A stretch of DNA of 64,000 bases from Actinomycetota bacterium. GTDB taxonomy: Bacteria; Actinomycetota; Actinomycetes; Propionibacteriales; Propionibacteriaceae. Below are positions 1 through 64,000 of the stretch, piece after piece (positions within the stretch are counted from its first letter, which is position 1; every line of letters starts with the position of its first letter). The notes under the pieces are model-generated. The model was given only the letters and a program-made list of their open reading frames with translations, searched no databases and was not told the origin of the DNA. The stretch lies in assembly GCA_020161795.1 (NCBI GenBank), contig JAIUOR010000066.1, positions 1 to 64,000 of the forward strand. The letters are read 5' to 3'. Both the position numbers and the translations under genes were made by a program.

Positions 1-1
1 G

Positions 2-556
2 GGCGTCTCCGGCATCACCGACCTGATCACCACCCCGGGCCTGATCAACCTCGACTTCGCCGACGTGAAGGCGATCATGCAGAACGCCGGCTCGGCGCTG
101 ATGGGCATCGGCTCGGCCCGCGGCGAGGACCGCGCCCGGGCCGCCGCCGAGATGGCGGTCAGCTCGCCGCTGCTGGAGGCCAGCATCGACGGCGCGCACG
201 GCGTCCTGCTCTCGATCGCCGGTGGCTCCGACCTGGGCCTGTTCGAGGTCTCGGCCGCCGCCCAGCTCATCGAGCAGTCCGCCCACGAGGACGCCAACAT
301 CATCTTCGGCACCGTCATCGACGACTCGCTCGGCGACGAGGTGCGGATCACCGTGATCGCGGCCGGCTTCGACGGCGGCATGCTGCCCAAGCAGCGCCCG
401 CGCCCGGCCGTGACCCGTCCGGCCGAACCGGCCGTCGCGGCCTCCCGTCCGAGCCCGGTGGAGCCGCCGGCGGCGGCCTCCCCGGCGACCCCCGCCGCCC
501 AGCCGTGGCAGCCGGAGGCCGACGACGACCTGGATGTGCCCGACTTCCTGAAGTAA
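2..556 (+). CDS. ftsZ: Cell division GTPase FtsZ, C-terminal part
   Basis: FtsZ is the tubulin-like GTPase that forms the cytokinetic ring. Only the last 184 residues are here; the nucleotide-binding half lies before the window, and the frame is open from base 2. Seen: the T7 loop NLDFADVK, which completes the GTPase site of the neighbouring subunit; the C-terminal beta domain; a Pro/Ala-rich linker; and the acidic tail [11 protein letters not shown], which in this family binds SepF and other membrane tethers. pgeF and sepF follow directly, the usual actinobacterial division-cluster order. Nothing in the visible part looks abnormal. Confidence 0.97.
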
Positions 557-570
557 GCACTGGCCAGCGG

Positions 571-1341
571 GTGTTCTCCCATCGAAACGACCCCGCGTCC
601 GACGGCGTCGGCGTCGCGTTCACCGACCGGGAGGGCGGCTTCTCGCCCGGCCCGCTCGGCTCGCTGAACCTGGGGCGTACCGACGTCGACGACCTCGACG
701 CGCTGCGGGCGAACTTCCGGGCCGTGCGCGCCGCTCTGGATCTCGCCCAGGTGGTGGCGGTGCGGCAGGTGCACGGCACCGACGTCCTGGCGGTGGACGA
801 AGCCCTGCTCGCCTCCTGGAGCGACGACTCCTGGCTGGGGGCCTCGGTTCCCGGCGCCCCGCGGGCGCCCGTCGCCGACGCGCTGGTGACCACTCTCCCG
901 GGGGTGGGTCTGGCGATCCGGGTGGCCGATTGCCTGCCGGTGCTCTTCGCCGACCGCGAGGCCGGCGTGGTCGCGGCCGCGCACGCCGGGCGGGTCGGCC
1001 TGGCCGCCGGTGTCCTGACCGCCACGCTGGCCAGCATGGCCGAGTTGGGGGCTGCCGAGATCACCGCCTGGATCGGCCCGCACGTCTGCGCGGCCTGCTA
1101 CGAGGTTCCCGCAGCCATGCGGGACGAGGTCGCCGCCGTCCTCCCGGACGCCTGGGCGACCACTCCGCAGGGGACACCGGCGCTCGATCTCGGCGCGGCG
1201 GCCGCCTGGCAACTGCGGACCGCGGGCTGCCGGGTGATCCGGGCGGATCCCTGCACGCGCGAGACCGCAGGCCTGCACTCCCACCGCCGCGATGGTGCGG
1301 CGGCGGGCCGCCAGGCCGGGATCGTCTGGCTGCCGGGCTGA
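571..1341 (+). CDS. pgeF: Purine nucleoside phosphorylase/peptidoglycan editing factor (YfiH/LACC1 family)
   Basis: 256-residue member of the YfiH/YlmD/LACC1 family. Family enzymes are zinc-dependent purine nucleoside phosphorylases/adenosine deaminases and have also been linked to editing of peptidoglycan precursors. The three zinc ligands are visible: His68 (QVHGTD), Cys121 (ADCLPV) and His138 (AHAGRVG), plus the late CAACYEV segment. I chose the GTG at 571, just behind the ftsZ stop, because the protein then begins VFSHRNDP as in homologues; an in-frame ATG at 505 would overlap ftsZ by 52 bases and adds an unlikely Arg-rich leader. A position between ftsZ and sepF is typical for actinobacteria. 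The exact substrate is not readable from sequence. Confidence 0.9.
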   Translation: MFSHRNDPASDGVGVAFTDREGGFSPGPLGSLNLGRTDVDDLDALRANFRAVRAALDLAQVVAVRQVHGTDVLAVDEALLASWSDDSWLGASVPGAPRAPVADALVTTLPGVGLAIRVADCLPVLFADREAGVVAAAHAGRVGLAAGVLTATLASMAELGAAEITAWIGPHVCAACYEVPAAMRDEVAAVLPDAWATTPQGTPALDLGAAAAWQLRTAGCRVIRADPCTRETAGLHSHRRDGAAAGRQAGIVWLPG

Positions 1342-1422
1342 CCCCCGCGCCGCGTGTCGTCCACGACCCGTGCCCGCGCGCCGGTTAGCCTTCTGACGGA
1401 ATCTGTAGCGAGGGGTGTCGAG

Positions 1423-1887
1423 ATGGCTGAACGTTTGAAGAAGGCCGCGGTGTGGCTTGGGCTGGTCTCCGACCAGGGCTATGCCGACGAGGTCGCGTCG
1501 AGCGTCGACGACGTCACCGAGGAAGTGGCCACCCAGGGCTCCGGGCTGCCGGCGACCGTCACCGAGCTGGAATCCCGCCGCAGCGTCGCTCCCGCCCCCA
1601 GGACGGCCGATCTGAGCCGGATCATCACCGTCCACCCGCGCACCTACAACGAGGCGCGCACCATCGGGGAGAATTTCCGCGACGGCGTCCCGGTGATCAT
1701 GAACCTCTCCGACATGGAGGATGTGGACGCCAAGCGGCTGGTCGATTTCGCCGCCGGGCTCATCTTCGGTCTGCATGGCAGTATTGAGCGCATCACCAGC
1801 AAGGTCTTCCTGCTGTCGCCGCACAACGTGAACGTTGCCGCGGAGGACAAGGAACGCATCGCGGGTGGGTTCTTCAACCAGTCCTGA
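1423..1887 (+). CDS. sepF: Cell division protein SepF
   Basis: 154-residue SepF, the membrane anchor of the Z ring in actinobacteria, which lack FtsA. Seen: an N-terminal amphipathic segment ([14 protein letters not shown]) suited to membrane binding; a variable linker; and the conserved core from about residue 70 ([14 protein letters not shown], then VIMNLSDM and [12 protein letters not shown]) that dimerises and binds the FtsZ tail. The ATG at 1423 has an AGGGG Shine-Dalgarno and gives the standard N terminus; an in-frame ATG at 1354 is too far upstream. It lies between pgeF and a YggT gene. Confidence 0.95.
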
Positions 1888-1905
1888 CATCCGGAGGTTC
1901 CAGGC

Positions 1906-2187
1906 GTGATCGGTACCCTCATCGGCTACGCCATCTGGCTGTATCTCATGGTCCTCACCGCCCGGGCCGTGTTGTCGTTCGTGCCGCTGCTGATCCGTGA
2001 CTGGCAGCCGCGCGGAGTGGTGCTGGTGATCGCCGAGATCGTCTACACCCTCACCGATCCGCCCCTGCGCCTCCTGCGCAAGGTGTTGCCACCGGTGCAA
2101 TTGGGTGGCGCGCAACTCGATCTGGGCTTTCTGGTGTTGTTCATGCTGCTTTCGATCGCGATGCGGATCGTCCCGGCGATGCTGTGA
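1906..2187 (+). CDS. YggT family small membrane protein
   Basis: 93-residue integral membrane protein of the YggT family, with two hydrophobic segments (about residues 3-25 and 70-92) separated by a basic loop containing the family signature region TDPPLRLLRKVLPP. It starts at GTG 1906 with GGAGG 10 bases upstream and follows sepF by 18 bases, so the two are probably cotranscribed. The family sits beside sepF and divIVA in most actinobacteria and many Firmicutes, and a role in division or envelope maintenance is inferred from that context. The molecular function is unknown. Confidence 0.9.
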   Translation: MIGTLIGYAIWLYLMVLTARAVLSFVPLLIRDWQPRGVVLVIAEIVYTLTDPPLRLLRKVLPPVQLGGAQLDLGFLVLFMLLSIAMRIVPAML

Positions 2188-2235
2188 CACCTCGCAACCC
2201 CAACTTGAGAGTCCGGCGCGCTCGCACGATACGTC

Positions 2236-2265
2236 TTGGACTCGCGCATTCCCCTGCATTAGCCT
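2236..2265 (+). promoter_or_regulatory. Candidate promoter of wag31
   Basis: TTGGAC at 2236-2241 and TAGCCT at 2260-2265, 18 bases apart, give a plausible housekeeping promoter with a start near 2272 and a leader of about 50 bases ending in a GAGGTGG Shine-Dalgarno. It matches the actinobacterial TANNNT -10 pattern seen elsewhere in this window. Independent transcription of wag31 is inferred. Confidence 0.5.
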
Positions 2266-2322
2266 GATGGCCGAATCGCCTCGCCGGATCGGCGGGCCGA
2301 CCGTAACGACACGAGGTGGACG

Positions 2323-3396
2323 ATGACCCTGACACTCGAGCAGGTCCGGCAGACCCGCTTTCACCTGGCTCGCCGTAACGGCTACGAGCCAGTCGACGTG
2401 GACAACTTCGTCGACAAGGTCGAGGCGACGCTGTCGCAGCTGACTGAGGAGAACGAGACCCTCCGGCAGCAGGTTGAGACACTCAGCTCGACTGAACCGT
2501 CCAGCATCTTCGTGCCGCACGATGCCGGCGATGCCGAGGGCCTGCGCAACGAACTGCGTGCCCGGGAGGGCGAACTCGAGTCCCTGCGTGCCGAGCTGCG
2601 GAACCGGAACGACGAATCCGGCAGCGAACTCGAATCGCTGCGCGCCGAACTGCGGGCCAGGAGCGATGAGTCGGGCGGCGCGCTCGACTCCATGCGCGCC
2701 GAGTTGCAGGCCAAGATCGATGAGACCAATCGGTTGCAGGAGGAGGCTGCCCGCCTGCAGCAGGAGCTGGCAGGACGCGACCGCGAGTTGGAGTCCCTGC
2801 GCAACGAGGTCGCCCGGCTGCAGCCGTCGGCCGACGGCGACGCCCCCAAGGCCAGCGTCGAGAACATCGTGGTCACCAGCTCCACCGACGCCTCCCCGGC
2901 GGTCGCCCGGCTGCTGCAGATGGCCACCGAGCAGGCGGAGCGACTGGTCGGCGAGTCGCAGGTCGAGGCTTCCCGCCTGGTCGGCGAGGCCCGCACCGAG
3001 GCCGAGTCGGTGATCGACACCGCCAACCGGAAGGCGCACGAGACGCTCACCGATGCCCGCACCCGCGCGGACCGGATCGAGTCCGAGGCGAGGGTCAACG
3101 CCGATCGGGTGACTTCCGACGCGCTGGCACGGGCCGAGGCCGTCAACTCCGAGGCCGAGCACCGCCGTACCGAGCTGTTCACGACCCTCGAGCAGGAGCG
3201 CGACGCCCTGCGCGGCCGGGTCGACAAGCTGCGCGGGTTCGAGGGCAACTACCGGGCCAACCTCATCAACCAGCTGCGCAACCAGATCAAGGCGCTGGAA
3301 GACGCCGTGCTGGAGCCGGAGGACACCCCGGATCTGCTGGCCGATCCGGCGCCGGAGTCGGCCACGCCGCGCCTCGACGCCCTGCTGGAGGACTGA
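2323..3396 (+). CDS. wag31: Polar growth protein Wag31/DivIVA
   Basis: 357-residue DivIVA homologue, the polar scaffold that recruits the cell-wall elongation machinery in actinobacteria. Seen: the N-terminal membrane-binding DivIVA domain (about 1-55; RFHLARRNGYEPVDVDNFV, then a coiled coil), a long central coiled coil, a Pro/Asp-rich break near 160-190, and a second coiled coil (about 190-330) rich in EA and RA pairs. Residues 84-136 contain three consecutive 18-residue repeats beginning E/ALESLRAEL, an apparent internal expansion. ATG 2323 has a GAGGTGG Shine-Dalgarno. A stable hairpin follows the gene. Confidence 0.95.
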   Translation: MTLTLEQVRQTRFHLARRNGYEPVDVDNFVDKVEATLSQLTEENETLRQQVETLSSTEPSSIFVPHDAGDAEGLRNELRAREGELESLRAELRNRNDESGSELESLRAELRARSDESGGALDSMRAELQAKIDETNRLQEEAARLQQELAGRDRELESLRNEVARLQPSADGDAPKASVENIVVTSSTDASPAVARLLQMATEQAERLVGESQVEASRLVGEARTEAESVIDTANRKAHETLTDARTRADRIESEARVNADRVTSDALARAEAVNSEAEHRRTELFTTLEQERDALRGRVDKLRGFEGNYRANLINQLRNQIKALEDAVLEPEDTPDLLADPAPESATPRLDALLED

Positions 3397-3436
3397 CCTC
3401 CCGGGCCCCGCGGCCCAGCTCGATTTCCGCTTCGAT

Positions 3437-3472
3437 CCACGTGCCCTCGGCGAGTCCGCCGGGGGCACGTGG
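3437..3472 (+). terminator. Strong hairpin after wag31
   Basis: Near-perfect stem of 16 pairs: CCACGTGCCC-T-CGGCG, loop AGTC, then CGCCG-G-GGGCACGTGG, with one G-T pair inside. It lies 40 bases after the wag31 stop. There is no real T-run behind it (AGTTGTTG), so it is either a non-canonical terminator or an mRNA 3'-end stabiliser. Confidence 0.6.
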
Positions 3473-3533
3473 AGTTGTTGCCGGCAGATGGTACTCTCCC
3501 TGCTCACGATCATCACGAAGGAGTCAGGCAGCG

Positions 3534-3974
3534 ATGGCAACCCCCGGTTCGGATGCCGCGCAGACGGTGCGCGCGAAAGCCTCCTCGTTCCCGGTCGCCG
3601 AGGGCGAAGATCCCTGGACCGAGGACGAGGTGGAAGAGGTTCGTCAGGAGTTGCTGGCCGACATCAAGCGGATGGAGCGCGCCATCGAGGTGGCCGAGGC
3701 CGGTCTGGCCGATCTGTTCCAGGAGGGCACCGACGGCGCCGGACGCGATCCGGCCGACGTGGGCTCGTCCAACTTCGAACGCGATCAGGAGATGTCGCTG
3801 GCGCAGAACGCCCGGGACATGCTGGAGCAGGCTCAGCTGGCCTACCGGTTGTTCGAGTCCGGCGACTACGGACGGTGTGAATCCTGCGGCAACCCGATCG
3901 GCAAGGATCGGCTGCAGGTCTTCCCGCGCGCGACGATGTGCGTTACCTGCAAGCAGCGGGAGGAGCGGCGATAG
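3534..3974 (+). CDS. TraR/DksA-type C4 zinc-finger protein
   Basis: 146-residue DksA/TraR family protein. Members reach into the RNA polymerase secondary channel, or in actinobacteria (RbpA/CarD-era relatives) have unassigned roles. Seen: a charged helical hairpin (about 30-100, EVEEVRQELLADIKRMERAI) and a C-terminal zinc finger with CESCG, then CVTCKQ, 18 residues apart. The start is ATG 3534 with AAGGAG upstream; an in-frame ATG 93 bases earlier lies inside the preceding hairpin and is unlikely. A TACTCT hexamer at 3492-3497 could be its -10. It precedes lspA, as in many actinobacteria. Whether it acts on polymerase is not shown by sequence. Confidence 0.85.
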   Translation: MATPGSDAAQTVRAKASSFPVAEGEDPWTEDEVEEVRQELLADIKRMERAIEVAEAGLADLFQEGTDGAGRDPADVGSSNFERDQEMSLAQNARDMLEQAQLAYRLFESGDYGRCESCGNPIGKDRLQVFPRATMCVTCKQREERR

Positions 3975-3994
3975 TCATCCAGCCAGAGCCGGTC

Positions 3995-4507
3995 ATGACC
4001 GGCTCGCCGAGGAAATTCCGGCTGCTGGCGGTGGGCATCGCCGCGGCCGGAATCGTGCTCGACCAGGCCACCAAGGCGCTGGCGATCGCGCGGCTGGATC
4101 CGGCGCAGCCGATCGAACTGCTCGGTGGTCTGTTGACGTTGCGGCTGATCCGCAACCCGGGCGCCGCATTCTCGATGGGTGAGGAGTTCACCGTCGTACT
4201 CACCTGCATCGCGATAGCGGCGCTGGCCGGGGTCAGCGGCTGGCTGCTGCCGAAGGTGCGCCACATCGGCTGGGCGGTGGCCACCGGCTGCCTGCTGGCC
4301 GGGATCGTCGGCAACCTGATCGACCGGCTGTTCCGCGAGCCGGGGCCCTTCCACGGGCATGTGATCGACTTCCTGCAGTTGCCGCACTTCGCGATCTTCA
4401 ACGTCGCGGACATGTTCATCACCGCCGCCGCCGTCCTGGTCATCTGGTTGTCGCTGATCACCCAGGTCACCCTGGCCGGCGTCCGGCTCAAGCGAGCCGA
4501 TGGGTAG
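3995..4507 (+). CDS. lspA: Lipoprotein signal peptidase II
   Basis: 170-residue aspartic peptidase that removes signal peptides from diacylated prolipoproteins. Four transmembrane segments are evident. Catalytic aspartates are Asp110 in GNLIDR and Asp139 in FNVADMF; the conserved [12 protein letters not shown] and DQATKALA boxes are also present. The ATG at 3995 (MTGSPRKF) lies 21 bases after the DksA-type gene; an upstream in-frame ATG at 3938 would overlap that gene. The 3' end overlaps the pseudouridine synthase gene by 8 bases, indicating an lspA-rluD operon. Substrates in this window include the lipoproteins at 46709 and 53132. Confidence 0.95.
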
Positions 4508-5414
4508 CGTCTGGCTGGTGCCCGACGGCCTGGAGGGCGAGCGGGTGGACGCGGCCGCCGCGCGCATCAGCGGGCTCAGCCGGAGCCGGATCGAGGCGCT
4601 CATCGCCGAGGGTGCGGTGTCGCTGAACGGCCGGACGGTGGCCAAGTCGGAGCGCGTGAGCGCCGGGGAACTGCTGGAGGTCGAGCTCCCGACCGAGCCG
4701 CGGCTGGTCGTGACCCCCCGCGAGGTGGCCGGGATCGGCATCGTCCACGACGATGCCGACATCGTGGTGGTGGACAAGCCGGCCGGGGTGGCCGCGCACC
4801 CCAGCCTGGGCTGGGACGGCCCGTCGGTGGTGGAGCATCTCGCCGCGGCCGGATTCCGGATCTCCACCTCGGGGGCGGCGGAGCGGCAGGGCATCGTCCA
4901 GCGGCTCGACGTCGGCACCTCCGGCCTGATGGTGGTGGCCAAGAGCGAACCCGCCTATACGGCGTTGAAACGGGCCTTCAAGGCGCGCACGGTGCGCAAG
5001 ATCTACCACACCCTGGTGCAGGGCCACCCCGACCCGTTCGAGGGCACCATCGACGCCCCGATCGGACGCCACCCGGGCGCTGAGTACAAGATGGCGGTGA
5101 TCGACGGCGGCCGCCATTCGGTCACCCACTACCGGGTGCTGGAGGCGTTCCGGGCGGTGACCCTGCTGGAGGTGCACCTGGAGACCGGACGCACCCACCA
5201 GATCCGCGTCCACATGCAGGCCATCCGCCACCCCTGCGTGGGCGATCCCACCTATGGCGGCGACCCGGTGCTGGCTGCCCGGCTCGGCCTGGAACGGCAG
5301 TGGCTGCACGCCACTGAGCTCGGCTTCACCCACCCGGGAACCAGCGAGTGGGCGGACTTCACCAGCCCCTATCCGGCCGATCTGGACCATGCCCTGGCGC
5401 TGGTGCGCCAGTAA
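4500..5414 (+). CDS. rluD: RluA/RluD-family 23S rRNA pseudouridine synthase
   Basis: 304-residue RluA-family enzyme that isomerises uridine to pseudouridine in 23S rRNA. Seen: an N-terminal S4 RNA-binding domain (about 12-70, [20 protein letters not shown]), then the catalytic domain with Asp137 in [11 protein letters not shown], the conserved position of the family HRLD motif (His replaced by Gln here), and the closing [16 protein letters not shown] motif. An S4 domain plus this length suggests the RluD subgroup (helix 69), but the exact target cannot be fixed from sequence. It is cotranscribed with lspA (8-base overlap). Confidence 0.88.
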
Positions 5415-5415
5415 C

Positions 5416-5448
5416 CATGGGAGCGCTTCCCGCCCCGCTTCGCCCATG
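5416..5448 (+). terminator. Weak hairpin after the pseudouridine synthase gene
   Basis: CATGGG at 5416-5421 pairs with CCCATG at 5443-5448, with partial GCG/CGC pairing inside. It lies directly behind the stop codon at 5414. There is no T-run, so termination is only a possibility; the stretch up to the pyk promoter otherwise holds nothing recognisable. Confidence 0.3.
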
Positions 5449-5521
5449 ACGGCGCGTGGAACATTCGATTTCGATTGGGCAAACCAAGACGTCACGCGGG
5501 CGGGACCTGGTGCCTGGCGGG

Positions 5522-5533
5522 TAAGGTCTAGGC

Positions 5534-5536
<3 letters not shown>
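5522..5536 (+). promoter_or_regulatory. Leaderless promoter and start of pyk
   Basis: TAAGGT at 5522-5527 is followed after 6 bases by the GTG start of pyk at 5534, so transcription should begin at or beside the start codon. There is no Shine-Dalgarno. The -35 region is not clear. Confidence 0.55.
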
Positions 5537-7703
<2,167 letters not shown>

Positions 7704-7704
<1 letters not shown>

Positions 7705-8405
7705 TGGGCGTGCTCAAGACGCTGGCGATCACCGGGGTCACCCTGGCTGTGATCGGCGGTGGTGCCGTGGTCGGCGACAACATCGCCCGTTCCTACGCCC
7801 AGGATCAGGTCGCCCAGCAGGTTCAGGACGAGTTCGGGCTGGCCGAGCCGCCCACCGTCGAACTCGGCGGCGTGCCCTTCAGCACCTTCTTCGTGACCCG
7901 GCGGGTTCCGTCAGCCAGCCTGCGGGCCACCGACCTGCCGCTGGAGATCTCCGGCCAGCAGGTCACCGTCGACACCGTCGAGATCGTGGCCGAGGATCTG
8001 CAGATCGACGGCGATCGGATCACGATCGGCTCCGGCCGGGCGGACGGACTGGTCGGCTACCCGGCGCTCACCCAGCTTGCCGGCGTCCCGGTGGCGGCCG
8101 GTGCCGAGACCGGACGGGTCCAGGTCAGCTATACCGCCGAACTGTTCGGCCGCGAGCTGGAGGCCGTGGTCTCGGCCATGCCGGCGCTGAACGACGACCG
8201 CGACCGGCTGCTGCTCAACCAGCCACAGATCCAGGTCGCCGGCTTCGAGCTGAGCGAATCTATCGCGCAGTGGATCATCGACGAGCTGGTCGCCCCGATC
8301 CAGCTTGAACTGCCCTACGGGCTGGTCCCGGAGTCGGTGGCCGCCGATGCCTCCGGGGTGCGGGTGGCGGTCACCGCGCAGGACTTCCTGGTTCCGCAGG
8401 AGTGA
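7704..8405 (+). CDS. DUF2993 (LmeA-like) exported phospholipid-binding-type protein
   Basis: 233-residue protein with one N-terminal hydrophobic segment (about 4-24, LAITGVTLAVIGGGAVVG), i.e. exported or membrane-anchored, followed by a domain resembling DUF2993. The best-known member is mycobacterial LmeA, needed for lipomannan elongation and binding phospholipids. Repeated amphipathic strand patterns (VDTVEIVAEDLQIDGDRITI) fit that fold. GTG 7704 overlaps the dapB stop by one base. The 3' end overlaps the convergent GNAT gene by 35 bases. The family call is moderate; a role in cell-envelope glycolipid handling is inference. Confidence 0.7.
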
Positions 8406-8964
8406 TCCTCGCCGCGGAGATGTCGGTGTGCAGCCGGACGAACTTGATCCCGCTGGCGTCGTCCTCGCTGCCCAGTTCGGTGTGGGCTCCGTCCGGCGCC
8501 CAGCCGGCCCCGGTGAGAAAGGCCCGTAGCGGGTCGTCGCTGGCGCGTACCCACCAACTGGCCCGGATGAACCCGTCCGCCCGTAACGTGTCGGCGCAGG
8601 CCTGCAGCAGCCGGGAGCCGTGCCCGAGCCGCTGTGCCAGCGGGTCGATCGCGAACTCGGCCACCAGGCCGTCCTCGGCCGGATTGGCATCCGGATCGTC
8701 GCTGGGCCCGACCGCGGCGAACCCGACCACGCGGTGGCTTCCCTGGCTGGAATCGACCGCGACCAGCACCCGCAGCGTGGCCAGCGGCGGACGCCGGATC
8801 GCCGCCTCCCAGGCTTGCGTCATGGCCGCCAGGTCGGTGGAGTCCAGCAGCTGGGCGGCCACCGGCTCGGCATACAGCTGAGTCCAGGCCCGCCGCTGCA
8901 CCGCGGCTATCCCCGCCGCCTCGGAGGGCAGCGCGAGCCGGACGGAGTGGGGTTGTGCAGTCAC
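8371..8964 (-). CDS. GNAT-family N-acetyltransferase
   Basis: 197-residue GNAT acetyltransferase of unknown substrate. Seen: N-terminal VRLALPSEAAGIAAVQRRAW, typical of the first helix of RimI-like GNATs; a central beta strand VVGFAAVGP; then VAEFAIDPLAQRLGHGSRLL, which carries the Q/R-x-x-G-x-G/A acetyl-CoA pyrophosphate loop (QRLGHG). A late YxxxGF-equivalent reads FLTGAGW. It is transcribed against its neighbours and its 3' end overlaps the DUF2993 gene. Its start faces the RNase J promoter across about 40 bases. Nothing identifies the acceptor. Confidence 0.85.
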   Translation of the reverse strand: MTAQPHSVRLALPSEAAGIAAVQRRAWTQLYAEPVAAQLLDSTDLAAMTQAWEAAIRRPPLATLRVLVAVDSSQGSHRVVGFAAVGPSDDPDANPAEDGLVAEFAIDPLAQRLGHGSRLLQACADTLRADGFIRASWWVRASDDPLRAFLTGAGWAPDGAHTELGSEDDASGIKFVRLHTDISAARITPAEPGSPAR

Positions 8965-9005
8965 CCGCGACAGCCTAGCGGCGCGGCGATGTCATCGCCG
9001 TGGGC

Positions 9006-9021
9006 TAGGGTGTTCGGCGTG
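9006..9021 (+). promoter_or_regulatory. Leaderless promoter and start of RNase J gene
   Basis: TAGGGT at 9006-9011, 7 bases, then GTG at 9019. This decides the start: an in-frame ATG at 8989 would lie upstream of the predicted -10 and so outside the transcript. Confidence 0.6.
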
Positions 9022-10701
9022 CGAGAGACGTTGAAGACACCCCCTGCGTTGCGTCCGGACACCCTGCGGATCATCCCGCTCGGCGGGCTGGGCGACGTTG
9101 GGCGCAACATGGCCACCTTCGAACTCAACGGCGAACTGCTGCTGGTCGACTGCGGCGTGCTGTTCCCCAGCGAGGAGCACCCCGGCGTCGATCTGATTCT
9201 CCCCGGGCTGCACCTGGTGGCCGACCGGCTGAAGGACGTTCGCGCCCTGGTGCTCACCCACGGCCACGAGGATCACATCGGCGCGGTGCCCTACCTGCTG
9301 CGGCGCCGTCCCGACCTCCCGGTCTACGGTTCCCGGCTCACCCTGGCGCTGGTGCGCGAGAAGCTGCGCGAGCACCGGCTGCGCGATGTCGACCTGCGGG
9401 TGGTGGCCGAGGGCGAGAAGGTCAGCGCCGGCGGGTTCAGCCTGGAGTTCCTGGCGGTCAACCACTCCATCCCCGACGCGCTGGCGGTGGTCATCCGCTC
9501 GGTGGCGGGCACCGTGCTGCACACCGGCGACTTCAAGATGGATCAGTTGCCGCTGGACGGCCGGCTGACCGACCTGCCCGGCTTCGCCCGCCTCGGCGAG
9601 GAGGGCCTTGATCTGTTCATGCCCGACTCGACCAATGCCGAGACACCGGGTTTCACCCCCCATGAGATCGACATCGAACCGGCCATGGAGCGGGTCTTCG
9701 CCTCGGCCAAGCAGAAGCTGATCGTGGCCTGCTTCGCCTCCCACGTCCACCGGGTGCAGCAGGTGCTCGACGCCGCCGTCCGGCACGGCCGCAAGGTGGT
9801 CTACGTCGGCCGCTCGATGGTGCGCAACATGACCGTTGCCCGCGAGCTGGGGTACCTGAAGGTGCCGGAGAACACCCTGATCGATCTCAAGCAGATCGAC
9901 AACTACCGCGACGACGAGGTGGTGATCGTCTCCACCGGCTCCCAGGGCGAGCCGCTGAGCGCGCTGTCGCGGATCTCCAACCACGAGCACCCGGTCATCA
10001 CCGCCGGCCCCGGCGACGTGGTGCTGCTGGCCAGCTCGCTGATCCCAGGCAACGAGAACTCGGTGTACCGGGTGATTAACGGCCTGGCCCGCAACGGCGT
10101 CACCGTCGTCCACAAGGGCAACGCCATGGTGCACGTCTCCGGCCACGCCAGCGCGGGGGAGCTGCTCTACTGCTACAACCTGCTCAAGCCCCGCAACGTG
10201 CTGCCCGTCCACGGCGAGATCCGGCACCTGATCGCCAACGCCGAACTCGCCCAGCGCACCGGCGTCCCCGCTGAGCGGACGCTGGTGGTCGAGGACGGTG
10301 CGGTGGTCGACCTGGCCAAGGGCAAGGCCCGCGTGGTTGGCAAGCTGGAATGCGGCTACATCTTCGTGGACGGCTCCACCGTCGGCGACATCGGCGATTC
10401 CGAGCTCACCGATCGCAGGATCCTGGGCGAGGAGGGCTTCATCTCCATCGTGGTGGTGGTGAACTTCCACGACGACACCATCGTCAGCGGGCCCGACATC
10501 CACGCCCGCGGCTTCGCCGAGGACGACACGGTGTTCGACGGCATCCGCACCGAATTGGTGCAGGTGATCCTCAAGGCCATGGCCGACGGCATGGAGGACA
10601 CCTATCAGTTGCAGCAGGTGGTGCGCCGCACGATCGGGCGCTGGGTGAACAACAACTACCGCCGCCGCCCGATGATCCTGCCGATCGTGGTGGCCACCTA
10701 G
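9019..10701 (+). CDS. rnj: Ribonuclease J
   Basis: 560-residue metallo-beta-lactamase/beta-CASP ribonuclease, with 5'-3' exonuclease and endonuclease activity in mRNA decay and rRNA processing. Seen: GGLGDVGRNM; the zinc motif HGHEDHIG at residues 81-88 (His81, His83, Asp85, His86); HTGDFKMD; the beta-CASP part with STGSQGEP; and the C-terminal motif VHVSGHAS. Length is the usual 550-560. The GTG start is set by the promoter hexamer just upstream. Neighbouring dapB is a conserved association; many actinobacteria also have dapA between them, absent here. Confidence 0.96.
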   Translation: MRETLKTPPALRPDTLRIIPLGGLGDVGRNMATFELNGELLLVDCGVLFPSEEHPGVDLILPGLHLVADRLKDVRALVLTHGHEDHIGAVPYLLRRRPDLPVYGSRLTLALVREKLREHRLRDVDLRVVAEGEKVSAGGFSLEFLAVNHSIPDALAVVIRSVAGTVLHTGDFKMDQLPLDGRLTDLPGFARLGEEGLDLFMPDSTNAETPGFTPHEIDIEPAMERVFASAKQKLIVACFASHVHRVQQVLDAAVRHGRKVVYVGRSMVRNMTVARELGYLKVPENTLIDLKQIDNYRDDEVVIVSTGSQGEPLSALSRISNHEHPVITAGPGDVVLLASSLIPGNENSVYRVINGLARNGVTVVHKGNAMVHVSGHASAGELLYCYNLLKPRNVLPVHGEIRHLIANAELAQRTGVPAERTLVVEDGAVVDLAKGKARVVGKLECGYIFVDGSTVGDIGDSELTDRRILGEEGFISIVVVVNFHDDTIVSGPDIHARGFAEDDTVFDGIRTELVQVILKAMADGMEDTYQLQQVVRRTIGRWVNNNYRRRPMILPIVVAT

Positions 10702-10756
10702 TCGGTGATACCCGTCGCGGACCTCGCCCGATTAGGCGACAGCCCGCGATCTCAGG

Positions 10757-10809
10757 TATCGTGATGCGGTCCCCAGCATTGAGCATGAACGTGCCGAGCC
10801 CGCGCTCGG
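10757..10809 (+). promoter_or_regulatory. rpmB promoter and leader hairpin
   Basis: TATCGT at 10757-10762 is a good -10 and predicts a leader of about 65 bases. The leader contains the hairpin CCGAGC-CCGC-GCTCGG at 10794-10809, ending 11 bases before the GAGGAG Shine-Dalgarno. A role in regulating L28 is only a possibility. Confidence 0.45.
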
Positions 10810-10832
10810 TGAGAGATTACGAGGAGAATCCA

Positions 10833-11018
10833 GTGGCTGCCGTGTGTGACGTCTGCGCCAAGGGCCCGGGCTTCGGCCACAACGTGCCTTGGTCGAAGAA
10901 GAAGACCAACCGTCGCTGGAACCCGAACATCCAGCGCGTCCGCGCCGTCGTGAACGGCACCCCCAAGCGCCTCAACGTGTGCACCTCCTGCCTGAAGGCC
11001 GGTCGCGTCACCCGCTGA
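10833..11018 (+). CDS. rpmB: 50S ribosomal protein L28
   Basis: 61-residue L28 of the large subunit. Two cysteine pairs, CDVC near the N terminus and CTSC near the C terminus, make this the zinc-binding (C+) form; organisms with this form often carry a second, cysteine-free copy that replaces it under zinc shortage. Core motifs PGFGHNVPWSKKKTNRRW and NVCTSCLKAGRV are present. GTG 10833 has GAGGAG upstream. The gene stands alone: its own promoter lies in the 130 bases before it, and a perfect terminator follows 31 bases after the stop. Confidence 0.97.
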   Translation: MAAVCDVCAKGPGFGHNVPWSKKKTNRRWNPNIQRVRAVVNGTPKRLNVCTSCLKAGRVTR

Positions 11019-11049
11019 GAGCAACCCGCTGAGTCTGATCAGCCGAAGG

Positions 11050-11072
11050 GACCCGCTCCGGCGGGTCTTTTT
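11050..11072 (+). terminator. Intrinsic terminator of rpmB
   Basis: Perfect 7-bp stem GACCCGC/GCGGGTC with a TCCG tetraloop, then TTTTT. This is the clearest intrinsic terminator in the window. It also marks the end of the convergent GH2 gene. Confidence 0.92.
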
Positions 11073-11098
11073 GCGTCTGCGCCCAGCTGGGACGCGTG

Positions 11099-13885
11099 CT
11101 ACCAGCGCTGGTGGACCTCCTCGGCCCAGCCGAAGAGGTCGGCGATCCGGACGGTGATGCCGTCCACCTCCACCCGGCCGGACCAGGTTCCGAAGCACTG
11201 GTGGGTGGCCGACGAGATCAGCTTGAGGTCGGTGGCGGAGGCCTTGTCGTACTCGGGGGTGAACACCAGGTCGATGCCCTCGCCGGTGACCTGCCAGGGG
11301 GTCAGCCAGTCGTCGGGGTCGTAGCGCCAGACCAGTTCCTGGCCGATCTTGTGCAGCCGGCCGTCGACCAGCAGCGAGTTCTCGGTGCTTCCCGTGCCGT
11401 CGGTCCACTTACCCCCGACCTGCAGGCCGAGGACGCGGCCGTCGGTGCGTCCCGACCCGGCGCCCCAGTTCCAGCTGATCCGGTGCGGCCAGCGGCCGCG
11501 TCCGTGGTCGAGGGTGGCCCAGGAGTCGCCCTCGGGCAGCTCGTGCGCCTCGCCGTCCAGCCAGATCGTGCCGGAGGCGGGACGGGCGACGTCCTTGACG
11601 GTGTACTGGAAGAGCCGGTCGCTCCACGGCACCACCACGCCCAGGCATTCGTGGCCTTCCGGTCGGTGCGCGAGGAGGTCGACCCGTACCCGGTCGGTGG
11701 ACGCCTGCATGCGGGTGCCGCCGTCCACCTCGGCGATGGTGACCTGGAGTTGCTTGGTGTCGAGCCTGATCGGACCGGCACCGAGCGTGCCGGGCAGCTC
11801 GACTCCGGCGCCGAAGGGAGTGATCACCTCGACAGCGACCGGAGTGCCCGTGGCCCGGTCGAGCAGCCACAGGGAGTTCACGCCGGCGTAGTCGATGTCG
11901 GAGACCACCACCGCGAGGACGTGGCTGGGCGTGGTGATCGCCCAGTACTCCCAGCGCTTGTTGCGTAGCGCGCCGACCCGTCCGCGCGCGATGCCGTCGG
12001 TGGTGATCAACGGGGTGCGGGTCCAGCCGACCGCGGCACGATTCAGATGCCCGGTCGGCGTGGTCAGGGAGATCGGCGTGGTGATCTCCCGCTCGCGGAC
12101 CGGCACCGGGACCGACCCGGCTCCGACGGCGCTCGCGAAGGTCTCCTGCAGCCTGGCGTTGGAAGCCCGGACGGCTTCGGCGTCCACCTTGGTCACCCGA
12201 CGGTCGTAGGTGAGCAGCCCGTTGGTCTCCTGCTCGACGTCGGCCAGCTGGGTGTAGACGAAGGCCGACAGCCCCCGCGCCAGCGCCGGACGGATCTGGT
12301 CGTCCTGCAGGTCGAGGAAGGCCCGCTCGAAGGCGTCCCGATCGGGGATGCGTCGGTAGCCGAACTCGGCATCGCTGGCGACGTGGCCGGGCACCCGGTG
12401 CGAGTAGCCGCCGTACTCGCTCAGCACCGCCGCCCGGGGGTCGCGCTCGTCCGCTGCCGAGAGCCGGTAGGGGCGGAAGTAGACGTGGCGGCTCACCATG
12501 TCGCCGGCGCCCTGGTCGTGCCAGCCGCTGGCGTGGTCGATCAGCCGCGTCGGGTCGAGCCGGCGGACCCGTTCGGCGACCGCAACCGCGTCGAACTGGC
12601 CCCAGCCCTCGTTGAACGGGACCCAGGCCACCACGCTGGGGGAGTTCCGCAGCAGGGCCACGGTCCGGTCGGCCTCGGTGAGGAACTCAGCCCGTCCGGC
12701 TGCGTCCTGGCGTCCGAACCGGCGGTGGTTGCGGTCGTCCAGCCGTAGCCGGCTGACCGCGGGCGCGCTGATCACCAGTGGGTTGTAGGTGCGACCGCCG
12801 TTCACCATGTCCTGCCAGACCAGCATGCCCAGCCGGTCGCAGTGGTGGTACCAGCGCAGCGGCTCCACCTTGATGTGCTTGCGCAGCATCGTGAACCCGA
12901 GCTCCTTGGCGGTGGCGATGTCGTGGACCAGTGCCTCGTCGCTCGGCGGGGTGAGCAGGCCGTCCGGCCAGTAGCCCTGGTCGAGCAGGCCGGCTTGCAG
13001 GTAGGGCTCGCCGTTGAGCAGCAGCCGGGTGCGGCCCGCGGCATCCGGGCCGATCGCCACCGAGCGCAGCGCGGCGTAGGAGGTGACCCGGTCGTCGCCG
13101 TAGCGAATCTCAAGGTCGTAGCAGAAGGGATCCTCCGGCGACCACGGACGAACCTGTGGCACCGGCAGCCAGGTCAGCTCGTCCGGCGGCGTGTCGGCGT
13201 CGGTGATCACCTTGCCGGAGACGGCCAGCGTGACGTGGGCGCGTCCGGCCAGCGGGCCTTCGGTGTGCACGCGGATGCCCAGCCGGCAGCCGTCCAGGTC
13301 GGGGACCAGCTCCAGCTCGCGCACCCAGGCCGACGGCACCGACTCCAGCCAGACCGTCTGCCAGATCCCCGACTGCGACGGGTACCAGATGCCGCCCGGC
13401 GCGAGGCGCTGCTTGCCGCGGCTGCGGTACGAGGTGTCGGTGACGTCGCGCACCCGCACCACCAGTTCGTCCTCACCGCCGGTCAGCGCGTCGGAGATGT
13501 CGAGGGCGAAGGGGAGGAATCCACCGGAGTGTCCGCCCACGGGGACGCCGTTCACCCAGATTTCCGCATCGGAGTCGACCGCGCCGAAGTGCAACCGGAC
13601 GCGGTCCCGTAGGAAGCCCTCCGGCAGGGTGAACGTCCGGCGGTACCAGAGGGCCTCGCCGGGCTGCAGCGTCCGTCCCACCCCCGACAGCGCGGCCTCG
13701 GGTGAGAAGGGCACCAGGATCCGGCCGTCGAACCGCGGCCGGCTGGTCTGGCTGGCCGCGGTGATGGCGTACTCCCAGTAGCCGTTGAGGTTCAGGTAGG
13801 AGTCGCGCACCAGCTGCGGTCGCGGATACTCCGGCAGCACCCGTTCCGGATCCAGGGTCTCGCCCCAGGGCGTCAGCAGGGTCAC
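11099..13885 (-). CDS. Glycoside hydrolase family 2 enzyme fused to a DUF2804 domain
   Basis: 928 residues without signal peptide, hence cytoplasmic. Residues about 1-590 are a GH2 hydrolase (beta-glucuronidase/galactosidase/mannosidase type): the jelly-roll sugar-binding domain (YLNLNGYWEYAI, GIWYPSQSGIWQTVWLE), an immunoglobulin-like domain, and a TIM barrel with acid/base Glu426 in FNEGWGQ and nucleophile Glu490 in SEYGG. Residues about 598-928 form a complete DUF2804 domain (REITTPISL, GALRNKRWEYW, WNWGAGSG, GGKWTDGTGSTEN, DLFGWAEEVH). The frame is continuous with no stop or restart at the junction. GTG 13885 sits in a GTGA overlap with the MFS gene and has GGAGGA upstream. Substrate unknown; DUF2804 has no established function. 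Confidence 0.88.
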   Translation of the reverse strand: MTLLTPWGETLDPERVLPEYPRPQLVRDSYLNLNGYWEYAITAASQTSRPRFDGRILVPFSPEAALSGVGRTLQPGEALWYRRTFTLPEGFLRDRVRLHFGAVDSDAEIWVNGVPVGGHSGGFLPFALDISDALTGGEDELVVRVRDVTDTSYRSRGKQRLAPGGIWYPSQSGIWQTVWLESVPSAWVRELELVPDLDGCRLGIRVHTEGPLAGRAHVTLAVSGKVITDADTPPDELTWLPVPQVRPWSPEDPFCYDLEIRYGDDRVTSYAALRSVAIGPDAAGRTRLLLNGEPYLQAGLLDQGYWPDGLLTPPSDEALVHDIATAKELGFTMLRKHIKVEPLRWYHHCDRLGMLVWQDMVNGGRTYNPLVISAPAVSRLRLDDRNHRRFGRQDAAGRAEFLTEADRTVALLRNSPSVVAWVPFNEGWGQFDAVAVAERVRRLDPTRLIDHASGWHDQGAGDMVSRHVYFRPYRLSAADERDPRAAVLSEYGGYSHRVPGHVASDAEFGYRRIPDRDAFERAFLDLQDDQIRPALARGLSAFVYTQLADVEQETNGLLTYDRRVTKVDAEAVRASNARLQETFASAVGAGSVPVPVREREITTPISLTTPTGHLNRAAVGWTRTPLITTDGIARGRVGALRNKRWEYWAITTPSHVLAVVVSDIDYAGVNSLWLLDRATGTPVAVEVITPFGAGVELPGTLGAGPIRLDTKQLQVTIAEVDGGTRMQASTDRVRVDLLAHRPEGHECLGVVVPWSDRLFQYTVKDVARPASGTIWLDGEAHELPEGDSWATLDHGRGRWPHRISWNWGAGSGRTDGRVLGLQVGGKWTDGTGSTENSLLVDGRLHKIGQELVWRYDPDDWLTPWQVTGEGIDLVFTPEYDKASATDLKLISSATHQCFGTWSGRVEVDGITVRIADLFGWAEEVHQRW

Positions 13886-15168
13886 AGTTCCTCCAGTTCC
13901 AGGACGGGCGCGGCCGTCCGCCGCAGCACGCGGGCGGGCAGCGCGGCCAGCACCGCCACCACGGCGGCGGCGAGGAAGATCCAGGCCGTCGGCACCTGCT
14001 TGACGACTCCCAGCTCCACGTAGGTCTCGGCGGCACCCGAGATCACCGCCGCCCCGATGAACGGGCCGATCACCATCGGCACCAGCACCACGGCGATCAT
14101 CCGGACGCCCTGCACTTGCCCGGCGCGATCGGTGGGCGTCAGGTTGCGGACGGTCGCCGACAGCGCGGCGCCGGTGAGCAGGAAGGCGCCCATCATCCCG
14201 ATGCCGGCGAGGATTACTGCGACCTGCCCGCGGGCGAAGAACATCGCCAGCAGCCCGATCGCGTAGCCGCCGGTCGCCGGGATCACGGCGCTCACCAGGT
14301 CGCGGCGGGCGAGCAGGCGCCCGCCCAGCACGCTCACCAGCGAGGCCCCGATCAGCACACTGGCCAGCACCAGCGCGTAGTTCTCGATCGCGAGCGTGGT
14401 GTTCACGTAGATGATCAGGTACGGCATGAACACCTGGAAGCTGATCCCCAGCACCGCCCAGGTGGCGAAAGCGAGATAGAGCCGGGGGTTCGCCCGGATG
14501 GTCGCCGGCCGCAGCCCGTGCAGCACGGTGTCGAGGTAGGTGCCGCTCGGCTGGGGATTCGGGGCGGTGCGGACGCCGAACCAGGCCGCCACCCCGACCA
14601 CCGCGGTGACGCCGCCGACCAGGCCGAAGAAGGCCGTCCACTGCCCGGCCTTGGTCAGCGGATCCAGCGCGCCGAAGACGATCAGCATGCCCAGCAGCGG
14701 CAGCGTCTGGATCACCCCGTCCACCTTCGCCCGGTTGGCCGAGGTGGTGGAGTCGGTCACCCAGGCCTGGTAGGCGGCATCGTTCGCTCCCGACCCCAGG
14801 AAGCTCATCACCGCGTCCAGGGCGATGATCGAGACCACCGCTATCGCCACCCCGTTCGGCAGGGACGGGTCGACCCCCACCAGCCCGAACCCGGCGGTGG
14901 TGAGTCCCCACAGCACGTAGCCGAGCGCGATGAACTCCCGCCGCCGGCCCACCCGGTCCGACCAGGCGCCCACCAGCAGCGTCGCCAGGGTCGCCGCGGC
15001 GGCAGAGATCGCCACCATCGCCGCGATCGCGTTCGGGTCGTCGGTGATGGTGCGGTAGACGAACACGTTGAGGTACATGTTCTCGATCGTCCAGGCGAGC
15101 TGCCCGGTCAGTCCCAGCAGCACCACCCACAGCCACAACCGGCCGCCGACCCTGGCATCGTCGCTCAC
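13882..15168 (-). CDS. MFS transporter
   Basis: 428-residue major facilitator with about 12 hydrophobic segments. Seen: the loop 2-3 signature GAWSDRVGRRREFIALGY and a weaker equivalent in the second half (GRLLARRDLVSAVIP). It starts at a GTG preceded by TAGGCT and a 7-base gap (leaderless) and ends in a GTGA overlap with the GH2-DUF2804 gene, so the two are made together. Import of an oligosaccharide or glycoside for the cytoplasmic hydrolase is the natural inference, resembling transporter-GH2 pairs elsewhere. Sequence alone does not give substrate or direction. Confidence 0.85.
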   Translation of the reverse strand: MSDDARVGGRLWLWVVLLGLTGQLAWTIENMYLNVFVYRTITDDPNAIAAMVAISAAAATLATLLVGAWSDRVGRRREFIALGYVLWGLTTAGFGLVGVDPSLPNGVAIAVVSIIALDAVMSFLGSGANDAAYQAWVTDSTTSANRAKVDGVIQTLPLLGMLIVFGALDPLTKAGQWTAFFGLVGGVTAVVGVAAWFGVRTAPNPQPSGTYLDTVLHGLRPATIRANPRLYLAFATWAVLGISFQVFMPYLIIYVNTTLAIENYALVLASVLIGASLVSVLGGRLLARRDLVSAVIPATGGYAIGLLAMFFARGQVAVILAGIGMMGAFLLTGAALSATVRNLTPTDRAGQVQGVRMIAVVLVPMVIGPFIGAAVISGAAETYVELGVVKQVPTAWIFLAAAVVAVLAALPARVLRRTAAPVLELEEL

Positions 15169-15223
15169 ACCGGGCAGCCTACGAGGGATTCGTCAGGCCC
15201 GCCCGTTACGCTGGGCGATCGTG
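15168..15223. promoter_or_regulatory. Divergent leaderless promoters of the MFS and recG genes
   Basis: Minus strand: TAGGCT at 15181-15176, 7 bases, GTG at 15168. Plus strand: TACGCT at 15207-15212, 8 bases, GTG at 15221. The two starts are only 52 bases apart, so the -35 regions must overlap or interleave; mutual interference or shared regulation is possible. Confidence 0.5.
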
Positions 15224-17425
15224 GAGCGGGAACTCAGTGGCTGGCGGACGGCGATGGCGGCGGCGCTGCATGCGCCGCTGTCCGACGTGCTGGGCGCCAA
15301 GACCGCCAAGGAGTTCGCTGCGCTGCGCGTCAACACCGTCGGCGACCTGCTGCGCCACATCCCGAGGCGCTATCTCAGCGGCACTGAGCTGACCGACCTG
15401 GCCACCATCACCGAGGGCGAGCACGTGGCGGTCTTCGCCCGGGTCGCCCGCATCAACCGGGTGGACGCCCACGACGGCGGACGCGGTCGGCCCAGGCCCG
15501 GCCGGCTGGAGGTGCTGCTCACCGACGGCAGCGGACACCTCGCCGTCACCTTCTTCGGACGCTCCCACCTGCTGCGCTGGTGGGAGGACCAGCTCAACAA
15601 CGGTGTCGGCGGGCTCTTCGTCGGCAAGGTGGGCAGCTTTCGCGACCAACCGCAGATGACCCACCCCGAGTTCGTCATGCTGGACGCCGCCGGCCGGATC
15701 GTCGGCAAGTCCGAGGAGAAGGCCCGGATGGCCACCCTGGCCCAGTCCGGGTTGGTCGGCATGTACCCGGCCACCGCCAGACTGCCCACCTGGACGGTCG
15801 CCGAGTGCGCCCGGCTGGCGCTGGCCTCGCTGCCGGTCACCGACGACCCGTGGCCGGAGTGGCTGCGTGAGCGGGCCGGCGTGCTGGGCCTGGCCGATGC
15901 CTTCGCCGCCGTCCACGCCCCGCTCGATCTCGCCCAGGCCGAAGGCGGCGCGCACCGGCTGCGGTTCGACGAGGCCTTCGCCACGCAGCTGACCATGGCC
16001 TACCGGCGCAACGACGCCAGCGCGCACGCGGCCACGCCGCGGGTGCGGCTGGCGGATGGGATCCTCGACGCCTTCGATGCCCAGCTGCCGTTCCGGCTGA
16101 CGGACGGCCAGGTCGCGGTCGGCTCGACGATCTTCGAGGAGTTGGCGCGGCACCGTCCGATGCAGCGGCTGCTACAGGGCGAGGTCGGCTCGGGCAAGAC
16201 CGTCGTGGCGCTGCGTGCCATGCTGGCCGTGGTGGACGCGGGCGGCCAGGCCGCCCTGCTGGCGCCCACCGAGGTGCTGGCCGCCCAGCACTACCAGACC
16301 ATCAGGCGGCTGCTGGGCGACCTCGGCGGGGGACGCATGCTCGGCGCCCCCGACGTCGCCACCGACGTGGTGCTGCTGACCGGTTCCATGTCCGCCGCCG
16401 CTCGCCGGGAGACCCTGCTGCGGGCGGCCAGCGGCGAGGCCGGCATCGTGATCGGCACTCACGCGCTGCTGTCCGACCGGGTGCAGTTCGCCGATCTGGG
16501 GCTGATCGTGATCGACGAGCAGCATCGCTTCGGGGTCGAGCAGCGCGCCGCGCTGGTGGACAAGGCGGCTGCCCGTCCGCACGTTCTGGTGCTCACCGCG
16601 ACGCCCATCCCACGGTCGGTGGCGATGACCATCTTCGGCGACCTGAGTGTCTCCACGCTGGCCGAGGTCCCGGCTGGGCGACAGCCGATCGGCACCGTGG
16701 TGGTGGACGCCGCGCTGCGTCCGGCCTGGGTGGAGCGTGCCTGGCAGAGGGTGGTCGAGGAGGTGTCCTCCGGCCGGCAGGTCTTCATCGTGTGCCCGCG
16801 GATCGGCGGTCAGGGGAGCGCGGACGGGCTGGGCGTGGTGGAACTCGCCGAACAGCTGCGCTCCGGTCCGCTGGCCGGTGTCCGGCTGGGCGTGCTGCAC
16901 GGCCAACTGCCCACCGAGGTGAAAGACCAGGTCATGGGCGACTTCGCCGCCGGCGATCTCGACGTGCTGGTCGCCACCACGGTCATCGAGGTGGGCGTGG
17001 ACGTGCCGAACGCCACCATGATGGTGGTCTGGGACGCCGATCGGTTCGGCATCTCCCAGCTGCACCAGCTGCGCGGCCGGATCGGGCGTGGCGAGCACCC
17101 CGGGGTCTGCCTGCTGATCACGGCGGTACCGCCCGGTGAGTCGGCCCGCGACCGGCTGGACGCGGTCGCCGCCACCACCGACGGCTTCCAGCTCGCCGAA
17201 CTCGACCTCGAGCAGCGCCGGGAGGGCGATGTGCTGGGCGCCAGCCAATCCGGAACCCGTTCCAGCCTGCGGCTGCTGCGGGTGCTGGAGCACGCCGACC
17301 TGATCGCCGAGGCCCGCGAGCTCGCCGAGGAATCCGTCCGCCGCGATCCGGCCTGCCAGACGCCCGGCTTCGCCGACGCCGTCCGCGAGATCAGCATGCT
17401 GGCGCCGGGGGAGTGGGATTCGTGA
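15221..17425 (+). CDS. recG: ATP-dependent DNA helicase RecG
   Basis: 734-residue superfamily 2 helicase that regresses stalled forks and branch-migrates junctions. Seen: the N-terminal wedge/OB domain (DLLRHIPRRY, then VAVFARVARIN); Walker A GEVGSGKT at about residues 320-327; DEQH at about 431-434; TATPIPRS; and motif VI HQLRGRIGRG. GTG 15221 is favoured by the TACGCT hexamer 8 bases upstream; ATG 15254 is the alternative and would shorten the protein by 11 residues. The last four bases overlap rsmD, a usual recG-rsmD-coaD operon. Confidence 0.96.
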   Translation: MERELSGWRTAMAAALHAPLSDVLGAKTAKEFAALRVNTVGDLLRHIPRRYLSGTELTDLATITEGEHVAVFARVARINRVDAHDGGRGRPRPGRLEVLLTDGSGHLAVTFFGRSHLLRWWEDQLNNGVGGLFVGKVGSFRDQPQMTHPEFVMLDAAGRIVGKSEEKARMATLAQSGLVGMYPATARLPTWTVAECARLALASLPVTDDPWPEWLRERAGVLGLADAFAAVHAPLDLAQAEGGAHRLRFDEAFATQLTMAYRRNDASAHAATPRVRLADGILDAFDAQLPFRLTDGQVAVGSTIFEELARHRPMQRLLQGEVGSGKTVVALRAMLAVVDAGGQAALLAPTEVLAAQHYQTIRRLLGDLGGGRMLGAPDVATDVVLLTGSMSAAARRETLLRAASGEAGIVIGTHALLSDRVQFADLGLIVIDEQHRFGVEQRAALVDKAAARPHVLVLTATPIPRSVAMTIFGDLSVSTLAEVPAGRQPIGTVVVDAALRPAWVERAWQRVVEEVSSGRQVFIVCPRIGGQGSADGLGVVELAEQLRSGPLAGVRLGVLHGQLPTEVKDQVMGDFAAGDLDVLVATTVIEVGVDVPNATMMVVWDADRFGISQLHQLRGRIGRGEHPGVCLLITAVPPGESARDRLDAVAATTDGFQLAELDLEQRREGDVLGASQSGTRSSLRLLRVLEHADLIAEARELAEESVRRDPACQTPGFADAVREISMLAPGEWDS

Positions 17426-18000
17426 GCCGGATCATCGCGGGAGCCGCCAAGGGCCGCCGCCTGGCGATGCCGGCGCACCGGGCCACCCGTCCCACCACCG
17501 ACCGGGTGCGCGAGGCGGCTTTCGCGCTGCTGGCCGACTGGGCGGGTACCGCTGGCGAGCCGGCCCAGTCGGAACTGGCTGGGCTCTCCTTCCTCGACCT
17601 GTACGCCGGATCCGGCGCGGTGGCCCTGGAGGCGGCCAGCCGTGGTGCGTCTCCGGTCTGGGCGGTGGAACGCGACCGCGGCACGGCCCAGGTAGCGGAG
17701 CGCAATGCCGCTCAGACCGGGCTGCCGGTGAAGGTGGTCACCCGGGGGGTGAACGGATTCCTGGCCGCTCCGCCGCGTTCCTTCGACATCGTGTGGGCCG
17801 ACCCGCCCTACGACCTAACGGACGCCGAACTGGACGCGGTGCTGGCCATGCTGGGCGACTGGCTGGCCCCGCGCGGGCTGGTGGTGGTGGAGCGGGCCAG
17901 GCGTAGCGGCGTCCCACGCTGGCCGGCGATCATGGAGGATTCCTGGAAACGGGACTACGGTGAGACCGCTCTGCACTTCGCGATGAGAGGTGAGGAATGA
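17422..18000 (+). CDS. rsmD: 16S rRNA (guanine966-N2)-methyltransferase
   Basis: 192-residue SAM-dependent methyltransferase acting on G966 of 16S rRNA. Seen: the N terminus SRIIAGAAKGRRL; RPTTDRVREAAF; the SAM-binding FLDLYAGSGAVALEA; and the catalytic DPPY at residues 127-130. GTG 17422 overlaps the recG stop as GTGA, with GGGGGAG 9 bases upstream. It overlaps coaD at its own end (ATGA), so the three genes form one translationally coupled operon. Confidence 0.95.
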   Translation: MSRIIAGAAKGRRLAMPAHRATRPTTDRVREAAFALLADWAGTAGEPAQSELAGLSFLDLYAGSGAVALEAASRGASPVWAVERDRGTAQVAERNAAQTGLPVKVVTRGVNGFLAAPPRSFDIVWADPPYDLTDAELDAVLAMLGDWLAPRGLVVVERARRSGVPRWPAIMEDSWKRDYGETALHFAMRGEE

Positions 18001-18494
18001 CCGCCATCTGCCCGGGATCCTTTGATCCCATCACCCACGGGCACCTCGACGTCATCCGCCGCGCCGCCGGCATCTTCGGGGACGTCATCGTCGGAGTTGG
18101 GCGCAATTCTGCCAAGAACTACCTGTTCAGCCTGGATGAACGAGTCGAGCTGGCGGCCGCTGCGACCGCCGACATCCCGGGGGTGCGGGTCCTACCGCTG
18201 AGCGGCCTGCTGGTCGACTTCGCCCGGAGCCACGGCGCCCAGGTGATCGTGAAGGGGCTCCGGTTCGCCTCCGACTTCGACTTCGAGTTGCAGATGGCTC
18301 ATCTCAACGCCGCCGTCGGGGGGATCGAGACCGTGATGTTGCCCGCATCCTCGCAATGGTCCACGCTATCCTCCACGATGATCCGAGAGATCGCCTCCTT
18401 CGGCGGCGATGTCTCGGCTTTCGTACCGGCGGTGGTCGCCGACCGGATTCGGGCCGTGGCGGCCCCACAGGACAAGGAGCGCGCCGATGGCTGA
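17997..18494 (+). CDS. coaD: Phosphopantetheine adenylyltransferase
   Basis: 165-residue enzyme of coenzyme A synthesis transferring AMP from ATP to 4'-phosphopantetheine. Seen: GSFDPITHGHLDVI with the nucleotidyltransferase THGH motif; VKGLRFASDFDFELQMAHLN; and the C-terminal STMIREIASFGGD, equivalent to the ISSTxVRE motif. Length is standard. It overlaps rsmD by 4 bases and the following coiled-coil gene by 8 bases. Confidence 0.97.
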   Translation: MTAICPGSFDPITHGHLDVIRRAAGIFGDVIVGVGRNSAKNYLFSLDERVELAAAATADIPGVRVLPLSGLLVDFARSHGAQVIVKGLRFASDFDFELQMAHLNAAVGGIETVMLPASSQWSTLSSTMIREIASFGGDVSAFVPAVVADRIRAVAAPQDKERADG

Positions 18495-18984
18495 GCGAAC
18501 CCTAGTGGTGTTGTCCACCCTGCGCGACCGGGTGAGCGGTGCCAAGGCGGTGCCGATGTCGGCTTCGTGCATGGTGAACCGCGCCGACACGCTGGCGCTG
18601 ATCGATCAGGCGATCGCTGCGCTCGCCGAGGACACCCGGGAGGCCGAGCGGATCGCCGCCACCTCGCTGGAGACCCTCGAACGAGCCCAGGCCGAGGCGG
18701 CGCAGATCATCCGGGCGGCCGAGGAGAAGGCCGTCTTCCTGGCCGGTTCGACACCCGTCATGGAGACGGCCAAGGCCAAGGCTGCCGAGCTCGAACGTCG
18801 CTCGATCCTCGAATCCGAAGCGCTGCGCCGCGAGGCCGACGCCTACGTGGACGCCCGGATCGCCTCCTTCGAGGCGGCCCTGCAGAAGACCATGGGGCAG
18901 ATCCATACCATGCGCGAACGCCTGGCCCGGCGTTCCCAGCTCGACGACAACGAAACCACCGCGCTTCCGCGGCTGAGCCTGTAG
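18487..18984 (+). CDS. sepIVA: SepIVA-like DivIVA-domain coiled-coil protein
   Basis: 165-residue, mostly helical, Ala/Glu/Arg-rich protein. The C-terminal part (EADAYVDARIASFEAALQKTM broken here as DAYVDARIASFE and ALQKTM) matches the conserved segment of actinobacterial proteins annotated SepIVA or 'ATP synthase B-like', and the position directly before yceD-rpmF-rnc-mutM is that of mycobacterial SepIVA, a DivIVA-related septation protein. It is shorter than the mycobacterial form (about 245). ATG 18487 lies in coaD with AAGGAGC just ahead. The family call leans on synteny and the C-terminal motif; division function is inference. Confidence 0.65.
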   Translation: MAERTLVVLSTLRDRVSGAKAVPMSASCMVNRADTLALIDQAIAALAEDTREAERIAATSLETLERAQAEAAQIIRAAEEKAVFLAGSTPVMETAKAKAAELERRSILESEALRREADAYVDARIASFEAALQKTMGQIHTMRERLARRSQLDDNETTALPRLSL

Positions 18985-19001
18985 CAGCGGGACCGAGCCA
19001 C

Positions 19002-19159
19002 GCCTCCTCCTCGGTTCCTGCGCTTCGCGCAACCTTCGTCGTCGGCGCAACCACGAGCAAGCTCGCGTTGCCGCCTCCTCCTCGGTTCCTGCGCTTCGCG
19101 CAACCTTCGTCGTCGGCGCAACCACGAGCAAGCTCGTGTTGCCGCCTCCTCCTCGGTTT
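19002..19159. repeat. 71-bp tandem repeat with two hairpins per unit
   Basis: Two full units (19002-19072 and 19073-19143), differing at one base (GCTCGCG versus GCTCGTG), and a 16-base start of a third at 19144. Each unit holds TGCGC-TTC-GCGCA and a second hairpin that is perfect in unit 2: CACGAGC-AA-GCTCGTG. The open frames through it on the minus strand are a by-product of the repeat. It lies between sepIVA and the yceD promoter. Confidence 0.85.
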
Positions 19160-19180
19160 GGTGCCCACCTGGGCGCACGG

Positions 19181-19237
19181 TAGAGTGGCTCTTCGGTTAT
19201 GACGCTGTCGTACCATCCGATGAAGGGATCCGCCGTG
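19181..19237 (+). promoter_or_regulatory. yceD promoter and start choice
   Basis: TAGAGT at 19181-19186 is a -10 candidate with transcription from about 19193. The AAGGGA at 19223-19228, six bases before GTG 19235, decides the start over the in-frame ATGs at 19199 and 19220. Confidence 0.5.
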
Positions 19238-19771
19238 TCTCGCCGCCTCCCCGACCACCGTTCCGGGCTCGTCCTCGAGACCCATGAACTGGGACGTCGG
19301 GCCGGTGTGGTGAAGCACGTCACGCGGACCGCCGACTCACCGGAAGGGATCGGCATCGCCATGATCGGAGTGCCACCCGGCTCGGCCATCGACCTCGATC
19401 TCACCCTCGAGGCCGTGGTGGAGGGGGTGCTGGTCACCGGAACCGCCGAGGTCAGCCTCGGGGGACAGTGCGCCCGCTGTCTGGAGCCGATCTCGGATAC
19501 CGCCGAGGTCGACCTGCAGGAGCTGTACCTGTTCCCCGGCAAGGAACTCGACGACGACGAGGCCAGCCGGATCGAGGAAGAGCTGATCGACCTCGAACCC
19601 CTGCTGCGGGACGCGGTGGTACTCGAATTGCCGTTCACGCCACTGTGCCGGCCGGATTGCGCCGGGTTGTGTCCCACCTGTGGGGCCAACCTCAACCGCG
19701 ATCCCGGGCACGGTCATGCCGAGGCCACCGATGCACGGTGGGCCGGCCTGGCGGCGTGGCAGCAGGACTGA
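19235..19771 (+). CDS. yceD: YceD/DUF177 family metal-binding protein
   Basis: 178-residue DUF177 protein. The family is encoded beside rpmF across bacteria and is linked to 23S rRNA accumulation in plants and bacteria. Seen: GQCARCLEPI at about 78-87, and the C-terminal metal site CRPDCAGLCPTCGANLN with four cysteines. The acidic segment ELDDDEASRIEEELIDLEP between them is typical. It starts at GTG 19235 behind AAGGGA and is followed after 48 bases by rpmF, the standard pairing. Confidence 0.92.
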   Translation: MSRRLPDHRSGLVLETHELGRRAGVVKHVTRTADSPEGIGIAMIGVPPGSAIDLDLTLEAVVEGVLVTGTAEVSLGGQCARCLEPISDTAEVDLQELYLFPGKELDDDEASRIEEELIDLEPLLRDAVVLELPFTPLCRPDCAGLCPTCGANLNRDPGHGHAEATDARWAGLAAWQQD

Positions 19772-19819
19772 CGACAACCATTGGGCCCGTCCGGGGCCGC
19801 ATGACCGAGGAGTAACGCC

Positions 19820-20011
19820 GTGGCCGTTCCGAAGCGGAAGATGTCCCGCAGCAACACGCGGGCCCGCCGTTCGCAGTGGAAGACCTCCGCGCCGACGCTG
19901 GTGACCTGCGCCAACCCGGCCTGCGCCGCCAAGCACCTGCCGCACACCGCCTGTCCCGAGTGTGGTCAGTACGGCCCCCGCGGCGCCCGCCGCCAGGTCA
20001 CCGAAGCCTGA
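19820..20011 (+). CDS. rpmF: 50S ribosomal protein L32
   Basis: 63-residue L32. It starts [20 protein letters not shown], the near-invariant N terminus, from GTG 19820, and contains a zinc ribbon with four cysteines (CANPAC and CPEC, separated by 13 residues), i.e. the zinc-binding form. A GAGGAG-like Shine-Dalgarno (GAGGAG in ACCGAGGAGTAA) lies upstream. Conserved yceD-rpmF-rnc order. Confidence 0.97.
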
Positions 20012-20027
20012 CCCGAGAGCGGCCTTA

Positions 20028-20711
20028 GTGAGCCGCGCGAGGCAGCTACTCGATGAGCTGGGGATCGAACTCGACCCCCAGCTCCATACGCTTGCCCTGA
20101 CCCACCGCTCCTACGCCTACGAGAACGGCGGGCTCCCGCACAACGAGCGGCTCGAGTTCCTCGGCGATGCGGTGCTCGGCGTTGTGGTGACCGAGTACCT
20201 CTACCGCACCTACCCCGACCTGCCGGAGGGCCGGCTGGCCAAGCTGCGCGCCGCCGTGGTCAACGCCCAGTCCCTGGCCGAGGTCGCTCGCCAGCTCGAA
20301 CTCGGCTCGGAGCTGCTGCTAGGCCGGGGCGAGACCACCACCGGCGGCGCCGACAAGGCGTCCATCCTGGCCGACGCGCTGGAGGCCTTCTTCGGCGCGG
20401 TCCTGATCTCCAACGGACGCGACGCCGCCGACACCCTGCTGCATCACATCTTCGACCCGCTGGTCGACGCCGCCGCCACGGTCGGTGCCGGTCTCGACTG
20501 GAAGACCAGCCTGCAGGAACTCTGCGCGGAGCTCGAACTCGGCCTGCCCGCCTACCGGATCACCGAGACCGGCCCCGATCACGACAAGCGGTTCACCGCG
20601 ATCGCAGTCGTGGGGGAGCAGCGGTTCGCCCCGGGCGAGGGACGTTCCAAGAAGCAGGCCGAACAGCAGGCCGCCGAAGCCGCCTTCGCCGCGCTGACGG
20701 CCGCTGACTGA
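20028..20711 (+). CDS. rnc: Ribonuclease III
   Basis: 227-residue double-strand-specific endoribonuclease for rRNA processing and mRNA decay. Seen: the signature [13 protein letters not shown] with catalytic acids; the second acidic site [11 protein letters not shown]; and a C-terminal double-stranded RNA-binding domain from about residue 155 ([12 protein letters not shown] to [13 protein letters not shown]). GTG 20028, 17 bases after the rpmF stop, gives a normal N terminus; an upstream in-frame ATG at 19962 would run over rpmF. mutM follows after 5 bases. Confidence 0.96.
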
Positions 20712-20716
20712 GCCCG

Positions 20717-21580
20717 ATGCCCGAACTGCCCGAGGTCGAGGTGGTCCGTCGCGGCTTGGCGTCCAGCCTTCCGGGACGCACCGTGTCCGCCGCCCGCGTC
20801 CGGCACCCGCGCGCGGTACGCCGGCACCTCGCCGGCCCGGCCGACTTCGAGACCCGGCTCCCCGGACGCACCTTCGTCGCCCCGCGCCGCCGTGGCAAGT
20901 TCCTGTGGCTGCCTTTCGGCGACGGGGACGCGCTGGTCGCCCACCTCGGCATGAGCGGCCAGTTCCGGCTGGACGAGCCGGATGCGCCGGTGCTGCCGCA
21001 CACCCACGTCGTGCTCGACTTCGCCGATGCCGGCCCGCAACTCCGCTTCGTCGACCAGCGCACCTTCGGCGGGCTCTGGCTCTCCCCGGGTGGCGCCGAA
21101 CTGCCGTCGGAGCTGGCGCATATCGCGCCCGATCTGTTCGAGGAGGACGTCGATCCAGCCGTGCTGGCCCGCTCGATCCAGCGGCGCCGCTCAGGCATCA
21201 AGCGCGTGCTGCTGGATCAGACGGTGGTGTCCGGAATCGGCAACATCTACGCCGACGAGGCACTGTGGCTGGCCGGCGTCCACCCCGAGACCCCGGCCGA
21301 CTCGATGACGACCGCGCGGATCCGGCGGGTGCTGGAAGCCGCGCGGCAGGTGATGGCCGAGGCGCTGGCCCAGGGCGGCACCTCCTTCGACCGGCTCTAC
21401 GTCAATGTCAACGGCTCCTCGGGCTACTTCTCCCGCTCGCTGAACGCCTACGGCCGCGAGGGGCTGCCCTGTCCCCGCTGCGGCACCCCGCTCCGTCGCG
21501 TGGCCTTCGCCAACCGCTCCTCCCATTTCTGCCCGAGATGCCAGCGGCTGCGCAGACCCCTCGGCTCCCGGGCTGAGTAG
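20717..21580 (+). CDS. mutM: Formamidopyrimidine-DNA glycosylase
   Basis: 287-residue base-excision repair glycosylase/AP lyase removing 8-oxoguanine and formamidopyrimidines. Seen: the N-terminal catalytic [13 protein letters not shown] (Pro1 and Glu2 after Met removal); Lys in RGKFLW; the H2TH region [17 protein letters not shown]; and the C-terminal zinc finger CPRCGTPL and CPRCQR. Length is normal. Last gene of the rpmF-rnc-mutM run: the next 318 bases are non-core. Confidence 0.97.
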
Positions 21581-21898
21581 CCGTCCCGGCGTCGGCGGGT
21601 CAACGTCGGACGATCTCGATGAGCCGCGATCTCCTGACCGGAACGCCACCTTCGCACGGTGTGGCTACGTCTGCGCTGGTGCTGAGGCCAGGGACACGCT
21701 GTTCCCGGCAGGGGCGGCTGGGATCCCGTTGCGTGCAGCGGTCGGCCATCTGGGCCGCGGCTGTCTTCGTGCTTCTCCACGAAGACGCCGTGTCCGTGCT
21801 CACGGCAAACCTCTCCGAGGCAGCGCATCGCACTCTCGAACCCCTCGTCGAGGAAGCGCTCGACTGAGTTGGCAAGGATGTCCAGGCACACTGAGGTC
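21581..21898. other. Intergenic stretch with possible decayed coding sequence
   Basis: No firm gene. On the plus strand an 82-codon frame (21619-21867) ends LSEAAHRTLEPLVEEALD. On the minus strand a frame starting at ATG 21900 (MTSVCLDILANSVERFLDEG) has the high third-position GC expected of real genes for about 55 codons. A different minus frame then looks better, down to a stop at 21600 (RRSRLIEIVRR). This could be a frameshifted minus-strand gene, but no family is recognised. The minus ATG overlaps the macro-domain ATG in a CATG. Confidence 0.3.
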
Positions 21899-22396
21899 AT
21901 GAGGATCGAGATCGTTCACGGGGACATCACCGCTCAGCAGGTGGACGCCGTGGTGAACGCCGCCAACTCCGGGATGCGCGGCGGCGGTGGGGTGGATGGC
22001 GCGATCCACGCGGCTGGCGGTCCGGAGATCCTGGCCGACTGCATCCGGCGGTTCCCGGACGGCTTGCCCACCGGCCAGGCTGGCTGGACCACCGGCGGAC
22101 GGCTGGCTGCCCGCTGGGTCATCCACGTCGTCGGACCGATCCACGGCCGGGGAGACCGCTCCCACCTGGAATCCTGCTACGCCAACGCGCTCGCGGTGGC
22201 CGATGAGCTCGGCGTGCGGTCGATCGCCTTTCCGCTGGTCTCGGCCGGTGCCTACGGCTGGCCCCCGGAGGATGCGGCGCAGGTCGCCGTCGACACGTTG
22301 CGCACGACCGTCACCGGGGTCGAGCGCTGCCTGCTGGTTGGCTACTCGAAGCAGACCACCGCGCTCCTGCGACAGACGTTGAACCGGGGGCACTGA
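21899..22396 (+). CDS. Macro domain protein (O-acetyl-ADP-ribose deacetylase type)
   Basis: 165-residue stand-alone macro domain. Seen: the N-terminal strand IEIVHGDITAQQVDAVVNAAN with the ADP-ribose-binding Asp and Asn (NAANSGMRGGGGVDGAIH), the loop VIHVVGPIHGRG, and the phosphate-binding SAGAYGWPPEDA. This is the MacroD/YmdB-like class that hydrolyses O-acetyl-ADP-ribose and mono-ADP-ribose esters. ATG 21899 is chosen because the fold begins there; the Shine-Dalgarno is weak (TGAGG). The gene stands alone in a repeat-rich stretch with no ADP-ribosyltransferase partner visible nearby. Confidence 0.9.
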   Translation: MRIEIVHGDITAQQVDAVVNAANSGMRGGGGVDGAIHAAGGPEILADCIRRFPDGLPTGQAGWTTGGRLAARWVIHVVGPIHGRGDRSHLESCYANALAVADELGVRSIAFPLVSAGAYGWPPEDAAQVAVDTLRTTVTGVERCLLVGYSKQTTALLRQTLNRGH

Positions 22397-22409
22397 CCTG
22401 CCGCGTTGA

Positions 22410-22458
22410 CCAACCTCGGCGTCGCGCCGCGCCACGGCCCTCGCGACGCCGAGGTTGG
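22410..22458. repeat. Perfect 16-bp inverted repeat after the macro-domain gene
   Basis: CCAACCTCGGCGTCGC at 22410-22425 and its exact complement at 22443-22458 with a 17-base loop. It lies 14 bases after the stop codon. No T-run follows (GGGGGTAGG), so it may be a rho-independent-like stop without U tract, or a mobile-repeat remnant. Confidence 0.75.
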
Positions 22459-22512
22459 GGGGTAGGCGGTGTCTCGCGCAAGCGGCCAGTTCGTCCACAA
22501 CGCCGAGCTGTG

Positions 22513-22664
22513 GGGGTTATGGCGACGCGATCGGTGCCGCTGGGCCGGCCTGGCCGATCTGGCGGGGTAATACAGCCCCTGCGAGCGCTGGTAACCCCTC
22601 CAGATCGGCCAAGTCACGGGTTTGAGGTCGGGACGACCGGCGTAACCCCTGTGGATCGGCGAAG
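22513..22664. repeat. Dispersed 19-23-bp motif, two direct and one inverted copy
   Basis: GTAACCCCT-N3-GATCGGC-N-AAG occurs directly at 22591-22613 and 22642-22664. An inverted copy (GGCCGATCTGGCGGGGTAA) lies at 22552-22570, pairing its first 11 bases perfectly with CCAGATCGGCC. A further GGGGTTA at 22514-22520 may be a remnant. This fills most of the 343-base gap before gtrA; nothing else is seen there. Confidence 0.7.
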
Positions 22665-22724
22665 GCCGGCGGCCAGGCCTCACCGGAGACCACCAGCGGT
22701 GAGCTCGAACGAGGATGCGACCGG

Positions 22725-22742
22725 TAGAGTGGGCGCACTGTG
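22725..22742 (+). promoter_or_regulatory. Promoter of the gtrA-smc unit
   Basis: TAGAGT at 22725-22730 lies 9 bases before GTG 22740, giving a start of transcription within 3 bases of the start codon. smc has no promoter of its own and overlaps gtrA. Confidence 0.45.
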
Positions 22743-23291
22743 AGCCCGAGCGACCTGTACCAGCGCCACCGGCACAGCCTGCTGCAGTTCGTGCGGTTCG
22801 GGCTGGTCGGCGGGCTCGGCGTCGTTGTCAATCAGGTCGTGCTGGTGCTCACCAACGTGATCGCCCGGGACTGGCTGGGGATGCACAACAACGACATCGT
22901 GGTCGGAGTGCCCTTCACCGACTTCAATGTCCGCAACTACCACGTCTACGTGATGATCGCGTTCCTGGTGGCGAACCTGTCGAACTTCATGTTCAACCGG
23001 CACTGGACCTTCCGCAGCGCCCGGCACGCCGGGGTGTGGAAGGAATACTGGCCCTTCCTCGCGGTGGGTCTGGCCGGCCAGGTGGTCGGCCTGGCGCTGA
23101 TCACGGCGCTGATGCACCCGCATTCGCCGATCGGGCTGCCCAGCGAGATATTCGACAACTCTACCGGGTTCCGCACCAAGCTCTACTGGGCCAACCTGAT
23201 CACCATCGTCTGCGTGACCCCGCTCAACTTCGTCTTCAACAAGCTGTGGACCTTCCGCGCGGTGCGCCGCCACAAGGTGGAGGTGGGCTGA
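22740..23291 (+). CDS. GtrA-family membrane protein
   Basis: 183-residue protein of the GtrA family, small four-helix membrane proteins thought to flip or assist transfer of polyprenyl-linked sugars in surface polysaccharide glycosylation. Seen: FVRFGLVGGLGVVVNQVVL (helix 1), helices 2-4, and the two NF-x-x-NR/K-x-WTFR signatures (NFMFNRHWTFR and NFVFNKLWTFR). An insert of about 30 residues between helices 1 and 2 (RDWLGMHNNDIVVGVPFT) is longer than usual. The stop shares a base with the smc start. Confidence 0.9.
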   Translation: MSPSDLYQRHRHSLLQFVRFGLVGGLGVVVNQVVLVLTNVIARDWLGMHNNDIVVGVPFTDFNVRNYHVYVMIAFLVANLSNFMFNRHWTFRSARHAGVWKEYWPFLAVGLAGQVVGLALITALMHPHSPIGLPSEIFDNSTGFRTKLYWANLITIVCVTPLNFVFNKLWTFRAVRRHKVEVG

Positions 23292-26200
23292 TGTACCTCA
23301 AGAGCCTGACGCTCCGCGGGTTCAAGTCGTTCGCCTCCACCACCACCCTGCGGTTCGAGCCGGGGATCACCTGCGTGGTCGGCCCCAACGGCTCCGGCAA
23401 GTCCAACGTGGTGGACGCGCTCAGCTGGGTGATGGGCGAGCAGGGAGCCAAGACGCTGCGCGGCGGGAAGATGGAGGACGTCATCTTCGCCGGCACCTCC
23501 GGACGGGCGCCGCTCGGCCGCGCGGAGGTGCTGCTCACCATCGACAACACCGACGGCGCGCTGCCGATCGACTACACCGAGGTCACCATCTCACGGACGA
23601 TGTTCCGCTCGGGTGGCTCGGAGTACGCGATCAACGGCACCACCGCCCGCCTGCTCGACGTGCAGGAGTTGCTGGCCGACTCCGGCATCGGCCGCGAGAT
23701 GCACGTGGTGGTGGGCCAGGGCCAGCTCGACAGCATCCTGAACGCCACCCCCGAGACCCGGCGCGGCTTCATCGAGGAGGCCGCGGGCGTCCTCAAACAC
23801 CGCAAGCGCAAGGAGAAGGCCGAGCGGAAGCTGGAGGCGACCGGCGCCAACCTGAACCGGCTCACCGACCTGCTGAACGAGATCCGCCGCCAGCTCAAGC
23901 CGCTCGGTCGCCAGGCCGAGGTGGCCCGCAAGGCGGCCGTCATCCAGGCCGAGTTGCGGGATGCGAAGGCCCGGCTGATCGCCGACGACTACCAGGCCGC
24001 GGCCACCTCGCTGGCCAGCGACGCCGAGGCGGAACGGAACCTCAAGGCCCGTCGCCAGCAGATCGAGGCCCAGCTCACGCAGGCCCGAGAGGCCGAACAG
24101 GCCGCGGAACGCGCCTCGCGGGAATCCGTCCCGGAACTGACGCAGGCGCAGGAGACCTGGTACGCCCTGGCTGCGCTGGCCGAGAAGGCGGGTTCCACCG
24201 CAGCGATCGCCGCCGAGCGGCAGCGCGCGGCCGAGTCGATGGGTGATTCCGAACGCCCCGGCCGCGATCCCGAGGCGATCGAGCGCGAAGCCGCCTCAGT
24301 ACGGCAGGCCGAGGCCGCGCTGCGGGCCGAGATCGAGGTCAAGGCACAGGCACTGGCCGCGGCCACCACGGCTCGCGAGGCCGCCGATGCCGCCTACACC
24401 GAGGCGGAGCGGCACTATCAGGCTCACCAGCGTGCCATCGCGGATCGCCGCGAAGGGCTGGCCCGGCTGGCCGGCGAGGTGAACACGCTGCGCGGCCGCG
24501 CCGAATCGGCGGTTGCCGAGATCGGACGGCTGCGGGAGGCGCGGGACGAGGCAGAACAGCGTGCCGCCGCGGCCCGGCACGACTTCGCGGCACTGGAGAC
24601 CCGGCTCGCCTCCCTGGCCGCCGGCGAATCCGGGCTGGACGCCGCCTTCGAGACGGCCGAGGCCGAGGTGGAACGGCTCCGCACGGAGGTCGAGGAGTTG
24701 CGTGCCGCCGACGCCGCGGCGACGTCCACCCGGGCCGCGCTCTCCGCCCGCGTCGACGCGCTCTGCCTGGGCCTGGAACGCCGCGACGGGTCGGCCGCGC
24801 TGCTGGCCGCCGGCGATCGGCTCAGCGGCCTGCTCGGCAGCGTGGCGGCACTGGTCTCGGTGCATCCGGGGGCCGAGGTCGCGGTCGCGGCCGCGCTGGG
24901 AGCAGCCGCCGACGCGGTCGCCGTCACCGGGGTCGATGCCGCCGTCGATGCCTTCGAACACCTCAAGGCCGACGATCTCGGCCGGGCCGGTCTGCTGTTG
25001 GGTGGACCCAGCGTGACGATCGACCCCGCCGGCTGGCCGGCGCTGCCGGCTGAGGTCCGCTACGCCCGTGACCTGCTCGACTGCACCACCGAGCTTCGGC
25101 CGGCGGTCGACCGGCTGCTGTTCAAGGTCGCCGTGGTGGACGACATGCCCGCCGCCGCGGCCCTGGTCCGCTCGCTGCCCGACCTCACCGCGGTGACCCG
25201 CGACGGCGACCTGCTGAGTTCGTGGTTCGCCGCCGGTGGATCGCAGTCGCAGCCATCGCTGATCGAGGTGCAGGCGGCCGTCGACGAGGCGGCCGCGCAA
25301 CTGGCCACGGCTCAGGCCGAATCGGAGCGGTTGCGCTTCGCGCTCGCCGCCCGTCAGGCCGAGCTCGACCAGGCCGGTGAGCGCGCCGAGGCAGCGCTGG
25401 CACGGTTGCACGAATCGGACGCCGCCCACGCCGGCCTGGCCGAGGAGGCCGCCGATCTCAATCAGCTGATCCGCGCCGCCACCGCCGAGATCGGACGGCT
25501 GGATGCGGCCATCGCGCAGGCCAACCAGAGCCGCGACAACGCGACCGCCGCCCTGGCCGGCCTGGAAGAGCGGCTGGAACTGGCCAGCCGGGAGTCCACC
25601 ACCAGCGAGGCCGATCCGGCCGAGCGGGACCGGGCCGGCGACCAGGCGCGCGCGTCCGCTGGCGCCGAGATGGAGGCCAGGCTCGCCCTGCGCACCGCGG
25701 AGGAACGCGCCCGCGCCCTGGCCGGCCGTGCCGACAGCCTGGCCCGTTCGGCCCAGGCCGAGCGGGAGGCCCGGGAACGGGCCGCCGCCCGCCGCGAGCA
25801 ACTGCGCCGTGAGGCTGCGGTGGCCGCCGCCGTCCAGCTGGCCGCCGGCTGGCTGGAACAGCAGGTGGCGGCGTCGCTGGCCAGCGCCGGTGCGCTGCGC
25901 GAAGCCGCCCAGGCGCGACGAGCCGAAGCCGAAGCCGAGCTGTCGGCCGCCCGTACCCGGGGCCGCGAACTCGCCCGGCAGTTCGAGGAACTGGTCGACA
26001 CCGCCCACCGCGACGAGCTGGCCAGGGCCCAGCAGCAGATGAAGGTGGATGCCCTGGCGGAGCGGGCGCTGGCCGAGCTCGGCCTGGAGGCGGACGCGCT
26101 GGTCGCCGACTACGGCCCGGATCAGCTGGTCGAGGTGCTCACCGATGCTGATGGCAACCCCCTTGGCCCCGACGACCCCCGCCCCGCCCCGGTGCCCTAC

Positions 26201-26854
26201 GTCCGCGCCGAGCAGGAGAAGCGGCTGCGCCGCGCCGAACGCGATCTCGGAGTGCTGGGCAGGGTGAACCCGCTGGCGCTGGAGGAGTTCGACGCGCTGC
26301 AGCAGCGGCACGCGTTCCTGGCCGAACAACTGGAGGATCTGCGCAAGACCCGCGCCGACCTGGCCGGGATCATCGACGAGGTGGACGCCCGCGTCCAGCA
26401 GGTCTTCGCAGAGGCCTACGCCGATGTCGAGGTCGCCTTCGCCGAGTCCTTCAACAGGCTCTTCCCCGGCGGCGAGGGACGGCTGGTGCTGACCGAACCG
26501 GGCCAGTGGCTCACCACCGGGGTCGAGGTCGAGGCCCGTCCCGCGGGCAAGAAGGTCAAGCGGTTGTCGCTGCTGTCCGGTGGCGAGCGATCGCTGGTGG
26601 CGGTTGCCTTCCTGGTGGCCCTGTTCAAGGCCCGTCCCAGCCCGTTCTACATCCTCGACGAGGTCGAGGCCGCGCTGGACGACGTGAACCTCGGCCGGTT
26701 GCTGGAGATCTACTCCGAACTGCGCGACAACAGCCAGTTGCTGGTGATCACCCACCAGAAGCGCACCATGGAGATCGCCGACGCGCTCTACGGCATCACC
26801 ATGCGCTCCGACGGCATCTCGACCGTGATCAGCCAGCGCCTCCGCGAGGAGTAG
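23291..26854 (+). CDS. smc: Chromosome segregation protein SMC
   Basis: 1187-residue condensin ATPase that organises and segregates chromosomes with ScpAB. Seen: N-terminal head YLKSLTLRGFKSFAS with Walker A GPNGSGKSN at about residues 32-40; coiled-coil arm; hinge around residues 500-620 (GLLGSVAALVSVHPGAEVAV, LLLGGPS); returning arm; and C-terminal head with signature LLSGGERSLVAVAF and Walker B FYILDEVEAALDD. ATG 23291 overlaps the gtrA stop by one base. In many actinobacteria smc and ftsY are adjacent; here a sigma/propeller pair is inserted between them. Confidence 0.97.
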   Translation: MYLKSLTLRGFKSFASTTTLRFEPGITCVVGPNGSGKSNVVDALSWVMGEQGAKTLRGGKMEDVIFAGTSGRAPLGRAEVLLTIDNTDGALPIDYTEVTISRTMFRSGGSEYAINGTTARLLDVQELLADSGIGREMHVVVGQGQLDSILNATPETRRGFIEEAAGVLKHRKRKEKAERKLEATGANLNRLTDLLNEIRRQLKPLGRQAEVARKAAVIQAELRDAKARLIADDYQAAATSLASDAEAERNLKARRQQIEAQLTQAREAEQAAERASRESVPELTQAQETWYALAALAEKAGSTAAIAAERQRAAESMGDSERPGRDPEAIEREAASVRQAEAALRAEIEVKAQALAAATTAREAADAAYTEAERHYQAHQRAIADRREGLARLAGEVNTLRGRAESAVAEIGRLREARDEAEQRAAAARHDFAALETRLASLAAGESGLDAAFETAEAEVERLRTEVEELRAADAAATSTRAALSARVDALCLGLERRDGSAALLAAGDRLSGLLGSVAALVSVHPGAEVAVAAALGAAADAVAVTGVDAAVDAFEHLKADDLGRAGLLLGGPSVTIDPAGWPALPAEVRYARDLLDCTTELRPAVDRLLFKVAVVDDMPAAAALVRSLPDLTAVTRDGDLLSSWFAAGGSQSQPSLIEVQAAVDEAAAQLATAQAESERLRFALAARQAELDQAGERAEAALARLHESDAAHAGLAEEAADLNQLIRAATAEIGRLDAAIAQANQSRDNATAALAGLEERLELASRESTTSEADPAERDRAGDQARASAGAEMEARLALRTAEERARALAGRADSLARSAQAEREARERAAARREQLRREAAVAAAVQLAAGWLEQQVAASLASAGALREAAQARRAEAEAELSAARTRGRELARQFEELVDTAHRDELARAQQQMKVDALAERALAELGLEADALVADYGPDQLVEVLTDADGNPLGPDDPRPAPVPYVRAEQEKRLRRAERDLGVLGRVNPLALEEFDALQQRHAFLAEQLEDLRKTRADLAGIIDEVDARVQQVFAEAYADVEVAFAESFNRLFPGGEGRLVLTEPGQWLTTGVEVEARPAGKKVKRLSLLSGGERSLVAVAFLVALFKARPSPFYILDEVEAALDDVNLGRLLEIYSELRDNSQLLVITHQKRTMEIADALYGITMRSDGISTVISQRLREE

Positions 26855-26924
26855 CGCCCAGCGAGCGGCGAGCCCGGTTCGCCCCGGGCCGGGACGCGGA
26901 GCCGAGGCTCCCGCGCGGCGACGT

Positions 26925-26930
26925 AGACTG
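26925..26930 (+). promoter_or_regulatory. -10 element of the 85-residue membrane protein gene
   Basis: TAGACT, with a leader of about 20 bases containing GGAAGG (26944-26949) seven bases before ATG 26956. Confidence 0.45.
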
Positions 26931-26955
26931 GTGGCACCCGAACGGAAGGCCCGCC

Positions 26956-27213
26956 ATGGCGTTCGCAACCATCATGATGCTGGTGATTCTCGGCATCGCG
27001 CTGGCGATCATCGCGATCGTCGCCATCGGCATGCAGGGCAATCCCCGTCCGGCCAACTCGCCCAAGGTGCGCAAGGCGATGGCCAGCACCGCCAAGCATC
27101 TCAACGGCGAAGCCCCGCCGCCGCCCGGGCTGGTGACGTTCTTCGGCGATCTGCGCATCAAGAGCGCCAGCTCGGGCGTGGAGAACACCGGCGAGCAGCC
27201 GAAGGTCAGCTGA
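26956..27213 (+). CDS. Small single-pass membrane protein of unknown function
   Basis: 85 residues, not assigned to a family. Residues about 3-27 (FATIMMLVILGIALAIIAI) form one transmembrane helix, followed by a basic/polar cytoplasmic or exported tail with KVRKAMASTAKHLNG, a Pro run and LVTFFGDLRIKSASS. It has its own promoter and Shine-Dalgarno and GC-rich third codon positions, which support it as real. It lies alone between smc and the ECF sigma gene. No function can be read from it. Confidence 0.65.
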   Translation: MAFATIMMLVILGIALAIIAIVAIGMQGNPRPANSPKVRKAMASTAKHLNGEAPPPPGLVTFFGDLRIKSASSGVENTGEQPKVS

Positions 27214-27337
27214 GGCCGGCCCGTCCACCGTCCCCGCAGGGTCCAGCCGGAATCGTCCCGGGCAATCTCCGGATTCGCTGTTACCTTTCCCTCCGCTGTG
27301 AGCAGTATGGGGTAGAGCGGCGAGGACGGAGGCAGGT

Positions 27338-27880
27338 GTGGAGTCGGTGATCCGCCAGGGTGACGACAGGCCCGCTGAGGTTCCGCTGTTGCCGCTGGAC
27401 ACCAGCGAGGTAGTCGCCCGCTACGAATCCATGGTCTACGGCATCGCCGTCGCCCACACCCGCTGCCGCGGCGACGCCGACGACGTCTACCAGGACGTCT
27501 TCCTCACCTACCACCGCCGTCAGCCGGAATGCCGCAGCGAGGAGCACCGCAAGGCGTGGCTGATCACCACGGCCCTGAACTGTGCCCGGTCGGTGACCCG
27601 CAGCTCCTGGCGCACCCGGGTGGTACCGCTCAACCCGGAGACCGCCGAACCAACCGACCAGTTCCGGTTCGCCACCGAGGAGCAGGACGCGCTGTTCGGC
27701 GCGCTGCGCTCGCTGCCCGAGACCTACCGGACGGCGCTGTACCTGTTCTATTTCGCCGACCTGCCGGTCGCCCGGATCGCCGAGCTGCTCGGCGTCGGTG
27801 CGGCGGCGGTCAAGATGCGGCTCTCGCGCGGCCGCGGCCTGATGCGCGATCGACTCCAGGGAGGGTACTTCGATGAGTGA
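27338..27880 (+). CDS. ECF-type RNA polymerase sigma factor
   Basis: 180-residue group 4 sigma factor. Seen: region 2 (about 25-90; YESMVYGIAVAHTRCRGDAD, then DVYQDVFLTYHRR, the core-binding helix with the DAxDxxQxxF pattern) and region 4 (about 125-175; LPETYRTALYLFYFADLPV, then helix-turn-helix IAELLGVGAAAVKMRLSRGR). GTG 27338 follows GGAGG by 5 bases. The gene overlaps the next by 8 bases; that protein has the layout of a membrane-bound anti-sigma factor with a large outer sensor. Regulon unknown. Confidence 0.93.
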   Translation: MESVIRQGDDRPAEVPLLPLDTSEVVARYESMVYGIAVAHTRCRGDADDVYQDVFLTYHRRQPECRSEEHRKAWLITTALNCARSVTRSSWRTRVVPLNPETAEPTDQFRFATEEQDALFGALRSLPETYRTALYLFYFADLPVARIAELLGVGAAAVKMRLSRGRGLMRDRLQGGYFDE

Positions 27881-29981
27881 CGACATCTTCGCCGAGATCG
27901 CCGGCCAGTTGCGTCCGGGCGAGCAGACCCGGGACGAGCTGCTGCGGACGATCGCCGCCGAGGAGGCAGGCTGGCCCGGCCCGGACGCCGACACCCGGGT
28001 GGCTCCCGCGCCCGCGAAGACCGCCGGTCGGTGGCCGATGCTCGGCTGGGTGGCGGCTGCCGCCCTCGCCCTGGTCGCCGGGATCGCGCTGGTGCCCCGC
28101 CTGACCCCTGCGGCGATGGAGGTCGCCGACCCGCCCCAGGTGGGAGCCGCCCGGCCTGCCGGCCTCCCCGACGACACGGTGGGCGGAGCCGACGAGATCG
28201 ACGAGCCGGAGCCCGTCGCGGCGGCCGCGAGCGACTACGCCACCCTGTACGCCGCCGTCCGCAAGGCTGCCGAACGATGGTACGGCGGCGGCCGGGACGG
28301 GGCGCTCATCGATGCCGAGTCGGCCGGCGGCCGCGCGCCGGCGCCCATGCCGATGGCGGCCGCGGCGGCGGATTCGGCGGCGGCCAGTGGCTCCTATGAG
28401 ACCAATACCCAGGTGGCGGGCATCGACGAGGGCGACCTGGTCAAGAGCGACGGCAGAACCATCTTCATCGCCACCGGGAGCAAGGTCGCGCTGGTGTCCG
28501 CCGCTGGCGCCGGCAGCCGGGAACTGGCCCGGATCGACACCGCCGCGGGCGATGCCGGCCCGGATCTATCCGGCGACCGGTACGTCGTCCAGGGTTCGGT
28601 GGTCGACCTGATGCTGCACGGCTCGACCCTGGTGGTGCTGGTCACCGAGTACGAGCCCCAGCTCGACCAGCTGCCGAACAGCTCGACGACGGCCTACGTG
28701 CCCTACACCGCCATCCAGACCAAGGCTCTGCTGTACGACGTGTCCGATCCGGCGCACCCGTCCTTCCTGACCAGCCTTGGCCAGAGCGGCGCCTACCTCA
28801 CTTCGCGACTCGTGGGCGACCTGCTCTACCTGGTCACCGAACATGTGCTCACCGATGACATCGCCGCCGACCAGCCGGAGACCTTCGTCCCGTTGGTCAG
28901 CGAGGGCCGCGCGAGGTCACTGCTGGACGCCGCCGACTGCGCGATCCTGCCCTACCCGGACGGGCCGCGCTACGCCGTGGCGAGCAGCATCGACCTGGCC
29001 AAGCGCACCCGGATCGACTCCGAGTCGGTGCTGGGTGGTTCGCAGACCGTCTACCTCAACGCCGACAACCTCTACCTGGGTGCCGCCGACTACGAGAAGG
29101 CGCTGTCGAAGAAGGCCCGCAAGGCAGCCGGTGTCCCCGAGCTGCGCGAGGTCTGGGGCACCAGGCTCACCCGGATAGCTCTGCAGGACGGCGAACTGGA
29201 CGTCGCCGGGCAGGGAGTCGTCCCGGGCACCGTGATCAACCAGTTCGCGCTCGATGAGTATGAGGGACACCTGCGGGTGGCCGTCACGGTCAGCGGTGAG
29301 ACGACCAACCGGGGCTGGCTGAGCCAGCCGGCGCTCTACGTGCTGGATTCCGACCTGAAGATCGTCGGCTCGTTGCCACGGCTGGCCAAGAACGAGTCGG
29401 TGCAGTCGGTGCGCTTCGAGGGGCCGATCGGCTATGTGGTGAGCTTCGAGCGGATCGACCCGCTGTTCGCCCTCGATCTGAGCCGGCCTGAGCAGCCGAC
29501 GGTGATGAGCGCCCTGAAGATCCCCGGCTTCAGCACCTACCTGCACCCCTGGGCGGACGGACGCCTGCTGGGGCTGGGCATGGACGCGGACAACAACGGC
29601 ATGACCACCGGCCTGAAGCTGAGCATGTTCGACACCTCGGATCCGTTCGACGTCACCGAGCAGGTGAACGTGAAGGTTCCCTTCGACGACTCCGAGGCGT
29701 TGTACAACCACAAGGCCGTTCTGGTCGACACCGAGGTGGGGTTGATCGGGTTCCCGGCGGTGTCGTGGAGCTCGGATCGGGTCAGCCCGCGCTACGTGGT
29801 CTACCGCTACGCCGACGGAGCCTTCACCCTGGAGGAGAAGCTGCGCCCCAAGGTCTCGCAGGACGGCTACGGGGTTCGCGGACTCACCTTGAACGGCGAT
29901 CTCTACATCGCCTCCTCCGCCGGCGTCGACGTCTATCGGGTCGACGGTTTCGATCAGCTGGCCGCGCTCACGCTGACCTGA
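27873..29981 (+). CDS. Membrane-anchored beta-propeller protein, putative anti-sigma/sensor
   Basis: 702 residues. A short N-terminal cytoplasmic segment (1-52, MSDDIFAEIAGQLRPGE...) resembles the sigma-facing end of small ECF anti-sigma factors but lacks a clear zinc HxxxCxxC motif. One transmembrane helix follows at about 53-75 (MLGWVAAAALALVAGIALV), then an Ala/Pro linker, then from about residue 178 a large extracytoplasmic beta-propeller of the Beta_propel (PF09826-like) family, opening VAGIDEGDLVKSDGRTIFI. Repeated blades read LLYDVSDPAHP, ALDLSRPEQP and LSMFDTSDPFDV. It is translated with the ECF sigma gene (8-base overlap). Anti-sigma activity is inferred from context and layout. Confidence 0.8.
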   Translation: MSDDIFAEIAGQLRPGEQTRDELLRTIAAEEAGWPGPDADTRVAPAPAKTAGRWPMLGWVAAAALALVAGIALVPRLTPAAMEVADPPQVGAARPAGLPDDTVGGADEIDEPEPVAAAASDYATLYAAVRKAAERWYGGGRDGALIDAESAGGRAPAPMPMAAAAADSAAASGSYETNTQVAGIDEGDLVKSDGRTIFIATGSKVALVSAAGAGSRELARIDTAAGDAGPDLSGDRYVVQGSVVDLMLHGSTLVVLVTEYEPQLDQLPNSSTTAYVPYTAIQTKALLYDVSDPAHPSFLTSLGQSGAYLTSRLVGDLLYLVTEHVLTDDIAADQPETFVPLVSEGRARSLLDAADCAILPYPDGPRYAVASSIDLAKRTRIDSESVLGGSQTVYLNADNLYLGAADYEKALSKKARKAAGVPELREVWGTRLTRIALQDGELDVAGQGVVPGTVINQFALDEYEGHLRVAVTVSGETTNRGWLSQPALYVLDSDLKIVGSLPRLAKNESVQSVRFEGPIGYVVSFERIDPLFALDLSRPEQPTVMSALKIPGFSTYLHPWADGRLLGLGMDADNNGMTTGLKLSMFDTSDPFDVTEQVNVKVPFDDSEALYNHKAVLVDTEVGLIGFPAVSWSSDRVSPRYVVYRYADGAFTLEEKLRPKVSQDGYGVRGLTLNGDLYIASSAGVDVYRVDGFDQLAALTLT

Positions 29982-30032
29982 GCCGTCTCCGTACCTCCCC
30001 GGGCGTGGCGACGCGGCCGTCGGCGACGCCGC

Positions 30033-30048
30033 TACCATGACGGCCGTG
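30033..30048 (+). promoter_or_regulatory. Leaderless promoter and start of ftsY
   Basis: TACCAT at 30033-30038, 7 bases, GTG at 30046. The in-frame ATG at 30037 overlaps the -10 hexamer and would lie outside a transcript started here. Confidence 0.5.
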
Positions 30049-31164
30049 GACTACATCTTCTGGCTGATCTTGGCCGGCGTGGTCGCGGCGCTGGCCGTGG
30101 CCGCCGTCGTCATCGTGCGGAGCAACCGGCAGGCTGAACTGGAGGCTCCGCCCGCCGCGCCCGAGCTCGCTCCCGGCGCCGAGCCCGCTCCGGAGGCGGA
30201 GGAGGCTGCGGCCGAGCCGTCTGCGCTCGACGTGCCCGAAGCCGCCGGTTCCCGGATGGCCCGGCTGCGCCGCCGGCTCTCGGCCAGCACCAACCCGTTC
30301 GCCCGCGGGCTGCTGGGGTTGTTGTCGGCCGACAAGCTGGATGCCGAGGCCTGGGAAGACCTCGAGGCCACCCTGATCACGGCCGACCTCGGTGTCGGGC
30401 CTACGACCGAGCTCATCGATGCCCTGCGCGCCGAGCTCGCGATCGACGGCGTCGCCGACCCGGCCAGGGCCAGGGAGGTGCTGCGCACCGAGCTGGTGAA
30501 GCTGGTCGATCCGAGCCTCGACCGCACTCTGCGGGTGGCCGGCGCGGACGGGCAACCCGGCGTCGTCCTGGTGGTCGGGGTGAACGGCACCGGCAAGACC
30601 ACCACGATCGGCAAGCTGGCCCGCGTCCTGGTCGCCGAGGGCAACTCGGTGGTGCTGGGCGCAGCCGACACCTTCCGCGCGGCCGCCGCCGACCAGCTGG
30701 AGACGTGGGGCTCCCGGGTCGGGGTGCCGACCGTCCGTGGCCCCGAAGGCGGAGATCCGGCATCGGTGGCCTTCGACACGGTGACCAGGGGAGTCGAGGA
30801 CGGCACCGACGTGATCGTCATCGACACCGCCGGAAGGCTGCACACCAAGACCGGCCTGATGGACGAACTGGGCAAGATCAAGCGAGTGGTGGAGCGCAAG
30901 CTGCCGGTCACCGAGGTGCTGCTGGTGATCGACGCCACCACCGGCCAGAACGGCCTCACCCAGGCCCGGGTCTTCGGCGAGGTGGTGGACGTCACCGGCA
31001 TCGTGCTCTCCAAGCTCGACGGCTCGGCCAAGGGCGGCATCGTCGTCCAGGTGCAGCGCGAACTCGGCGTCCCGGTCAAGCTGATCGGCCTCGGTGAAGG
31101 AGCCGACGATCTGGCCCCCTTCGAACCCGAGGCCTTCGTCGACGCCCTGCTCTCCGAGAACTGA
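30046..31164 (+). CDS. ftsY: Signal recognition particle receptor FtsY
   Basis: 372-residue SRP GTPase receptor that docks Ffh-ribosome complexes at the membrane. Seen: an N-terminal transmembrane helix (about 2-26, YIFWLILAGVVAALAVAAV), as usual in actinobacteria; an acidic Ala/Glu/Pro A domain; the helical N domain; and the G domain with GVNGTGKTTT, DTFRAAAADQLE, DTAGRLHTK and SKLDGSAKGG. GTG 30046 is preferred over ATG 30037 because of the TACCAT hexamer. ffh lies 135 bases downstream; the glnB/glnD/amt genes that separate them in mycobacteria are missing. Confidence 0.97.
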   Translation: MDYIFWLILAGVVAALAVAAVVIVRSNRQAELEAPPAAPELAPGAEPAPEAEEAAAEPSALDVPEAAGSRMARLRRRLSASTNPFARGLLGLLSADKLDAEAWEDLEATLITADLGVGPTTELIDALRAELAIDGVADPARAREVLRTELVKLVDPSLDRTLRVAGADGQPGVVLVVGVNGTGKTTTIGKLARVLVAEGNSVVLGAADTFRAAAADQLETWGSRVGVPTVRGPEGGDPASVAFDTVTRGVEDGTDVIVIDTAGRLHTKTGLMDELGKIKRVVERKLPVTEVLLVIDATTGQNGLTQARVFGEVVDVTGIVLSKLDGSAKGGIVVQVQRELGVPVKLIGLGEGADDLAPFEPEAFVDALLSEN

Positions 31165-31218
31165 GGCCGCCACCGCGGCGCCCTTCCCGGACGTGGGGCT
31201 GGGATCCCACGATCACCA

Positions 31219-31243
31219 CGTCATCCCCGCGCAGGCCGGGATC
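31219..31243. repeat. REP-like palindromic element
   Basis: CGTCATCCCCGCGCAGGCCGGGATC closely resembles the widespread CGTCATTCCCGCG-N-GCGGGAATC element found dispersed in many bacterial genomes, here with ATCCC and GGGAT arms. (Given in two parts: CGTCATCCCCGCG, then CAGGCCGGGATC.) It lies 16 bases before the ffh -10. Confidence 0.55.
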
Positions 31244-31258
31244 TCCCGCGCTCCCCGG

Positions 31259-31264
31259 TAGGAT
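31259..31264 (+). promoter_or_regulatory. -10 element of ffh
   Basis: TAGGAT predicts a start of transcription near 31271, i.e. a short leader of about 30 bases carrying GAGGA before GTG 31300. Confidence 0.5.
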
Positions 31265-31299
31265 TGCCCGGTATCCCCGAGCGTGAGGACCTCCCGGAA

Positions 31300-32874
31300 G
31301 TGTTCGACACCCTGCAAGACCGCCTCTCGGCTGCCTTCCGCAACCTGCGTGGCAAGACCCGGCTGACCCCGGCGGACATCGAGGCCACCACCCGTGAGAT
31401 CCGGCTGGCGCTGCTGGAGGCGGACGTCAACCTCGTCGTCGTCAAGGAGTTCATCGCCGCCGTCCGGGAGCGGGCCGCCGGCGTCGAGATCCATCAGGCG
31501 CTGAACGCCGGCCAGCAGATCGTCAAGATCGTCAACGACGAGCTCATCGCCATCCTCGGCGGCCAGGCCCGTCCGCTGCGGTTCGCCAAGACCCCGCCGA
31601 CGGTGATCATGCTCGCCGGCCTGCAGGGCTCCGGCAAGACCACCCTGGCCGGCAAGCTCGGCCGCTGGCTGCGCAGCCAGGGACACGCCCCGCTCCTGGT
31701 GGCGGCCGACCTGCAGCGGCCCAACGCGGTCAACCAGTTGCAGGTCGTGGGGGAGCGGGCCGGCGTCCACGTCTTCGCTCCGGAGCCCGGCAACGGTGTC
31801 GGCAACCCCGTCCAGGTCGCTCGCGACTCGATCGCCCACGCGCAGACCAAGCTCTACGACGTGGTCATCGTCGACACCGCCGGCCGGCTGGGCGTCGATG
31901 CCGAACTGATGCAGCAGGCCGCGGACATCCGTGATGCGGTGAACCCCACCGAGATCCTGTTCGTGGTTGACGCCATGATCGGCCAGGACGCGGTCAACAC
32001 CGCCCGCGCCTTCGCCGAGGGCGTCGGCTTCGACGGTGTCGTCCTCTCCAAGCTGGACGGCGACGCCCGCGGCGGCGCGGCGCTGTCGATCGCCCGGGTC
32101 ACCGGGCGTCCGATCATGTTCGCCTCCAACGGCGAGGGCTTGGACGACTTCGACGCCTTCCACCCCGACCGGATGGCCAGCCGCATCCTCGGCATGGGCG
32201 ATGTCCTCACCCTGATTGAGCAGGCCGAGAAGACCTTCGACGCCGAGCAGACCGCCAAGGCCGCCGAGAAGCTGCTGAAGGGCAAGGGCGAGTTCGGGCT
32301 GGACGACTTCCTGCAGCAGATGCAGGCCGTCCGCAAGATGGGCCCGTTGTCGAAGATCCTCGGCATGATGCCGGGGATGGGCCAGATGAAGGACCAGATC
32401 AACAACATCGACGAGCGCGAGATCGACCGGATCGAGGCGATCATCTACTCGATGACCCCGGCTGAGCGGGCCAACCCCAAGCTGCTCGACGGTTCTCGCC
32501 GGGCGCGCATCGCCAAGGGCTCTGGCACCCAGGTCTCCGATGTGAATTCCCTGGTCAACCGGTTCTACGACGCTCGCAAGATGATGCAGAGCCTGGGCGG
32601 GGCGATGGCTGGCGGCATGCCGGGCATGGGCGGCGGCGGCCGCCGTCCGGCCGCTCGGCAGCAGGCCAAGAAGCGCAAGGGTGGCAAGGGTGTCTCTGGC
32701 AATCCGGCCAAGCGCAACCAGCCGGCCACGACCGCCGCTCCGGCCGAGCCCGCCGCGTCGGCAGGCTCGCCGTTCGGTCTGCCGACCCAGCCCAGCGAGG
32801 CCGAGATCGCCAAGGCGATGGGGGAGTTCCAGCTTCCGCCCGACCTGCAGAAGCTGCTCAACCAGGGCAAGTAG
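31300..32874 (+). CDS. ffh: Signal recognition particle protein Ffh
   Basis: 524-residue SRP54 GTPase binding signal sequences and 4.5S RNA. Seen: N domain starting VFDTLQDRLSAAFRNLRGK; G domain with GLQGSGKTTLAGKLG, DLQRPNAVNQL, DTAGRLGVD and SKLDGDARGG; then the Met-rich M domain (MMPGMGQMK, GSRRARIAKGSG, MMQSLGGAMAGGMPGMGGG). A C-terminal Lys/Pro/Ala tail of about 70 residues extends beyond the usual end. GTG 31300 reproduces the conserved N terminus; an upstream TTG at 31264 lies within the promoter. A membrane protein gene follows after 3 bases. Confidence 0.97.
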   Translation: MFDTLQDRLSAAFRNLRGKTRLTPADIEATTREIRLALLEADVNLVVVKEFIAAVRERAAGVEIHQALNAGQQIVKIVNDELIAILGGQARPLRFAKTPPTVIMLAGLQGSGKTTLAGKLGRWLRSQGHAPLLVAADLQRPNAVNQLQVVGERAGVHVFAPEPGNGVGNPVQVARDSIAHAQTKLYDVVIVDTAGRLGVDAELMQQAADIRDAVNPTEILFVVDAMIGQDAVNTARAFAEGVGFDGVVLSKLDGDARGGAALSIARVTGRPIMFASNGEGLDDFDAFHPDRMASRILGMGDVLTLIEQAEKTFDAEQTAKAAEKLLKGKGEFGLDDFLQQMQAVRKMGPLSKILGMMPGMGQMKDQINNIDEREIDRIEAIIYSMTPAERANPKLLDGSRRARIAKGSGTQVSDVNSLVNRFYDARKMMQSLGGAMAGGMPGMGGGGRRPAARQQAKKRKGGKGVSGNPAKRNQPATTAAPAEPAASAGSPFGLPTQPSEAEIAKAMGEFQLPPDLQKLLNQGK

Positions 32875-32877
32875 TAC

Positions 32878-33483
32878 GTGACCCGCTTCGACAACCCGCC
32901 GACCCAGCCGCAGGTCGGCGGCGAGGCGTGGAAGAGCTACCCGCAACGGGCTGAGGCCGACAACGCCTGGCGGGACGGTCTGGACGGGCCGGAGCGACAG
33001 TTCATCGAGGCGCTGGACGAGTTGCACGAGACCTGGGGAGAGGCGTCGAAGGAGGTCGACCGCGACTTCGCCCGGGCGTTGTCCCGCTGGCCCGAACCCG
33101 CCCGGTGGCACCTCGTCGCCGGCGGCCTGCTCGCTGTCACCGGCATCTGCTCCGCCGTGGCGGGAGCCCTGGCTCTCGCCTCCCAGAACGATGCGGTGGC
33201 CGTCACCGCCGACTCGGTCGTCTCGATCCTGCTCGCCTGCCTGGCACCCCTGACCGTCGGAACCTCGGCGCTGTTGCGGAGGCGCGGAAGTGGGCGGGGT
33301 CACACCGGTCTGGAGTGGCGGGGCCTGTTGCTCGGGCTCGCCATCGTGCTGCCCTTGGCGACCGTCGCGATGATGCGGGAGAGCTGGGCCACCCCGGCGT
33401 TGTGGGCCTTCCTGCCACTGGCCGCCGTTCTGGGGACGGCAGCCGTCACCGGCTGGCGATTCTCCCGGCCGTCCGACCGGTAG
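32878..33483 (+). CDS. Four-helix membrane protein of unknown function
   Basis: 201 residues, no family recognised. A hydrophilic N-terminal half (about 1-70, Trp- and Glu-rich, DGPERQFIEALDELHETWGE) is followed by about four transmembrane helices (80-102, 106-128, 147-165, 172-192) and a short basic end. GTG 32878 comes 3 bases after the ffh stop, so it is probably cotranscribed with ffh, but no link to the SRP pathway is documented to my knowledge. The cytoplasmic head may bind a partner; that is speculation. Confidence 0.75.
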   Translation: MTRFDNPPTQPQVGGEAWKSYPQRAEADNAWRDGLDGPERQFIEALDELHETWGEASKEVDRDFARALSRWPEPARWHLVAGGLLAVTGICSAVAGALALASQNDAVAVTADSVVSILLACLAPLTVGTSALLRRRGSGRGHTGLEWRGLLLGLAIVLPLATVAMMRESWATPALWAFLPLAAVLGTAAVTGWRFSRPSDR

Positions 33484-33547
33484 CCACTGCCGCCGCGGGA
33501 TCGATCTGGGAGCCTTCGTCGTCGCTCTGGTCGATCGGCGAATGCGA

Positions 33548-33562
33548 TAGCGTCCGATCATG
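33548..33562 (+). promoter_or_regulatory. Leaderless promoter and start of the amidohydrolase gene
   Basis: TAGCGT at 33548-33553, 6 bases, ATG at 33560. One of few ATG starts in the leaderless set here. Confidence 0.55.
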
Positions 33563-34738
33563 GGCCACCATCACCACGCACCGCCTGGGCTGGGGGAGCC
33601 GAGCTTCTTCGCTCACAGCCACGGCGCAGCGGCGGTCTCCGGCGCGACGGAGACCCAGCGGCTGCACGTTCACGGCGCGGTGCTGCCCGGTGGCGAGGAA
33701 CGCGACCTGTGGCTGGTTGACGGGGTGGTGCGCACCGAGCCGGTCGCCGACGCGGTCACCGTCGCCACTGGCGCCTGGATCCTGCCCGGCCTGGTGGACG
33801 CCCACTGTCACGTCGGCCTGGCCGCTCACGGCGGCGTGGACCGTGCCACCGCGGAGGAGCAGGCCCGCTCGGATCGCGACGCCGGCACGCTGCTGATCCG
33901 CGACGCCGGTTCGCCGATCGATACCCACTGGATGGACGACCATGCCGACCTGCCCCGGATCATCCGGGCCGGTCGGCACATCGCCCGTACCGCCCGCTAC
34001 ATCCGCAACTACGCGGTCGAGGTCGAGCCTGGGGAGTTGCTGGCCGAGGTCGAGCGGCAGGCGAAGGCCGGCGACGGCTGGGTCAAACTGGTGGGGGACT
34101 GGATCGACCGCTCCGCCGGCGACCTGACCCCACTGTGGCCGGCCGACCTGGCCGCGGCCGCCATCGAGCGGGCGCACGAACTGGGCGCCCGCGTGACCGC
34201 GCACTGCTTCGGCGAGGAATCGGTGTACGAGTTGGTGCGGGCCGGCATCGACGGCATCGAGCACGGCACCGGGCTGGACGAGGACACCATCGAGCTGATG
34301 GCCCAGCGGCAGGTCGCGCTGGTGCCAACCCTGATCAACCTGGAGAACTTCCCCGGTTTCGCCGCTGCCGGTGAGGCCAAGTTCCCCCGCTACGCCGCCC
34401 ACATGCGGGCGCTCTACGCCCGCCGGCTGGAGACCATCGGCGCGGCGATCGACGCCGGGGTTCCGGTCTTCGCCGGAACGGATGCCGGCGGCACCATTCC
34501 GCACGGCGCGCTGGCGACCGAGATCGGGCTGCTGGCCGGCATCTCCGACGCGGGCTATGCGCTGGGGGCCGGCTCGTGGCGTTCGCGGGCCTGGCTGGGT
34601 GCTCCGGACACGCTGGTCGACGGCGCCTGGGCCGATCTGGTGGTCTACGACGCCGACCCCCGACTCGATGTCGAGATCACGATGCATCCCCGGCTGGTGG
34701 TGCTGCGGGGCCGGGTCGTGGCGGGTCACGATCGCTGA
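33560..34738 (+). CDS. Amidohydrolase family protein
   Basis: 392-residue metal-dependent amidohydrolase. Seen: GAWILPGLVDAHCHVGL with the metal-binding HxH; later His in VTAHCFGEESVY and GIEHGTGLD; and Asp in FAGTDAGGTIPHG, the set expected for an imidazolonepropionase/prolidase-type barrel. The family is found next to ffh in mycobacteria as well, but its substrate is unknown. Odd point: the protein begins MGHHHHAPPG and has a second His cluster FFAHSHG, an unusual natural His-rich N terminus that might bind metal. Leaderless ATG start. Confidence 0.88.
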   Translation: MGHHHHAPPGLGEPSFFAHSHGAAAVSGATETQRLHVHGAVLPGGEERDLWLVDGVVRTEPVADAVTVATGAWILPGLVDAHCHVGLAAHGGVDRATAEEQARSDRDAGTLLIRDAGSPIDTHWMDDHADLPRIIRAGRHIARTARYIRNYAVEVEPGELLAEVERQAKAGDGWVKLVGDWIDRSAGDLTPLWPADLAAAAIERAHELGARVTAHCFGEESVYELVRAGIDGIEHGTGLDEDTIELMAQRQVALVPTLINLENFPGFAAAGEAKFPRYAAHMRALYARRLETIGAAIDAGVPVFAGTDAGGTIPHGALATEIGLLAGISDAGYALGAGSWRSRAWLGAPDTLVDGAWADLVVYDADPRLDVEITMHPRLVVLRGRVVAGHDR

Positions 34739-34772
34739 GCCCGGCGGGCCGAGGGCTTGGGCCGGGCGTGAG

Positions 34773-34802
34773 TTGGCTTCCGTCCGGGCTTCTCTGGCAC
34801 AA
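34773..34802 (+). promoter_or_regulatory. Candidate promoter of the rpsP operon
   Basis: TTGGCT near 34773-34778 and CACAAT at 34797-34802 with about 18-19 bases between. It would give a leader of roughly 145 bases before GTG 34955. Confidence 0.35.
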
Positions 34803-34909
34803 TGAGCGCTGCATCTGTGCGCGCCGGTGCCCTCTCAACTCCGGCGGTGCGGATCCACCCGGACCAGCTTGACGTTGCCCCACAGCCAAGAGCCGGCCCA
34901 CCCGTCCGG

Positions 34910-34927
34910 CCCGGTGACGTCACCGGG
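34910..34927 (+). promoter_or_regulatory. 18-bp perfect palindrome in the rpsP leader
   Basis: CCCGGTGACGTCACCGGG, ending 11 bases before the AGGAG Shine-Dalgarno of rpsP. As RNA it forms a 7-8-bp hairpin beside the ribosome-binding site; as DNA it could be an operator. The rest of the 216-base gap shows nothing else. Confidence 0.5.
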
Positions 34928-34954
34928 TCAAGTCCCACAGGAGAAACCACCCAC

Positions 34955-35392
34955 GTGGCTGTCAAGATTCGTCTGAAGCGACTCGGCAAGATCCGGTCGC
35001 CGCACTACCGCATCGTCGTGATGGACGCCCGCGCCAAGCGGGACGGCCGAGCGATCGAGGAGATCGGGCTCTACCACCCCAAGAACGACCCCTCGGTGAT
35101 CGAGGTCAAGTCGGAGCGCGCTCAGTACTGGCTGGGCGTCGGCGCCCAGCCGACCGAGGCCGTCGTCGCGCTGTTCAAGCGCACCGGCGACTGGCAGAAG
35201 TTCACCGGCGAGGAAGGCCCTTCGGGCGTCACCCCGCAGCCGGAGAAGAAGGACAAGGTCGCGCTCTTCAACGCCGCGCTGGCCGAGGCGGACGACGAGC
35301 CGGCCACCGCTGCGATCTCGGTGTCGCGCAAGAAGGCCGCCGAAGCCGAGCCCGAGGCGGAGACCACCGCCGAGGCCACCGACGAGGCCTGA
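34955..35392 (+). CDS. rpsP: 30S ribosomal protein S16
   Basis: 145-residue S16 of the small subunit. The core (1-85) shows [31 protein letters not shown] and [13 protein letters not shown]. The remaining 60 residues are an acidic Ala/Glu-rich tail ([19 protein letters not shown]), longer than in most bacteria but common in actinobacteria. GTG 34955 with AGGAG 11 bases upstream; the frame stays open far upstream without homology. First gene of rpsP-khpA-rimM-trmD. Confidence 0.97.
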
Positions 35393-35393
35393 C

Positions 35394-35648
35394 ATGCTGG
35401 CCGATGCGCTGGAGCACCTGGTCCGCGGGCTGGTGCCGCACCCCGACGACGTCCGGGTGCGCGAATCCGATCGCGGCCGGGTACGGACCTTCGAGGTTCG
35501 GGTCAACCCCGAGGACATCGGCAAGGTGATCGGCCGGCAGGGACGCACCGCCAGCGCGTTGCGCACCGTGATCGGCGCACTCGCCGGCCGGGAGCAGGTT
35601 CGCATCGACTTCATCGATGTCGACCGGCGGCCGCAGCGGCGGCGCTGA
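35394..35648 (+). CDS. khpA: KH-domain RNA-binding protein KhpA
   Basis: 84-residue single KH domain. Seen: the type II KH signature DIGKVIGRQGRTASALRTVI with the GxxG loop (GRQG). KhpA pairs with KhpB in many Gram-positives and affects cell size and mRNA fate; in actinobacteria it is always next to rpsP and rimM. It begins one base after the rpsP stop. The final residues are basic (DVDRRPQRRR). Confidence 0.93.
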   Translation: MLADALEHLVRGLVPHPDDVRVRESDRGRVRTFEVRVNPEDIGKVIGRQGRTASALRTVIGALAGREQVRIDFIDVDRRPQRRR

Positions 35649-35659
35649 GCGCCGCGTCC

Positions 35660-36181
35660 ATGGCCTCGACCACTCGGGTGCTGGTCGGCCGCGTCGGCCG
35701 GGCACACGGCCTGCGCGGCGAGGTCAGCATCGCACCAACCACCGACTCCCCGGAGCGACGCTTCGCTCCGGGGAGTTCGCTGTCTTCCCCCACCGCCGGG
35801 ACGCTGGTCGTCCGTAGCCAGCGGTGGCAGGCGGAGACGCTGATCGTCTGCTTCGAGCAGACGGACGACCGCTCGGCGGCCGAGGCGCTGCGTGGCGCCG
35901 AACTGTGGGCTGAGATCGACCCCCACGACACCGACGAGGACGAGTTCCACGACACCGCGCTCATCGGCCTGGCGGCCGTCGATCCTTCGGGTGCGGCGCT
36001 GGGCAGTGTCGTCCGGCTGCTCCACCTGCCCGCCCAGGACGTCCTGGTGATCGCCACCGGCGCCGGCGAGCGGCTGGTGCCCTTCGTCTCCGAACTCGTG
36101 CCCGAGGTCGACCTGGCCGGCGGACGCGTGGTGATCGATCCGATTCCGGGCCTGCTGGACGAGGTGCCCGATGCGGATTGA
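35660..36181 (+). CDS. rimM: Ribosome maturation factor RimM
   Basis: 173-residue factor that helps 30S head assembly and binds S19. Seen: the N-terminal domain starting [18 protein letters not shown] (conserved GRxxxxHGxxGE) and the PRC-barrel half with [20 protein letters not shown] and [23 protein letters not shown] 35660 follows khpA by 11 bases; the end overlaps trmD by 11 bases, so the two are cotranslated, matching the conserved operon. Confidence 0.95.
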
Positions 36182-36869
36182 CCTGATCAGCATCTTCCCC
36201 GACTACTTCGCCCCGCTGCAGTTGTCGCTGGTCGGCAAGGCGATCGCCGCCGGACTGGTCGAGGTGGGCGTCCACGACCTGCGTGACTGGACCCACGATC
36301 GGCATCGCACCGTCGACGACACCCCCTACGGCGGCGGAGCCGGCATGGTGATGAAGCCGGAGCCCTGGGGCGAGGCGCTGGACGCGCTGGTACCGGAGGG
36401 GGAGCGTCCGCTGCTGGTCGTCCCCACCCCCGCGGGGATGCCGTTCCGGCAGCCGCTGGCCGTCGAGTTCGCCGCCCGGAAGCGCCTGATCTTCGCCTGT
36501 GGTCGCTACGAGGGCATCGACGCCCGGGTGATCGAGCACGCCGCCGGCCGAATGGACGTGGCCGAGGTCTCGCTGGGCGACTACGTGCTCAACGGCGGCG
36601 AGGTGGCCGCGCTGGCGATCGTCGAGGCGGTGGTGCGGCTGCTGCCCGGTGTGCTGGGCAATCCGGAATCGCTGGCCGAGGAATCCCACGGCGACGACCT
36701 GGCCGGCCTGCTGGAGTACCCCGTCTACACCAAGCCCGCCTCCTGGCGCGGCCTGGACGTCCCCGCCGTCCTGCTCTCCGGACACCACGGCCAGGTCGCC
36801 TCCTGGCGAGCCGAGCAGTCCCTGGCCCGCACCCGGCAGCGCCGTCCCGATCTCCTGCCACCCACCTGA
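36171..36869 (+). CDS. trmD: tRNA (guanine37-N1)-methyltransferase
   Basis: 232-residue SPOUT methyltransferase making m1G37 in tRNAs and preventing frameshifting. Seen: [12 protein letters not shown]; the [12 protein letters not shown] region; the knot [14 protein letters not shown]; and [14 protein letters not shown]. The C-terminal end [16 protein letters not shown] is conserved in the family. Oddity: the DNA coding for this end (from 36824) is the first, best-preserved unit of a degenerate tandem array that continues for about 250 bases beyond the stop codon. Confidence 0.97.
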
Positions 36870-37124
36870 GCCCTCCGGTCCGGTTTCCCCTGCTGCATGG
36901 CCCGCCCCCGACAGCGCCGTCCCGATCTTCTGCCACACCCACCAGCTCTCCGGCCCGCCCCCGACAGCGGCCTCCGGCTTTCCGGCCTCACCACCCTTCT
37001 GGCCCGCCCCGGCAGAGGCCTCCGGACTTCCTGCCTCCCGCCAGTCCTCTGGCCCGCCCCGACAGCGGCCTCCGGACTTCCTGCCTCCCGCCAGTCCTCT
37101 GGCCCGGATCTTCTCCGCTGCCCC
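36824..37124 (+). repeat. About 50-bp tandem array derived from the 3' end of trmD
   Basis: Units begin GGCCCGC at 36824 (inside trmD), 36899, 36952, 37001 and 37051, with a broken sixth at 37101. The last two full units are exactly 50 bases and differ at only two positions. Unit 2 would still encode [12 protein letters not shown] against [12 protein letters not shown] in trmD, showing the origin. Between units 1 and 2 lie about 20 unrelated bases. No gene is supported here. Confidence 0.85.
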
Positions 37125-37129
37125 ACTCA

Positions 37130-37541
37130 CAGAAACCGGGTGATTCGGGGTGGCTGAGTGGATAGTCCAGCCGCCCAGGCGAAATCACCCGGTTTCTGCG
37201 GAAGAGAGCTGGGTGAGAGGCGGGGTCCGGTCGGACAACGGCAGCGGGCTGACATGCCGTGACCGAGTCGAGCTGTCCCGGGCAGAGCCGTTCTGACCCG
37301 CAGAAACCGGGTGATTCGGGGTCGTTGAGTGGATAATCTGGCCGCCGGGGCCAAACCGCCCGGTTTCTGCGGCGGAGAGTCGGGCGAGAGCTGGGTGAGA
37401 GACGGGTCCGGTCGACCCGTGGGTAGCGGGCCAAGACTGCCGCGATCTGAACTGAGTCAGCCGTGTCCTGCAGAAACCGGGTGATTGCGGCCGCTCGTCC
37501 GCACTATCCACACAGAGCGGGTCTGCTGCCCGGATTCTGTT
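37130..37541. repeat. 170-bp degenerate repeats bounded by inverted CAGAAACCGGGTGATT arms
   Basis: Three copies begin CAGAAACCGGGTGATT at 37130, 37301 and 37471, spaced 171 and 170 bases. Copy A carries a perfect 16-bp inverted partner at 37183-37198. Copy B has 14-bp perfect arms (37298-37311 and 37359-37372). Copy C keeps the left arm and only a decayed right arm (37529-37539). Outside the arms A and B are diverged (shared GAGTGGATA, GAGAGCTGGGTGAGAG). No coding potential is supported. Confidence 0.85.
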
Positions 37542-37579
37542 GAGGAGAGGGGCGGAAGGGCCGGGGTTCGGAGCTATTT

Positions 37580-37649
37580 ACGACACTGTGTCGTTGTCGA
37601 AACCCAGAAAATGGACGATCCGTCCAGCCCTTGTCCGACATCTGGGACA
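37580..37649 (+). promoter_or_regulatory. Three dyads upstream of sdhCAB
   Basis: ACGACAC-T-GTGTCGT at 37580-37594 (perfect), TGGACG-ATC-CGTCCA at 37612-37626 (perfect), and TGTCC-N8-GGACA at 37632-37649. They lie in a locally AT-richer stretch 50-120 bases upstream of the predicted sdhC start and are candidate operators. No regulator site I know matches them. Confidence 0.45.
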
Positions 37650-37675
37650 GGCGGGCCCTGAATAGGCCAAATGAT

Positions 37676-37714
37676 CAGACAGGGACCCCCCGGATCGTTA
37701 GGGTGGAACCCGTG
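37676..37714 (+). promoter_or_regulatory. Leaderless promoter and start of sdhC
   Basis: CAGACA at 37676-37681, 17 bases, TAGGGT at 37699-37704, 7 bases, GTG at 37712. This favours GTG 37712 over the in-frame GTG at 37703, which overlaps the hexamer, and over an ATG-led frame from 37631. Confidence 0.6.
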
Positions 37715-38427
37715 GCGACAACGACTCTTACTCCACATCAGAAGGCTCTGCGATCAACCGTCGTGCTGAAGGTCATCATGGCCATCACCGGGCTGGCGCT
37801 GGTCGCGTTCCTGCTGATGCACATGTCCGGCAACCTCAAGATGTTCATCAGTGGCGAGGCATTCGACCACTACGCGCACTGGCTCAAGGGCGAGGGCGAC
37901 GAAGGTGGCATCCTCTACCCGCTGATCCCGCAGGGTTGGTTCATCTGGATCTTCCGGCTCGGCATGATGGCCGTCATCCTGCTGCACATCTACAGCGCGG
38001 TGACGCTGTGGCGGCGTGCCAAGATCGCGAACCCGGACACCTACGTGGCCAAGCGGCGGTTGGCGCAGACCTACTCGGCGCGCACCATGCGCTGGGGCGG
38101 CATCATCCTGCTGACCGGTGTGATCTTCCACCTGCTGCAGTTCACCGTCCGGGCGACGCTGTTCTCCGGCACGGCGGACGCCGCACCGCACGAGATGGTG
38201 CTCGGTGAGTTCAGCATCTGGTGGATGGTGGTGGCCTACGCGATCTGGATGGTGGCCGTCTGCATGCACATCCGGCACGGCTTCTGGAGCGCCTTCACCA
38301 CCCTCGGGGCAAATACCTCCCTCAAGGCACAGCGGGTGCTGAACGGCTGCGCCTGGGTGATCGCCATCCTGCTCTACATCGGCTTCATGATCATGCCGGT
38401 GGCCGTTCTGACTGGAGTGCTGAACTG

Positions 38428-38428
<1 letters not shown>
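37712..38428 (+). CDS. sdhC: Succinate dehydrogenase cytochrome b subunit
   Basis: 238-residue single cytochrome b subunit of the type B (b558) family, with five hydrophobic helices carrying two hemes and a menaquinone site. Seen: [20 protein letters not shown] with heme-ligand-type His; [11 protein letters not shown]; and the late helices [21 protein letters not shown] and [15 protein letters not shown]-like end. A lone C subunit without SdhD, and gene order C-A-B, indicate the menaquinol-linked enzyme that can run as succinate dehydrogenase or fumarate reductase; in propionic-type metabolism the latter is the terminal electron sink. Stop overlaps the sdhA start by one base. Confidence 0.93.
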
Positions 38429-40448
<2,020 letters not shown>

Positions 40449-40452
<4 letters not shown>

Positions 40453-41210
40453 ACATCACCCTGCGCGTATGGCGCCAAGCAAACGCCCAGGACGAGGGGC
40501 GCATGGTCACCTACCAGGTCGCGGACGTGTCCCCGGACATGTCCTTCCTGGAGATGCTCGACCTGCTCAACGAGGATCTCACCGTCAAGGGTGAGGAGCC
40601 GGTGGCCTTCGACCACGACTGCCGCGAGGGCATCTGCGGGATGTGCGGCGTCGTGATCAACGGCACCGCCCACGGCCGTGGCGACTCGCCGGTGCCGACC
40701 ACCACCTGCCAGCTGCACATGCGCTCCTTCGCCGATGGCGCCACCATCGACGTCGAGCCGTGGCGGGCCGGCCCGTTCCCCGTCCTGAAGGATCTGGTGG
40801 TCGACCGTTCGGCCTTCGACCGGATCATCCAGGCCGGCGGCTTCATCTCGGCGAACACCGGTTCGGCCCCGGACGCCCACGCGGCTCCGGTGTCGAAGCT
40901 GAAGGCCGACCGCGGCTTCGACGCGGCGACCTGCATCGGCTGCGGCGCCTGTGTGGCGGCCTGCCCGAACTCCTCGGCGATGCTGTTCACCGCGGCGAAG
41001 ATCACCCACCTGGCGATGCTCCCGCAGGGCCAGCCCGAGCGGTACACCCGCGTGAAGTCGATGGTGGCCCAGCACGACGCCGAGGGCTTCGGCAACTGCA
41101 CCAACATCGGCGAGTGCGCTGCGGTCTGCCCCAAGGAGATCCCGCTGGACACGATCAGCCAGCTCAACCGCGACCTGATCGCCTCGCTGTTCAAGAAGGA
41201 CGGCAAGTAG
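40449..41210 (+). CDS. sdhB: Succinate dehydrogenase/fumarate reductase iron-sulfur subunit
   Basis: 253-residue subunit carrying three clusters that pass electrons between SdhA and the membrane b subunit. Seen: the [2Fe-2S] ligands [10 protein letters not shown] with a fourth Cys in TTTCQLHM; [4Fe-4S] [12 protein letters not shown]; and [3Fe-4S]-type [15 protein letters not shown] 40449 overlaps the sdhA stop. A terminator 13 bases after the stop closes the sdhCAB operon. Confidence 0.96.
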
Positions 41211-41222
41211 TAGCTCAACGCG

Positions 41223-41253
41223 AGGCCCCGGCTCCGGCCGGGGCCTTGTGCTT
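41223..41253 (+). terminator. Terminator of sdhCAB
   Basis: Perfect 9-bp stem AGGCCCCGG/CCGGGGCCT with loop CTCCGG, followed by TGTGCTTT. Only a moderate T-run. Confidence 0.8.
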
Positions 41254-41343
41254 TCCCAGGACTACCGCTCGAGCAATCCTCGCCAGGTTCACGAGCGAGC
41301 TCGCGTCGTCCCTCGTCCTCGATTTCCGGCCGGAGCGCGGGGT

Positions 41344-41380
41344 GTGGCAAACTTGGTAGTCGCGGTTTGCTCCTGCCACA
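41344..41380 (+). promoter_or_regulatory. Possible leader hairpin of rplS
   Basis: TGTGGCAAAC at 41344-41353 can pair with GTTT...GCCACA (41365-41379) across a bulge, about 70 bases before the rplS start. L19 leaders exist in other phyla; whether this is one cannot be told. The remainder of the gap between sdhB and rplS shows nothing else. Confidence 0.25.
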
Positions 41381-41450
41381 GGGGGAAAGCTGGCCGCCAT
41401 CCGACAAGCATCGAACCGAAGTGACCTGTGGCACTGGCGAGGACACGGCA

Positions 41451-41801
41451 ATGAACCCCTTGGTAGCAGAGATCGCGCAGTCCGCACTGCGTGACGACCT
41501 CCCCGACTTCCGCCCCGGTGACTCGGTGCGCGTTCACGTGCGGGTCATCGAGGGCAACCGTTCCCGGATCCAGGTCTTCGCCGGCGCCGTGATCTCCCGC
41601 ACCGGCTCGGGTGTGGGGGAGTCCTTCACCGTCCGCAAGGTCTCCTTCGGCACCGGTGTCGAGCGGACCTTCCCGCTGCACAGCCCGATCATCGAGAAGA
41701 TCGAGGTGGAGCGCCGCGGCGACGTCCGGCGCGCCAAGCTGTACTACCTGCGCGGCCTGCGCGGCAAGGCAGCCAAGATCAAGGAGAAGCGCGACAACTG
41801 A
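41451..41801 (+). CDS. rplS: 50S ribosomal protein L19
   Basis: 116-residue L19 at the 30S-50S interface. Seen: [53 protein letters not shown] and [21 protein letters not shown] 41451 with GAGGA upstream; the frame is open further upstream without homology. In most bacteria rplS belongs to the rpsP-rimM-trmD operon; here repeats and sdhCAB have been inserted between trmD and rplS. Confidence 0.97.
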
Positions 41802-41862
41802 CCACCCTCCGCGTACTCTCGGCGTGAGAGTGCGCAAGCGAGTGCCGGAAAGGGATGGTTCT

Positions 41863-42633
41863 GTGAGCCGGTCGGCGGAGGCCAAGCCGCGCAGCGGGTG
41901 GGCCGTTCTGGGCGACTGGTTGCGCGAGATAGCGATCGTGGTGGTGGGGGCCCTGGTGGCCTCCACGCTGTTGCGACTCTTCATCGCGCAGATGTTCGTC
42001 ATCCCGACCGGTTCGATGGAGAACACCCTGCTGATCAACGATCGGGTGGCGGTTCAGAAGATCATCGGGTACGAGCGGGGCGACGTGGTCGTCTTCCGCG
42101 ACACGCTGGATTGGCTCGATCCACAGGAGGAGCAGAATCCGAGCTGGGTGCGGGACGCGCTGGTCTTCGTGGGCCTGGCCCCGGACGAGAGTACGCAGCA
42201 TCTGATCAAGCGGGTGATCGGCGTTGCCGGCGACCACGTCAGCTGCTGCGACGCCCAGGGCCGGGTGATGGTCAACGGCGTGGCCCTCAACGAGGGCGCC
42301 TACCTCTACACCGATCCGACCACCGGACGGCAGGCCGACCCATCGACGATGAGCTTCGACATCGTGGTGCCGGCCGGAACGGTGTTCGTGATGGGCGACC
42401 ATCGCAACAGCTCCGAGGATTCCCGCTGCTATCTGTTCGATGAGAGCGAGACCGGGCCACCCGGTGAGGCTGCCTTCATTCCGGTGAAGAACATCGTCGG
42501 CACAGCCGTCGCCGTGGTCTTCCCGTTCGACCGGATGCGGGCTCTCAACCGTCCGGAGACCTTTGCCGGCGTGCCGCCGCCGGCAGCGCCGCCCGACGAG
42601 CCGGTCATCAACGGTCCACCGACCGACTGCTGA
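41863..42633 (+). CDS. lepB: Signal peptidase I
   Basis: 256-residue membrane serine protease that removes Sec and Tat signal peptides. Seen: one N-terminal helix (about 18-38, EIAIVVVGALVASTLLRLF); catalytic Ser51 in IPTGSMENTL; catalytic Lys116 in LIKRVIGVAGDH; and box E GDHRNSSEDSR. I prefer GTG 41863, which has GGAAAGGG 8 bases upstream, over GTG 41824 and 41830 just behind a TACTCT hexamer at 41814. A Pro-rich C-terminal tail of about 25 residues is present. rnhB follows after 4 bases. Confidence 0.95.
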   Translation: MSRSAEAKPRSGWAVLGDWLREIAIVVVGALVASTLLRLFIAQMFVIPTGSMENTLLINDRVAVQKIIGYERGDVVVFRDTLDWLDPQEEQNPSWVRDALVFVGLAPDESTQHLIKRVIGVAGDHVSCCDAQGRVMVNGVALNEGAYLYTDPTTGRQADPSTMSFDIVVPAGTVFVMGDHRNSSEDSRCYLFDESETGPPGEAAFIPVKNIVGTAVAVVFPFDRMRALNRPETFAGVPPPAAPPDEPVINGPPTDC

Positions 42634-42637
42634 ACCG

Positions 42638-43279
42638 GTGGCTGTGGTGCGCCGGGATGCCGGCCTCTACGGATATGAGCGCTCACTGCGACGCGGCGGG
42701 TTCTCGTTGATCGCCGGCGCGGACGAGGCGGGGCGCGGGGCCTGCGCGGGGCCGCTGGTGGCAGCAGCTGTCATCCTGCGTCCGTCCAGCCGGATCGACG
42801 GGCTCGGCGACTCCAAGATGCTGACCGCCCGGCAGCGGGACCGCATCTACGATCAGGTGGTCGCCCGCGCGCTGGCCTGGTCGGTGGTCGGCATCGAGCC
42901 GGGGGAGTGCGACAGCCTCGGGATGCACGTGGCCAACCTGGCCGCCCTGCGGCGAGCCGTGCTGCGGCTGGACGTGGCGCCCGATTTCGTGCTCACCGAC
43001 GGGTTCGCGGTGGACGGGCTGGGCGTGCCGAACCTGGGAGTGTGGAAGGGCGATCGGGTGGCTGCCTGCGTGGCGGCCGCGTCGGTGATCGCCAAGGTCA
43101 CCCGCGATCGCATCATGGCCGACTACCACCAGACCTATCCGGTCTACGCCTTCGACATCCACAAGGGGTATTGCACGGGGCTGCACCAGGACCGGCTGAA
43201 TGATCACGGGCCGAGCCCGATCCATCGCTGGTGCTTCGAGAATGTGCGACGGGCCGCTGGTACAGTGAACCTGCCATGA
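42638..43279 (+). CDS. rnhB: Ribonuclease HII
   Basis: 213-residue RNase HII that cuts RNA in RNA-DNA hybrids, including single ribonucleotides. Seen: IAGADEAGRGACAGPLVAAA with catalytic Asp-Glu; Asp in FVLTDGFAV; KGDRVAACVAAASVIAKVTRD; and the C-terminal YPVYAFDIHKGYCTGLH. GTG 42638 is near the lepB stop; GTG 42644 is equally possible. Last four bases overlap the DUF2469 gene. Confidence 0.95.
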   Translation: MAVVRRDAGLYGYERSLRRGGFSLIAGADEAGRGACAGPLVAAAVILRPSSRIDGLGDSKMLTARQRDRIYDQVVARALAWSVVGIEPGECDSLGMHVANLAALRRAVLRLDVAPDFVLTDGFAVDGLGVPNLGVWKGDRVAACVAAASVIAKVTRDRIMADYHQTYPVYAFDIHKGYCTGLHQDRLNDHGPSPIHRWCFENVRRAAGTVNLP

Positions 43280-43587
43280 GCGCCGAGGACCTTGAACAGT
43301 ACGAATCCGAGCTGGAACTGCAGCTGTACCGGGAGTACAAGGACGTCGTCGGCATCTTCACCTACGCCGTCGAGACCGAGCGGCGCTTCTATCTCTGCAA
43401 TGCCGTCGACCTGAAGGTGCGCACCGAAGGTGGCGACGTGTACTACGAGGTGTCGATGGGCGACGCCTGGGTGTGGGACATGTACCGGCCCGCCCGCTTC
43501 GTCAAGAGCGCGAAGGTGTTGACCTTCCGCGACGTCTCCATCGAAGAGATCGCCCACTCCGACCTGCGGGTCCCCGAGAACCTGTAG
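43276..43587 (+). CDS. DUF2469 family protein
   Basis: 103-residue protein of the actinobacteria-specific DUF2469 family, found beside rnhB throughout the phylum (mycobacterial Rv2901c). Seen: EYESELELQLYREYKDVV, FTYAVETERRFYLCN and YFEV-type VYYEVSMGDAWVWDMYRP, the family hallmarks. Highly conserved but of unknown function. ATG 43276 overlaps rnhB by 4 bases. A TACAGT at 43261-43266, 9 bases upstream, could be an extra promoter inside rnhB. Confidence 0.93.
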   Translation: MSAEDLEQYESELELQLYREYKDVVGIFTYAVETERRFYLCNAVDLKVRTEGGDVYYEVSMGDAWVWDMYRPARFVKSAKVLTFRDVSIEEIAHSDLRVPENL

Positions 43588-43601
43588 ACCGCCGCGGCGC
43601 C

Positions 43602-43636
43602 TGTGGATGACGCCGCTGGCACCCGAGTTGTCCACA
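43602..43636. promoter_or_regulatory. Pair of inverted DnaA-box-like sites
   Basis: TTGTCCACA at 43628-43636 is identical to the actinobacterial DnaA-box consensus. TGTGGATGA at 43602-43610 is the reverse of TCATCCACA. They lie between DUF2469 and yraN and together form the inverted repeat CTGTGGA/TCCACAG. Confidence 0.4.
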
Positions 43637-43700
43637 GCTCGCAGCATTGCCTGGCCGATCCGACGTCGTCCTGCCCAGGATCTCTCGACGGAGGTGCGAG

Positions 43701-44066
43701 GTGGGCAATCGAGAGACCTGGCGGGCCGGTGAGGAGTTGGCCGCCCGCTATCTGACGGACCTGGGTTGGCGCGTGCTGGAACGCAACTGGCGCTGCCCGG
43801 CCGGCGAACTGGACATCATCGCGGTCGACCCCGGCCCGCCGGTGACAGTGGTGTTCTGCGAGGTGAAGTGCCGCCGCGGGCTCGGCTTCGGCCCACCGCT
43901 GGAGGCCATCACCGCGGCCAAGCAGCGCAAGCTACGTGAACTGGCGGCGCTGTGGCTGCGTGCGCAGCCCGGTACGGCGCCCGGGATCCGGATCGACGGG
44001 GTTGGCGTGCTGCTGCCCGCCGACGGCTCCCACCGGATCACTCACGTGCGGGGGATCGGTTCGTGA
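43701..44066 (+). CDS. YraN/UPF0102 family nuclease-like protein
   Basis: 121-residue UPF0102 protein with a restriction-endonuclease-like core: GEELAARYLTDLGWRVLERN, GELDIIAVD and VVFCEVKCRR, carrying the E-x(n)-D-x(n)-ExK catalytic pattern of Holliday-junction-resolvase-like nucleases. Activity of the family is still poorly defined. GTG 43701 has GGAGG a few bases upstream. Overlaps comM by 4 bases (GTGA), matching the conserved yraN-comM-dprA set related to DNA uptake and processing. Confidence 0.9.
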   Translation: MGNRETWRAGEELAARYLTDLGWRVLERNWRCPAGELDIIAVDPGPPVTVVFCEVKCRRGLGFGPPLEAITAAKQRKLRELAALWLRAQPGTAPGIRIDGVGVLLPADGSHRITHVRGIGS

Positions 44067-45586
44067 AGGCCGCGCGGGCCTGGTCGGTGGCCCTGATCGG
44101 CATGGAAGGCGCGATGGTCGAGGTCGAGGCGGCGATCAGCAGCGGGCTGCCGAAGATCACCCTTGTGGGGTTGCCTGACACGTCGCTCTACGAGGCACGG
44201 GATAGGTGCCGCGCCGCGATGGTGTCGGTTGGCGTGGGCTGGCCCGCGGCACCGGTGACGATCAACCTCTCGCCGGCGATCCTGCCCAAGGCCGGCTCGC
44301 ATTACGACCTGAGCATCGTGGCAGCGGTCGGGGCCGCGGGGGAGAGCTGTCCCGCCGTGGCGTTGGAGGGCCGGGCGCTGTTCGGCGAGGTGGGGCTGGA
44401 CGGGCGGGTGCGCGCCGTTCGCGGCCTGCTGCCGGCGGTGCTGGCCGCGGTGCGACAGGGCTTCGCCCGGGTGGTCGTCCCCGCCGCTCAGATGCGGGAG
44501 GCGGGTCTGGTCGAGGGTGCCGAGGTGACCGGGGTCGCGGACCTGACCGAACTGTTCGACGTGCTGCGCGGGGGTCCCGGGAGCGCGACTCCGATCGCGG
44601 ACAGCGAGATCGTGGAGCCCGGCACCCTCAAGGATCTGCGCGATGTCGCGGGCCAGGTCGAGGCGAAGTGGGCCCTAGAAGTGGCTGCCGCCGGCCGGCA
44701 TCACCTCTACCTGCACGGGCCCCCGGGTGTGGGCAAGACTCTGCTGGCCGAACGGCTGCCGAGCATCCTGCCCGATCTGGAACTGAGCGAGTCGCTGGAG
44801 GTCTCGGCGATCCACTCCCTGGCCGGCCTGCCGCTGGACGGCCTGGTGCGCCGGCCGCCGTACGCCGACCCACATCATTCGGCATCGATGGCCAGCCTGG
44901 TGGGCGGCGGGTCACGGATCGCGGTCCCGGGAGCCGTCTCGCGAGCCCATCGCGGCGTGCTCTTCCTGGATGAGGCACCCGAGTTCAAGCAGCAGTCGAT
45001 GGACGCGCTGCGGGTGCCGCTGGAGTCGGGGCGGATCGTCCTGGGCCGGGCGCTGGCGACCGCGGTCTATCCCGCCAGTTTCCAGCTGGTACTGGCGGCC
45101 AATCCGTGCCCTTGCGGACACTTCGGCACACCCGGTGCGGAATGCCGCTGTCCACCCAACGACGTGCGCAGGTACGCCCGCAAGGTGTCCGGACCGATAC
45201 TCGACCGGATCGACATCCATCAGCATCTCTCGCCCCTGCGGCGCTCCTTCCTGGCTGCAGCGCTACGCGCGGCCGAACCGAGCAGTTCGGTCGCCGAACG
45301 GGTGCGGCTGGCGCGAGACCGGCAGGCCCGGCGGCTTGAGCCGGTCGGGTGGCGCACCAACGGCGAGGTTCCCGGGCCGGTGCTGCGGCGCCGATTGCCG
45401 CTGCCGGATGGCGTGGAGCGGCTGGACGAGGCCGTCAGCCGTGGGTTGCTCTCGGCACGCGGTGTCGACAAGGTTCTTCGATTGGCCTGGACCATAGCCG
45501 ACCTGGCCGGCGCGGAGCGGCCAGGCGTCGATCACCTCCATACCGCGCTCGCCCTGCGGCGGGGTGAGGAGCGGAGGGCGGCATGA
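44063..45586 (+). CDS. comM: YifB/ComM-type AAA+ ATPase (magnesium chelatase-like)
   Basis: 507-residue ComM/YifB ATPase. In naturally competent bacteria ComM is a hexameric helicase promoting branch migration during integration of donor DNA; in others its role is unclear. Seen: an N-terminal Lon-like domain (MVEVEAAISSGLPKITLVGL, LSPAILPKAGSHYDL); Walker A GPPGVGKT; Walker B GVLFLDEAPEF; Cys-rich NPCPCGHFGTPGAECRCPP; and the C-terminal Mg-chelatase domain. GTG 44063 overlaps yraN; the end overlaps dprA (ATGA). Name by family; competence here is not shown. Confidence 0.93.
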   Translation: MKAARAWSVALIGMEGAMVEVEAAISSGLPKITLVGLPDTSLYEARDRCRAAMVSVGVGWPAAPVTINLSPAILPKAGSHYDLSIVAAVGAAGESCPAVALEGRALFGEVGLDGRVRAVRGLLPAVLAAVRQGFARVVVPAAQMREAGLVEGAEVTGVADLTELFDVLRGGPGSATPIADSEIVEPGTLKDLRDVAGQVEAKWALEVAAAGRHHLYLHGPPGVGKTLLAERLPSILPDLELSESLEVSAIHSLAGLPLDGLVRRPPYADPHHSASMASLVGGGSRIAVPGAVSRAHRGVLFLDEAPEFKQQSMDALRVPLESGRIVLGRALATAVYPASFQLVLAANPCPCGHFGTPGAECRCPPNDVRRYARKVSGPILDRIDIHQHLSPLRRSFLAAALRAAEPSSSVAERVRLARDRQARRLEPVGWRTNGEVPGPVLRRRLPLPDGVERLDEAVSRGLLSARGVDKVLRLAWTIADLAGAERPGVDHLHTALALRRGEERRAA

Positions 45587-46707
45587 GCGAGCGGGAGGCG
45601 AGGCTGGCGTTGAGCTGCGTCATCGAACCGGCCACCTGGCGGGTCACCGAAGCGGTTGCCAGGCTGGGCGCCGAACGGGTCTGGGCCGATCTGCTCCGCG
45701 GTCCGCTCCAGGCACCGTTGAGCCGGCGAGCCCGGGAGTTCCGATCCGAGCCGGTGCTCGAACAGGCAGCCGCCGCCGGGATGCGGTTCATCGTGCCGGG
45801 AGATCCGGAGTGGCCCGGCCGGCTGGCCGAGCTGGAGGGCTGCGAGCCGGTCAACGACCTCAGCGGATCGCCACTGGGGCTGTGGCTGCGCGGTGGTGGT
45901 GACCTGACCGAGCTCACCGACCGTTCGGTGGCGATCGTCGGCTCGCGGGCGTGCACCCCCTATGGCGAGACGATTGCCGGTGAGATCGCGGCCGAGTTGG
46001 GCAAGGCCGGTTTCGTCACCGTCTCCGGCGGCGCCTTCGGGATCGACGCGGCGGCCCATCGTGGCTGCCTGGCCAGCCGTTCGGCCACGGTCTCGGTTCT
46101 GGCGTCGGGGCTGGACCGGCCCTATCCGGTGGCGCACCGCGCGCTGTTCGACCGGGTGGCCGAGGATGGCGTGCTGGTCACGGAGTTCGCTCCCGGAGAG
46201 CATCCGACGAGGAGTCGGTTCCTGGGCAGGAACAGGCTCATCGCCGCGCTCGCGCCGGCGACGATCGTCGTGGAGGCCGGTGCCCGCTCCGGGGCTCGCA
46301 ACACCGTCACCTGGGCGAACTGTCTCAACCGGGTGGTCGCTGCGGTGCCGGGTTCGGTGCACAGCGCCCAGTCCTACACTCCGCACCGGCTGATCCGCGC
46401 GGCCGAAGCAGTGCTGGTGACCGGTGCCGAGGAGGTGCTGGAGTTGCTGGGACCGCTCGGCCGCCGCGCGGCACGGGCTCCGGTCGAAAGCCGGCCGACC
46501 GATGCGCTGGATCCCGAGCAACTGAGGGTGTTCGAAGCGGTTCCGGCCCGCGGTGGCATGTCCGCCGGAGAGCTGTCATTGCGTTCCGGGGTGCCGCTGG
46601 GCAGCTGCCTCGGCATCCTCGACGCACTGGCCGAGCAGGGGTTCCTCGAACAGGACGAGCGGTGGAATTGGCGGCTCCCGCGCCGACGACGCGCTCCGAC
46701 CGCGTGA
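45583..46707 (+). CDS. dprA: DNA-processing protein DprA
   Basis: 374-residue DprA, which loads RecA onto incoming single-stranded DNA. Seen: the N-terminal helical region; the Rossmann-like domain with VAIVGSRACTPYGE, VSGGAFGIDAAAHRG and SARSGARNTV-type GARSGARNTV; and a C-terminal winged-helix domain (about 310-365, MSAGELSLRSGVPLGSCLGI). Overlaps comM by 4 bases. It converges on the lipoprotein gene with one base between the stop codons. No other competence genes are in the window. Confidence 0.95.
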   Translation: MSEREARLALSCVIEPATWRVTEAVARLGAERVWADLLRGPLQAPLSRRAREFRSEPVLEQAAAAGMRFIVPGDPEWPGRLAELEGCEPVNDLSGSPLGLWLRGGGDLTELTDRSVAIVGSRACTPYGETIAGEIAAELGKAGFVTVSGGAFGIDAAAHRGCLASRSATVSVLASGLDRPYPVAHRALFDRVAEDGVLVTEFAPGEHPTRSRFLGRNRLIAALAPATIVVEAGARSGARNTVTWANCLNRVVAAVPGSVHSAQSYTPHRLIRAAEAVLVTGAEEVLELLGPLGRRAARAPVESRPTDALDPEQLRVFEAVPARGGMSAGELSLRSGVPLGSCLGILDALAEQGFLEQDERWNWRLPRRRRAPTA

Positions 46708-46708
46708 G

Positions 46709-47815
46709 TCAGCGGACGAGCGGCACCCAGGAGTAGCCGCCCTCGGCAGCGACCAGGATCCCGGTCTCGTCTGCGTAGCGGATCGCGGGCAGTTCGGCAT
46801 CGCTGGCCAGTACCTCGCCGGTGCTCGCGTCGAGGATGTCGCCGCGATCCTGTGCCCGTCCCAGATAGACCCAGTCAGCCACGGTGGCCAGCCACTCCGC
46901 CGGCTCGGGGGACGACCACAGCTGTTCGCCGGTCGCCAGGTCGTAACCGATCACACCGGCACCCGCGCAGATCAGCGCGGACGTCGCCGGTCGGCAGGGC
47001 GGGTCGGCCTCGCCCAGCGGGTCGGTGCGAGCGAGCTCCGCTCCCGTGGCCGGGTCGAGCCAGATGCCCGACCCGCCGGCTGTCACCACCACCACGTCCT
47101 CGGTCTGCGCCAGGAGCGGGCCGAGCGGGGTGGTCGCCTCCCAGAGCCGGGTACCGGACGCGCGCGCTCGCCCGCTGGCCCGGGTGATCACCGTGCCGGA
47201 ACCCGCCGCTACCGCTTCCTCGGATGCCTGCCACACCAGGGTGGCCGTCGAACGGTCGATCACGGCGGTCTGGTAGCCCGACTCGGGATTGTCGGCCAGT
47301 ACGACGGTCTCGGCATCGGCGGCGAGGATGCGCGGCGGAAGATCGATCTGCCAACGGTGGTGGGGGTCGACGATCAGGTCTTCGGAGATGCCGGTCCCGG
47401 TCTCTGCGTCCAGGGTCAGCAGGTCGAGGCTGGGAGTCGCGTCGATATCCACCGTGCGCAGCGCTATCACCGTCTTGGCGTCGGAACTGAGCCCGATGGT
47501 GGGCTGGGCGTCCCACGCCTGGCCCAAGCCGAAGGAGGCCTGCCAGCGGGTGGTTCCGGAGGCGAGGTCGATGCTGTTGATCTCGCCCTCCGCGGTCACC
47601 ACGAAGGCCCGGCCGGCAGCGATCGCCCAGTGTCCTGCCGAGCCGAGTTCGACCGGGACGCCACCGGTCACATCGGCGGCCAGCAGCGGGGCGGTGTGTG
47701 TTGCGGCCGGAGTGGCCGCCGGTGCCGTGCCGGTCAGCGAAGGTTGGCCGGCACAACCCGTCGCCAGCAGAACCAGGGCGACGGCAACCTGGAGCCCCGG
47801 CCAACTCAACCGCAT
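46709..47815 (-). CDS. PQQ-like beta-propeller lipoprotein
   Basis: 368-residue secreted lipoprotein: signal peptide with lipobox LLATGCAG (Cys about 21), then PQQ/WD-like blades with the recurring pattern ...LDLATGTxxW (SIDLASGTTRWQASF, LTLDAETGTG, WLDPATGAELA, YDLATGEQLWSS, ILDASTGEVLAS). Such PQQ-binding-like proteins include BamB-type scaffolds, but in Gram-positives they have no agreed role and usually do not bind PQQ. Leaderless ATG start: TAGCGT ends 6 bases upstream. Function not known. Confidence 0.85.
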   Translation of the reverse strand: MRLSWPGLQVAVALVLLATGCAGQPSLTGTAPAATPAATHTAPLLAADVTGGVPVELGSAGHWAIAAGRAFVVTAEGEINSIDLASGTTRWQASFGLGQAWDAQPTIGLSSDAKTVIALRTVDIDATPSLDLLTLDAETGTGISEDLIVDPHHRWQIDLPPRILAADAETVVLADNPESGYQTAVIDRSTATLVWQASEEAVAAGSGTVITRASGRARASGTRLWEATTPLGPLLAQTEDVVVVTAGGSGIWLDPATGAELARTDPLGEADPPCRPATSALICAGAGVIGYDLATGEQLWSSPEPAEWLATVADWVYLGRAQDRGDILDASTGEVLASDAELPAIRYADETGILVAAEGGYSWVPLVR

Positions 47816-47827
47816 GTCCTCACGCTA
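47816..47827 (-). promoter_or_regulatory. Leaderless promoter of the PQQ-like lipoprotein gene
   Basis: On the minus strand TAGCGT occupies 47827-47822, then 6 bases (GAGGAC), then ATG at 47815. The GAGG could also serve as a Shine-Dalgarno if transcription starts further upstream. Confidence 0.4.
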
Positions 47828-47854
47828 GTGGTCCGTGAGGACGATGAGGGGGAA

Positions 47855-49255
47855 CTAGCTCGAACTCGTCGTGAGATCGTCGGAGTTCAGGCGGTGGAGC
47901 AGCCACGCCTCCGCCAGAATCGCGCCTGTCAGCGCACCCTCGTCCTGCGACTCGTTCGGGGTATGCGGGCGCGACAACGGATCGCCCACGCCGGTGACCA
48001 GGATCTGCGCCTGAGGGAACACCCGGGCGAGGTCGGCGATGAAGGGGATCGACCCGCCCACGCCCAGCTCGACCGGCGCGACCCCGAAACCCTCGGCCAG
48101 CGCCTGCTTGCCCAGCTGAACCGCCCAGCCGCCGGTGTGGGCCAGGAAGCCGTCCCCGTAGTCGATGTCGCTGAAGCTGAGCTCGGCTCCGAGCGGCGCG
48201 TGAGCCAGCAGATGCGCCTGGAGCGCGTCGAAGGCCTCCCGGCTGTGCTGACCGGGCGCCACCCGGGCACTGATCACCACCGACACCTCGGGAAGGATCG
48301 TGTTCGCGGCATGCAGCACGCTCGGGGCGTCGATGCCGGTCACGGTGATCGCCGGCTGGTTCCAGATTCGGCCGAGGATCGGGCCCGAGCCGATCGGGCT
48401 GACGCCCGGCAGCAGCCCGGCGTCGACGCGCAGCGCGTCCTCGTCGTAGTCGGGCGTCGCCGCCTGGTGCTCGGTCAGGCCGGCGACGGCCACGGCGCCG
48501 TCCTCGGCCCACAGCGTGTTCAGCAGCCGGATCGTCGCCAGCATCGCATCGGGCACCGCGCCGCCGTAGAGGCCGGAGTGCGAGGCGTGGGCGAGCGTCC
48601 GCACGGTCAGGGTGAACCGGGTGTTGCCGCGCAGCGACACCGTCAGGCCGGGCGTGCGGGCGTCCCAGTTGGTCGAGTCGGCGACCACGATCACGTCGGC
48701 GGCCATCGCTTCGCGATTCTCCTGCAGGAACTGGGCGAAGGAGCGGGATCCGGCTTCCTCCTCACCCTCGACGAAGACCACCAGGCCCACGCCGAAGTCG
48801 TCGGCCAGCACCTGCTTGAGCGCCCGCAACGCGGCCAGGTGCGCGATCACCCCGCCCTTGTCGTCGGACGCGCCACGGCCGTAGAGCCGGCCGTCCCGCG
48901 CGGTCAGTTCGAACGGCGGCGTCTCCCACAGTCGCTCGTCCCCGACCGGCTGGACGTCGTGATGCGCGTACAACAGCACCGTCGGCTTCCCGGCCACGGC
49001 GGGCCGGGTCGCCAATACCGCCGGCATCCCTGGCTTCCCGTCCTCGGGAACGACGGCCGTGCGGACGTCGACCCGCTCGAACAAGCCCGTCGCCTCGAAG
49101 AGCGCGGCCACCGCCTGGGCACTGCGCTCCACCTCGTCGCGAGGGAAGCCCGGAAAGGCGATCGACGGTATGGCCACCAGCTCGGCCAGGTCGCTGATGG
49201 CGGCCGGGAGCTGAGCATCGACGGCATGACGGAGTACGGCGGCGGTGTCGTTCAT
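47855..49255 (-). CDS. M20-family dipeptidase/metallopeptidase
   Basis: 466-residue M20 zinc peptidase of the dipeptidase type. Seen: VLLYAHHDVQPVG (first zinc His and catalytic Asp); GRGASDDKGGVIAHL (bridging Asp); the Glu pair EGEEEAGSRSF; VSLRGNTRFTLTVRTLAHASH dimerisation domain; and the late His in RPHTPNESQ. Cytosolic; likely cleaves di- or small peptides. Leaderless ATG start. It lies 39 bases upstream of the lipoprotein gene on the same strand. Confidence 0.92.
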   Translation of the reverse strand: MNDTAAVLRHAVDAQLPAAISDLAELVAIPSIAFPGFPRDEVERSAQAVAALFEATGLFERVDVRTAVVPEDGKPGMPAVLATRPAVAGKPTVLLYAHHDVQPVGDERLWETPPFELTARDGRLYGRGASDDKGGVIAHLAALRALKQVLADDFGVGLVVFVEGEEEAGSRSFAQFLQENREAMAADVIVVADSTNWDARTPGLTVSLRGNTRFTLTVRTLAHASHSGLYGGAVPDAMLATIRLLNTLWAEDGAVAVAGLTEHQAATPDYDEDALRVDAGLLPGVSPIGSGPILGRIWNQPAITVTGIDAPSVLHAANTILPEVSVVISARVAPGQHSREAFDALQAHLLAHAPLGAELSFSDIDYGDGFLAHTGGWAVQLGKQALAEGFGVAPVELGVGGSIPFIADLARVFPQAQILVTGVGDPLSRPHTPNESQDEGALTGAILAEAWLLHRLNSDDLTTSSS

Positions 49256-49267
49256 GGCGTCATCCTA
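49256..49267 (-). promoter_or_regulatory. Leaderless promoter of the M20 dipeptidase gene
   Basis: Minus strand TAGGAT at 49267-49262, 6 bases (GACGCC), ATG at 49255. Confidence 0.55.
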
Positions 49268-49311
49268 GGGCGGACCACGGGCCGCGTTTCCCGATTGCGG
49301 GCCCGGCCGCG

Positions 49312-49445
49312 TAGACTCGCGGGATCTCCAGAGCCTGCGCTGGTCGCAGGCCGCCCGTCGGGTGTTCCCGCCGGGCCCGGGCGGTTCAGCCCGACCACCG
49401 GCTCCATCGGGTGCCGGCACTCCATCGCAATCCTCTGGAGGTCTG
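49312..49445 (+). promoter_or_regulatory. helD promoter and structured leader
   Basis: TAGACT at 49312-49317 predicts a leader of about 120 bases. It contains the hairpin GCCTGCG-CTGGT-CGCAGGC (49333-49351) and GC-rich dyads around 49352-49385 before the GGAGG Shine-Dalgarno at 49437-49441. Upstream of the hexamer GGGCCGC...GCGGGCC is imperfectly symmetrical. No clear match to the published rifamycin-associated element was found by eye. Confidence 0.4.
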
Positions 49446-51470
49446 ATGTCCGATCTTGTGCTGGCGGCGGAACAGGCTCACCTGGCCGCCGCCAGAGCTG
49501 CGCTGGCGGCGATGCGCGCCCGATCGGCCGACTGGAGTACGGCGATCGGCGGCGACCACGTCTCGACGCAACACCTGCGCCAGCAGTTGTACCGCCGACG
49601 GGAGTCGCTGGCGGACGATCCGGCCGTCCCGCTGTTCTTCGGACGGATCGACTACGCCCTCGCGCTGGGTGCCGAAGTGGACGAGACCTGCTACATCGGA
49701 CGCCGCCACATCGAGGAGTCCATCGGCGGCGACCCGCTGGTGATGGACTGGCGGGCGCCGCTGGCGCTGCCCTTCTATCGAGCCCGGGCCGGTGAACCGA
49801 TGGGAGTGCGGCTGCGCCGGCGCTTCGGCTTCCAGCATGGCGAGATCACAGCCTACGAGGACGAACGCCTGTCCGAGACCGGGGGAAGCGGTCCGAGTAC
49901 GCTGCTGGAGGCGGAGATCGAGCGTCCCCGCTCCGGCCCGATGCGCGACATCGTGGCGACGATCCAGCCGGACCAGGACGTGCTGGTCCGCGCGGACCTG
50001 GACGACTCGCTGGCCATCCAGGGGGCTCCCGGCACCGGCAAGACCGCGGTCGGCCTGCACCGCGCCGCCTACCTGCTGTACGCCTTCCGCAACCGGCTCG
50101 CCCGCTCGGGCGTGCTGGTACTCGGGCCGAACGATTCGTTCCTGGGCTACATCGGCGACGTGCTCCCCGCGCTGGGCGAGATCGACGCCACCCAGGAGAC
50201 CATCGAGTCCCTGGTCTGCAGCCCCGGGCTGGCGGTGACGGGAACCGACGAGCCGGCGGTGGCCGTGCTCAAGGGCGACGCCCGGATGGCCGAGGTGCTC
50301 CGCCGCGCGGTGTGGAGCCACGTCCGTCCACCCGAGCAGGGGGTGGAAGTCGCCGTCGGGCACCGGCTGGTGCGCATCCCCGCCGCCACGATCGCCGACG
50401 TGCTGGACGACCTGGCCGGCCGGGGAACCCGGTACGAGGCCGGCCGGGCGATGTTGTCGCAGCGGCTGGCGCACCACGTGCTGCTGCGGCTGGAAGCAGC
50501 CGGAGACACCACGGACGACCGGGTGCAGGCCCGGATCGCCCGGTCGGCTCCGGTGCGGGCCGCCGGCAGGCAACTGTGGCCGCAGTTGACCGCCCTGGCC
50601 GTCGTCCACGCACTGCTCAGCGACGCCGCGCTGCTGGAACGCGCCGCGGAAGGAATCCTCACCGATCGGGAGCAGGCGCTGCTGATCGGGCACCGCCCAC
50701 CCCGCTCGCTGCGATCGCGACGTTGGTCGATCGCCGATGCCGTACTGGTGGACGAGGCATCCGATCTGCTGAACCGGCAGCCGAGCCTGGGACATGTGAT
50801 CATCGACGAGGCTCAGGATCTCTCGGCCATGATGCTGCGAGCGGCCGGACGCCGGGCCAGCACCGGCTCGGTCACGCTGCTCGGCGATCTCGCCCAGGCC
50901 ACCACGCCCTGGGGGATCAGCGACTGGGCCACCGCGCTGGCCCAGGTCGGTCACCCCGAGGCGGCCGTCACCGAACTGGTGGAGGGCTTCCGGGTGCCGG
51001 GGGCTGTGATCGACTACGCCGCGCGGCTGCTGCCCCACATCGCGCCGGAACTGACACCGCCGCACTGGATCCGCCGTTCCCGCGGCGAGCTGACGATCGA
51101 GCCGGCCGACCCGCTGGCAGAGGTTGCCGCGAGGGTGGCGAAGCTTGCCGAGCGGGAGGGCACGCTGGGCGTCATCGTGCCCTCTACGTGGGTAGAGGAC
51201 GTCGACCGGGCGCTGGAAGTCATCGAGCATGGCGTCCTGGGGGTGATGCAACGCGATCCGGAGTCCGTGGCCCGGGTCGAGATCGTGGACGCCCAACTCG
51301 CCAAGGGTCTCGAGTTCGACCATGTCCTGCTGCTCGAGCCGGCTCGGCTGGTGGCGGCGGAGCCGGAGCGGGTGATCGGGCTCCGCCGGCTCTACGTGTG
51401 CCTGACCCGCGCGGTGACCAGCCTGACCGTTCTGCATGGCGAACCGCTGCCCGTCGAACTCGACCGGTAG
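49446..51470 (+). CDS. helD: HelD-like superfamily 1 helicase, RNA polymerase recycling factor type
   Basis: 674-residue UvrD/Rep-like ATPase of the HelD family, which in Gram-positives pulls stalled or rifamycin-bound RNA polymerase off DNA. Seen: an N-terminal coiled-coil region (about 1-60; AAEQAHLAAARAALAAMRAR), the HelD-specific block FGRIDYALALGAEVDETCYI and GDPLVMDWRAPLALPFY, Walker A GAPGTGKTAVGLHRAAYLLY at about residue 195, DEAQDLSAMM, and the C-terminal motifs KGLEFDHVLLLEP and LYVCLTRAV. The coiled coil is short, as in actinobacterial class II HelD. ATG 49446 with GGAGG. No second rifamycin-resistance gene is visible. Confidence 0.9.
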   Translation: MSDLVLAAEQAHLAAARAALAAMRARSADWSTAIGGDHVSTQHLRQQLYRRRESLADDPAVPLFFGRIDYALALGAEVDETCYIGRRHIEESIGGDPLVMDWRAPLALPFYRARAGEPMGVRLRRRFGFQHGEITAYEDERLSETGGSGPSTLLEAEIERPRSGPMRDIVATIQPDQDVLVRADLDDSLAIQGAPGTGKTAVGLHRAAYLLYAFRNRLARSGVLVLGPNDSFLGYIGDVLPALGEIDATQETIESLVCSPGLAVTGTDEPAVAVLKGDARMAEVLRRAVWSHVRPPEQGVEVAVGHRLVRIPAATIADVLDDLAGRGTRYEAGRAMLSQRLAHHVLLRLEAAGDTTDDRVQARIARSAPVRAAGRQLWPQLTALAVVHALLSDAALLERAAEGILTDREQALLIGHRPPRSLRSRRWSIADAVLVDEASDLLNRQPSLGHVIIDEAQDLSAMMLRAAGRRASTGSVTLLGDLAQATTPWGISDWATALAQVGHPEAAVTELVEGFRVPGAVIDYAARLLPHIAPELTPPHWIRRSRGELTIEPADPLAEVAARVAKLAEREGTLGVIVPSTWVEDVDRALEVIEHGVLGVMQRDPESVARVEIVDAQLAKGLEFDHVLLLEPARLVAAEPERVIGLRRLYVCLTRAVTSLTVLHGEPLPVELDR

Positions 51471-51604
51471 CCCCGCACCGGTTTCGGCCTGGCTACGGCC
51501 GGGGTGGGCAAGACTGACGGTATGCGCTGCAGTGGATCGCGGGGAATGAGGTTTTCTTCGCCGCGGGCGGTCACAACCAGCCAGGTGCCGGGCACTACCC
51601 AGGT

Positions 51605-52147
51605 ATGAGCACCCCGGCACCACCCTGCGAGGCGGACTTCCGCCGACTGTACGAGCACACCTCGCCCAAGGTGTACAGCTACGTGCGCCGGCACTGTCAT
51701 GAGGCGGACTGCGACGACGTGCTCGCCGAGGTGTACCTGGTGGCCTGGCGCCGGTACGGCGAATTGCCGGCCGACCCGGTGCCCTGGCTGCTGGGCACGG
51801 CGCGCAAGACGCTGGCGCACCTGTGGCGGTCGCGAGACCGGCAGCAGCGGCTGATCGCCGAACTGCAGGGCGTTCAGCAACTGGCCGGGCCCGACTGTGC
51901 GGTCGCGGCGGTCGAACGGACGGACCTGCTCGCGGCGCTCGCCGCGCTCGAACCTGATGATCGGGAGGTTCTGCTGCTGGTCGGCTGGCACGGTCTCGAC
52001 TCCGCGGGGGTGGCCGCTGTGCTCGGCATCTCCTCGGTTGCGGCGCGTGCCCGGTTGAGCCGTGCCCGGCGCCGGCTGGTCCGCCGGTACGACCCGCCGC
52101 GGACCTCCACCGACCCCCTCCTCTCCCTGCTGACGGAAGGCAACTGA
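51605..52147 (+). CDS. ECF-type RNA polymerase sigma factor
   Basis: 180 residues with region 2 (about 10-75; FRRLYEHTSPKVYSYVRRHC, then DDVLAEVYLVAWRR) and region 4 (about 115-165; LAALEPDDREVLLLVGWHGL, then AAVLGISSVAARARLSRARR). Region 4 ends in the usual basic helix. ATG 51605 is preceded by CAGG. It is followed after one base by a membrane protein gene and then a lipoprotein gene, a typical sigma/anti-sigma style unit. A short C-terminal tail LLSLLTEGN extends past region 4. Regulon unknown. Confidence 0.9.
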   Translation: MSTPAPPCEADFRRLYEHTSPKVYSYVRRHCHEADCDDVLAEVYLVAWRRYGELPADPVPWLLGTARKTLAHLWRSRDRQQRLIAELQGVQQLAGPDCAVAAVERTDLLAALAALEPDDREVLLLVGWHGLDSAGVAAVLGISSVAARARLSRARRRLVRRYDPPRTSTDPLLSLLTEGN

Positions 52148-52148
52148 G

Positions 52149-53135
52149 ATGACGACGAAGACCTCTTCGAACGAACTGCTGGAGGCGCTCTCCTCGCTGA
52201 AGCCCGAGGCGGACCAGATCACGAACAGCTGGTACATCGGACGGCGTGAGCAGACCCTGCAGCGGGTGCTCACCCGTGCCGCGCAGGCGCCGGAACCCGC
52301 TGCGACGACCGTGCTGGTGCCGAAGTGGCGTCACCGCCGCCGTGCGATCCTGGCCGGCGCGGTGGTGGTGGCGATACTCGGCGGCGGTGCCGCCTGGGCG
52401 TACTCGAAGTACGCCGCCTGGTTCACCGGGGGTGCCCTGGACGTCTTCACCTGCATGACCAGTTGGTCGGCGCCCGGCGACGCCGCTCACGCCGCCGAGC
52501 AGTACGGCGGCGTGCCCCTGACGACCGACCCGATAGCCGACTGCGATCACTACGCCGACCTGACCGGCAAGCCCAGGATCATCGATCCGGTGGCGGTGCG
52601 CTGGCAGGACTGGCAGGTCGTCGGCCCGCGCGCGGGCATGCCGGCCGAGGCCGTCCCGATCACGCAGAAGGAGGATCCGCGGATCTTCGAGTTGGAGAAC
52701 TCCTTCGACGACTATGTGGACGGTGGCCTGAGCACGTGCCTGGACGAGACCACCGGGAGCCAACTCGCCCATTCCGAACTCGATCGCCTCGGCCTGACCG
52801 GCTGGAGGATCACGACCCGCGAACAGGATCCGCAGGCGGGGCCGTGCGCGCTGCTGCTGGTACTGGAACCGGGCGTGGTCGAGGTACGCACCTTCTTCAG
52901 CCCCAATCCGGTGCCGGAATCGTCGGGGTTGATCCCACTGCTGCGCAGCGAGATCGCCGAGCAGTGTCTCTCGCTGCCGGAGGCCGAGGCGATCGTCACG
53001 GACGCGCTCGCCGCCGAGCACCACTGGGCGAGCTCCGCCCAGGCCGATCCGGAGGCCGACTGCACCCGCGTCGACCTCACCATCACCGGGAGCCTGCAGG
53101 TCTTCCTCTACGGACCGGAGCTCGCGAAGCGGTGA
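52149..53135 (+). CDS. Single-pass membrane protein, putative regulator of the adjacent sigma factor
   Basis: 328 residues, no family recognised. An N-terminal cytoplasmic part (about 1-70, TSSNELLEALSSLKPEADQI), a basic stretch KWRHRRR and one transmembrane helix (about 73-93, AILAGAVVVAILGGGAAWAY) are followed by an exported domain of about 230 residues with four well-spaced cysteines (TCMTSW, ADCDHY, STCLDE, GPCALL) that could form disulfides. Position directly behind an ECF sigma gene and this topology are those of an anti-sigma factor, but no zinc motif is present; anti-sigma activity is inference. Confidence 0.75.
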   Translation: MTTKTSSNELLEALSSLKPEADQITNSWYIGRREQTLQRVLTRAAQAPEPAATTVLVPKWRHRRRAILAGAVVVAILGGGAAWAYSKYAAWFTGGALDVFTCMTSWSAPGDAAHAAEQYGGVPLTTDPIADCDHYADLTGKPRIIDPVAVRWQDWQVVGPRAGMPAEAVPITQKEDPRIFELENSFDDYVDGGLSTCLDETTGSQLAHSELDRLGLTGWRITTREQDPQAGPCALLLVLEPGVVEVRTFFSPNPVPESSGLIPLLRSEIAEQCLSLPEAEAIVTDALAAEHHWASSAQADPEADCTRVDLTITGSLQVFLYGPELAKR

Positions 53136-53881
53136 CCATTCCGGTGTCGCACATCCGTCGATCCTGCCTCGTCGCGGCCGCGCTGGCCGCGACGTTGGCC
53201 GGCGGCTGCGCCCTCCCCGCCGCATCGCTGCAGCCGGAGCCCGCGCGTCCGTCAGGCTCGCCGCCGACGGCTGCCGCGGAAACGACACCGGCGCAGACCC
53301 AGACTCCCGCGGAGCCGACCCGGTCGACGGCGGTGAGCGAACTCGCGATGCTGCTCGAGACTCGGGAGCAGCACCGGCGCCTGCTTCACGACGCCACCCA
53401 GCTCGGGATCGCCGCCTGTATGGCCGACCGCGGCCTGCGCTACACCCCGGTCGCCTACCCCGGTGCCCTCGGACAGAACGCCGACCTGGAGGGGCTCAGC
53501 CCGGCCGAAGCCGAGGAGTGGACCCGCGCCCTGCTGGGCGCGCCGATCCCGCCCGAGATGGTTGTGGGCAGTGATCCGATCACCGATCCCACGATCCTGG
53601 TCGCCGAGGGTCCCGAGAGCGCCGCCTACTTTCGCAGTGACGCCTGCACCACTGTCGGCCGCGCCGCGGTCTACGGGGATCTCGTCGAATGGTTCACGGT
53701 CGAGCAGACGGTCGATCACCTCACCGAGCAGGCGTTCGACGACGCGGGTGGCGACAGGCAACGCCGAACCGAGATCGAGAGCCGACTCGCCGTGGCGAAC
53801 CGGGCGGCGGTCGACGAGTTCGCCCGGCTGCAGGATTCCGCGATCGACAGAGCGAGGGTTCTGCTCGCCGGGGATCGTTGA
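53132..53881 (+). CDS. Lipoprotein of unknown function
   Basis: 249 residues. A signal peptide of about 25 residues ends in lipobox LAGGCALP (Cys 25-26), then a Pro/Thr/Ala-rich spacer (SGSPPTAAAETTPAQTQTPA), then a helical domain with ETREQHRRLLHDATQLGIAA and CMADRGLRYTPV. The segment CMADRGLRY resembles the N-terminal motif of a group of actinobacterial lipoproteins of unknown role. GTG 53132 overlaps the previous stop (GTGA), so it is coupled to the membrane protein and sigma factor. It converges on the oxidoreductase gene 4 bases away. Confidence 0.75.
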   Translation: MTIPVSHIRRSCLVAAALAATLAGGCALPAASLQPEPARPSGSPPTAAAETTPAQTQTPAEPTRSTAVSELAMLLETREQHRRLLHDATQLGIAACMADRGLRYTPVAYPGALGQNADLEGLSPAEAEEWTRALLGAPIPPEMVVGSDPITDPTILVAEGPESAAYFRSDACTTVGRAAVYGDLVEWFTVEQTVDHLTEQAFDDAGGDRQRRTEIESRLAVANRAAVDEFARLQDSAIDRARVLLAGDR

Positions 53882-53885
53882 GCGG

Positions 53886-54836
53886 TCAGTCGACGACGAA
53901 GACGAGCTTGCCCACGGTCCGGTTCTCTTCGCCGATCCGATGTGCCTGCGCCGCATCCTCGAGGCTGAAGGTCTGCGCGATGGTGGCGGCGATCCTGCCC
54001 TGCTCGGCGAGTTCGGCGATGGCATCCAGATGGGCGTGTGAGGTATCGACCAGCATGCGCACGGCGCGGAGGTTCGCCTGCTCGGCAGCTTCGTAGAAGT
54101 CGTTCGACCCGGTCGGGAGAATCGAGACGACGATGCCCCCGGGGCGCAGGACGCGCAGCGAGCGGGTCGAATAGTCGCGGCCCATGGTGTCGAGGACGAC
54201 ATCGACATCGCTGACGGCCTCGGCGAAGTCGGTGGTGCGGTAGTCGATGGGCTCGTCCACGCCGATGCCGCGGAGATAGTCGTGCTTGGGCGCGCTGGCG
54301 GTGCCGATGACGTAGGCTCCGCGGGCCTTGGCGATCTGCACCGCGATGTGGCCGACGCCTCCGGCGGCGGCATGGATGAGGACGCGCTGCCCGGCCTGCA
54401 GGTCGGCATTCTCGATGAGCGCCTGCCAGGCCGTCAGCGAGACGAGCGGCAGCGCGGCCGCGTGCACATGGTCGAGGCTGGCCGGCTTCCGCGCGAACCA
54501 GCGCGCCGGAGCCGCGACGTACTCGGCGTGGGCGCCGTGGCCGAAGGGGTAGGAGAGCATGCCGATGACATCGTCGCCCACCGAGAAGCGGGCGACGCCG
54601 ACTCCGACGGCCTCGACCACCCCCGACAGATCCCACCCGAGCACGAAGGGAGGCTGGCCGAGGAAGCCACCCTTCCTGCGGTGCTTCCAGTCGGTGGGGT
54701 TGAGGCTGGCGGCCCGGACGCGGACGAGGATCTCGTTGGTGCGTGGCTCGGGGCGGGGGAGTTCGATCAGGTGCAGAACCTCGGGACCGCCCAACTCGTC
54801 CTGGCTGACTGCGCGCATGGTGGTGTCGGTGCTCAT
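53886..54836 (-). CDS. Zinc-independent MDR-family quinone oxidoreductase
   Basis: 316-residue medium-chain dehydrogenase/reductase of the quinone oxidoreductase (QOR) type. Seen: the N-terminal VRVRAASLNPTDWKHRRKG; GWDLSGVVEAVGVGV; and the NADPH Rossmann motif AAAGGVGHIAVQIA. It lacks the zinc ligands of alcohol dehydrogenases. Likely reduces quinones or enals with NADPH. ATG 54836 starts the conserved region (MSTDTTMRAVSQ); an upstream in-frame ATG adds only 12 residues. Its upstream region runs into a broken regulator gene. Confidence 0.9.
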   Translation of the reverse strand: MSTDTTMRAVSQDELGGPEVLHLIELPRPEPRTNEILVRVRAASLNPTDWKHRRKGGFLGQPPFVLGWDLSGVVEAVGVGVARFSVGDDVIGMLSYPFGHGAHAEYVAAPARWFARKPASLDHVHAAALPLVSLTAWQALIENADLQAGQRVLIHAAAGGVGHIAVQIAKARGAYVIGTASAPKHDYLRGIGVDEPIDYRTTDFAEAVSDVDVVLDTMGRDYSTRSLRVLRPGGIVVSILPTGSNDFYEAAEQANLRAVRMLVDTSHAHLDAIAELAEQGRIAATIAQTFSLEDAAQAHRIGEENRTVGKLVFVVD

Positions 54837-54856
54837 GGCCCCATCCTGGCGGGAGA

Positions 54857-55153
54857 GCGGCCTCCGCGCCATGGCTGGATACGCAGGTCGCCCAGGCGCA
54901 GCGGCTGCTGGAGTTGACGGACCTCAGCATCGAGCAGATCGCCAGCGAGGCCGGCTTCGCCACGAGCGCATCGCTGCGCCAGCACCTGCGCGTGGCCATC
55001 GGCGTCGCCCCCGCGGGTCTCCCGGCAGACCTTCCGAGCCGCCGCGGAGTGGCTCAGTGCGGCGGGCCTCAGCCAGGCGAGAGGTCGAGACGTGATCGAG
55101 CGTAGGAACCCCGTGAGATGTTCGGCTTCGTGCCAGACGAACACGCACTCGTA
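54857..55153 (+). pseudogene. Remnant of an AraC/GlxA-type transcriptional regulator
   Basis: Only the second helix-turn-helix of the DNA-binding domain survives: WLDTQVAQAQRLLELTD, LSIEQIASEAGFATSASLRQ and HLRVAIGVAPAG. The reading frame then breaks at the CCC run 55021-55023: removing one C restores RQTFRAAAEWLSAAGLSQAR, the normal continuation of this family (PxxYRxxFR). The ligand-binding domain and the first helix-turn-helix are missing, cut off at the oxidoreductase promoter. The frame after the break runs to a stop at 55153. Clearly decayed; it may once have controlled the divergent oxidoreductase gene. Confidence 0.8.
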
Positions 55154-55432
55154 GCCCCCCAGGTGAAGCACGGACCCGAATCTCGGGTCTATCGCGTCCG
55201 AGAAGCCTGGCGACCGCCATACGCAACTCGGCAACGGGCAGGTCTGCTGTAGCCACGCCAGGACAATGTCCCGTCCGACCGCGTAGTGGACCGGATCGCC
55301 ACAGCCCACGCGAATGGCTCACCGCCCAAGGAACGACACGATCGATGATGGCGGCTGCGCTGTCGAAAGATGCGGGCCCGAGACGACAAGCGGCTCATTG
55401 CCTCCCGCTAGGGAAACACTGAGCCGAGTGAG
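55154..55432. other. Non-core stretch before tRNA-Leu
   Basis: No firm gene. A minus-strand frame from GTG 55309 (MGCGDPVHYAVGRDIVLAWL, then GSVLHLGGYECVFVWHEAEH) has protein-like composition for about 70 codons and then runs antisense through the regulator remnant to 54833. An in-frame stop lies just before its GTG. It may be a small gene or a truncated one; no family is recognised. Confidence 0.3.
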
Positions 55433-55518
55433 TGTCCGAGAGAGGACTTGAACCTCCACGCCCGATAAAGGGCACTAGCACCTCAAGCTAGCGCGTCTAC
55501 CTATTCCGCCACCCGGAC
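55433..55518 (-). tRNA. tRNA-Leu (GAG)
   Basis: 86 nt, minus strand. Acceptor stem GTCCGGG/CTCGGAC (one G-U pair), anticodon stem CTAGC/GCTAG with loop TTGAGGT, hence anticodon GAG reading CUC. The long variable arm (GTGCCCTTTATCGGGCGT) is typical of leucine tRNAs, and the T arm has GGTTCAAGTCC. Discriminator base A; CCA is not encoded. It is the only RNA gene seen in the window. Confidence 0.97.
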
Positions 55519-55554
55519 TCAGGTGTGCCCGAGGATCGCCCGGACAGCTTGAGA

Positions 55555-55560
55555 ACTATA
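55555..55560 (-). promoter_or_regulatory. -10 element of tRNA-Leu
   Basis: TATAGT on the minus strand, the closest match to TATAAT in the window, 37 bases before the mature tRNA 5' end. This predicts a leader of about 30 bases. Confidence 0.55.
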
Positions 55561-55657
55561 GCAACGCCGCCGCGCGAATGGCGAAACGGCCTGCTGCGTC
55601 CGGCGGGTACTCGGGATGAGTGGCTGGGCGGGTGCGGGCTGGGCGAAGATGGGCGTC

Positions 55658-56968
55658 ATGAGCGAGACGCTGGCCATCGACGAGGTGACGGAACTGTGCC
55701 GTGACCTGATCCGCATCGACACCTCCAACTACGGACGCGGGGAGTCCGCCGGCGAGCGGAAGGCCGCCGAGTACATCGCCGCGACGCTGGACGAAGTGGG
55801 CATCACCTCGGCGCTCTACGAATCCGAGCCGCGCCGCACCACGCTGGTCGCGCACTGGGAGCCGGAGGGCTGCGACACCTCGCTGCCGCCGTTGCTGCTG
55901 CACGGGCACACCGACGTGGTGCCGGCGGTCGCCGCCGACTGGCAGGTCGATCCGTTCGCCGGCGAACTGCGCGACGGCTACGTCTGGGGACGCGGCGCGG
56001 TCGACATGAAGGACTTCGACGCCATCATGTTGGCGGTGATTCGCGAACGGGCCCGCAGCGGTCGGCCGACCCGGCGTCCGATCCGGTTGATCATCGCCGC
56101 CGACGAGGAGGCGGGCGGCCGGCTTGGCTCCGGCTGGCTGGCCGAACACCACCCCGACACCATCGCCGACTGCAGCGAGGCTATCGGCGAGGTCGGCGGC
56201 TTCTCGCTCACCGTCGAGGACCGCCGGCTCTACCTCATCCAGGTGGCCGAGAAGGGGATCGCCTGGCTCAACCTGATCGCCGACGGACGCGCCGGGCACG
56301 GCTCCTTCCGCAACGACGACAACGCTGTCACCTCGCTGGCCGAGGCGGTGTCCAGGATCGGGAACCACCGCTGGCCGGTTCGCATCCATCCCGCCCAGCG
56401 GGCCTTCCTGGACGCCATCGAGGACGCCCTCGGCATCGAGATCAACGCCGACACCGCCGAGGAGACGCTCTCCCGGATCGGCTCACTGGCCCGGATGGTC
56501 GGTGCCACGATGTCCAACACCGCCAACCCGACGATGCTGCAGGCCGGCTACAAGATGAACGTGATCCCGGGCCAGGCCACCGCCAGCGTCGACGGCCGGT
56601 TCATTCCCGGCTACGAGGACGAGTTCTACGCCACCATCGCCGAACTGCTCGGTGACAAGGTGCGCTACGAGGTCGAGACCGCCGACATCGCCGTCGAGAC
56701 CGACTTCTCCGGCGATCTGGTGAACACCATGACCGCTTCGCTGCTGGCCGAGGATCCCGGTGCCACTCCGGTTCCGTTCATCATGAGCGGCGGCACCGAT
56801 GCCAAGGCCTGGTCGAAGCTCGGCGTCCGCTGCTTCGGCTTCGCCCCGCTGCGGTTGCCGCCCGACCTCGACTTCGCCGCCCTCTTCCACGGGGTGGACG
56901 AGCGGGTGCCGGTCGAGTCGCTGCAGTTCGGCTGCCGCGTCCTGGATCGTTTCCTCGATCAGGCCTGA
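55658..56968 (+). CDS. M20-family peptidase
   Basis: 436-residue M20/M25/M40 zinc peptidase (ArgE/DapE/ACY1-like). Seen: LLLHGHTDVVPAV (zinc His, catalytic Asp); WGRGAVDMKDFDAI (bridging Asp); AADEEAGGRLGS (catalytic Glu); VAEKGIAWLNLIADGRAGHGS dimerisation lid; and SGGTDAKAWSKLG and LFHGVDERVPV toward the end. Subtype resembles actinobacterial M20 proteins annotated as peptidases with unknown substrate. ATG 55658 is chosen; in-frame ATGs at 55616 and 55649 are possible. Distinct from the minus-strand M20 enzyme at 47855. Confidence 0.92.
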   Translation: MSETLAIDEVTELCRDLIRIDTSNYGRGESAGERKAAEYIAATLDEVGITSALYESEPRRTTLVAHWEPEGCDTSLPPLLLHGHTDVVPAVAADWQVDPFAGELRDGYVWGRGAVDMKDFDAIMLAVIRERARSGRPTRRPIRLIIAADEEAGGRLGSGWLAEHHPDTIADCSEAIGEVGGFSLTVEDRRLYLIQVAEKGIAWLNLIADGRAGHGSFRNDDNAVTSLAEAVSRIGNHRWPVRIHPAQRAFLDAIEDALGIEINADTAEETLSRIGSLARMVGATMSNTANPTMLQAGYKMNVIPGQATASVDGRFIPGYEDEFYATIAELLGDKVRYEVETADIAVETDFSGDLVNTMTASLLAEDPGATPVPFIMSGGTDAKAWSKLGVRCFGFAPLRLPPDLDFAALFHGVDERVPVESLQFGCRVLDRFLDQA

Positions 56969-57017
56969 CCCTCTGGCGGCGGCGCGGGGCCGGGGCCGGA
57001 CAGGCCGGGACGCGGCG

Positions 57018-57587
57018 TCAGGACGGACGTTCGCCGCGGGCGGCGGTGGCGACGATGGTGGCGACCCGGTTGGCTCTGGTCTCCTCGCGGCGAGCGGTCG
57101 CGATCCAGCTCAGGAGTTGCTTGCGAAGGCTGGGAGGGTAACCGTCCCAGGACGCCCGGGCTGCCGGCTCGGCATCCAGTGCGGCCCGCAGCAGCGGATG
57201 CTCGATCAGCGCCTCGGCATCGTCGAACATGGTCCAGGTGCCGTTCGCCTTCGCCTGCTCGATCACGGCGAGGCCGGCGGGCTCCATCCGTCCCTGTTCG
57301 GTCAGGCGCGCGATCCGGGCCTTGTTGGTCGCCGCCCAGCCGCTACCCGGCCGGCGCCGGGTGTACCAGAGCGTCGAGCGTCCGTCGGGCAGCACCTTGG
57401 ACTGACCGTCCACCCAGCCGAAGCACAGCGCCTCGCAGATCGAATCCTCATAGCTCAGCCCGGTCTCGCCGGCGCGTCGGCTCACCACCAGCCAGGCGCC
57501 GAGGGAGTCGGCGTGGTTGGCCGCCAGCCACGCCCGCCACGCCGTGGCGCTGCCCGGATCGACCACCGGGGCGTCCGGCCGGGCCAT
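57018..57587 (-). CDS. YdeI/OmpD-associated family protein
   Basis: 189-residue YdeI/OmdA-type protein. Seen: WRAWLAANHADSLGAWLVVSRR; the signature YEDSICEALCFGWVDGQSK; YTRRRPGSGWAATNKARIARL; and a C-terminal bacteriocin-protection (OmdA) region with WDGYPPSLRKQLLSWIATARR. Members are linked to outer-surface stress or peptide resistance in some bacteria, but the biochemical role is unknown. The start overlaps the preceding aldo/keto reductase stop by one base, so the two are cotranslated. Confidence 0.88.
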   Translation of the reverse strand: MARPDAPVVDPGSATAWRAWLAANHADSLGAWLVVSRRAGETGLSYEDSICEALCFGWVDGQSKVLPDGRSTLWYTRRRPGSGWAATNKARIARLTEQGRMEPAGLAVIEQAKANGTWTMFDDAEALIEHPLLRAALDAEPAARASWDGYPPSLRKQLLSWIATARREETRANRVATIVATAARGERPS

Positions 57588-58564
57588 CAGGCATCCTCGG
57601 CCGGCTCGCGACCGGCGTTGGGGCCGCCGGAGACATCGTCGAGGGCGGCTACGATCTCGACCGGCAGTTCGATCCCGTCCACCGCCAGATACGGCTCCAA
57701 CTGTTCGACGGTGCGGGCACCCAGCAGGGGAGCGGTGACGGCGGGGGCATCGCGCACCCACAGCAGGGCCACCTGGGCGGGGGAGAGGTCCAGGCCGTCG
57801 GCGGCCACGACCACGGCGTCCACCACGGAGCGGGAGCGGGCCTCCAGGTAGGGCTCGACGAACCAGGAGAAGTGGGCGGCGGCGCCGCGGGAACTCCCCG
57901 GCGTGTGACGGCGGTACTTGCCGGTCAGCACCCCGCGTCCGATCGGCGACCAGGGGAACAACCCCATCCCGAACGCGCGGATCGCCGGAATCACCTCGAC
58001 CTCGGCCCGCCGGGCCAGCAGCGAGTACTCCACCTGCGCCGAGGTGATCGGCGCCCGCCCGGGGAAGGCGCTCTGCCAGGTGGCTGCCTGGGCGGTCTGC
58101 CAGCCGACGAAGTTCGACACCCCGGCGTAGCGGACGTCGCCCGCGGCGACAGCGGTATCGATCGCGGCCAGTGACTCCTCCAGCGGCGCCGTGCCCCAGG
58201 CGTGCAGTTGCCAGATGTCGATGTGATCGGTGCCCAGCCGGCGCAGCGACCCCCGCAGGTCGGCCAGCAGGGTCTGCCGGGAGGTGTCGATCACCCGCTC
58301 GCCGTCGCGGATCCCGAAGCCGGCCTTGGTGGCGATCACCAGCTGATCGCGCCGGACGTCGGTGCGCATCAGCCGACCGATCATCCGCTCCGCCTCGCCG
58401 GCGCCGTAGGCGGCCGCGGTGTCGACCAGGGAGCCACCGGCCTCGGTGAAGGCCAGCAGCAGGGCGCGCGCCTCCTCGGCGCGGGTGTCCCGCCCCCAGG
58501 TCAGCGTCCCGAGCCCGAGCCGGGAGACCTGGAGCCCGCTGCTGCCGACCGCCCTGCGTCGCAT
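57587..58564 (-). CDS. Aldo/keto reductase
   Basis: 325-residue NADPH-dependent TIM-barrel reductase. Seen: VGSSGLQVSRLGLGTLTWG; SLVDTAAAYGAGEAERMIG with catalytic Asp and Tyr; Lys in VIATKAGFGI; His in IDIWQLHAWG; and VRYAGVSNFVGWQ. Similar to the YajO/tas-like general reductases; natural substrate unknown. ATG 58564 overlaps the uppP stop by one base, giving a uppP-AKR-ydeI run. No functional link to undecaprenyl recycling is evident. Confidence 0.92.
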   Translation of the reverse strand: MRRRAVGSSGLQVSRLGLGTLTWGRDTRAEEARALLLAFTEAGGSLVDTAAAYGAGEAERMIGRLMRTDVRRDQLVIATKAGFGIRDGERVIDTSRQTLLADLRGSLRRLGTDHIDIWQLHAWGTAPLEESLAAIDTAVAAGDVRYAGVSNFVGWQTAQAATWQSAFPGRAPITSAQVEYSLLARRAEVEVIPAIRAFGMGLFPWSPIGRGVLTGKYRRHTPGSSRGAAAHFSWFVEPYLEARSRSVVDAVVVAADGLDLSPAQVALLWVRDAPAVTAPLLGARTVEQLEPYLAVDGIELPVEIVAALDDVSGGPNAGREPAEDA

Positions 58565-59388
58565 CAGACCGGCTGCAGGTACCCGGTGGCGAGCAGGGCG
58601 GCGAGAATCGCCGCCACCGCCAGCCGGTACCAGACGAAGATCGAGAACGAGTGCTTGCTGACGTACCGCAGCAGCCAGGCGATCACCGCCAGCCCGACCC
58701 CGAAGGCGACCACTGTCGCCACCGCGATCGGGCCCCACTCCAGGCCGGTCTCGGCGCCGATGTCCTTCAGCTTGTACAGCCCGGAGCCGAAGACGGCGGG
58801 CACCGCGAGCAGGAAGGCGTAGCGGGTGGCCGCAGGCCGGGTGTACCCCAGGAACAGTCCGGCCGAGATGGTGGCTCCCGAGCGGGAGACGCCGGGGATC
58901 AGCGCCAGCGCCTGGGCGAAGCCCAGCACGATGCCATCCAGCCAGCTGAGCTGGTTGAGCTCGTAGGTGTGCTTGGCGAACCGGTCGGCCAGCCACAGCA
59001 GGACGCCGACGCCGGCCAGCATGGCGACGGTGATCCACAGGTTGCGCAGCCAGGTGTCGATGGCGTCCTCGAAGAGCAGCCCGCCGACCACGATCGGAAT
59101 CGACCCCAGGATGACCAGCCAGCCGATCCGGGCGTCCGGGTCGTTGCGGGGGATCCGCCCGATCAGCGAGAGCACCCAGTTCTTGATGATCCGGCCGATG
59201 TCGCGGGCGAAGTAGACCACCACGGCGGTCTCGGTGCCGAGCTGGGTGATCGCGGTGAACGCAGCCCCCGGATCATGGCCGCCGAAGAACAGCTGTCCGA
59301 CGATCGACTGGTGGGCGCTGGACGAGATCGGCAGGAACTCGGTGAGTCCCTGGACGATGCCCAGCACGATCGCTTCCAGCCAGCCCAT
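58564..59388 (-). CDS. uppP: Undecaprenyl-diphosphatase
   Basis: 274-residue BacA/UppP membrane phosphatase recycling undecaprenyl diphosphate for peptidoglycan synthesis. Seen: the family signatures [13 protein letters not shown] and [13 protein letters not shown], with about eight hydrophobic segments. ATG 59388 gives the conserved N terminus [13 protein letters not shown] and is preceded by GGGAAGGGG. It is divergent from mshC and probably first gene of a three-gene minus-strand unit. Confidence 0.96.
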
Positions 59389-59394
59389 GCGGCG

Positions 59395-59462
59395 CCCCTT
59401 CCCGTCGGCCCGACTCAGCCTACGACACCCACCCCAGCCCGCGCGGACCTGCCCGGTAGGCT
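59395..59462. promoter_or_regulatory. Divergent promoters of uppP and mshC
   Basis: Minus: TAGGCT at 59422-59417 with Shine-Dalgarno GGGAAGGGG (59403-59395), leader about 20 bases. Plus: TAGGCT at 59457-59462, 7 bases, GTG 59470 (leaderless). The two identical hexamers lie 34 bases apart. Confidence 0.55.
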
Positions 59463-59469
59463 GCGACTC

Positions 59470-60720
59470 GTGCGTGCCTGGCCCCGTCCTGAGATCCCCG
59501 TGCTGTCCGACGACGACGGCGTCGTTCATATTCTGGATAGCAGGTCCGGAATGCGGCACCCAGTGGCGGCCGGCCAGCGCCTCGCCCGGGTCTACGCCTG
59601 CGGCATCACGCCCTACGACGCGACCCACCTCGGCCATGCCTTCACCTACCTCGGGGTCGACCTGCTCAACCGGGCGCTGCTGGATGCCGGCCACGAGCTG
59701 CAGTACGTCCAGAACGTGACCGACGTGGACGATCCGCTGCTGGAGCGGGCGGAGGCCACCGGAACTGACTGGCAGGAACTGGCGCAGCAGCAGACCGACC
59801 TCTTCCGCGCGGACATGACCGCGCTGCGGGTGATACCTCCCGACCCCTACCTGGGCGTCGTGGAGAGCCTCGGCGTGATCGGCGACTACCTGCGGCAGCT
59901 GCACGCGACCGGCAGGCTCTACCAGGTCGGCGATCCCGAGCACCCCGACTGGTACTGCGACATGACCGGGATCGATCTGGCCGGGCTGTCGCCGGCCGAG
60001 GCGCTGGCGATCTTCGCCGAGCGCGGCGGCGACCCCGACCGCCCGGGCAAGCGCAACCCCCTGGACTGCCTGGTGTGGCGGATGGCCCGGCCCGGCGAGC
60101 CGGCCTGGAAGTCGCCGCTGGGCGAGGGACGCCCCGGCTGGCACATCGAATGCACGGCGATCGCCGTCAGCACGCTGGGCGCCGCCTTCGACGTGCAGGC
60201 CGGCGGCAGTGACCTGGCCTTCCCGCACCATCCGATGTGCGCGGCGGAAGCCACCGCGCTCACCGGCCAGCCCTTCGCGCAGAGCTATCTGCACGCCGGC
60301 ATGGTCGGGTACGACGGCGAGAAGATGAGCAAGTCGCGCGGCAATCTGGTGTTCGTCAGCACCCTGCTGGCCGAGGGCTTCGACCCGATGGCGATCCGGC
60401 TGGCCCTGCTGGCCCATCACTACCGCGACGACTGGGAGTTCGGCTACCCCGAACTGGACGCGGCGCAACGGCGTCTCGACACCTGGCGGGTCGCGCTGGC
60501 AGCGCCGGCCGGCCCCGACGCCGAGCTGTTCCGCACCCGGGTCCGGAAGGCGCTCCGCGACGACCTGGACGCCCCGCGCGCCCTGGTGCTGATGGACGAG
60601 TGGGCCGGCGACGCCGGCACCGGTGACCCGCAGGCGCCCGCCCAGATCGCCGCCACGCTGGACGCGCTGCTCGGCCTGCGGCTGGCCGGCGATGCCGGGC
60701 AGCCCGGCGAGCCGGGTTAG
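59470..60720 (+). CDS. mshC: Cysteine:1D-myo-inosityl 2-amino-2-deoxy-glucopyranoside ligase
   Basis: 416-residue mycothiol synthesis enzyme that joins cysteine to GlcN-inositol using ATP; it is a cysteinyl-tRNA synthetase paralogue without the anticodon domain. Seen: [20 protein letters not shown] (Zn-ligand Cys and HIGH-like THLGH); [24 protein letters not shown]; and [13 protein letters not shown]. Length matches the usual 410-420. The GTG start is set by TAGGCT. It marks the organism as a mycothiol producer. hisE and hisG follow, as in mycobacteria. Confidence 0.95.
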
Positions 60721-60732
60721 GATGCCCCGGTG
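60718..60732 (+). promoter_or_regulatory. Leaderless promoter of hisE inside the mshC stop codon
   Basis: TAGGAT at 60718-60723, whose TAG is the mshC stop codon, then 6 bases, then GTG at 60730. Confidence 0.5.
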
Positions 60733-60996
60733 AGCAAATCCTTCGACGATCTCTTCGCCGAGCTGTCGCACCGGGCGATCACCCGCCCGGAGGGTTCGGG
60801 CACGGTCCGCGCCCTCGACGCCGGCGTCCATGCCATCGGCAAGAAGATCGTGGAAGAGGCGGCCGAGGTCTGGATGGCTGCCGAGTACCAGTCGAAGGAG
60901 GAGGCCGCCGAGGAGATCAGCCAGCTGATCTACCACCTGCAGGTGCTGATGCTCGCGCTCGGCCTGAACCTCGACGACGTCTACGAATACCTGTGA
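60730..60996 (+). CDS. hisE: Phosphoribosyl-ATP diphosphatase
   Basis: 88-residue MazG-like enzyme, second step of histidine synthesis, hydrolysing PR-ATP to PR-AMP. Seen: the all-helical pyrophosphohydrolase fold with [15 protein letters not shown] and [17 protein letters not shown], carrying the E-E-x-x-E and E-x-x-D-type metal sites (D replaced by Q in the second half). Length normal for the stand-alone actinobacterial form. hisG begins 7 bases later. Confidence 0.95.
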
Positions 60997-61003
60997 ATTA
61001 CGC

Positions 61004-61864
61004 ATGAGTGGAACTGAATTGCTGAAGATCGCCGTGCCCAACAAGGGCTCGCTGGCCGAATCCGCCACCGGGATGCTCCGGGAGGCCGGCTATCGCCAAC
61101 GCACCGACCCCAAGGAACTCGTCCTGGTCGACGAAGCCAACGGCGTCGAGTTCTACTACCTGCGCCCGCGCGACATCGCCGTGTACGTCGGGGAGGGCAC
61201 CCTCGACCTGGGCATCACCGGACGGGACATGCTGCTGGATTCCGCGGCGGAGGCCGAAGAGGTGCTGGCGCTGGGCTTCGGTGCCACCCGCTTCCGCTTC
61301 GCGGCTCCCGGCGGGCAGGCACTGACGGTGGCCGACCTGGACGGCAAGCGGATCGCGACCTCCTACCCGGGGCTGGTCGCCGCCTACCTGGAGCCGGCCG
61401 GGGTGAAGGCCCGGCTGATCAAGCTCGATGGAGCGGTGGAGAGCTCGATCCGGCTGGGCGTCGCCGACGTGATCGCCGACGTCGTGGAGACCGGCACCAC
61501 GCTGCGCCGCGCCGGCCTTGAGCTGTTCGGCGAGGCGATCCTGGAATCGGAGGCCATCCTGATCCAGCGCGCCGGCGTCCCCGCGCCCGCCGGCCTGGAC
61601 CTGCTGCGGCGCCGGCTCGACGGGGTCATCGCCGCGCGCAACTATCTGATGATCGACTACAACGTGGCCGAGGCGAACCTGGCCCCCGCCTGCGCGATCA
61701 CGCCCGGGATCGATTCGCCCACGGTCTCGCCGCTGGCCAAGGCCGGCTGGGTGGCGGTCCGCGCGATGATCCCGCGCGACCAGGCGCCGCGGATCATGGA
61801 CGAGCTGTGGACGGCCGGTGCCGACGGCATCCTGGTCACCTCCATTCACGCCTGCCGGATCTAG
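61004..61864 (+). CDS. hisG: ATP phosphoribosyltransferase
   Basis: 286-residue first enzyme of histidine synthesis, joining ATP and PRPP. Seen: [33 protein letters not shown]; the PRPP-site segment [20 protein letters not shown]; and a C-terminal ACT-like regulatory domain (about 210-286, [19 protein letters not shown]) that binds histidine. This is the long form, which works without HisZ and is feedback-inhibited. The other his genes are outside the window. Confidence 0.96.
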
Positions 61865-61870
61865 CCGGCG

Positions 61871-62299
61871 ATGGCCAGGGCGTACTACCCCCGGGTCACG
61901 ACGCTGACCGCGATCGGGCTGTCGGTGGTGCTCCTGGTCGCGGCCTGGGTCGGCTGGCAGGCGCTGCCCCCGGACATCCAGGAGATGTTCAGTGGCGTAC
62001 AGCTGGCCACCCTGGTGCTGTTCGTCCTGGTGATGCTGGGCATCATGCTCGGCATCGGGCTGAGTCACGTCCGCGCCGACGAGGCCGGCCTGCTGATCCG
62101 CAACGGCCTGCGGACCCACCGGATCGAATGGCAGCAGATCGAGGGCTTCCGCTTCACCGCGCACGACCCGTGGGCGTACGTGCTGTTCGCCGACGACCCG
62201 GGCAGCCGGCCGCTGATGGCGGTGCAGCGGGTGGACGGCGCGCGTGCCCGGCGATTCGTCGACGAACTCACCGCGCAGTGGGCGGCCCGCCGGCCATGA
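61871..62299 (+). CDS. PH-domain membrane protein
   Basis: 142 residues: two transmembrane helices (about 10-32 and 43-65, TLVLFVLVMLGIMLGIGL) followed by a small bacterial PH domain (about 66-140; VRADEAGLLIRNGLRTHRIE, WQQIEGFRFTAHDPWAYVLF, ARRFVDELTAQW). This bPH_6-type protein follows hisG in many actinobacteria. Function unknown; it begins 6 bases after hisG and overlaps the next gene (ATGA), so is part of the his-distal operon. Confidence 0.85.
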   Translation: MARAYYPRVTTLTAIGLSVVLLVAAWVGWQALPPDIQEMFSGVQLATLVLFVLVMLGIMLGIGLSHVRADEAGLLIRNGLRTHRIEWQQIEGFRFTAHDPWAYVLFADDPGSRPLMAVQRVDGARARRFVDELTAQWAARRP

Positions 62300-62784
62300 G
62301 GCAGCTCGGCAGCCCGAACCAGGCCTTCGCCGGCGACCGCGGCGACGCCGACCCACAGGTGCGGATTGCGCTGGCCGCGGTGGCGGACGATCCGGCCGGT
62401 TACGCCCGGGCCGTGGCAGCCCTGTGCGGCGCACGGTTGCTGCTGCCGATCGCCCCCGACCCCGACGGCGATCTCTCCGCCGTGCAGGTGACGGCCGCCG
62501 ACGGCGGCACCGGGCTGCTGGCCTTCACCGGCCTGGATGCGCTGCTGGCCTGGAATCCCTCGGCGCGCCCCGTCCCCTGCACCCTGGACGAGGTGGCCGC
62601 GACGGCGGTCGAGACGAAGGCCAGGGCCGTGGTGGTCGACCTGGCCGGCCCGGCGTCGCTGGTGATGGAAGCCGGCCTGATCGCCGAACTCGCGCAGGGA
62701 CGCCGCCTGGTCGAGCTGGAAGACGGCGGTTTCGGCTGGCTCTACCGTGCCCCGGATGTGCCTGCGGGCGGGGCATCCTGCTAA
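62296..62784 (+). CDS. SseB-like N-terminal domain protein
   Basis: 162-residue protein with an SseB N-terminal-type domain: VAALCGARLLLPIAPD, LAFTGLDALLAWNPSARPVP and VVVDLAGPASLVMEAGLIAELAQG. The family is widespread and uncharacterised; in E. coli SseB was named for sulfurtransferase activity enhancement. The placement behind hisG and the PH protein is shared with other actinobacteria. Its stop codon TAA is the first half of the predicted infC -10 (TAACAT). Confidence 0.85.
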   Translation: MRQLGSPNQAFAGDRGDADPQVRIALAAVADDPAGYARAVAALCGARLLLPIAPDPDGDLSAVQVTAADGGTGLLAFTGLDALLAWNPSARPVPCTLDEVAATAVETKARAVVVDLAGPASLVMEAGLIAELAQGRRLVELEDGGFGWLYRAPDVPAGGASC

Positions 62785-62966
62785 CATTGGCGGGTCGGTC
62801 AGCCCAGGCTGGCCCAGCGAAGCGGAGTCCTGAACTCCCACCCAGGCGCCGAGAAGGTGCCGGGTCGGTACGGTAGCCCCCGTCGGGCTGCCCTTGTCAG
62901 GGTCTCCGCGTGCGCGGGGGCCCTTCTTGTTTGACCGGCATCGATTCGGAATCCTTTGGAGGACTC
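62782..62966 (+). promoter_or_regulatory. infC operon promoter and structured leader
   Basis: TAACAT at 62782-62787 predicts transcription from about 62794 and a leader of about 170 bases. In order it holds hairpins GGAGT/ACTCC (about 62824-62838), GGCGCC-GAGAA-GGTGCC (about 62846-62862), GGTAGCCC-CCGTC-GGGCTGCC (about 62871-62891) and CCCT-TGTC-AGGG (62891-62902). The last overlaps the left arm of the terminator at 62900. The mutually exclusive pairing suggests an attenuator, analogous to L20-controlled infC leaders in Firmicutes. Confidence 0.6.
62900..62932 (+). terminator. Attenuator-type terminator in the infC leader
   Basis: GGGTCTCCGCG (62900-62910) pairs along its whole length with CGCGGGGGCCC (62913-62923), using two G-U pairs, and is followed by TTCTTGTTT. 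It stands 35 bases before the infC start, so some control must allow read-through. Confidence 0.75.
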
Positions 62967-63656
62967 ATCAGCACTGAACCGCGTATCAACGAACGCATCC
63001 ATGTACCCGAGGTGCGCCTGGTCGGCCCTGCCGGCGAACAGGTCGGCATCGTGCGGATCGACGACGCTCTGCGTTTGGCCCGGGAGGCCGATCTCGACCT
63101 GGTCGAGGTCGCGCCGATGGCGCGTCCCCCGGTCGCCAAGCTCATGGACTACGGCAAGTTCAAGTACGAGGCAGCCCAGAAGGCGCGCGAATCGCGCCGC
63201 AACCAGACCAACACCGTCATCAAAGAGATGAAGCTGCGGCCCAAGATCGACAGCCACGACTACGAGACCAAGAAGGGTCACGTCGTGCGCTTCCTCAAGG
63301 CCGGCGACAAGGTGAAGATCACGATCATGTTCCGGGGCCGGGAGCAGAGCCGTCCCGAGCTCGGGTTCAACCTGCTGAAGAAGCTGGCCGACGATGTCGC
63401 CGAGGACGGCTTCATCGAGTCCGCGCCCAAGCAGGACGGCCGCAACATGCTGATGGTGCTCTCGCCGACCCGCAAGAAGACCGAGGCCAAGGTCGAGGTC
63501 GAGGCCGCTAAGGCAGCCAAGGCCGCCAGCCGCGCCGCCAACGCCGAGGCCGAGCGCACCGAACAGGCCGAGCTGCGGGCGGCGCACGCCGCCGCCGCGG
63601 CACCGAAGAAGAAGCGGGGTCCCGCCGACAACATGGACCCCGACGTCGAGCTGTAG
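62967..63656 (+). CDS. infC: Translation initiation factor IF-3
   Basis: 229-residue IF-3. It starts at ATC 62967 ([17 protein letters not shown]), with GGAGGA at 62958-62963; rare ATT/ATC starts are the classical self-regulation device of infC, because IF-3 rejects non-standard start codons. Seen: N domain (1-75), the linker [17 protein letters not shown] and C domain (90-170, [19 protein letters not shown]). A C-terminal Ala/Glu/Lys tail of about 50 residues exceeds the 180-residue E. coli protein but is common in actinobacteria. rpmI follows after 21 bases. Confidence 0.97.
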
Positions 63657-63677
63657 TAATCAGGAGAAAGAGACACC

Positions 63678-63881
63678 ATGCCCAAGATGAAGACCCATTC
63701 CGGTGCCAAGAAGCGCTTCCGCGTGACCGGCTCCGGCAAGGTGATGCACCGCCAGGCCGGCAAGATGCACCTCAACGAGCACAAGCCGACCAGCCGTACC
63801 CGTCGTCTCGACGGCGACAAGGTCGTGGCTCCCGGCGATGCCAAGAAGGCAAAGCGTCTCCTCGCCGGCTACGGCAAGTAA
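63678..63881 (+). CDS. rpmI: 50S ribosomal protein L35
   Basis: 67-residue L35. Seen: the conserved [20 protein letters not shown] start and [18 protein letters not shown] 63678 is preceded by AGGAGAAAG. Standard infC-rpmI-rplT operon. Confidence 0.97.
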
Positions 63882-63906
63882 CCCCCGATTCTTCAAGGAG
63901 TAAGTC

Positions 63907-64000
63907 ATGGCACGAGTGAAGCGCGCAGTCAATGCGCAGAAGAAGCGTCGTGAGGTTCTCGAGCAGGCGTCCGGTTACCGCGGCCAGCGCTCGCGGCTCT
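63907..64000 (+). CDS. rplT: 50S ribosomal protein L20, N-terminal part
   Basis: First 31 codons of L20 ([20 protein letters not shown]); the gene runs off the window. ATG 63907 is preceded by AAGGAGTAAGTC. In several bacteria L20 represses this operon by binding the infC leader or the rpmI-rplT region; whether that holds here is open. Confidence 0.95.

Follow-up and report, generated by a model that had tools for sequence, protein, structure and literature searches.

Fusion of a GH2 glycosidase with DUF2804 suggests that the domain is an enzyme related to carotenoid hydratases

A fused GH2-DUF2804 gene behind a transporter gene

The window analyzed here is a 64,000-nucleotide stretch of DNA from an Actinomycetota bacterium of the Propionibacteriaceae (contig JAIUOR010000066.1). 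On its minus strand, positions 11099 to 13885 form a single open frame of 928 amino acids with a GTG start, and the corresponding frame on the plus strand carries stops; the original prediction had described an uninterrupted frame here, as we found, without naming the strand. The gene encodes a GH2 part (residues 1 to 579; 12149 to 13885), a stop-free linker (residues 580 to 597; 12095 to 12148) and a DUF2804 domain (residues 598 to 928; 11102 to 12094), all on the minus strand. Pfam placed Glyco_hydro_2_N at residues 79–184 and Glyco_hydro_2_C at residues 317–473 of a GH2 region that spans residues 3–579. The match to DUF2804 (PF10974) was full-length, covering residues 598–928 and positions 1–339 of the 339-position profile (E 6e-98; 328 bits against a curated cut-off of 26.9), which bears out the earlier claim of a whole domain beginning at about residue 598. 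Likewise, the DNA at the junction between the halves contains no stop and, by eye, no convincing start or ribosome site.

The first gene of the operon (13882 to 15168, minus strand) encodes a 428-residue MFS transporter (PF07690; Pfam E 6e-26). Its stop and the start of the GH2-DUF2804 gene share a 4-nt GTGA overlap read from the sequence (13882 to 13885, minus strand), which indicates that the two genes are coupled, as had been proposed. A promoter search gave nothing above chance. Most of the related loci also carry an MFS homologue, placed upstream of GH2.

Within the GH2 half, Glu426 (FNEGWGQ) and Glu490 (SEYGG) occupy the positions given in the original prediction and, together with N425, do not vary among the 21 aligned GH2 rows; by alignment, E426 is assigned as the acid/base and E490 as the nucleophile. 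T545, also invariant in 21 of 21 rows, is a candidate, assigned by inspection, for the Thr that group III enzymes have in place of the −1 subsite Trp. The nearest solved structure is that of the β-D-galactofuranosidase ORF1110 of Streptomyces sp. JHA19 (PDB 9J6M/9J6N, GH2_18), which shares the catalytic Glu pair; relative to 9J6N, the GH2 half has 44% identity over its length (E 1e-138, TM 0.89). A GH2 protein of solved structure from Bacteroides cellulosilyticus is 40% identical to the GH2 half, and the GH2_19 protein 7XYR is more distant (28%). In the 2025 subdivision of GH2, 9J6M belongs to GH2_18, and group III enzymes are reported to act on furanosides (PMC12243196); we assign kinship to group III (GH2_18) by similarity to 9J6M/9J6N rather than by a CAZy subfamily HMM. 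On this basis, β-D-Galf or α-L-Araf is the most likely substrate of the GH2 half, with β-Galp also possible.

The two proteins differ in architecture. The crystallized JHA19 protein (612 aa) has no DUF2804 and 9J6N carries an N-terminal extension, whereas the fused protein begins directly at the GH2 fold. In addition, most GH2_18 enzymes are secreted (PMC12243196), whereas the fused protein is coupled to a transporter gene. The missing extension would fit a cytosolic enzyme supplied by that transporter.

Recurrence of the GH2-DUF2804 partnership

Searching public genomes with the full-length protein revealed seven further fused genes (L002–L008), in Occultella, Propionicimonas, two Nocardioides, Tessaracoccus, Cellulomonas and Arachnia, with 63–70% identity over the aligned length; with the window, this makes eight fused loci. 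A sequencing or assembly artefact or a frameshift is ruled out because the same fusion stands on these seven independent contigs. In eight other actinomycetes, GH2 and DUF2804 are encoded by separate genes that adjoin or nearly do so, on the same strand in four cases (L010, L012, L016, L032) and on opposite strands in the other four (L011, L013, L014, L017). Two Bacillaceae (Bacilli) have the gene order MFS-DUF2804-GH2, reversed relative to the actinomycetes, and MFS-GH2 pairs are common across Clostridia. DUF2804 lay inside the flank at 15 of the 20 actinomycete GH2 loci returned, a sample in which fused loci are over-favored because two of the six search peptides were taken from DUF2804; four of the five genomes with the remaining loci carry DUF2804 elsewhere.

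Co-occurrence at the genome level was examined in the clostridial order of one carrier, a check free of this search-peptide bias. DUF2804 was found in 56 of 74 GH2-positive genomes versus 21 of 126 GH2-negative genomes (odds ratio 16, p 8e-17, a statistic that ignores phylogeny), and in one genome of the set (G503) the two genes lie only 36 bp apart. Among 396 Actinomycetota, a loose GH2 threshold gave no co-occurrence of GH2 and DUF2804 (4 of 43, p 0.27); this threshold probably also catches more distant, secreted galactofuranosidases. Overall, about one sixth of the sampled Actinomycetota genomes carry DUF2804, and in one clostridial order the share exceeds one third. Some Christensenella-order genomes (for example G583, G557 and G490) hold as many as four DUF2804 genes, among them far more divergent copies (E about 1e-19 to 1e-31).

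In the DUF2804 tree, all fused rows form one clade (support 100/97) that spans several families, and the GH2-adjacent Bacilli rows fall in another deep clade, far from that of the actinomycetes. These separate deep clades imply that the partnership is either very old or has arisen at least twice, and either origin, ancient or repeated, would point to function.

Many DUF2804 genes have no GH2 or sugar-related neighbor. In 20 DUF2804 neighborhoods from the actinomycete phylum we found no GH2 or MFS homologue. The one partner that recurred was an MscS-type channel, encoded beside DUF2804 in all five genomes examined from family f27 of the phylum (L111–L115). The original view that DUF2804 proteins are normally separate is correct for most DUF2804 genes but fails for the fused clade. 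The wider surroundings of the GH2 loci are mostly diverse, with the exception of GH36. In Nonomuraea pusilla, genes for a GH36 α-galactosidase, GH2 and DUF2804 are consecutive and the MFS gene is absent (L016:5960–10648). At the Leifsonia locus L010, two DUF2804 genes adjoin (9817–10809, plus strand; 11321–12307, minus strand), one belonging to the GH2 operon and the other being a divergent long-branch copy.

Predicted fold and candidate active site of DUF2804

A structure model of the DUF2804 part, for which the original prediction had called, was obtained with AlphaFold2 from 45 sequences and had a pLDDT of 95.3 and a pTM of 0.92; a model of the full-length fusion reached a pTM of 0.68, with the arrangement of the domains uncertain. 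In both Foldseek and VIA, strong structural matches were confined to AttH, kievitone hydratase, the fungal Diels-Alderases CghA, Fsa2 and Phm7, and 25-phosphosteroid lyase. Foldseek E values for these fold relatives ran from 2e-8 to 5e-5, and their VIA Z scores of 20.2–23.0 stood against 6.1 for the next row. We conclude with high confidence that DUF2804 is predicted to consist of two lipocalin-like barrels of the AttH/CrtC/kievitone hydratase fold class. The predicted double barrel is shared with CrtC (PF07143/PF17186), kievitone hydratase (7A0Q) and AttH NE1406 (2ICH) at only 9–14% sequence identity and, unlike these proteins, DUF2804 is fused to or encoded beside a glycosidase. For 25-phosphosteroid lyase (9FZN, 9G4C) and the Diels-Alderases (VIA Z 20–22), which act on other substrates in other reactions, the likeness covers the fold and not active-site residues. 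A sequence search of DUF2804 against the PDB found no relative, and PF07143, the CrtC family proper, was absent from the Pfam matches of DUF2804 up to an E of 10. Kinship with CrtC therefore rests on structure and on profile-profile comparison.

The second of these routes, which is independent of the structure search, compared DUF2804 with 14 CrtC-family proteins from actinomycete-phylum genomes. The hhalign match (84.5%, E 7e-6, score 50.3) exceeded all controls (at most 27.2 in 100 column permutations, 13–14 for reversed profiles and 21 for GH2) and spans only about the first two thirds of DUF2804 (model columns 55–227). Its register places LDHGRG..WNW of DUF2804 on YHDHNWG..WYW of the CrtC family, which aligns D793 (11507 to 11509, minus strand) with the catalytic Asp of CrtC and W805-N-W807 (11465 to 11473, minus strand) with its catalytic Trp pair. 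The loop between them is shorter in DUF2804, where WxW lies 12 and 14 residues past the Asp versus 15 and 17 in CrtC. A D..WxW pattern can also be read in the AttH and kievitone hydratase alignments. In CrtC, activity depends on D268, postulated to donate the proton, and on the cation-stabilizing W110, W283 and W285 (PMC12402844).

The Asp and WxW are kept in 44 of 45 DUF2804 rows and, together with RxKxW, an E and a K, are invariant or nearly so over these 45 divergent sequences; the third Trp may come from the RxKxW motif, which is conserved in the first barrel. Like the fused proteins, the free-standing DUF2804 rows examined keep D and WxW, with one exception. In a DUF2804 paralogue from Oscillospiraceae (L051:12671–13648, minus strand), the conserved Asp and one of the two WxW Trp residues are gone; this is possibly a non-catalytic binding protein.

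Proposed function and competing explanations

To our knowledge, no member of DUF2804 has a known substrate or activity. The fold, the candidate active site and the genomic partnership suggest that DUF2804 is an enzyme related to carotenoid hydratases that partners GH2 on an imported sugar conjugate. We tentatively propose, with slightly less than even confidence, that an importer and a cytosolic, bifunctional enzyme are the products of the operon, and that GH2 would remove the sugar and a D793-dependent DUF2804 would then convert the aglycone or conjugate. The MFS protein would import a small glycoside, from which the GH2 half, as a group III (GH2_18-like) retaining exo-glycosidase, would, judging from its close homologues, cut a terminal β-D-galactofuranosyl, α-L-arabinofuranosyl or galactosyl unit. 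The DUF2804 half would be an enzyme of the AttH/CrtC/kievitone hydratase fold class that works without a cofactor. Residue conservation suggests that D793 would donate a proton and that W805 and W807, perhaps with W645, would stabilize a cation in the inter-barrel cavity, in an acid-catalyzed hydration, elimination or isomerization of the freed aglycone or the intact conjugate. The fusion would hold together two consecutive steps of one pathway.

Galactose is plausible as the released sugar, because a galactokinase gene lies upstream of the Bacillus-type operon, a GH36 α-galactosidase adjoins two actinomycete loci (L002 and L016) and galactokinase, like GH36, is present in the window's own genome. 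UDP-galactopyranose mutase was not detected in that genome, so that any Galf substrate would have to come from another organism. In Cytobacillus (L055:3744–8011), MFS-DUF2804-GH2 is immediately preceded by the galactokinase gene and a divergent ROK repressor gene, and glpP and glpD lie farther upstream. A glycolipid is a possible substrate, given the hydrophobic substrates of the fold class and one expression study in Pseudomonas, in which the DUF2804 gene PA3342 rises with glycerolipid genes under GliR regulation (PMC8151288). PA3342 of Pseudomonas aeruginosa is a free-standing DUF2804 whose likeness to the fused domain is at the level of the Pfam family, not of its own residues. Therefore, of the role originally foreseen for DUF2804 in handling a sugar conjugate or glycolipid, the tie to GH2 and MFS stands and recurs across phyla, whereas the glycolipid draws on the fold class and the PA3342 study only.

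These observations also allow a more specific, though rather unlikely, explanation, namely that the operon serves catabolism of galactolipid head groups, with galactosylglycerol or a lyso-galactolipid being imported, GH2 freeing galactose and DUF2804 handling the glycerol ether, vinyl ether or acyl part. The galactokinase, ROK repressor and glpP/glpD pair near the Cytobacillus operon, the α-galactosidase at two loci and the induction of PA3342 together with GlpD-like, kinase and phospholipase genes (PMC8151288) are consistent with this idea. However, glpP-glpD lies by the operon in one genome and may be there by chance, a DUF2804 gene on a P. aeruginosa plasmid adjoins fumarase and unrelated genes, and group III of GH2 is known for furanosides, not galactosylglycerol; a literature search for galactosylglycerol with glycoside hydrolases returned nothing useful. 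Less probable is direct action of DUF2804 on the sugar, for example by hydration of or elimination from a modified sugar before or after GH2. A glycosidase partner in several phyla would suit such a role, but the characterized enzymes matched in the fold class use hydrophobic isoprenoid, polyketide or steroid substrates.

DUF2804 could instead be a non-catalytic binding or delivery domain whose lipocalin-like pocket keeps the hydrophobic portion of the substrate in place for GH2. The fold class is made of lipocalin-like barrels (by Pfam names), and DUF2804 also occurs as a separate protein beside GH2. We nevertheless give this explanation only a small chance, as the near-invariant residues of the 45 divergent sequences resemble an active site; the divergent Oscillospiraceae paralogue shows that the fold can exist without an intact D and WxW. 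A chance fusion of unrelated neighboring genes, without functional meaning, is very improbable and is largely refuted by conservation: although most DUF2804 genes have other neighbors, the fused rows form one well-supported clade over several families, the gene order in Bacilli is independent and the two genes co-occur in Clostridial genomes.

Extended to the family, the proposal of a bifunctional enzyme would make DUF2804 a group of uncharacterized cofactor-free hydratases or lyases of the acid/cation type, whose GH2-linked clade would, with the glycosidase and MFS, make up a conserved route for stripping the sugar from an imported glycoside and then hydrating or cleaving the aglycone; we regard this generalization as less likely than not. 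GH2 and the CrtC-like fold class are themselves already known. DUF2804 is seldom named in the literature we searched, and PF10974 was not found there; nor were the GH2-DUF2804 fusion, a CrtC-like fold and probable catalytic residues for DUF2804 or the association across phyla, in a search of papers rather than of Pfam or InterPro clan lists.

The functional lead first seen in the fusion is thus real, by virtue of the recurrent partnership with GH2 and MFS across phyla, and our analysis adds to it a predicted fold and a probable catalytic site for DUF2804, and relates the GH2 half to galactofuranosidases. With these two predictions, and with a conserved partner enzyme whose chemistry is known, DUF2804 becomes an enzyme family that can be put to the test. 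Hydratases that need no cofactor are uncommon and in demand for biocatalysis. If the proposal is true, a glycoside pathway common to gut and soil bacteria would be relevant to the metabolism of plant conjugates or Galf.
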